Positions 1 through 26,911 of a stretch of 26,911 bases of DNA are shown piece by piece (position 1 is the first letter of the stretch; each line of letters opens with the position of its first letter). The translations under genes were made by a program, and so were the position numbers. Origin of the DNA: a virus; the IMG/VR virus record IMGVR_UViG_3300044956_000763, positions 1-26,911 of that record; one strand, 5' to 3'. The notes under the pieces were generated by a model, which worked only from the letters and a program-made list of their open reading frames with translations, was not told where the DNA came from and ran no database searches.

Positions 1-150
1 GGTACTTCCTAGCAGTTACACAATGCGGGTGGCAACTGCGCGCCGTACTTTTAGAGTAAAACTGTACCGTTTAGTACAACGGCTTAATAGACGGGAATCA
101 GAAAAAGCCCTGATAATAAGAAAAAAAGCAAAAAAAGGATACTTACGGAT

Positions 151-786
151 ATGTCCGCAGTCAGTCAGGCAAGTTCTCCAAGGTTGGAGCAATTAACTGG
201 AATACCCGCGAATACAATAAGGGATTGGCAAGCTCGTGGGTGGGTGCCCAAGAACCCGACCGAGGTAGAGGGAATAAGGGCGATTTGCCAGACGTTGAAG
301 GAACACGCTGGCAGAGGGGCAAATAAATCAAAAGACCTTGAAGAAGCCAAGTTAAAGTTAACGGAGGCACAGAGAGAGAAGATAGAGCTAAATTTAGCCG
401 TTACGCGGGGGGAGCTGGTCAGGGCTAGTGAAGTAGTGGCAAGTTGGAGCAATTATGTAATTGCCACTAAGACTAAATTGTTAGCTTTACCGACTAAATT
501 AGCTTACGAATTAGCAGGGATTAACGACCCGATAAAGCTACAGAATAGACTAGAAGAGGAAATTAATGAAGTTTTAACAGAATTAAGTGATGGAAGATTT
601 ATTAACGGCACACGAACTATTGAGGAAAGCAGCAAAATTGTTCAAACCGCCGCCCCGATTGACGGTGAGCAGTTGGGCGGACAAGCACAGGAAGTTAAGC
701 CCCGAAGCAAGCGCAGAACCAGGACAGTGGCGGACAAGCCGAGCGGAGTACCAACGCGGAATAATGGACGCGGTGAACCACAATGA
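151..786 (+). CDS. terS: Terminase small subunit (Nu1-like)
   Basis: Recognises the phage DNA and recruits the large terminase for packaging. Residues about 9-40 look like a helix-turn-helix (LEQLTGIPANTIRDWQARG), followed by a charged helical segment (about 60-95) and a stretch with ALPTKLAYELAG, which matches the usual layout of Nu1-like small subunits. The start at 151 has AAGGA at 135-139 upstream. Upstream bases 1-150 hold a short inverted repeat (CCGTT/AACGG, 67-82) but no convincing promoter. The family-like part ends near residue 147. The remaining roughly 64 residues are basic and low in complexity and lie over the start of the large terminase gene in another frame, so they may be a read-through extension. 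Family call is fairly firm; the true C-terminus is uncertain. Confidence 0.85.
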   Translation: MSAVSQASSPRLEQLTGIPANTIRDWQARGWVPKNPTEVEGIRAICQTLKEHAGRGANKSKDLEEAKLKLTEAQREKIELNLAVTRGELVRASEVVASWSNYVIATKTKLLALPTKLAYELAGINDPIKLQNRLEEEINEVLTELSDGRFINGTRTIEESSKIVQTAAPIDGEQLGGQAQEVKPRSKRRTRTVADKPSGVPTRNNGRGEPQ

Positions 787-2437
787 AATCGTGGTCGTAA
801 TGAGCAGCGCTCAAGTAGGGAAATCTGAGGTCGGGCTAAACACCGCAGCGTACTTTATGCACCACGAACCAAGTCCAATATTAGTTTTAAATCCTACCCT
901 TGAAATGGCGGAAACTTGGAGTAAAGACCGTCTCAGTCCGATGGTACGGGATTCTCCTGTTCTCAAGGGATTGATAGACCCGAGGGCAAGAGCTTCGGGT
1001 AACACCCTGTTGCATAAAAATTTTCCAGGGGGGCATATTACCCTTGCTGGTGCTAACAGTGCAGCATCTTTGGCAAGCCGACCAATACGGGTAATTATTG
1101 CGGATGAGGTTGACCGGTATCCGTTCAGTGCTGGCAACGAAGGGGACCCCTTGGCTCTGGCAGTAAAGCGGACAACTACGTTTTGGAATCGTAGGGTATT
1201 GATGGTCAGCACCCCCACGGTTAAAGGGGCTTCTAGGATTGAATTTTGGTTTGAGAAAAGTGACCAGCGCAGGTATTTTGTGCCGTGTCCCCACTGCGGA
1301 CAAGAACAGTATTTAAAGTGGAGGCAGGTGCAATGGGAAAAGAATCATCCAGAATCGGCTTGGTATGAGTGCGAGGCTTGCCGAGGCAAAATCCAGAACG
1401 GCGATAAGCCCGAAATGTTGCGGCGAGGGAAGTGGGTGGCTACAGCCGAGAGCAATATTGCAGGTTTTCACCTCAATGAACTTTATTCCCCTTGGAGGAA
1501 ATTCGGAGAAGTTGCGGCTGACTTTATAAAAGCCAAGGACAACCCCGAGCTACTTAAAGTCTGGACTAATACCAGTTTAGGGGAATCATTTGAGGAAGAG
1601 GAAGGAAATCAGCTAGAGTGGCACACGCTTGCCGCCCGAGCCGAACCCTATCAAGTATTGACCGTTCCCGAGGGAGGGCTATTGCTGACGGCGGGGGTAG
1701 ACGTGCAAGCCGATAGGTTAGCCGTAGCTATTTGGGCATGGGGAGAAGGTGAGGAAAGCTGGTTGATTTATTGGATTGAACTTTATGGCGACCCCGAGGC
1801 AGAGGAGGTCTGGAAGCAATTGGATTTAATCCTAGATGGCGATTATCACCATGCCCTAGGATTTGACCTAAAAATTACCGCCGCCGCAATCGATACGGGC
1901 TTTAAGCCGCAAGCCGTCTATAACTACGTCAGGGCTTCAACTAAAAACCTTTTTGCTATTAAAGGGATGTCGACCCCGGGACGACCTATTTTAGGAAGTC
2001 CTACTTACCAAGAAGTTAACTATAAAGGACAGAAAGTTAAAAAAGGTATTCGTTTGTGGCCGATAGGGGTTGACGTGATTAAGGGAATTCTCTACGGGCG
2101 GCTTAAGATTACTCTCAAGGGGGCGGGTTATGTCCATTTTCCGATAGGAATACCAGAAGAATTTTACGACCAGTTAACCGCCGAAAAGCAGGTTACTCGC
2201 TATTTGAAAGGGTATCCTAAGCAGGAGTGGATTAAGGTTAAAAAGCGTAATGAAGCCCTAGATATTTTTGTCTATGCCTACGCTGCGGCGGTAGGAGCAG
2301 GAATAGCTCGCTATAACTTCAAAGCCCTGCTTAATAGCTTGCTCCCTAAAGAAGAAGCCCCCGAAGCCTCACCCGAGCCGCCCAAAAAATGGATTAATCC
2401 TAATCGTGGTCGCGGCAACTTTGCCCAGAGGTGGTAA
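587..2437 (+). CDS. terL: Terminase large subunit (GpA family)
   Basis: ATPase and nuclease that cuts concatemeric DNA and drives it into the prohead. The N-terminus (SSWADKHRKLSPEASAEPG) is typical of GpA-type terminases. A Walker A-like SAQVGKSE lies at about residues 74-81 and Walker B VIIADEVD at 169-176. A CxxC...CxxC pair (C234, C237, C262, C265) suggests a zinc-binding insert. Nuclease aspartates are likely D372 (GVDVQ), D436 (IDTG) and D559 (NEALD). Length 616 is usual. The start is GTG 587 or the adjacent ATG 590; neither has a clear Shine-Dalgarno. It must start here because the conserved N-terminus begins at once, so it overlaps the small subunit gene by about 200 bases in a different frame. 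Confidence 0.95.
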   Translation: MMEDLLTAHELLRKAAKLFKPPPRLTVSSWADKHRKLSPEASAEPGQWRTSRAEYQRGIMDAVNHNEIVVVMSSAQVGKSEVGLNTAAYFMHHEPSPILVLNPTLEMAETWSKDRLSPMVRDSPVLKGLIDPRARASGNTLLHKNFPGGHITLAGANSAASLASRPIRVIIADEVDRYPFSAGNEGDPLALAVKRTTTFWNRRVLMVSTPTVKGASRIEFWFEKSDQRRYFVPCPHCGQEQYLKWRQVQWEKNHPESAWYECEACRGKIQNGDKPEMLRRGKWVATAESNIAGFHLNELYSPWRKFGEVAADFIKAKDNPELLKVWTNTSLGESFEEEEGNQLEWHTLAARAEPYQVLTVPEGGLLLTAGVDVQADRLAVAIWAWGEGEESWLIYWIELYGDPEAEEVWKQLDLILDGDYHHALGFDLKITAAAIDTGFKPQAVYNYVRASTKNLFAIKGMSTPGRPILGSPTYQEVNYKGQKVKKGIRLWPIGVDVIKGILYGRLKITLKGAGYVHFPIGIPEEFYDQLTAEKQVTRYLKGYPKQEWIKVKKRNEALDIFVYAYAAAVGAGIARYNFKALLNSLLPKEEAPEASPEPPKKWINPNRGRGNFAQRW

Positions 2438-2459
2438 GCTAGAAAAAAACACTTGTATT

Positions 2460-3029
2460 ATGCGGTTAAATACTCCTTTTCAGATAGTAATAGGCGACCA
2501 TGTGGCATGGCGGTCGGGCGATATTTTCATCACTGATAACCAAGGCAAGGCGTTACCGCTTGACCCCGCCACCCATACCCTAACTTGGAAGTTTGGGAAG
2601 GAAGGCAGTAGTTTTGAGTTGACCTCGACTCAGGTAGATAGCGACTATTTAACCGTAATTCCCACCGCTACCAGTCAAGACCTAACCGCAGGGGATTATT
2701 ACTATCACGTTCTTGCCACCGTAGAGGGGGAGACTAAATTTATTTTTGCTGGCACTATGAAAGTAGTTGCCGCGATAGCAGAAGGCACAGACGCTAGAAC
2801 CTCGACTCAAAAGCTTCTAGACGCGGTTAACGCTGCTATTCAGACCATTCTAGACGGTGGAGCCGTACAGAGTTACTCAATCAAGGGCAGAAACCTTGCT
2901 AGGATGGGTATGGGCGAATTGATGGCTTTGCGAGACCAGTTAAAGGTAGAGGTAGCCCGAGAGAAGTCTGCTGAGAGTATTGCCCAAGGGTTGGGCGACC
3001 CGCGTAAATTATATGTGAGGTTCAGGTAA
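2460..3029 (+). CDS. Putative head-tail joining protein with Ig-like N-terminus
   Basis: The 189-residue protein seems to have two parts. Residues 1-105 are beta-rich, with alternating hydrophobic strands (GDIFITDNQG, HTLTWKFG, GDYYYHVLATVEG), like the Ig-like N-terminal domain of baseplate or neck proteins. Residues about 120-189 are helical and contain VQSYSIKGRNLARMGMGELMALRDQL, which resembles the small gpW-type head-tail joining proteins found between terminase and portal genes. The position between terL and portal supports that role. The ATG at 2460 lies 22 bases after the terL stop; a GTG at 2406 would extend it into terL and is less likely. It ends at TAATG, sharing one base with the portal start. 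Domain naming is by pattern only. Confidence 0.6.
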   Translation: MRLNTPFQIVIGDHVAWRSGDIFITDNQGKALPLDPATHTLTWKFGKEGSSFELTSTQVDSDYLTVIPTATSQDLTAGDYYYHVLATVEGETKFIFAGTMKVVAAIAEGTDARTSTQKLLDAVNAAIQTILDGGAVQSYSIKGRNLARMGMGELMALRDQLKVEVAREKSAESIAQGLGDPRKLYVRFR

Positions 3030-5719
3030 TGAGCTTTTGGGATGATTGGCTAAAAAGAAAAGAAAAGCCAAAAACCCGCTCCTATCAGGGGGCGGTGTTT
3101 AATCGTCTTAGCTCTGATTGGCTTGTTTCGGGTGCCTCTGCTGATTCCGAAATTCTATCCGCGCTACGTCCTCTCCGAAATCGCTCCCGAGACCTGTGCC
3201 GAAATAACGATTACGCTAAGGGAGCAGTCCGCACAATTGTTAATAATGTGGTTGGGCAGGGGATTAAGTTGCAGTCTCAGGTCAGGAAGCAACGGGGGCA
3301 AGCCTACGATGACCGCACTAACGAACAAATTGAAGAAGCCTGGGTAGAGTGGGGAGACGCGCTGTATTGCCACACCGCCGGGCGGCTATGCTTTAGCGAT
3401 ATCGAACGGTTACTAGTCCGCTCCTTAGTGGAGTCAGGGGAAGTTTTAATTAGGATTGTTAGGCGCTCTTTTGGGGGGAGTCCAATTCCCCTCGCCCTAG
3501 AGATTATCGAATCTGACCAACTTTGTGACGACTACTCCGTAGGGCAAGGGACGGGAGGGAAAATCAGGATGGGGGTAGAGGTAGACGATTGGCAACGACC
3601 TATCGGCTATTGGCTTTATCCGTATCACCCTGGTGATTATCAATTTAGTCAAAGCTACGCCGATGGGCGACTACTAAGAATCCCTGCTGATGAAATCTTG
3701 CATCTTTTCCTCTGTGACCGACCAGGGCAAACCCGAGGGATTCCGTGGTTTCACGCCGCTTTAATGCGTTTGCGGAATATGGGAGGCTATGAGGAAGCTG
3801 AATTAATAGCCGCCCGAGCGCAAGCAGCCGTCATGGGGTTTATTCAGACTGCGGACGGGGACAATCTTTCCCAAGGGGTAGAGGCGGGTAATAGGCTCTA
3901 TAATCTGGAACCTGGAGCTATAGAAGTTCTTGCCCCAGGGGAAACCTTCGCAGGGTTTGCCCCGACTAGACCTAATCAAGGTTTTGACCCTTTTGTTAGG
4001 ATGATGCTTCGGGGGGTGGCCGCAAGTCTAGGGCTATCCTACGAAAGTTTAAGCCGAGATTACTCGAATACTTCCTACTCTTCAGCCAGAACCTCCTTAA
4101 TTGAGGAGAGAGATAATTATCGAATCCTACAGGACTGGTTAATTAAAAATCTGCACAAACGAATTTTTAAGATTTGGTTGCAAAGTGCCGTCCTATCGGG
4201 AAGGTTGAATCTGAAGGGCTACGACTTAAACCCCGCGCATTACCACAAGGACAAATGGACGGCTCGGGGGTGGCAGTGGGTAGACCCCCAGAACGAGGTA
4301 GCTGCGCACAAGGAGGCCATAAAAGCGGGATTCACCTCAATCACGCAGGTAATCGCCCAAACTGGGGGCGATTTAGAGGATATTCTCAAAGAGCGCCGCA
4401 GGGAATTAGATTTAGCCGAAACCTTAGAACTCGGATTTGATACGACCATCGCCGCAGGGGGAGAAGAGGAGCAGCCAGCCGAAGGGGAGGAATCGGCACC
4501 CATCGCCGAAGGATTAACCCCTCTCCGCTCTTACGAACGGGCAATTAGGGCTAAACAGTGTAAAAAAGGGATAAGCTGCGGAAACGCCTGTATTGCTAAG
4601 GATAAGGTTTGCAAGCAATCAATCCCGCCCGAGCAAAAAGAAAATAAGAAGAAATTAATTAAAAAACTAGCTAAAAAGCCTTTAGTCTACAAATCGACTA
4701 AAAAGGCGGGAACAATTGCAGAAATAGACCCCGCAGAAATTTTAGTAGACCCTAAGCGATTCCAGTACAAGATTGTTGGCGAACATACTGCTACTGGCTC
4801 GGTGGGGAGCTTAGCAGGTGTCAAAAAATATGACCCCAACCTAGCGGGTATCTTACAGGTTTGGCAGGACCCCGCGGACGGCAAGACCTATGTGGTCAAC
4901 GGTCACAACCGATTAGATTTAGCTAAAAAGTTGGGAGCGGAAAAGGTCGCCGTGCGCTATCTAGACGTTGAGACAGACAAGGAAGCCCGAGCGGTGGGGG
5001 CAGTAACCAATATTGCCGAAGGGCGAGGCAATGCCCTAGATGCGGCTAAATTTTTTAAGGATACGGGATTAAGCAGAGAAGATTTAGTTAAGAAGGGAAT
5101 CCCTATGAGGGAAGCTATAGCCGAAGACGGGTTAGCACTTTCTCAGCTAGAAAATAGTCTATTCAGAAAAGTCATTGATGGGGAAATCTCTATCAATCAA
5201 GGGGCTATTATCGGGGGTTCTGGACTGGACAGCCCTAAACAAATAGCCCTGTACGAATTGGCAGAGAAGGAGAGCAAGCGGAGGAATGTCTCCGATATTT
5301 TCCTTAAGGAGCTTGCTGATACGGTTAAATCTTCAGAGGAATCTATCTCTTTTGAAACTGACTTGTTTGGCAACGCGGAGATAGTTGGTTCAACCGCTAT
5401 AGAGAAATCTCACTTACAAGCTCAAGTCAAAAAGCGATTAGCCCGAGAGAAACGGTTATTCGGATTAGTCAGCAAAAGCAAAGCCGCAACCGAACTACAA
5501 AAAGCAGGGAATTTAATCAACCAGTCTACAAGTAAAGAAATTTCAAAAGAAGCAGCAACAACTTTACAAATTTTTGACCAACTCAAAAACCTATCGGGTC
5601 CTATATCAAAAGCACTTAATTCAGGCGCGGATAGAATACTAAAAGGAGAATCTGCCAAAAAGGTTGAGGACGAAATTTTTGAGGAAATTAAAAAATTAGT
5701 AATATTGGAGGTTAAGTGA
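3029..5719 (+). CDS. Lambda-type portal fused to ParB-like domain
   Basis: The first 480 or so residues are a lambda-family portal: RSRDLCRNNDYAKGAVRTIVNNVVGQGI near residue 50, LEIIESDQLC, GRPGQTRGIPWFHAAL-like middle, and SLSRDYSNTSYSSARTSLIEE. The portal forms the ring through which DNA enters the head. Lambda-type portals are usually about 500-550 residues; this one has about 390 extra. The extra part opens with a four-cysteine motif (C511, C517, C521, C528), then a lysine-rich linker, then a ParB/Srx-like domain (about 565-665, with ILVDP and VVNGHNRLDLAKKLG). A helical tail follows, in the style of polyvalent DdrB-like ParB proteins. It overlaps the next gene by TGATG. Portal assignment is firm; the extension's activity is unknown. 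Confidence 0.9.
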   Translation: MSFWDDWLKRKEKPKTRSYQGAVFNRLSSDWLVSGASADSEILSALRPLRNRSRDLCRNNDYAKGAVRTIVNNVVGQGIKLQSQVRKQRGQAYDDRTNEQIEEAWVEWGDALYCHTAGRLCFSDIERLLVRSLVESGEVLIRIVRRSFGGSPIPLALEIIESDQLCDDYSVGQGTGGKIRMGVEVDDWQRPIGYWLYPYHPGDYQFSQSYADGRLLRIPADEILHLFLCDRPGQTRGIPWFHAALMRLRNMGGYEEAELIAARAQAAVMGFIQTADGDNLSQGVEAGNRLYNLEPGAIEVLAPGETFAGFAPTRPNQGFDPFVRMMLRGVAASLGLSYESLSRDYSNTSYSSARTSLIEERDNYRILQDWLIKNLHKRIFKIWLQSAVLSGRLNLKGYDLNPAHYHKDKWTARGWQWVDPQNEVAAHKEAIKAGFTSITQVIAQTGGDLEDILKERRRELDLAETLELGFDTTIAAGGEEEQPAEGEESAPIAEGLTPLRSYERAIRAKQCKKGISCGNACIAKDKVCKQSIPPEQKENKKKLIKKLAKKPLVYKSTKKAGTIAEIDPAEILVDPKRFQYKIVGEHTATGSVGSLAGVKKYDPNLAGILQVWQDPADGKTYVVNGHNRLDLAKKLGAEKVAVRYLDVETDKEARAVGAVTNIAEGRGNALDAAKFFKDTGLSREDLVKKGIPMREAIAEDGLALSQLENSLFRKVIDGEISINQGAIIGGSGLDSPKQIALYELAEKESKRRNVSDIFLKELADTVKSSEESISFETDLFGNAEIVGSTAIEKSHLQAQVKKRLAREKRLFGLVSKSKAATELQKAGNLINQSTSKEISKEAATTLQIFDQLKNLSGPISKALNSGADRILKGESAKKVEDEIFEEIKKLVILEVK

Positions 5720-7557
5720 TGGAATCGGTATTAAATGAGCAGGAAAAAAGTAGGATTTTAAACGAATTAAAATATGCTGTTTTTACAGGTAATTTACGGT
5801 ATGTTTCTGAAGAAAATGAAAAAACAGCCTTAGATAGAGGATTTACTTTAGTTCCTAATCTAATTAGGAGTGCTAAAAATTGTAACGTAGGTATTTCCTG
5901 CGGGGGGAGTTGTATCTCTTCTAAAAAGGTGTGTTCCGCGTCTTTGCCCGAGGGAATGCAGGATAAAAAAGCAGCGTTAGCAGCAGCCGTATCCACCGTA
6001 TCCACGACAGACCGAGGGAGCTACAAGCAACTTATAGCGGCGGGGCAATCCGTAACTGACCGCTACGTTAAGGAGGGGAGGTTAGGGGAATTTTCTAGTC
6101 TTTATCAGGAGTTGCAAGCCATAGGCACCGCCGCCTTAACCGAGAACCTTGACGCAAAACTAGATAAGTTAGAGGTAATCGTTGAGGGGAGCGGCAACCC
6201 GCAAGCGATTAAGCAATCAATCAGGGATTTTTACGCGCTAACAGGGGAGATGAGCTCTGAAACCCTAGAGGCGGTGGTTATCTCTGATAAACGGCCTATG
6301 GCTTCAGTAGGTGGGGGATTTATTGAGGTGGGGGATGACCGCTCCGATATCTTCCACGAAGCAGCCCACCATATTGAAGCCGATACGGATATTTATTTAG
6401 CCGCTAAGCAATGGCGGGATAGTCGGGCTATAGGTCCCGCTAAACCTTTAGCCGAAATAACGGGAATTTCTGAATACGGCGATGAGGAAGCCGTACCAGG
6501 CAATTTTATCAACCCCTACGTAGGCAAAGTTTACTACGGCGAAGACTCTACCGAGGTCGTGTCCGTAGGGCTAGAACACTTTAGCAATACTCAGGCAATG
6601 CGCACGCTGTACCAGGGCGACCGTGAACACTTCGACTTAATGGTAGGTATTCTCGCCACCCAAGGGCAAAGACAACGGTTTGCTGGGCTATACTCTACCC
6701 GTAGCTACTACAGAAATAAACCCCCAAAGCCCAAAAACTGTAAAAAGGGGATAAGCTGCGGTAATGCGTGTATTTCTGCAACTAAAACTTGTCGAAAAAC
6801 CCTAGACGCTACGGCAAAAAAAACTAAAAAAACACTAGAGAAGATAGTCAAAAAAACACCGCCTAAATTAAACCGAGCGAACTATAACGAGATGATTGCT
6901 GTAGGTAAAGAGATTTTAGACGGTGCTTTAGCTAAATCTTCTTCGGCAACCAAAATTTATTACAACGTGACTAACGAGTTAAAAGACCGCATAAAAGCCT
7001 CTGGGTTTGACGTTGAAGAGTGGGTAGAAACAATTACCTATACAGATGCTCAGGGAAATAAACTAAGTGTTCCTGAAGAAAGTTCGTTTAAAAGCGTGCT
7101 TTTTGACGCTGCTATTTTAGCAGGCACTGCCCCCAGTCTAGAAAAGGCAAGATACGATTCAAAATCACGCGCTTTTGCTAATGAAGATTCTATTACGGTT
7201 TCCGAATTAAATTTTAAGTCAGAAATTTTCCATGAGTTTGCGCATCATGTCGAGGATTCCGATTTTGATGCGGCGGTAGCAACTCGACAATGGAGGGATT
7301 CTCGTGCGAGTAGCGATGACCTAGTTCTCATGCGAGAACTTACTGGAAACCCAAACTATCGCGATTCTGAAGTGGGGTATCGTGGGAATTACGTTCATCC
7401 GTATGTGGGCAAGGTGTACCAAAATAGCGGGGCTACTGAAGTGCTATCGGTAGGGTTTGAACACTTGGCAGGGCCTATGTCGTTTAATCGCCTTTTGAAT
7501 CAAGACAGAGAACATTTAGAGCTTATACTAGGATTAATTGCTACAAGGACTCCGTAA
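5719..7557 (+). CDS. Tandem HExxH metallopeptidase-like protein with two Cys motifs
   Basis: I do not know a named family for this protein. It is built from an internal duplication. Each half has a C-x5-C-x3-C-x6-C motif (C55/61/65/72 and C341/347/351/358), a helical stretch, then a zincin-like site: HEAAHH at 213-218 and HEFAHH at 505-510. Both copies share QWRDSRA after the motif, NPYVGKVY or HPYVGKVY, and TEVVSVGLEH or TEVLSVGFEH; E279 or E286 (and equivalents in copy 2) could be the third zinc ligand. A lone N-terminal 50 residues precede copy 1. ATG 5719 overlaps the portal stop; a GTG at 5716 is possible. The place directly after the portal suggests a head-associated protein, perhaps internal cargo or a maturation enzyme. 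Protease activity is inferred from HExxH only. Confidence 0.7.
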   Translation: MESVLNEQEKSRILNELKYAVFTGNLRYVSEENEKTALDRGFTLVPNLIRSAKNCNVGISCGGSCISSKKVCSASLPEGMQDKKAALAAAVSTVSTTDRGSYKQLIAAGQSVTDRYVKEGRLGEFSSLYQELQAIGTAALTENLDAKLDKLEVIVEGSGNPQAIKQSIRDFYALTGEMSSETLEAVVISDKRPMASVGGGFIEVGDDRSDIFHEAAHHIEADTDIYLAAKQWRDSRAIGPAKPLAEITGISEYGDEEAVPGNFINPYVGKVYYGEDSTEVVSVGLEHFSNTQAMRTLYQGDREHFDLMVGILATQGQRQRFAGLYSTRSYYRNKPPKPKNCKKGISCGNACISATKTCRKTLDATAKKTKKTLEKIVKKTPPKLNRANYNEMIAVGKEILDGALAKSSSATKIYYNVTNELKDRIKASGFDVEEWVETITYTDAQGNKLSVPEESSFKSVLFDAAILAGTAPSLEKARYDSKSRAFANEDSITVSELNFKSEIFHEFAHHVEDSDFDAAVATRQWRDSRASSDDLVLMRELTGNPNYRDSEVGYRGNYVHPYVGKVYQNSGATEVLSVGFEHLAGPMSFNRLLNQDREHLELILGLIATRTP

Positions 7558-7863
7558 ATGCAAATAACGCTAAATCATAACTCCTCTAGCACCGTTACTT
7601 TAACCACCGAGCATGACGACCGAGACGCTTGGACGGCAGTTAAGCTGACAGTTGACCCCCCCGAAGCCGAGGCAGAAATTAAAGCCGATTTAGAGAAAGA
7701 GGCACTTTATGGCCACTACGGGCATTATGTGGACCTTTTTGGGAAAACCACCAACCTTGACCTACAAGCCGCCGTTCACAAGATGGGAAAATTTACCCTT
7801 ATCGCAATTGAGCCACGGATTGAAGCAGACCCTAATTTCCCCCCAGAAGGAGCCGTATCATGA
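7558..7863 (+). CDS. Hypothetical protein, 101 aa, in head gene cluster
   Basis: Not recognised. It is an acidic 101-residue protein with a beta-rich first third (ITLNHNSSSTVTLTTEHDD) and a helical middle that includes a GHYGHYVDLFG segment. No signal peptide or membrane segment is visible. It starts immediately after the stop of the metallopeptidase-like gene (TAAATG) and overlaps the next gene by ATGA, so it is translationally coupled within the head operon. No clear Shine-Dalgarno precedes it, consistent with coupling. It may be a small head or regulatory partner of its neighbours; nothing in the sequence proves this. Confidence 0.7.
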   Translation: MQITLNHNSSSTVTLTTEHDDRDAWTAVKLTVDPPEAEAEIKADLEKEALYGHYGHYVDLFGKTTNLDLQAAVHKMGKFTLIAIEPRIEADPNFPPEGAVS

Positions 7864-8069
7864 CCGAAGCCCAACTATTAGCTCTAGAAGTAGTCGAATC
7901 CGTTTACACTGACGGGGTAGACGCTATCGGAGAACCCACCACCAATGACGCGGGTAATATTGTGGTTAAGTTTCAAGACGGTAACAAGGTCTTGACTGCC
8001 ACGATTTACCCTAACCGAGACTCAAACGATATAGAAATTAAAATGGACAACCCCGAAGTTGCTGCCTAG
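7860..8069 (+). CDS. Hypothetical acidic protein, 69 aa
   Basis: Not recognised. The 69-residue acidic product has a short helix (EAQLLALEVVESVY) followed by beta-strand-like stretches (NIVVKFQDGNKVLTATIYP). It starts in an ATGA overlap with the preceding gene and is the last gene before a strong terminator, so it closes the first head transcription unit. Length and composition are consistent with a small soluble accessory protein. No catalytic motif is visible. Confidence 0.65.
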   Translation: MTEAQLLALEVVESVYTDGVDAIGEPTTNDAGNIVVKFQDGNKVLTATIYPNRDSNDIEIKMDNPEVAA

Positions 8070-8095
8070 AACACACTTACTAAAAAAGATTTTAG

Positions 8096-8124
8096 AAAAA
8101 TCCGTATAATTACGGATTTTTTTT
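8096..8124 (+). terminator. Rho-independent terminator after head unit 1
   Basis: An inverted repeat TCCGTA (8101-8106) and TACGGA (8111-8116) with a TAAT loop is flanked by five A residues on the left and eight T residues on the right (8117-8124). This makes an 11-pair A/T-closed stem with a T tract. It lies 27 bases after the stop of the 69-residue gene. Confidence 0.85.
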
Positions 8125-8205
8125 GCATGGATGCAAATTATATTAATAACAGAAAGAGGGCAAACCACTACACAACAGCCCCACACGCTACAGAGGTAAA
8201 TTAAA

Positions 8206-8796
8206 ATGCTTTTCCAAAATAAAATCAACCAACTCAACGCTACAGTTTCCACAATCAACGCAACCATTGAAGATTTAAGCCGTCAAATAGAAGCCCTACG
8301 GGAGCAAAAACTAGCTCTAGAAACCCACCTTCAGGAGTTAGGTAGTGCCGAAAATGCTGCGGAATCTGCCCTAGTTCAAGTCCAGACCGCTATCAGTATG
8401 ATTCAGGCAATTAGCCCCGACCAGATTGTCACCTTTAAAGATGCAATAACCGCGCTATTTAATACCGATTTACCCACCCTCCCCCCTGTCACCCCAGACC
8501 CCGAACCTAAAAACCCCACCCCTGACGAGGAAAATACCATAATTGTTGAACCAACCCTAGAGGATATGGTAGGGGACAATAATCCCACCATTGCTGACCT
8601 ACTGAAAGAGGAGTACACCAAAACCACCACTAACGGACATCCTGCGTGGATTAAACGCCTAAGCGTAGCCAAACTACGGAAGCTGTGCCAAGAGCGTAAC
8701 CTTGACAGTAATGGCACAAAAGCCGAGCTTATAACCCGTCTTGCTGACTGGGGGCTCCTAGAAGCTGACTTAGTAATCTCAACGATTAGTAAATAG
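8206..8796 (+). CDS. Coiled-coil protein with C-terminal SAP domain
   Basis: The 196-residue protein has three parts. Residues 1-50 are a coiled coil (heptad pattern in IEDLSRQIEALREQKLALE). Residues about 90-120 are a proline- and acid-rich linker (LPPVTPDPEPKNPTPDEE). Residues about 150-187 match a SAP helix-extension-helix domain (LSVAKLRKLCQERNLDSNGT followed by KAELITRLADWG), a fold that binds DNA. It likely forms an oligomer that touches nucleic acid. AGAGG sits 9 bases before the ATG. It lies between two terminators, apart from the main head operon, so it may be a separately expressed accessory gene. A structural role in the head is also possible. Confidence 0.75.
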   Translation: MLFQNKINQLNATVSTINATIEDLSRQIEALREQKLALETHLQELGSAENAAESALVQVQTAISMIQAISPDQIVTFKDAITALFNTDLPTLPPVTPDPEPKNPTPDEENTIIVEPTLEDMVGDNNPTIADLLKEEYTKTTTNGHPAWIKRLSVAKLRKLCQERNLDSNGTKAELITRLADWGLLEADLVISTISK

Positions 8797-8803
8797 TAAT
8801 AAT

Positions 8804-8819
8804 GCCCCCTACGGGGGGC
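8804..8819 (+). other. GC-rich hairpin with TACG loop
   Basis: GCCCCC (8804-8809) pairs with GGGGGC (8814-8819) around a TACG tetraloop of the stable UNCG type. It lies 8 bases after the SAP gene stop and has no T tract after it, so it is more likely an mRNA-stabilising or pausing hairpin than an intrinsic terminator. It also lies just before the next Shine-Dalgarno. Confidence 0.55.
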
Positions 8820-8831
8820 TTAAGGAAAAAA

Positions 8832-8957
8832 ATGAAGTTCACAATCTGCTTATCAGTCGTTTTGTTTGTCTCAGCTATTCTGTTCCCCGTATCACCCGCC
8901 TCAGCAATCAGTCAAGTTATTATATTCCTTAGCGCCGCACCTTTTACTAAAGGCTAA
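8832..8957 (+). CDS. 41-aa microprotein with signal peptide
   Basis: This short frame has AAGGA at 8822-8826 upstream of its ATG. The product begins MKFTICLSVVLFVSAILF and has a typical signal-peptidase site after SPASA (about residue 25), leaving only about 16 residues if cleaved; uncleaved, it would be a single-span membrane peptide. It lies between the SAP gene hairpin and a terminator that ends 51 bases after its stop, so the SAP gene and this one form a small unit. Possible roles are a membrane-acting peptide or exclusion factor; no homologue is recalled. Confidence 0.55.
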   Translation: MKFTICLSVVLFVSAILFPVSPASAISQVIIFLSAAPFTKG

Positions 8958-8976
8958 AGCTGCTAACGCAAGTCCG

Positions 8977-9008
8977 AACTAAGATAGAAGTATCTTAGTT
9001 ATTTTTTT
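8977..9008 (+). terminator. Rho-independent terminator before capsid gene
   Basis: AACTAAGATA (8977-8986) and TATCTTAGTT (8991-9000) form a perfect 10-base-pair stem with a GAAG loop, followed by A and seven T residues (9002-9008). It ends only four bases before the ATG of the protease-capsid gene. Confidence 0.85.
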
Positions 9009-9012
9009 ATCT

Positions 9013-10785
9013 ATGGAAAAATATTTTACCCGCTACCAAGAAATTACCCCACAAATAAACCACGACCGCCTAACCTTTTCCTTCTCCTCGGAAACCCCCG
9101 TTAACCGTGGAATTGGATACGAGATTCTCTCGCATAGCCCCGAGGCTATCAATCTAGAACGCTGTCAAAATGCCCCGCTCCTTTGGAATCACGACTGGAA
9201 TAAGGTGTTAGGGAAAGTTGAGAAGGTTTGGGTAGAACGGGGCAAGGGCTACTGTGAGATACGGTGGTCTAAATCCGAGCAAGCTCAAGCCGTCCGTGCT
9301 GAAGTTGAAGATGGAATTATTTCTAATGTTTCTCTCGGATATTCTGTGGAGAAGGTGCAGGATGGGATGCCTGACAACAACAGTTATACCGTGACTCAGT
9401 GGACCCCCTACGAAATTAGTCTAGTAGCCGTCCCTGCGGACCCTACGGTAGGAATTAACCGAGCTTTTCTTGCTAATATGGAACAAAGGAACTCTAAAGG
9501 AATTTTTATGGAAAATGCAACGCTAGATAGAAGCGAGATATTACGACAGGAGAGGGAAAGGATTCAGGCGATTACTAACGCTTGTACTCGCCACGGATTT
9601 AAAGATTTAATCGAGCCGTCTATTGAGGCGGAAAAAACTATAGAGGAAGTCAGAGCGGCGATTCTAGACCGACTCAGTAACGCCCAAACTCCCGTAGCGC
9701 AAGGCGTTGACCCCCTAGGCTTATCTGCTAAGGAGGAAAAAACCTACAGTATTGTTCGTGCGATTAACGCCGCGATTAGTAACGACTGGTCTAAAGCAGG
9801 ATTTGAGAGAGAATGTAGTCTTGAGATTGCCAAACGTGCTGGCAGAGAACCCAAGGGCTTTTATGTCCCGATGCGTGATTTAAAGGTTCGCGCCCCTTAC
9901 GCGGTAGGGTCTGCTGGCACGGGGGGGAACGTAGTCTCGACTGACCTTTTAGCCCAAAATTTTATAGACCTCCTCCGCAATAAAGCGATGGTCGTACAGG
10001 CGGGGGCAATGATGTTAAGTGGCCTACAAGGGAACGTAACCATTCCTAGACAGGCAACCGCAGCCTCTACCTACTGGGTTGACGAAGCCGAAGCCGTCAC
10101 CCAAAGTGAGGCAACTTTTGGACAGATTTCTCTAACCCCTAAAACCCTTGGGGCTTTATCGGAATTTTCCCGACTAATGCTGTTACAGCCGTCTATTGAT
10201 ATTGAGCAATTTATCAGAAACGATTTTGCTCGGATTATGGCTCTTGGGATTGACCTTGCTGCTATTTCTGGCACGGCAGCCGACAGTCAACCAAGGGGGA
10301 TTTTAAATACCTCTGGTATTGGCTCGGTGGCAATGGGCACTAACGGCGGTGCGCCCACCTTTGCCGCCCTTGTTAACCTTGTCCGCGAGATAGCGGTAGA
10401 CAACGCCGACACTGAGAGTATGCGTTGGATGACCAATCCGCAGGTCAAGGCAAAACTAATGACCACCCCTAAACAAACGAACGGGGTAGAGGGTAATTTT
10501 ATTCTGCAAGACCCTGGAATGTCGCTTTTAGGTTATCCGCTTCTTTGCACTAACCAAGTCACTGCTGCTGGGACTAAAGGAACTGGGACGGCTCTTAGCA
10601 CGATTATTCTGGGCACGTGGAGCGACTTAATTATAGGGGAGTGGGGAGTATTAGAAATCTTGCCCAACCCCTACGGGTCAGGTTATGCGGCTGGCAGTGT
10701 GCAAATCCGAGTTCTTCAGACTATAGACATTGCTGTGCGCTACGCTCAATCCTTCGCTGCTATCACCGATTTGGTAACTACCTAA
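9013..10785 (+). CDS. Prohead protease-major capsid protein fusion (HK97 type)
   Basis: One 590-residue chain carries three head functions. Residues 1-150 are an HK97-family prohead protease with likely catalytic H60 (LLWNHD) and S107 (ISNVSLGYS), and the family-typical TPYEISLVAVPADP. Residues about 165-240 are a charged, helical delta/scaffold-like segment (RSEILRQERERIQAI). Residues about 300-590 are an HK97-fold capsid protein (LLRNKAMVVQAGAMMLSG, YWVDEAEAVTQSEATFGQ, QPRGILNTSGI). During assembly the protease should remove itself and the scaffold segment. The only usable start, ATG 9013, sits four bases after a terminator and has no Shine-Dalgarno. An in-frame ATG at 9508 with a good ribosome site could make scaffold-capsid alone. 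Confidence 0.93.
   Translation: MEKYFTRYQEITPQINHDRLTFSFSSETPVNRGIGYEILSHSPEAINLERCQNAPLLWNHDWNKVLGKVEKVWVERGKGYCEIRWSKSEQAQAVRAEVEDGIISNVSLGYSVEKVQDGMPDNNSYTVTQWTPYEISLVAVPADPTVGINRAFLANMEQRNSKGIFMENATLDRSEILRQERERIQAITNACTRHGFKDLIEPSIEAEKTIEEVRAAILDRLSNAQTPVAQGVDPLGLSAKEEKTYSIVRAINAAISNDWSKAGFERECSLEIAKRAGREPKGFYVPMRDLKVRAPYAVGSAGTGGNVVSTDLLAQNFIDLLRNKAMVVQAGAMMLSGLQGNVTIPRQATAASTYWVDEAEAVTQSEATFGQISLTPKTLGALSEFSRLMLLQPSIDIEQFIRNDFARIMALGIDLAAISGTAADSQPRGILNTSGIGSVAMGTNGGAPTFAALVNLVREIAVDNADTESMRWMTNPQVKAKLMTTPKQTNGVEGNFILQDPGMSLLGYPLLCTNQVTAAGTKGTGTALSTIILGTWSDLIIGEWGVLEILPNPYGSGYAAGSVQIRVLQTIDIAVRYAQSFAAITDLVTT
9496..9510 (+). promoter_or_regulatory. Internal ribosome site and start for scaffold-capsid
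   Basis: AAAGGAA (9496-9502) is followed by five T residues and an in-frame ATG at 9508 (residue 166), exactly at the junction between protease and scaffold-like segment. The main start at 9013 has no such signal. This suggests that most capsid protein is made from here, in excess over the protease fusion. Confidence 0.5.
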
Positions 10786-10787
10786 TC

Positions 10788-10952
10788 ATGATGAAAGTCA
10801 GAGTTAGAAAAGGATTCAACGTTAAGCTTACCTCAACTCGTATTTTTGCCGAAGGTGTAGAATTTGACTGTACACCCGAGGAATACGAGTTAATTGCCCA
10901 CCAAGTCGAAGAAATTCCTAAACCACCTAAACCACTCACAAAAACATCATGA
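10788..10952 (+). CDS. Small hypothetical head protein, 54 aa
   Basis: The 54-residue basic-then-acidic product begins MMKVRVRKGFNVK and has strand-turn-strand character (TSTRIFAEGVEFDCTPEEYE), ending in a lysine/proline tail. It resembles the many small proteins that follow capsid genes and describe a beta-hairpin with an xxxG-x-x-hydrophobic pattern; their role is mostly unknown. ATG 10788 comes two bases after the capsid stop, and a second ATG follows at 10791. It overlaps the next small gene by ATGA. A weak likeness to the next 50-residue protein suggests that the two are paralogues. Confidence 0.65.
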   Translation: MMKVRVRKGFNVKLTSTRIFAEGVEFDCTPEEYELIAHQVEEIPKPPKPLTKTS

Positions 10953-11101
10953 AGAAATACACCGTAACCCGACCGATTTACCACCAAGGAACTTTTTACG
11001 AAGCAGGAAGCATTGTAGAGATGCTCCCTAAAAAAGCCGAATATCACGGCGATGCTTTAGTAGAAGTAGAGCTAGAACCACCTGTACCTTCGGATGAATG
11101 A
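10949..11101 (+). CDS. Small hypothetical head protein, 50 aa
   Basis: A 50-residue product starting MKKYTVTRPIYHQGTFYEAG, with an acidic tail (VEVELEPPVPSDE). It overlaps the preceding gene by ATGA and the following one by 8 bases, so it is tightly coupled between capsid and connector genes. The sequence pattern (two strands around a G-x-x-Y-x-x-G turn) is like that of the preceding small protein. No function can be assigned. Confidence 0.65.
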   Translation: MKKYTVTRPIYHQGTFYEAGSIVEMLPKKAEYHGDALVEVELEPPVPSDE

Positions 11102-11369
11102 GAATCTAGACCTATTTTTCAGACTTGACGACTTCGCTGTAGAGGGAACTCTAGCCAGCGGAGTCAAAGTCAAGGGCATTTTTGACCAAGAATTTCTAGC
11201 TATGGAGATGGGTGCCGAGGGCAGGAATATTACGTTTACAGGGAAAACCTCTGACTTTACTGGGCTACACCACGGCGACACAATTACGATTGCAACAATT
11301 CCCTATAAAATAGTCGGAATAGAGCCGCAGGGGGACGGCAAAGTAACCGATTTAATCCTAAAATTATGA
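11094..11369 (+). CDS. Head-tail connector protein (gpFII-like)
   Basis: At 91 residues it fits the FII family of head-tail joining proteins, which sit between portal/connector and tail. Features seen are an N-terminal helix with an FFRLDDFAVEGTL start, then VKVKGIFDQEF (the family has a similar VTVIFD strand), a variable loop, and the closing GDTITIATIPYKIVGIEPQG segment that is typical for this family. It starts inside the stop region of the previous gene and shares ATGA with the next. Confidence 0.7.
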   Translation: MNENLDLFFRLDDFAVEGTLASGVKVKGIFDQEFLAMEMGAEGRNITFTGKTSDFTGLHHGDTITIATIPYKIVGIEPQGDGKVTDLILKL

Positions 11370-11803
11370 GCAAAAGAGCGATATTAGAATTAATTTTAAG
11401 TCAGCTTGAAACGATAACGACAGCTAACGGATATTTAACTAATATTGGCTCTAACGCTACCTACGCAAGGGATACTAATCAAGAATGGGATACCGAGGGC
11501 GTGACCTTTAGAGATTTTGGTTGCAATATTTCGGAAAATAACATTTATCATGTTTACGACCTCGACCTAGAAATAGAAGCAATAGCATTTGGAGACGACT
11601 TAATAACGATAGGCTGTGACCTTGAAGAGGATTTAATTAGCTTAATAGCTAGAAACTTAAACTGGGCAGGGGATGCCCTCAAGACAGAGTTTCACCCTGA
11701 TAGCTCTATCGTGAAAGACTTCCAAACCGCAGGGAAAAGCGCGGTTAGTGTTACCCTGAACCTATCGGTACAGTTTAGACTGCCAAAGTGGTCGGTAGGG
11801 TAG
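11366..11803 (+). CDS. Putative tail terminator protein
   Basis: The 145-residue protein has the layout of gpU-like tail terminators: an N-terminal helix (RAILELILSQLETIT), a beta-sheet core (YHVYDLDLEIEAIAFGD), a second helix (EEDLISLIARNLNWAGDAL) and a final strand pair (SAVSVTLNLSVQFRL). Such proteins cap the finished tail tube and join it to the head. The position between the FII-like connector and the major tail protein fits. It starts in an ATGA overlap. The family call rests on order and predicted fold rather than on a motif. Confidence 0.6.
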   Translation: MSKRAILELILSQLETITTANGYLTNIGSNATYARDTNQEWDTEGVTFRDFGCNISENNIYHVYDLDLEIEAIAFGDDLITIGCDLEEDLISLIARNLNWAGDALKTEFHPDSSIVKDFQTAGKSAVSVTLNLSVQFRLPKWSVG

Positions 11804-11808
11804 AATTG

Positions 11809-11822
11809 AGTAAAGATTTACT
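11809..11822. other. Inverted repeat ahead of the major tail protein gene
   Basis: AGTAAA-GA-TTTACT forms a near-perfect palindrome in the 31-base gap between tail terminator and major tail protein genes. It could be an operator or a small processing hairpin. The stem is short and A/T-rich, so chance is possible. Confidence 0.25.
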
Positions 11823-11834
11823 AGAAGTGAGATT

Positions 11835-12584
11835 ATGACTAATTATTATTTCCGAGGACAGGGGAAAGTATACCTAGCCAACTTAACGTCTGCGGACCTT
11901 ATTACGGGCGGGTTTCGGTTCGTTGGAAACGTCCCTGAATTAATGCTTGGGTTAGAAACCGAGCCGAACGAACACAGGGAAAGCACTTCGGGTAAGCGGT
12001 CGGTAGACCTAATTATAGATAATGTGCTGAGTGGCAACATGAGGATGACGTTAGAGGACTTTAGCCCTGAAAATTTCGCCCTTGCTGCCTACGGAACAAG
12101 TACCTCTACTACGGGAGCAACCGTAACCGATGAATCGATTGCGGCAAAATTAGGCTATTCCGTGCCTTTAGCTAATATCAATGTGAGTACGTTTACCTCT
12201 TTAGAAATCGGAGCTAACACTATTACAGCTAGTGGAAACTATTCTGTTGACCTAAAAGCGGGGCTAGTTACTTTTGAGGCTACCCCAGCCGATACTAACC
12301 TAGTTGCAGATGCTACCTGTTTATGTACCTATACCTTTGGCACTCATAAAAAGGTTACTGGCTTTACTGATACTAGAAAAAATTATTATTTACGGTTTGC
12401 TGGGCTTAACACCGTAGATAGCGACCGTCCTGTAGTTGTGGACGTTTTCAAAGTAACGTTTGACCCAATGACGGAGCTTGCCCTAATTAACACCGAGCTT
12501 AGCAATATGGCCGTTGACGGGAATATGCTTTACTCTAACGCGAATTATGACGGCAATTATTTTAGAGTGAAATATATAGGATGA
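11835..12584 (+). CDS. Major tail tube protein
   Basis: The 249-residue, beta-rich protein starts with YYFRGQGKVYLANL, has the middle strand-loop KRSVDLIIDNVLSGNMRMTLEDFSPENFALAAYG found in siphovirus tube subunits, an inserted region rich in Thr/Ser (about 100-165), and ends with strands (VVVDVFKVTFDPMTELALINTE). It polymerises into the tail tube. GAAGTGAGATT precedes the ATG as a weak ribosome site. It has its own 31-base leader after a run of coupled genes, fitting a need for high expression. Its end overlaps the next gene by ATGATG. Confidence 0.75.
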   Translation: MTNYYFRGQGKVYLANLTSADLITGGFRFVGNVPELMLGLETEPNEHRESTSGKRSVDLIIDNVLSGNMRMTLEDFSPENFALAAYGTSTSTTGATVTDESIAAKLGYSVPLANINVSTFTSLEIGANTITASGNYSVDLKAGLVTFEATPADTNLVADATCLCTYTFGTHKKVTGFTDTRKNYYLRFAGLNTVDSDRPVVVDVFKVTFDPMTELALINTELSNMAVDGNMLYSNANYDGNYFRVKYIG

Positions 12585-13165
12585 TGCGGAGTTTAGCCGA
12601 CCAAAACCGAGCTACTCGGGAGTTTTTGCGCTCCGAGCTAAAAGGGTTTGAGGCGGCTAATAAAGCCGCCCTACGCTCGACTGCCGCCGCTTTAAAACGA
12701 GAAGTAACCAAACAGCTACGAACCTTTAAAAAAGGTCCGAATGGTAATGGGTCTTTCCAAAAAGCTGTCAAGGTTAAGGAATTGCCAGCTAAAGGAGGTT
12801 TGCCGTTAGCAGAAATAGTTCGCTTAGGCGTTCCGTTTATGAATGTCTTTGAGGAAGGGGCGACCGTCACTGGAAAAGCCAACCTAATTATTCTTCTCCC
12901 CAAGGGGGCAGCCCTAGGGTTTAGGAGGATTAGTAAAGGAAATACTTGGGCAACGGTTTGGAGCCGTATTCAGTCTAGAGCCAAGGTTATCCTTGTCAGT
13001 GATGGGACAGTGATAGCAATAGTTGATAGAACGGGGGTAACTATCCCTATTTACAAAATTCAACGACAAGTAACAGTTCCTAAAAAGATTAGCTTTTTCG
13101 ACACGGCTGAACAACTAGCCAATTCAATCCCAGACGAGATTACCCGACTTTTATCAGGAGGATAA
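12581..13165 (+). CDS. DUF6441-like tail-associated protein
   Basis: A basic, 194-residue protein with an N-terminal helical part (SLADQNRATREFLRSELKGFE) and a beta-rich second half (VFEEGATVTGKANLIILLPKGAALG). The arrangement, in which a small mixed protein follows the major tail protein and carries a FEEGATVTGK-like turn before a hydrophobic LLPKG strand, recalls DUF6441 phage proteins. These are thought to work in tail completion or minor tail assembly. It starts within the stop of the tail tube gene (ATGATG). The function is inferred. Confidence 0.5.
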   Translation: MMRSLADQNRATREFLRSELKGFEAANKAALRSTAAALKREVTKQLRTFKKGPNGNGSFQKAVKVKELPAKGGLPLAEIVRLGVPFMNVFEEGATVTGKANLIILLPKGAALGFRRISKGNTWATVWSRIQSRAKVILVSDGTVIAIVDRTGVTIPIYKIQRQVTVPKKISFFDTAEQLANSIPDEITRLLSGG

Positions 13166-13609
13166 ATGAGCGATTTAGATATTTTGTTCCCAGAACGGGT
13201 GTTAACCCTAGGGCAGGAAACCGTAGAGGTTAAACCGTTTAGGTTTGGAGATTTTAAAAAAGTTCTTGCAATCCTTGACGAATTTATAGAAATATTTTCT
13301 AGTGACCCCGAGACGTGGGTACAAACCCTATTAGGTAGTGGAGAGGAAGCAGTAGAAGCCCTTGCTACCTTAACCCTATTTTCTGTCAACCGTGACCGCG
13401 ACTGGTTAAATTCCTTAGAAGGGGATTTAGCCCTAGATTTATTCTTTAAGGTATTCGAGGTAAATGCCGATTTTTTCGTCCGCAAGCTGACCACGGGGGC
13501 GACCTTGGTAGCCAACGCAATCCAGAAAGCTGGACAATCCTCACCGCCCGCCTTATCGCCGCAGGTCACAGATGGGCAGAAATCCAAAACTATTCGCAAG
13601 GCCAGCTAA
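13166..13609 (+). CDS. Tail assembly chaperone (gpG-like), zero-frame product
   Basis: The short form of the tail assembly chaperone, 147 residues. The N-terminal part (LFPERVLTLGQETVEVKPFRF) and the helical body ending near EVNADFFVRKL are typical. Its tail (about 110-147, SSPPALSPQVTDGQKSK) is serine/proline-rich, which is what the out-of-frame reading of the conserved downstream T segment produces. A strong Shine-Dalgarno AGGAGG (13156-13161) lies 4 bases before ATG 13166. It lies just upstream of the tape measure gene, as in lambda G-GT-H. Its job is to coat the tape measure during tail assembly. Confidence 0.85.
   Translation: MSDLDILFPERVLTLGQETVEVKPFRFGDFKKVLAILDEFIEIFSSDPETWVQTLLGSGEEAVEALATLTLFSVNRDRDWLNSLEGDLALDLFFKVFEVNADFFVRKLTTGATLVANAIQKAGQSSPPALSPQVTDGQKSKTIRKAS
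13471..13477 (+). promoter_or_regulatory. Slippery heptamer for -1 frameshift
   Basis: T TTT TTC, read in the gpG frame as TTT (13472) and TTC (13475), is a canonical -1 slippery heptamer of the X-XXY-YYZ type. The -1 frame is open from 13450 to the TGA at 13843-13845 and has no ATG, GTG or TTG before the T segment. A second, weaker candidate is G GGG GCG at 13495-13501. Confidence 0.75.
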
Positions 13610-13845
13610 AAGCTTTTTTACTAGCGGCAAATTATTTAGAAGCCGAACGACAACTTTTTAATTTATCGGTAGAGGCAATCGGAGCGCAAGGGAAAGGCAA
13701 GGATATTAAAAAGTATCAGGGCGATTTAATTAAGTTTCAGGAGCGGGTAAACAACAATGGCACAGCGCACCCTAGCGATAAAGTACACCACCGAGGGCTA
13801 CCAACAGGCAATCCAATCAATGAGGGGGGTGGGTTTAGCGTTTGA
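13477..13845 (+). CDS. gpT-like extension made by -1 frameshift (gpGT)
   Basis: This segment is the second half of the long tail chaperone. In the -1 frame it encodes SWTILTARLIAAGHRWAEI followed by NYSQGQLKAFLLAANYLEAE, the classic sequence pattern of T-type chaperone segments (compare the common AAGHRW-x-x-I-x-x-Y motif). It cannot be translated from its own start because no start codon exists in that frame before the motif. Slipping at 13471-13477 would give a fused product of about 226 residues: 104 from gpG plus 122 from here. Its end runs 89 bases into the tape measure gene. Confidence 0.8.
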   Translation, partial: RPQADHGGDLGSQRNPESWTILTARLIAAGHRWAEIQNYSQGQLKAFLLAANYLEAERQLFNLSVEAIGAQGKGKDIKKYQGDLIKFQERVNNNGTAHPSDKVHHRGLPTGNPINEGGGFSV

Positions 13846-16800
13846 CGAAGCCCTACAGAATGCGCAAAATGCTGTGCAGGAAGCAGCTAAAGCCGCCCAA
13901 GACGCTACCACCTCGGGCAACCAAACTAAATTAGCCGAAGCCCAAAAAACGCAGGAAGCCGCCGCCAAACGGGTTAAAACAGTCGTCTCTAACGCTTATC
14001 GGGAGCTAAGGGTAAAAAGCACAGCCGAGATAGAAGACCTGAAGAAACAGGCAATTAGTGCCTTTAAAGCCTTAGAAGCTTCAGGGGTAGCGTCTGCCCA
14101 AGACATTGCTAACGCCCAAGCCGCCCTGACTAAACGACTAGCTGACCTTGACAAACAGCTAGACCAGACAGGGGAGGGGATGCAAGGATTAGGGCAACAA
14201 ACCCAACTAACTACGGGATTCTTTGCCAATTTCTTTGCCAACCTAGCTAGTAACGCAGTCCAGAACTTTCTCGGGGCGATTACCAACGGGGTTAATAGCC
14301 TAAAAAGTGCTGTGCTTCAAGCTGGGATAGCCACTGAGAATACTAAGGCACAGTTAAAAACAATTGAGGGGAGCGTAGCGGCTGCTAATACAGCCTACGA
14401 AAAAATTGCCAAGTTTGCCAAGGAAACCCCCTTCGAGTTGCAGCAAGTAACAGCTGCCTACGTTAGTTTAGCCAACCGTGGAATCAAGCCAACCGAGGCT
14501 GAACTGAGAAAGATTGGAGATTTAGCAGGAAGCCAGCAAAAGCCCTTACAGCAATACGTTGAGGCAATTTTAGACGCGATGACTGGAGAGAATGAGCGCC
14601 TCAAGGAGTTTGGTATTCAGGCAGAAAAGTCGGGCGATAAAGTAACGTTTACCTTTAAGGGAGTAAAAAAGACGGTAGAGGCAAGCGGTGACGCTATTTA
14701 TCAAGCCCTCCTCAGTTTTTCTGAGTTAGAGGGGGTACTCGGGGGAATGGAGGAACGAGCCAAGACCACCGAAGGGCAGATGTCTAACTTGACTGATGCT
14801 CTCAGTCAAATTTACGTTTTGTTATTTGAGGCAATCAAACCCGCCCTCGACGCGGTTATCAAAACAGCAATAGGTATTCTTGACCCGCTAGGACAGCAAA
14901 AAGATTTATTTGCTGCCATTAAGGAAGAAGCCGAAGCCTTCCAGAAATTCCTAGAGCAGAATCCTCAATTAGCCAAAGCCCTCGCCGACCAACTGAAAAA
15001 CGGGGTACAGGTGGCCGCTAAAACGGTAGCCGCCACCGCCGAACAAATCCTAAAATTTCTGCAAGAAAATCCTACTGCTATTGAAGAGACGATTAAGAAT
15101 TTACAAGTACTTGTCTCGGTAATGGGGGAATTTGTTAAGCTTATTAATTCTGCCCTAGAAGGTTGGAGGAAAATAGGAGAATTAATTAAAATAATCAGTC
15201 AAGAGGTTGGGGGGACTCTTTCCCCACAAAAAATCGAGGAACAGATTAGAGGGGCGGGGGGAACAGATGCAGATGTCAAGCGGGTTTTAGCAGAGATTCA
15301 AGCCGAAGTACGAAAAGGTTCTATAGCAGAACAAGCATTTGATATTAATCGGACTCAGGGCATAGCAAGGCAATTTCTAGAAGCCGAACTAGCTCGCCTT
15401 AGAGGACAGGCAACAGTAAACGAGGGTTCAGACCAAGGACTTAGAAATCTTGCTAAAAGACAGGAAGGGATTAATAGCAGAGAGCAAGCTTACAAGCCCT
15501 TATTAGATTTAATAGCCCGAGGAGAGGGCGATTACAACGCGGCTAACCGTGGGACGGCAGGAGATACCCCGGGAGGACTACAGGCTATTTTTGGGGGGCG
15601 CTCTGCCGAGCAAATATCAATTAACGAATTGATTAGGGCAGGACAGAAACGACAGGTTTTTGCCGTGGGGCGCTATCAATTTATCCCATCAACTTTAAGG
15701 GAAGCTGTCAAAAGAGAAGGATTAAGCGGACAAGAACCGTTTAACGCCGAAGTGCAAGACAGGCTTGCAAGATATTTGCTGAATCAAAAAAGACCTGCTA
15801 TAGGAACTTTTTTATCAGGCCGCTCTAACAACCTGAGAGAAGCGGCCCAAGACCTAGCGAGGGAATTTGCCTCAGTTGGGCTAACCTACCCCGAAGCAGG
15901 AAGAAGGGTAGGGCAGTCTCGGTATGCAGGAACGGCGGGTAATGCCGCCTCTATTTCTCCTCAAGAAGCCCAAGAAGCTTTAAAAAAAGTTAGAGCCGCT
16001 TTAGGTGGGGCGGTATTGCCAGAGCCACCCCGTTCCCAACCAAAGCCCGAGGAGGATAAAGAAAAAGCGCAAAAGGTAATAGAGGAAGCCCGAAGCCGAC
16101 AAGACCAGCAAAGCCGACAACGGGAGGAAGCCGCCCGACAACGATTAGAGGCGGCACAGCGCCGAGAACTGCAACAATACGACCTCGGTACGGCAAACCT
16201 ACCACCACAGGAGCGAGGGGAGAGGGAACAACGCCGCGCCGAACTGGTCAGGGAGCAACAATTTAAACGGGAATCCCTGAGTATTGACCAGACTCTTGCC
16301 CAACTGCTAGAGGAAAGAAAGCGAAAAGAGCAGGATATTAAGGCGGAGAGGGAAACCACCGCCCGGGACATCTCCTTAGAAATCCAACTGCTCAACGAGC
16401 GTAAGCAGCAACTAGCGGAAAGCTTCGGGGTAGAAAAACAAATAACCGAAGCCCTAGACGCGCAACGATTAGCTCAGGAAGCCAAAGCCCGAGCAACCGA
16501 AAGAACCCGACAAGAACAGGGGCTAGAACTGCAACGATTAGAGCAGGAGCAAGCGTTAAAGCTGAAAGAATTTGACGCGGAAACCGCCCAACTTGCTCAA
16601 GGAGGGGAGAGAGAAGCTCGGGCTATTCAAAGGGAAGCCCTAGAGAGGGAATTATCGTTACAGAGAGAATTGCTGGGAATTGAACAGGCAATTACTAACC
16701 TGCAAACCGAGAGACAGCTAAAACTAGCAGGGGAACTTAGCACAGGCAGGGACATAACGGCAGAGATTAACCTGCTAGAACTGCGGAAAACCAGATTAGA

Positions 16801-18025
16801 AGAAACCCAGATATTAGAGGAGCAGATAGCCACCTCTAGCACTGTAGAAACTATCGCCCAACGAAGTCAAGCTTATACCGAGCAGCTAGAAGCTGTAGAG
16901 GAATTATTTAAGGGCTTGCAATCCAATCTAGAGCAGACAGACGTAGAAACTAAGGCCATCGAGGAAATAGCCGATAAGTACAAAAACTATACCGAGCAGC
17001 TAGACACAGCACGGAAAGCCCTATTAGACCTAATTGCCTTCAAGCAAAGTTTGGGGCAAGACACCGACCCCGAGCAGGAACAACTAGATGTACTAATCCA
17101 AAAGTACGAGCAATTAAATCAACTCAGGGGACAAGAAGAGAATCTAGCCAGACAGCAAGTTAACTTGTTGACCCAACAGCAAAACCTAGACCAAGCAAGG
17201 GGTTTAGAGGATTTGCAATCTCAGATTGACCTTGGACGGGCTGACAAGTTGAGAAGGCAGGGGGATAGCTTCGGGGCTGATGCCATCCAAAAAGAAGTAG
17301 CTATCAGGCAGGAAAACCTCCGATTTGACCAGCAAGTTCTTGACTTGTCAGCTACCTATGGCAACCAACCCGCTCTATTAGACCAGCTAATAGGGAAAGC
17401 CCGAGAACTAAACGAAATTAACCTTGACCAGATTAACGGGCAGTTTCAGAGCCTTGGGGAAGTTATCGGGGGAGTAGTAGCCGATGGATTTTTGCAATTA
17501 TTTGACGATTTAATTTCTGGCTCTAAATCGGCAGGGGAGGCATTTGCCGACTTCGGCAAATTAATCCTCTCCACTATCGCTAAGATGATAGTGCAATTCT
17601 TGATACTTAAAGCCGTGCAACTATTTACGGGCTTTGGAGGAGGGAAAGGAGGAGGGGCGACCACCTTCTCTGGCTTCCCCTCTACTCTAGGGGTAGTCGC
17701 CGCAAAAGACGGCGGACTTATTACTGGACCTGGTACCGGAACAAGCGACTCTATCCCTGCTTTCCTCAGTAATGGGGAGTTTGTCTTTACTGCTGCTAGT
17801 ACTCGCCGCCTTGGAACCCGCCTCCTTGATGACCTGAATCAAGGTCGAGTACCTACGCTAAACTTATCAGACTTACCCGCGCAATCTCAAACTAATACCT
17901 ACAACCGTACTGCCACGGTTAATGTAGCTGTGACTACCCCTAATGCTGACTCTTTTAATAAATCGGAATATCAGCTAGGGAAAGACATGGCAGAGACTAT
18001 CAGACGAACTATGGCACGAATTTAG
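13757..18025 (+). CDS. Tape measure protein with embedded muramidase-like domain
   Basis: At 1422 residues it sets tail length and is ejected on infection. Residues 1-160 are helical; about 155-180 is hydrophobic (FFANFFANLASNAVQNFLGA). Residues about 190-370 resemble the tape-measure N-terminal domain (AYEKIAKFAKETPFELQQV). Residues about 574-724 form a lysozyme-like muramidase unit with likely catalytic E590 (ARGEGDYNAANRG) and VGRYQF at 637-642. Residues about 770-1230 are long coiled coils rich in Gln, Glu and Arg. A hydrophobic segment lies near 1268-1292, and the C-terminus has GPGTGTSDSIPAFLSNGEFV, typical of tape measures. AGGAG sits 14 bases before the start. Confidence 0.93.
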   Translation: MAQRTLAIKYTTEGYQQAIQSMRGVGLAFDEALQNAQNAVQEAAKAAQDATTSGNQTKLAEAQKTQEAAAKRVKTVVSNAYRELRVKSTAEIEDLKKQAISAFKALEASGVASAQDIANAQAALTKRLADLDKQLDQTGEGMQGLGQQTQLTTGFFANFFANLASNAVQNFLGAITNGVNSLKSAVLQAGIATENTKAQLKTIEGSVAAANTAYEKIAKFAKETPFELQQVTAAYVSLANRGIKPTEAELRKIGDLAGSQQKPLQQYVEAILDAMTGENERLKEFGIQAEKSGDKVTFTFKGVKKTVEASGDAIYQALLSFSELEGVLGGMEERAKTTEGQMSNLTDALSQIYVLLFEAIKPALDAVIKTAIGILDPLGQQKDLFAAIKEEAEAFQKFLEQNPQLAKALADQLKNGVQVAAKTVAATAEQILKFLQENPTAIEETIKNLQVLVSVMGEFVKLINSALEGWRKIGELIKIISQEVGGTLSPQKIEEQIRGAGGTDADVKRVLAEIQAEVRKGSIAEQAFDINRTQGIARQFLEAELARLRGQATVNEGSDQGLRNLAKRQEGINSREQAYKPLLDLIARGEGDYNAANRGTAGDTPGGLQAIFGGRSAEQISINELIRAGQKRQVFAVGRYQFIPSTLREAVKREGLSGQEPFNAEVQDRLARYLLNQKRPAIGTFLSGRSNNLREAAQDLAREFASVGLTYPEAGRRVGQSRYAGTAGNAASISPQEAQEALKKVRAALGGAVLPEPPRSQPKPEEDKEKAQKVIEEARSRQDQQSRQREEAARQRLEAAQRRELQQYDLGTANLPPQERGEREQRRAELVREQQFKRESLSIDQTLAQLLEERKRKEQDIKAERETTARDISLEIQLLNERKQQLAESFGVEKQITEALDAQRLAQEAKARATERTRQEQGLELQRLEQEQALKLKEFDAETAQLAQGGEREARAIQREALERELSLQRELLGIEQAITNLQTERQLKLAGELSTGRDITAEINLLELRKTRLEETQILEEQIATSSTVETIAQRSQAYTEQLEAVEELFKGLQSNLEQTDVETKAIEEIADKYKNYTEQLDTARKALLDLIAFKQSLGQDTDPEQEQLDVLIQKYEQLNQLRGQEENLARQQVNLLTQQQNLDQARGLEDLQSQIDLGRADKLRRQGDSFGADAIQKEVAIRQENLRFDQQVLDLSATYGNQPALLDQLIGKARELNEINLDQINGQFQSLGEVIGGVVADGFLQLFDDLISGSKSAGEAFADFGKLILSTIAKMIVQFLILKAVQLFTGFGGGKGGGATTFSGFPSTLGVVAAKDGGLITGPGTGTSDSIPAFLSNGEFVFTAASTRRLGTRLLDDLNQGRVPTLNLSDLPAQSQTNTYNRTATVNVAVTTPNADSFNKSEYQLGKDMAETIRRTMARI

Positions 18026-18060
18026 GGAACACTTAAACTAGATTATTAGAGGGGGTAACT

Positions 18061-18297
18061 ATGACATCTAACGAACCTAACAAACGAGCATCTGACACTT
18101 ACGTGCCATTGTCCCTATTAATCGGAGGAATCGGGCTATTCGTGACCCTTTGGGGGCTGAACGATAGTTTTTCTAAGAATACTATCGCCCAAGAGAATAG
18201 ATTCACTAAACTAGAATCTAGGTTAGAGGAATCCATGAAAAAGTCGGAGGACTTTGAGAGCCGCCTGCGCGCCCTAGAATCCATAAAAACAAGATAA
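18061..18297 (+). CDS. Small membrane protein with coiled coil, 78 aa
   Basis: One transmembrane segment (about residues 16-34, PLSLLIGGIGLFVTLWGL) is followed by a charged coiled coil (FTKLESRLEESMKKSEDFES). GAGGGGG at 18050-18056 is a good ribosome site before ATG 18061. It sits right after the tape measure gene. The topology (short cytoplasmic or external N-terminus, one span, helical tail) is like that of XhlA-type or spanin-like lysis proteins, but other tail-adjacent membrane roles are possible. Confidence 0.6.
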   Translation: MTSNEPNKRASDTYVPLSLLIGGIGLFVTLWGLNDSFSKNTIAQENRFTKLESRLEESMKKSEDFESRLRALESIKTR

Positions 18298-18325
18298 CCA
18301 ACTGATTAAATACTATAGGTCTATT

Positions 18326-18499
18326 ATGGTTCAGAGAATGCGACAAAACACCCAAGATTGGAAGATTTCCCTAGGAATCCTGCTCTTTTTTACAATTAGT
18401 GTGACTGGAGTCCTGTCCCTAATTGTTAGGGTAAACCAATCAACCTTAAAAATACTCACTACTCCCGCCTACGGACAAAATGAAACTTTTAAGCGGTAA
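18326..18499 (+). CDS. Small membrane protein, 57 aa
   Basis: The 57-residue product has one strongly hydrophobic segment (residues about 14-34, ISLGILLFFTISVTGVLSLI) with positive charge in front, then a polar C-terminus. It lies 28 bases after the previous membrane protein gene and overlaps the start of the DUF2163 gene by 20 bases. Its ATG has only a weak AGG upstream (18317-18319). It may pair with the preceding membrane protein in lysis. Confidence 0.5.
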   Translation: MVQRMRQNTQDWKISLGILLFFTISVTGVLSLIVRVNQSTLKILTTPAYGQNETFKR

Positions 18500-19334
18500 T
18501 TTATTATCTAAGCTTTATCAAGAAGTACAAACCCTCGCCTTTTGTTGGAGACTCGAAAGAACTGACGGGATTATTCTGGGCTTTACCTCCCACGACAGGG
18601 ATTTGACAATAGACGGTGTAACCTACCTTGCCAGTTCAGGTTTTATCCCGACTGCCACCGAATTTGTGGCAAGGTTAGAAGTAGGGAACTTAAACTTAGT
18701 GAGCTTCTTCGATAGTGAGTCCATAACCGAAGCCGATATCCTGCTGGGGCTTTACGATTCGGCTCAAGTTCAGATGTTTTTAGTCGATTACCTTAATCTA
18801 CCGTCTAGCTTATCTAGCTCACCCGTTACCTATCTTTTCCTTTTAGAGGGGACGCTAGGGAGAGTAACCTCTACGGACAAAGGATTTACGGTAGAACTTA
18901 GGTCACTTACCCAATACCTCAACCAGAAAAAGACTCAGCTAACCAGTCCCTTTTGTCGGTACGACTTCGGGGACGAAAACTGTACCGTTAACCTTGCTTC
19001 CTACACAGACACCCTAACGGTTGACGCGATAGGGGCGGACAATCAGTTAATAACCACCTCGGAAACCCTGACAGCCGATAAGTATAAATACGGTTATCTG
19101 ACCTTTACCACGGGGGTAGGGGCAGGGAGGAAATTATCTATTAAGGGAAATTCTACTAATTCCATTACGTTGTTTGAGGCGGCACCGTGGGCTATTGTCG
19201 AGGGTGACGAATTTGAGGCGGTGGCTGGTTGCGAAAAAACCCGAGAAGCCTGTAAAAGTTTCTCGAATATAGTAAATTTTGGAGGTGAGCCAGATATTCC
19301 AGGCGTAGACGAATATTTAGCGGGCTATGCCTAA
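18480..19334 (+). CDS. DUF2163 tail-tip protein (GTA gp13-like)
   Basis: A 284-residue tail-tip protein. The N-terminus (LAFCWRLERTDGIILGFTSHDRDLTIDG) and C-terminus (AGCEKTREACKSFSNIVNFGG, then PDIPGVDEYL) are the two conserved ends of DUF2163/BR0599-type proteins. In gene transfer agents and relatives this protein forms part of the baseplate hub at the tail tip. C159, C167, C251 and C257 are potential metal or disulfide residues. It starts within the upstream membrane protein gene. Downstream comes a long gene-poor stretch, unusual inside a tail operon. Confidence 0.85.
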   Translation: MKLLSGNLLSKLYQEVQTLAFCWRLERTDGIILGFTSHDRDLTIDGVTYLASSGFIPTATEFVARLEVGNLNLVSFFDSESITEADILLGLYDSAQVQMFLVDYLNLPSSLSSSPVTYLFLLEGTLGRVTSTDKGFTVELRSLTQYLNQKKTQLTSPFCRYDFGDENCTVNLASYTDTLTVDAIGADNQLITTSETLTADKYKYGYLTFTTGVGAGRKLSIKGNSTNSITLFEAAPWAIVEGDEFEAVAGCEKTREACKSFSNIVNFGGEPDIPGVDEYLAGYA

Positions 19335-19444
19335 CATTGACGAAGGCCGCGGGGAGTCCAACACAGGGCAGAGGCTTCGGTACTATCTTGGATAGTATTC
19401 TTAAGATTTTCCGCGTGTGTGGGAGCAAGCCCAGATAATAGGGC

Positions 19445-19450
19445 TATAAT
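19445..19450 (+). promoter_or_regulatory. Possible -10 box TATAAT
   Basis: A perfect TATAAT lies inside the gene-poor region, about 26 bases before the large hairpin. No good -35 match sits 17 bases upstream (GGAGCA). It would start transcription near 19457. Confidence 0.35.
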
Positions 19451-19456
19451 TAAAGG

Positions 19457-19558
19457 CAGAACATAAATACGCATGAGTGCAAGGGGTTTTGAGTGTGGTT
19501 ACTCTAAAAGTACCCTTGCACTTCAGTAAGTTTTTACTAGAATTTACTGAAGTTTTTT
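19457..19558 (+). ncRNA. Candidate small RNA or attenuator leader
   Basis: From the possible start to the terminator is about 100 bases. The 5' part forms a large hairpin: AGTGCAAGGG (19476-19485) pairs with CCCTTGCACT (19513-19522), with an inner stem TTTTGAGT against ACTCTAAAA. The hairpin's last three bases are also the first of the terminator stem, so the two may compete. A tiny 18-codon frame (ATG 19473 to TAA 19527-19529) crosses both, as in an attenuator leader peptide, though it has no ribosome site. I cannot name a known RNA family. Confidence 0.4.
19520..19558 (+). terminator. Rho-independent terminator in tail-tip region
   Basis: ACTTCAGTAA (19520-19529) pairs with TTACTGAAGT (19544-19553) around a loop rich in T and A, then T residues to 19558. 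A 10-base-pair stem with a T tract is a good intrinsic terminator. Confidence 0.75.
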
Positions 19559-19656
19559 GTTCTTAACCAGATTTTAAAAAAAATACTTAGGGGAAGCTCA
19601 CCGCAGCATCGGGGCGGGTAGTAGCTCCGCTTAATAATGCCCTAGTGCGGGTGAAC

Positions 19657-19672
19657 TGCTAAAATTTTAGCA
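19657..19672. other. Perfect 16-base palindrome, possible operator
   Basis: TGCTAAAATTTTAGCA is a perfect palindrome in the 99 bases before the NlpC/P60 gene start at 19771. It could be a binding site for a dimeric regulator. As an RNA hairpin it would have no loop, so a DNA site is more likely. Confidence 0.35.
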
Positions 19673-19696
19673 AACAAATACGAAACGGTTGCGGAT

Positions 19697-19798
19697 TTGG
19701 AACTTTTATTAGGACTGGTTTTCGGATGTGCTGCTCTGTACGGGTTTTATATAGGGCTGTGGGTGATTTTATGGATAATTCAAGAACTACGGAAATAA
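19697..19798 (+). CDS. Possible tiny membrane peptide, 33 aa
   Basis: From a TTG start the frame reads about 33 residues, LLLGLVFGCAALYGFYIGL followed by WVILWIIQELRK, almost all hydrophobic with a charged end. It overlaps the start of the NlpC/P60 gene. It lacks an ATG and a clear ribosome site, so it may be chance, but the composition is protein-like and membrane-type. Confidence 0.25.
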   Translation: MELLLGLVFGCAALYGFYIGLWVILWIIQELRK

Positions 19799-20235
19799 TC
19801 AGGGTAGCCCGTACTTACCTAGGCACTCCCTACCACCACCTCGGGAGGGTTAAAAATATAGGAATTGATTGCCTAGGATTGGTAATTTGTGTAGCTCAAG
19901 AGCTAGGATTGCCCGTAAAGGATAAGAAGACTTACAGCCGATACGCTACTGGATTGAACCTATTTCAAGAATTTGGAGAACAGTGCCAACCCTGCGAGAG
20001 GGGAGAGGGGGCTATCCTAATCTTTGCTACGAGAAAATTGCCTAATCACTGTGGGATTGAAAGTAGGATAAACGGTGAACCCTCAGTAATTCATGCCTAC
20101 GGTCCCAGTGAGGAGCGGCGGGGGGAGAGAAGAAGTCCGAGCGAGGTTGTCGAACACCTTCTAGGGGATTGGTGGGAAGATAAAATAGTTGGTATCTACA
20201 ATTTCCCACGGGCAGAAAATGTTAAACAAAAGTGA
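19771..20235 (+). CDS. NlpC/P60 tail-tip cysteine peptidase
   Basis: An NlpC/P60-type peptidoglycan peptidase of about 154 residues. From ATG 19771 the pattern is YLGTPYHHLGRVKNIGIDCLG with catalytic C34, then NHCGIESR (H93) and VIHAYG (H108). It cuts cell-wall peptide bonds during entry and equals gp14 in gene transfer agents. An ATG at 19726 would add 15 residues (MCCSVRVLYRAVGDF) that do not look like the family, so 19771 is preferred; GGGTG lies before it. It overlaps the next gene by 17 bases. Confidence 0.85.
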   Translation: MDNSRTTEIIRVARTYLGTPYHHLGRVKNIGIDCLGLVICVAQELGLPVKDKKTYSRYATGLNLFQEFGEQCQPCERGEGAILIFATRKLPNHCGIESRINGEPSVIHAYGPSEERRGERRSPSEVVEHLLGDWWEDKIVGIYNFPRAENVKQK

Positions 20236-20395
20236 TTTATTAGGGATTCTTTGCCTAACTTGGGCTGGCATTGTATTTTATTTCCCTCCTGAGTGGGTTT
20301 CTGGTGCAGATAGGATGTCCGTAGTCTGGGGATTAGGGGGCGCGGGTTTGACCCTTTTAAACTCTATTTTTTTTAATGCGAGGAACAAGCCTTGA
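20219..20395 (+). CDS. Holin-like small membrane protein, 58 aa
   Basis: Two transmembrane segments (LLGILCLTWAGIVFYF, residues about 7-22, and VVWGLGGAGLTLLNSIFF, about 34-52) and a short basic end (NARNKP) give class II holin-like topology. It starts at ATG 20219 inside the NlpC gene and ends at TTGA shared with the next gene's TTG start. A hypothetical earlier start at 20189 is less likely. A lysis role is inferred from shape only; the likely endolysin is on the other strand at 25589-26023. Confidence 0.55.
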   Translation: MLNKSDLLGILCLTWAGIVFYFPPEWVSGADRMSVVWGLGGAGLTLLNSIFFNARNKP

Positions 20396-21696
20396 CTGAA
20401 ACCAAACTTAACCTAGGATACGACTACGGCACCGTTGGGGGTCCGAAGTTTTCTACTACGGTTATTGAAGATGGGGCAGGTAATACTACTCGACTTATTA
20501 ATTGGCAACAACCGTTAGGGCGCTGGCAATTAGGAAATAGAACTTTAACCAGAACCGAATTAGATTATTTTTTAAGTTTCCACGCTGCTAGAAAGGGTAG
20601 CCAAGAAGCGTTTAGGTTTAAGGATTGGTCAGACTATAAATTTAATAATCCGATAGGGGTAGGGGACGGGATAACTACCGAGTTCCAACTCTACAAAACC
20701 TACACCTTTGGTAGTGAATCGGTAAACCGACCGATTACTAAACCCGTAGAAGTCAGCATTTTGATTGAGGGGGTAGAGGAAGAAGATTTAGAAATAGACA
20801 CGACTACGGGGCTAGTAACCTTTGGTAATCCTCCTGAAGAAGATGCAGTAATAACAGCCATAGGGACTTTTGATGTTCCTGTCAGGTTTGAACAGGACAG
20901 CATTAATTTTAGATTCGTAGCCAAGGATTTATTTGCTTTGGAATCCTTATCCTTGGTAGAAGAGAGATTAGATAATCCCTTACCTTTTGATGGTTTACCC
21001 GAATCTTTGGGACTAATACCTCTTGGCTACGATTTTGATACGGTGGGTGGTCCTACTTTTAGCACCACGATTATTAAAAGCGGTGGAGGATTTGAATCCC
21101 GCGCCCAAAACTGGCAAGTACCCCGCAGACGCTGGCAAGTAGGGGACAGAACCGTCAATTCGACAGAGTTAGAGGAGTTGCTTTCTCTATTCAGGATTGC
21201 CCGAGGCGGGGCAGTAGAATTTAAGTATTACGACCACCAAACCGAGCAGGAAATACCTGTAAGATTTGAACAGGATTCTATAGAATTTCGATTTGATGCT
21301 GCTACCTCAGAGGAAGTTGGAGAGAAACTGTTTTATCTCTCTGGACTTCCTTTGATTCAATCTAAAATTATTTACGGTAGCCTAATAGAGTCAAGAACGC
21401 GAAGTTTTGAAGACAATTTAGGCGTTGACGTACCTAACGGTACTTACACGTTTTCTGTTACGGCACCGCCTGAATTTGACATTTATTCCGAGCTTCAGAT
21501 TAGAGCCTATCTAATTGAGGCGGAATGGGATAACCGAGCTATTTTAGGCTTATTTTATAATGACACCCTTGGTACTTTTAACGGAGATTTCTTTATTGGA
21601 GTAGGCAAAACCTTTAACGCTTTTGTTGTCCAAGATTCGGCGGGACCTTGTTATTTTACAGGTACTATCAGGTGGGAAGCATGGACTATATCGTAA
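20392..21696 (+). CDS. Tail-tip protein with duplicated DUF2460 domain
   Basis: The 434-residue protein has two DUF2460-type units. Copy 1 (about 1-185) is full length: GYDYGTVGGPKFSTTVI, NWQQPLGRWQLG, GVGDGITTEFQLYKTY, VPVRFEQDSINFRF. Copy 2 (about 208-305) repeats GYDFDTVGGPTFSTTII, NWQVPRRRWQVG and IPVRFEQDSIEFRF but lacks the middle section. The last 115 residues are a beta-rich domain I do not recognise. DUF2460 is gp12 of gene transfer agents and forms the distal tail ring. The start is TTG 20392 (overlapping the previous TGA), with GAGGAAC 8 bases upstream. The end overlaps a minus-strand gene by 11 bases. Confidence 0.8.
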   Translation: MTETKLNLGYDYGTVGGPKFSTTVIEDGAGNTTRLINWQQPLGRWQLGNRTLTRTELDYFLSFHAARKGSQEAFRFKDWSDYKFNNPIGVGDGITTEFQLYKTYTFGSESVNRPITKPVEVSILIEGVEEEDLEIDTTTGLVTFGNPPEEDAVITAIGTFDVPVRFEQDSINFRFVAKDLFALESLSLVEERLDNPLPFDGLPESLGLIPLGYDFDTVGGPTFSTTIIKSGGGFESRAQNWQVPRRRWQVGDRTVNSTELEELLSLFRIARGGAVEFKYYDHQTEQEIPVRFEQDSIEFRFDAATSEEVGEKLFYLSGLPLIQSKIIYGSLIESRTRSFEDNLGVDVPNGTYTFSVTAPPEFDIYSELQIRAYLIEAEWDNRAILGLFYNDTLGTFNGDFFIGVGKTFNAFVVQDSAGPCYFTGTIRWEAWTIS

Positions 21697-22450
21697 AATA
21701 TCCGTTTCCTGAGTTGTAAAGAGTATTAATTTCACTAACTGTAAAAGTCCGATTTGCAAGGATGACCTGCGACATATATCCCGTCATCCCGTTAGAAACA
21801 TCTCCGAAAGCCCCTAGCCACACATTTTGCAGAGTAACAGCAGGGCTTCCCGTTATTACCCCAGAACCAACGGAAACCCCGTCCCTGTACAATGTAACGG
21901 TGGCTGTAGAATGGGCATAATTAAATACCCAATGTTGCCAAGTATTTTCGGTTAGGGCAGAGCCTATTTGGAAAATAATCGAAGGAGAGGAATTAAAAAC
22001 AGATAAAACTAACTGTCCTTGGAATGCCGAACCATCGTTAATATAGGTTATCTGCCATTCTCGTATTCTAATAGAATCTTTAGTTACTACTGCTTGATAA
22101 TTCCCTGCGGCGGGTTGTTTATATACCCAAAATGCTATCGCACGGTCTTGGTTTAAATTAAACCCTTGTCCTAGCAGGCTGATAGGATTTATCAGACCAG
22201 GCAAATTTAAAAACATGGCAGGATTTTGTGAAGAAATGCCCGCAATGTTTCCGCGTAAGTTTATTTCATTAATAGAATTAGTATTTGCAAAATTTTTGCC
22301 GCGCTCAATCCAATAAAGGAAATCACTATTAACAAAAGGACTTCTAACAGAATTAATAGGATAGGTGATAGGAGTAGAGGCTTCAACACCACCTCTTTTA
22401 AGGTTACGTCTAAAAAATTTAGAGGTGTAGTCAAGGGTACGAATTATCAT
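21686..22450 (-). CDS. LamG/concanavalin-like tail adhesin
   Basis: The 254-residue protein has a C-terminal LamG-type jelly-roll (residues about 105-254: AIAFWVYKQPAAGNYQAVV, TWQHWVFNYAHSTATVTLYRDG, LQNVWLGAFGDVSNGMTGYM). In phage tails such domains bind glycans or surface proteins. The N-terminal part is basic and may attach it to the tail tip. It is last in a minus-strand run and shares ATGA with the upstream 103-residue gene. The position suggests it is a host-range determinant. The role as receptor binder is inferred. Confidence 0.75.
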   Translation of the reverse strand: MIIRTLDYTSKFFRRNLKRGGVEASTPITYPINSVRSPFVNSDFLYWIERGKNFANTNSINEINLRGNIAGISSQNPAMFLNLPGLINPISLLGQGFNLNQDRAIAFWVYKQPAAGNYQAVVTKDSIRIREWQITYINDGSAFQGQLVLSVFNSSPSIIFQIGSALTENTWQHWVFNYAHSTATVTLYRDGVSVGSGVITGSPAVTLQNVWLGAFGDVSNGMTGYMSQVILANRTFTVSEINTLYNSGNGYFTI

Positions 22451-22758
22451 GTACTTTCCTGCCCAAAAAGAGTAATTTTAGCATCCGTAGTCGTAGCGGC
22501 ACTAGCTTTAATAGAGTCGCCTGTTTCAAGGATTAAATCAGCTAATTCGATTACCCCGTTAGCTTCTATCGCTACCCGATTAAGTAGTTCGTAATCAGTG
22601 GAGGCAGAGCTATCCCTAAACTTAACTGTAACTGTCCCTGCGGTTGAACCATTACAGATAATAATGTGTTCTACCCTAGTCGTGGTAGCAGATGGAGCGG
22701 TGTAAATTGTGGTTTCAGTTGAGAGGGTAGCACCCCCTAGGAATTTAGGTGTTATCAC
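22447..22758 (-). CDS. Small beta-rich tail fibre-type protein, 103 aa
   Basis: A Thr/Ser-rich beta-sandwich of 103 residues (TETTIYTAPSATTTRVEHII, VTVKFRDSSAS, VIELADLILETGDSIKASA). The pattern of two paired strands around a GDSIKA turn is common in small phage structural proteins near tail fibres. It begins at GTG 22758, overlapping the stop of the large tail-tip gene (GTGA), and ends in ATGA with the LamG gene, so the three are coupled. It probably links or decorates the tail tip. Confidence 0.65.
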   Translation of the reverse strand: MITPKFLGGATLSTETTIYTAPSATTTRVEHIIICNGSTAGTVTVKFRDSSASTDYELLNRVAIEANGVIELADLILETGDSIKASAATTTDAKITLFGQEST

Positions 22759-25325
22759 AAAAAGTACCTCACTTCCTCATAGTTAATCGTTGTGGTAGTT
22801 GCAGAATTAACGGCAAAACCCGTACTGCTTTCTACCGTCCCCCCCGGGGTAGTAATACTCAGTTTGCCTGTAGCCGCCCCCGCAGGTAGGGTAAAGGTTA
22901 ATTCCCCATCGTTTACCACGGATAACCCTGTTACTGGAGTGCCACCGATACTGACAGAGGTAGTCCCTGTAAGTCCTGTGCCGTAAACCGTCACTGTATC
23001 GCCCTCAACGGCACCCGTGGGAGTAAAGCCAATTATCTCAGGGGTAGCGGCGAGGGTAGTGGGAGATAACACAGCGTAGCGAGGGCTTCCTCTACCTACT
23101 ACTGAGGATAACTGATACACATTGACGTAATACTGAGCCTGAATGCTACCCCAGTCTGCTACCTGTTGGGCTACCTCGTACCGTGCTGAGGGGGAGGAGG
23201 TAGCAATAGTCCTCACCACGGTTGCCCCATTCATAACATCGACCTCGTAGCTCTCGCTAGTTTCGGAAAGAGGAAGGTTGGTGTAGGTAGTCGCCTCACC
23301 CGCCTTCCTATCCCTGCGTTGCCAGCTAATAGTTACCGCCCCAGTTAGGTCTTTAGTCGAGGTCACGTTAACTGGGCTATAGGGTTTCAGGGAATTACCC
23401 ACAGGGGTAATGCTCACCGCGTCAACGTCTTCTAAAGATTGGTCGCCCGTGATTGCCTTAAATTGAAGAGATTGCCCAAGGTCAGAGGTCAAGCCATCAA
23501 CCCTGACAATATAGTCAGAGAGCAGGACAAACCTCTCATCAGCCCCGTGGGTGCTAATAAACGCTTCCGTTCCCCTGACACCCCTAACTAGGTTGGATAG
23601 GGTATAGGTACGAGCAGCCGTGAGGGTGGCTGTCTCAAATCGAATAATCTCGTTTCCCACTAAGGCGGTATTTTCCCCTGCTTCTAAATCCCCCGCCGCC
23701 ACGCTTTCAAGCTCCCCATCGTTGATTGTCACCGATACTGTAGCCCCGCCGCCGCCCCCTAGAGTAGTGTTACAAGTCCCTTTAGTAGAGGGCTGTTCAA
23801 GGGTTTTGGCGAATTGATAGGAAGCCCCCCCATTCCGACTAACGTAGACCGCCGCCCCTTTCCAGTTCTCATCCCCGTCTGCTGCTAGGTACAAGCCGTT
23901 ATCCGAATCAGAATCTTGCACTAAGGGAATATCAAGGACTAGGAGATTAGTATCAGAAGCCGCCCCAACGGGGTTAGGGGTGGGGACAATGTCCGCGTCA
24001 TTTTCCGCCACGGTCAACCTACTTGGGTCGTAGGCTACGGCTTCACAATCTAGAAGCAAATTAGCCCCGACAGTGACCTTAGATAGCTGAACCTTTTGGC
24101 TACCAGTGGTTAGAGGAAGCGTTACCACGTCCCCCGCTTCGAGATAAAGGTAGCGAGGGGGGAGGGTAAATTTAAAGGTTCTTCTCCGTAGCCATGCGAG
24201 ATATAAAATTCGCTCTGCTATTGCCCTTGCCTGTTGTTTCGTAGCCGACAGAGGAAAAGTAAGATTAGGATTACTATCCTCACTAGGATTACCTTCCCTT
24301 TTTGCGCGGACTACCGAACTTTGGTAATTAAAGTGAGGGTCGTTAAAAGTTAAAGAAATCTGGGTAGGTAACTCTACCTCGCCAGTGCGGGCTTGTTGGT
24401 AGATGGCATTAGGTCGGGATTGCCCAAATTCGTGAGCCGCTAAATCTGAGGGGAGAATACTCAGGATTGAAGGGCGCTCGTAGGGCAAAAACGATATTTT
24501 ACCACCCGCCTCCACATAGTGAAAATGGAAAAGTTGCTGTAATTGGTCTAAAGTCTCTTTTGGGCTTTTCGATTTATCAACTAGGTACCCATCTATTAGA
24601 TAGCCCCCCTCGGGTATCTCCTCTATTTCGAGGAGGTCGGTATCAATTTGAGAGGAATCAAATTTTGCTTGTAGGCAGAGGTAGCGCAGCACCGACGACA
24701 ACGGTACTCTGCTAGGACTGGCTACCGTACCCGCCGTGACTACCTCTGCCGATACTTGGGGAAATCGATTTCCGAACTCCTCTAGCGGTAATCGTTCTAG
24801 GACGATATAGCACCGATTGCGATACGCAGGAGTATCACCCGAGCCTAGGGAGGCCTGTATTAGGGAATCAGGGGATTGATTGCTAGTACCTGTATAAATC
24901 CGCAGGTATTTAGCCGCCCAATTAGTAGAGTTCGTCTTGGAGGTACTGGTCGCTTCCCCCGATTGGTCGTAAACCAACTTAGAATTGAACCAAAGTTTTC
25001 TAATTCCTATTATTGGACCTTCGCAGAAAAGAAGCGCAAAGTCTCCAAAATAGCTGTAGGTTGTCTGGGTTTGTTGCCCTAATCCTTTACCTTTCTTCTT
25101 CTTCTTCTTAACTTCAATTATCTTATTAGCCCAGAGGAGATTTCCTGCTACCCGAACTCTACCAAAGGGTTTAGGGATGCCATCGCCGTAATTACTTTTA
25201 GGTGCGTTGAGGTCTTTAAGTCTTTCCCCCTCAATATTCCTGCTCGGCTGAAATAAAAATCCCACCGCAGCACTAGCAAGGCTAGAGCCAAGGGCTAACG
25301 CTGTAGTAATGGCAATTTGAGGCAT
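22755..25325 (-). CDS. Tail-tip hub/host-specificity protein with Fn3 and IPT domains
   Basis: The 856-residue hub resembles gp15-type (megatron-like) tail-tip proteins. An N-terminal hydrophobic helix is followed by GIPKPFGRVRVAGNLLWAN, a lysine run (KKKKKK, about 74-79), FALLFCEGPIIGIRKLWFNS and YIVLERLPLEEFGNRFPQV, all typical of phage tail proteins of this kind. A fibronectin-III-like domain lies at about 645-760 (VNVTSTKDLTGAVTISWQRR). An IPT/TIG domain ends the protein (about 765-845: PEIIGFTPTGAVEGDTVTVY). It initiates at ATG 25325 without a Shine-Dalgarno; a TATAAT on this strand lies at 25350-25355. It faces the other way from the DUF2163/NlpC/DUF2460 set that it should work with. 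Confidence 0.85.
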   Translation of the reverse strand: MPQIAITTALALGSSLASAAVGFLFQPSRNIEGERLKDLNAPKSNYGDGIPKPFGRVRVAGNLLWANKIIEVKKKKKKGKGLGQQTQTTYSYFGDFALLFCEGPIIGIRKLWFNSKLVYDQSGEATSTSKTNSTNWAAKYLRIYTGTSNQSPDSLIQASLGSGDTPAYRNRCYIVLERLPLEEFGNRFPQVSAEVVTAGTVASPSRVPLSSVLRYLCLQAKFDSSQIDTDLLEIEEIPEGGYLIDGYLVDKSKSPKETLDQLQQLFHFHYVEAGGKISFLPYERPSILSILPSDLAAHEFGQSRPNAIYQQARTGEVELPTQISLTFNDPHFNYQSSVVRAKREGNPSEDSNPNLTFPLSATKQQARAIAERILYLAWLRRRTFKFTLPPRYLYLEAGDVVTLPLTTGSQKVQLSKVTVGANLLLDCEAVAYDPSRLTVAENDADIVPTPNPVGAASDTNLLVLDIPLVQDSDSDNGLYLAADGDENWKGAAVYVSRNGGASYQFAKTLEQPSTKGTCNTTLGGGGGATVSVTINDGELESVAAGDLEAGENTALVGNEIIRFETATLTAARTYTLSNLVRGVRGTEAFISTHGADERFVLLSDYIVRVDGLTSDLGQSLQFKAITGDQSLEDVDAVSITPVGNSLKPYSPVNVTSTKDLTGAVTISWQRRDRKAGEATTYTNLPLSETSESYEVDVMNGATVVRTIATSSPSARYEVAQQVADWGSIQAQYYVNVYQLSSVVGRGSPRYAVLSPTTLAATPEIIGFTPTGAVEGDTVTVYGTGLTGTTSVSIGGTPVTGLSVVNDGELTFTLPAGAATGKLSITTPGGTVESSTGFAVNSATTTTINYEEVRYFL

Positions 25326-25364
25326 GGAATACTATAAAAGGATAACTATATTATACGAAGTACC

Positions 25365-25457
25365 ATGAGCAATTTAACCCCTGATTCTAAACGCTTTAGC
25401 GTTGAGGTAAATTTTGAGGGAAATTTTACCCGAGAAGAACGGGCTAAAGTTCAATAA
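25365..25457 (+). CDS. Possible small protein, 30 aa
   Basis: A short frame, beginning MSNLTPDSKRFSVEVNFEG and ending EERAKVQ, lies divergently from the tail-tip hub gene in the 263-base gap. It has only a weak GAAG upstream and sits over a possible minus-strand promoter, so it may be chance. The amphipathic strand-helix composition is plausible for a small phage protein. Confidence 0.3.
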   Translation: MSNLTPDSKRFSVEVNFEGNFTREERAKVQ

Positions 25458-25460
25458 TAA

Positions 25461-25495
25461 GGGATAACGGGCGGATGCAAATCGCCCGTTATCCC
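25461..25495. other. 13-base-pair perfect hairpin
   Basis: GGGATAACGGGCG (25461-25473) and CGCCCGTTATCCC (25483-25495) are perfect complements with a nine-base loop. It lies 4 bases after the possible small plus-strand frame. Going minus it is followed by TTATTATT, going plus by CACCCC. It could act as a weak bidirectional terminator separating the endolysin from the tail-tip unit. The rest of the 25326-25588 gap holds no convincing gene. Confidence 0.6.
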
Positions 25496-25588
25496 CACCC
25501 CGTGAGGGTTTTAGCCATTGTTAACGCCGAAGCCTCTGCCTCAAAACGAGATAAACAGATTAAGGCAGGGGTAAAATATCGCTGGTGA

Positions 25589-26023
25589 TTAGGCGTAATT
25601 CCAGCGTAAATCTGCTATTTTAGAATCTCCAAAGTAGCCTCGCAGGTCGAGGTGTACAAAGCCTTTCCTTGCTCCGTACCCTAACGCTCCTTTCCAGTTT
25701 TTGTCAAGAAAAGTTTGAAACTGAAAAATATCCTTATTAAAAGGATAAACATCAACGGCACTGCCTAGAATATGTTGAGAATTAGGAACTCCCCCAACGG
25801 CTCGATTGATTGCAGGGGGGCGATACCAACTTGTTACCTCGATAGGACTCCCCCAAAGTTCTCGCATTTTATCTAATTCCGTAGCAAGAAGAATAACGTT
25901 ATTTTTGACCGTTTGAGTTTTAGGAATCCTTCTATTGTCTCCTTGGGTGACTTCCTCAACAGTAAAATACTTGCTTACTTTAGCGTTTCGATTATTCCAA
26001 TTAATCTGCTCGTTTTTTAACAT
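25589..26023 (-). CDS. M15-type endolysin (D,D- or L,D-carboxypeptidase/endopeptidase)
   Basis: A 144-residue peptidoglycan peptidase of the M15 type. TSWYRPPAINRAVGGVPNSQ runs into SQHILGSAVDVYP, giving zinc ligands H84 and D91; GFVHLDLRG supplies the third at H124, with D126. There is no signal peptide, so it would need a holin to reach the wall. AGAGG precedes ATG 26023 on this strand with 5 bases between, a good ribosome site. It lies alone between Gp157-like and tail-tip genes, away from the plus-strand holin candidates. Function is well supported by motifs. Confidence 0.85.
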   Translation of the reverse strand: MLKNEQINWNNRNAKVSKYFTVEEVTQGDNRRIPKTQTVKNNVILLATELDKMRELWGSPIEVTSWYRPPAINRAVGGVPNSQHILGSAVDVYPFNKDIFQFQTFLDKNWKGALGYGARKGFVHLDLRGYFGDSKIADLRWNYA

Positions 26024-26106
26024 AAATCCTCTAGGGTTTACCCCTATTTTACCCTAACAAAAAACTTACCTTTAACGGTGGGCTTGCTGTTTTCAATCTA
26101 TCTAGC

Positions 26107-26640
26107 TTATTTTAGCTGAATCGTAAATTCCTCACTTTCAGAAAATGAAGCCCAGTCAACCTCTAGGTTAGAGTTTTTGAGCCAGTTCTTAATCTCTGCC
26201 AAGCGAGGCTCGTGGATAATCTTGACAAACCGACTCGGTAACTCCGAGGGCTCGCAATTGAGGATTAACCGAGGGGGTTTTTTCCTTAAACTTATCCGCC
26301 CCGTAGCCCCCTCTATCTTGGTTTTGCCCGTTTTTAACAGTTCTCGGGAAAGATATTCTCTCATTTTGTCGGCGCTGGCTTCGGCTTGCTCCGCTAAAGC
26401 CCGTAGCCTACGGTATTCTTGTCGCCTTGCTTCGGCTAAAGCTTCTTGATGCTTGATGTAGCTTGCCACCGCTAGGGCTTTTTCTTCAAAGTTCCCCTCC
26501 GCCTGTAGAAACTTGTCAAACAAAGCCGCTATCCTTGCCTCACGTTCGGTATCTGATAAGGTTTCCTCATCTTGGACTAGACAGATAGCCTCTTCTAAAT
26601 TCAAGATTTCGTCTGATAATTCCCAGAGTTTTGATTCCAT
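26107..26640 (-). CDS. Siphovirus Gp157-like protein
   Basis: The 177-residue protein has the Gp157 pattern: an N-terminal acidic helical part (KLWELSDEILNLEEAI), a central long helix with ASYIKHQEALAEARRQEYRR and repeated E/A/R, then a basic beta segment (GATGRISLRKKPPRLIL) and PSRFVKIIHEPRLAEIKNWL. Gp157 proteins are found beside single-strand annealing and recombination genes of siphoviruses; their molecular role is uncertain. AGAGG lies 8 bases before its ATG 26640, and the upstream Rad52-like gene stops 2 bases before it, so the two are one operon. Confidence 0.8.
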   Translation of the reverse strand: MESKLWELSDEILNLEEAICLVQDEETLSDTEREARIAALFDKFLQAEGNFEEKALAVASYIKHQEALAEARRQEYRRLRALAEQAEASADKMREYLSRELLKTGKTKIEGATGRISLRKKPPRLILNCEPSELPSRFVKIIHEPRLAEIKNWLKNSNLEVDWASFSESEEFTIQLK

Positions 26641-26642
26641 TA

Positions 26643-26911
26643 TTAGTTACCTCTTATTTTTAGCCATTCTTCCCTTGTTACTTCTCCTTTCCCCTGCGGT
26701 TTAGCGTCCGAGGGTTTAGCGACTTTTCTCCAAAGGTCTAGTCCTAACCCAAATTTGGCACAGCAACGCCGCAGTGCCATAGCTTCGGCGTTGCTGGTCG
26801 GGTCTCCAAAAGAGGAGCAATCAATATCCTCAATTCCAGAGCTTTCTCGCACCCGCGTTCCATTCTCCCCAAATATCGTCAGCTTACCGATGATTACCGC
26901 TTGATTGCCAA
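26643..26911 (-). CDS. Rad52-like single-strand annealing protein, C-terminal part
   Basis: The frame runs off the right edge, so only the last 88 residues are present. They contain AVIIGKLTIFGENGTRVRES, CSSFGDPTSNAEAMALRRCC and AKFGLGLDLW, a hallmark of phage Rad52/Rad22-type annealing proteins, which pair complementary DNA strands in recombination and repair. The C-terminal 20 residues are basic and polar. The internal methionine-like start (GTG 26852) is not the real start because the conserved sequence continues upstream. It is the first visible gene of the minus-strand early unit. Confidence 0.8.
   Translation of the reverse strand, partial: GNQAVIIGKLTIFGENGTRVRESSGIEDIDCSSFGDPTSNAEAMALRRCCAKFGLGLDLWRKVAKPSDAKPQGKGEVTREEWLKIRGN

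Follow-up and report, generated by a model that had tools for sequence, protein, structure and literature searches.

A basic four-cysteine module at the joint between head-associated proteins and exchangeable effector domains in phages of cyanobacteria

The window analysed here is a 26.9-kb virus sequence (IMG/VR virus record IMGVR_UViG_3300044956_000763, positions 1 to 26,911), in which three copies of a four-cysteine (4-Cys) module are distributed over an extended portal gene and the cargo gene next to it. The features are as follows:

3029..5719, plus strand: extended portal protein, 896 aa, with a lambda-type portal core, a 4-Cys module, a ParB/Srx-fold domain and a helical tail
4559..4612, plus strand: 4-Cys module, copy 1 (C511-C528 of the portal ORF)
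4613..4702, plus strand: Lys-rich linker after copy 1 (sequence; family-wide composition; pLDDT <50 in the AF2 model)
4703..5338, plus strand: ParB/sulfiredoxin-fold cargo domain, approximate limits (PHROG, AF2 and Foldseek; NGHNRL at 4898)
5716..7557, plus strand: cargo protein, 613 aa, composed of a short N-terminal region, module, zincin, module and zincin (alignment)
5881..5934, plus strand: 4-Cys module, copy 2 (C56-C73, counted from GTG 5716)
6133..6675, plus strand: zincin-like metallopeptidase 1, approximate limits (HEAAH 6355-6369; 35% identical to the second zincin)
6739..6792, plus strand: 4-Cys module, copy 3 (C342-C359, counted from GTG 5716)
7009..7554, plus strand: zincin-like metallopeptidase 2 (HEFAH 7231-7245; Glu of [SA]TEV at 7432)
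9013..10785, plus strand: major head protein, the next head gene downstream (PF05065, E 3e-41; PF04586, E 6e-11)

The spacing C-x5-C-x3-C-x6-C is the same in all three window copies, as the first-pass annotation of this DNA had described; its numbers C55 and C341 are counted from ATG 5719 and correspond to C56 and C342 counted from GTG 5716. The core DNA pattern GGNATHWSNTGYGG matches three times in the window, compared with 0.08 matches expected, and none of 100 shuffles gave three or more. Moreover, when copy 1 was used as the query against the whole record, exactly three module copies were recovered. The order of cargo domains read at first, a ParB-like domain after copy 1 and an HExxH domain after copies 2 and 3, was likewise recovered, and the Lys/Ala-rich linker proposed to follow each module holds across the family, with Lys at 11.4% (7.5% elsewhere in the same proteins) and Ala at 14.4% (10.6% elsewhere).

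The portal core is matched by PF05136 (E 8.7e-110, residues 25-368) and TIGR01539 (residues 28-472), and the portals most closely related to it are those of cyanosiphophages S-LBS1, S-CBS1 and S-CBS3. These portals are 501-509 aa long and lack the insert, with the capsid gene following directly; because the closest cyanosiphophage relatives are without the module, it is an accessory element. The cargo domain behind copy 1 gave ParB-like PHROG matches at E 1e-3, and its AF2 model, of moderate confidence (mean pLDDT 70), found ParB/Noc as the best Foldseek match (E 1.9e-6, prob 1.00). About 20 homologues of this domain are present among the module proteins.

Both zincin domains of the cargo protein contain HExxH plus a downstream Glu in [SA]TEV. 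The AF2 model of the second one (mean pLDDT 91.5) was aligned best by VIA-align with a zincin catalytic domain (Z 8.6 over 140 residues), and PPEP-2 gave Z 7.6 and thermolysin-type structures Z about 6. Foldseek found no significant match for the model in the PDB and seven significant viral proteins in BFVD. The cargo protein matches PHROG 20397, 33618 and 8561, all of unknown function. Past the cargo gene and ahead of the capsid gene, positions 8206-8796 encode a small protein that is coiled at its N-terminus and ends in a SAP domain (PF02037, E 2.4e-11), a possible DNA-binding head or scaffold protein. The capsid gene itself (9013-10785) encodes an S78 prohead protease and an HK97-type capsid domain fused in one protein.

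The module is found far beyond this phage. An exact-pattern scan of IMG/VR listed at least 120 stretches, a few of which are Cys-rich chance matches, and at least 97 distinct module ORFs of 100 aa or longer remained among the matches listed after near-duplicates were removed. Among these listed matches, at least 100 residues follow the last copy in 86 of the 97 ORFs, the first copy lies within 70 residues of the start in 53 of them, and up to nine copies occur per record. A scan of a genome collection with a narrow alignment gave one cyanobacterial contig. Besides the cysteines, conserved positions include a basic residue (Lys or other) at several sites, Ser/Thr before Cys3 and Ser/Ala after the Ile. 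The mean net charge of the module is +5.1; stretches taken at random from the module proteins average +1.0. The motif is a small basic domain of about 20-25 residues with a net charge of about +5.

The early impression that the module belongs to no named family agrees with the library searches. No Pfam or NCBIfam model lies over it in the window proteins, no Pfam match covers it in ten further module proteins, and sequence and profile searches of the PDB gave no chain covering it, with two chance-level matches only. Literature searches for peptide strings of the module found nothing. Two PHROG profiles take in the module, namely PHROG 33618 (unknown function; matching 21 of 101 module proteins) and PHROG 16619 (minor head protein; 12 of 101), and both are whole-protein clusters in which the module is unnamed and is not set apart as a unit of its own.

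The cargo behind the module is diverse: the 101 module proteins include ART, LPD1, DnaJ, kinase/RIO/APH, Endonuclease_1, Zeta toxin, InPase and SNase domains, and in multi-domain chains one module stands before each domain. The upstream side varies as well. Three portal families precede the module, PF05136 (lambda-type, in the window), PF06074 (Mu-type, locus L018) and PF06381 (locus L112), and ParB or ART is found behind the module in all three portal-fusion types; otherwise, minor-head-like proteins or a short leader precede it. Among 125 modules, 111 pairs share a leader and differ in cargo and 91 pairs share the cargo and differ in leader, these pairs being overlapping and not independent.

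Exchange at the module can be followed in closely related sequences. Loci L006 and L007 are 95-97% identical, and in L007 the portal is joined to the peptidase via a crossover that keeps the frame and falls within the module, passing from the portal's copy to that of the following gene; the switch has 12 bp of identity, and about 1.3 kb is lost relative to L006. Identity tracts at module crossovers are 12-23 bp long. On its upstream side the single L006 module matches window copy 2, and on its downstream side window copy 3. Compared with the window, L006 looks like another case in which sequence between the second and third modules was gained or lost. In locus L091, two adjacent genes (4444-7358) share 183 identical residues over 550 nt, covering leader, module and linker, and then continue into unrelated C-termini. 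The identical stretch might reflect recent duplication or gene conversion. The same pattern, at about 96% identity, is present in locus L178. As a separate observation, three cyanobacterial genome loci (L178, L187 and L188) carry the conserved leader KVS..L.KR..F...SY.L.N before the module, and their leader-module genes lie in tandem with differing C-termini. The module occupies a portable joint position, and cassettes are exchanged at or inside it. The first-pass annotation had proposed a portable tag that marks or attaches capsid-associated domains: portability, between head proteins and varied effectors, and a fixed joint of constant and variable parts are observed, while marking or attaching is what we infer.

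Named phages also place the module near head genes. In Planktothrix phage PaV-LD the tag is carried by five genes, ORF078-081 and ORF085, in the interval from capsid to tape measure, and two of them are annotated as virion proteins. The copies lie in the N-terminal part and have the spacing variant C-x7-C, and ORF085 falls into the PHROG 'minor head protein' class. The gp048 protein of Aphanizomenon phage CL131 contains four module copies, and its gene adjoins the tape measure gene. For CL131, 23 virion proteins are reported by mass spectrometry, and the main text of that report does not name ORF048 (PMC6293099). In Synechococcus phage S-CBWM1, the module is at the extreme N-terminus of gp106 and of three kinases, two of the three kinase tags requiring a start upstream of the annotated one, and it lies inside gp174, which is annotated as a 'virion structural protein' and whose gene adjoins that of the capsid. 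For S-CBWM1 gp113 and gp161 (loci L004 and L186), the annotated starts are downstream of the module, and the true N-termini probably start 5' of these and include the tag. Generally, genes flanking module genes are mainly of the terminase, portal, maturation protease and minor head families; in control regions of larger records, about 10 kb or more away from every module detected, genes are mostly for replication and DNA metabolism, with three proteases and two portals. The flanking and control sets are not perfectly matched.

This link to head genes is strong but not universal, and the expectation that the module would always lie in them did not hold. Most tagged genes of S-CBWM1 are away from the head cluster. 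In addition, exported bacterial and prophage proteins carry the module directly after a signal peptide (judged by eye) or at the C-terminus, and confinement to head genes was rejected on this account. Since proteins with signal peptides and no head role carry the module, its basic property cannot be head-specific. Examples from prophage or phage genes combine a signal peptide and the module with an EndA-like nuclease, SNase or SH3 domain (L088, 5891-6736; L074, 2016-2951; L005, 5941-6366). As well, loci L146, L121, L093, L046, L048 and L189 encode tiny exported or lipoprotein-like proteins ending in CCKxC..GKxCGxSCI....C....GCAC, a small Cys-rich family without a name.

Regarding the module's own structure, a disulfide clasp and a zinc knuckle had both been suggested, and the pattern of cysteine loss fits the former better. 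With Cys-neutral scoring, 148 copies keep all four cysteines, nine lose exactly C1 and C3, one loses C2 only, and no other pair is lost. A profile search gave 16 two-Cys copies without C1 and C3, in which C2 and C4 are kept, any residue may stand at C1, and C3 is replaced by Phe, Trp, Tyr or His. Such paired loss is what C1-C3 and C2-C4 disulfides would be expected to leave, and it may reflect few independent origins. Judging from these sequences, two disulfides, Cys1-Cys3 and Cys2-Cys4, most likely hold the module together. Structure prediction, which had been proposed as a check, yielded for copy 3 in AF2 two short strands at I-S-C and A-C-I, containing Cys2 and Cys3 (pLDDT about 88). A zinc knuckle, in which the four cysteines would bind one Zn and the basic surface would bind DNA as in nucleocapsid knuckles, would agree with four cysteines in about 18 residues, conserved glycines and the net charge, as well as with His in place of C3 in several two-Cys copies. 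However, Phe, Trp and Tyr occur at that position as well as His, and exported proteins carry the module in oxidising compartments. A four-ligand site would not decay by the loss of C1 and C3 with C2 and C4 staying; here the ligands are not conserved or lost as one unit (9 to 16 copies), which makes a zinc site improbable. The host cytoplasm, where heads are assembled, is reducing, and the disulfides would therefore form late or in the released virion.

We consider that the module is probably the constant-region joint of a polyvalent or polymorphic effector-delivery architecture of phages, of which loading into the head and the disulfides are the parts that we infer. On its N-terminal side would lie the virion-anchored or constant part, that is, a portal, a minor-head-like protein, a leader or the first few residues. 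On its C-terminal side, a flexible Lys/Ala-rich linker would lead to interchangeable effectors such as ParB/Srx, zincin, ADP-ribosyltransferase, kinase, hydrolase or nuclease domains. The module might help to keep the domain attached to it inside the head. The simplest ways would be docking onto a head component or charge-based binding to the packaged DNA, and the effectors would enter the host together with the DNA. In the window, one effector would ride on the portal and two zincins on the next protein. The swappable enzymes joined by the module are probably injected into cyanobacteria. A bolder version, in which a single basic clasp, redox-sensitive and closed by two disulfides, brings unrelated effectors into cyanophage heads across morphologies and portal types, with cassettes exchanged at the tag, is offered tentatively as a possibility.

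Several other roles could produce parts of this picture. Crossovers inside the module at short identity tracts, together with gene pairs that have an identical leader and different cargo, would also be expected if the module were a passive linker with no role in trafficking, spread since its conserved DNA offers effector cassettes a convenient place to recombine. We give this a low probability: conservation of the Cys, Gly and Lys residues persists where the underlying DNA is very divergent, and also in tags present as one copy at the N-terminus, and the switches in L091 and L178 lie well downstream of the module, which is therefore kept and not merely used as a joint. Alternatively, the module might be a spacer that is recognised or cut by a neighbouring zincin or by the prohead protease, so that effectors are freed from the polypeptide. 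Zincins are indeed common cargo, the module precedes each domain in multi-domain chains, and zincin-like peptidases have been proposed to process polyvalent proteins (PMC5512222); the window zincins may also process the chain they ride on. Yet many module proteins have the tag only at the N-terminus and no zincin, and the module follows signal peptides in proteins without such a peptidase, so a spacer of this kind seems quite improbable.

The proteins that combine a signal peptide and the module with EndA, SNase or SH3 domains suggest a different origin, namely a general extracytoplasmic disulfide mini-domain, binding the envelope or polyanions, that phages borrowed; in virions its main role would be to stabilise or anchor proteins while they are ejected through the envelope. 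Variety is far greater among the phage forms, though, which combine with portals and cytoplasmic-type enzymes such as kinases. Moreover, cyanobacterial genomes seldom hold a clear copy (7 of 386 with any match). We therefore regard such an origin as rather unlikely, and we retain the joint of an effector-delivery architecture as the preferred reading.

To our knowledge, how phages choose the proteins that are carried in the head and injected is known for few systems. A tag common to portals, minor-head-like proteins and free kinases would be a sequence handle for injected effectors of cyanobacterial phages, many of them unannotated, and might serve as an address by which foreign proteins are loaded into heads. 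The observed swaps show how such effector arsenals are reassembled. In T4, the internal head proteins and Alt have a short N-terminal capsid targeting sequence that carries unrelated proteins into the head. The 4-Cys module is of a different sequence type from this targeting sequence and gives no sign of removal by a prohead protease. The loss of its cysteines in one fixed pair (C1 with C3) is what a two-disulfide mini-domain would show.

A likeness is also found in the MuF polymorphic toxins of temperate phages, in which a constant N-terminal virion-type part is likewise joined to a variable C-terminal effector (PMC5576092), an arrangement seen here in L091, L178 and other pairs. The constant part there is the MuF domain, whereas here it is the 4-Cys module after portals or leaders, and PHROG, Pfam and NCBIfam searches gave no MuF match in the window portal or cargo ORF. 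Polyvalent proteins occur in phages and conjugative elements and have been proposed to be injected with DNA (Iyer et al. 2017, PMC5512222). According to the main text of that study, they have in common with the module proteins a cargo repertoire of zincin MPTase, DdrB-like ParB/Srx, ART and LPD domains, as well as fusions to portal or head proteins, and because the cargo set is the same, we file the window proteins with the polyvalent effectors. The window proteins combine disparate domains per chain (portal with ParB/Srx, then two zincins in the next protein), their zincin-like MPTases have HExxH plus the downstream Glu, and the portal cargo domain has the ParB/Srx fold, judged by the Foldseek match of a moderate-confidence model. 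The main text of PMC5512222 contains no 'cysteine' and describes no such joint module; set against that text, the 4-Cys module is an undescribed component of polyvalent effectors.
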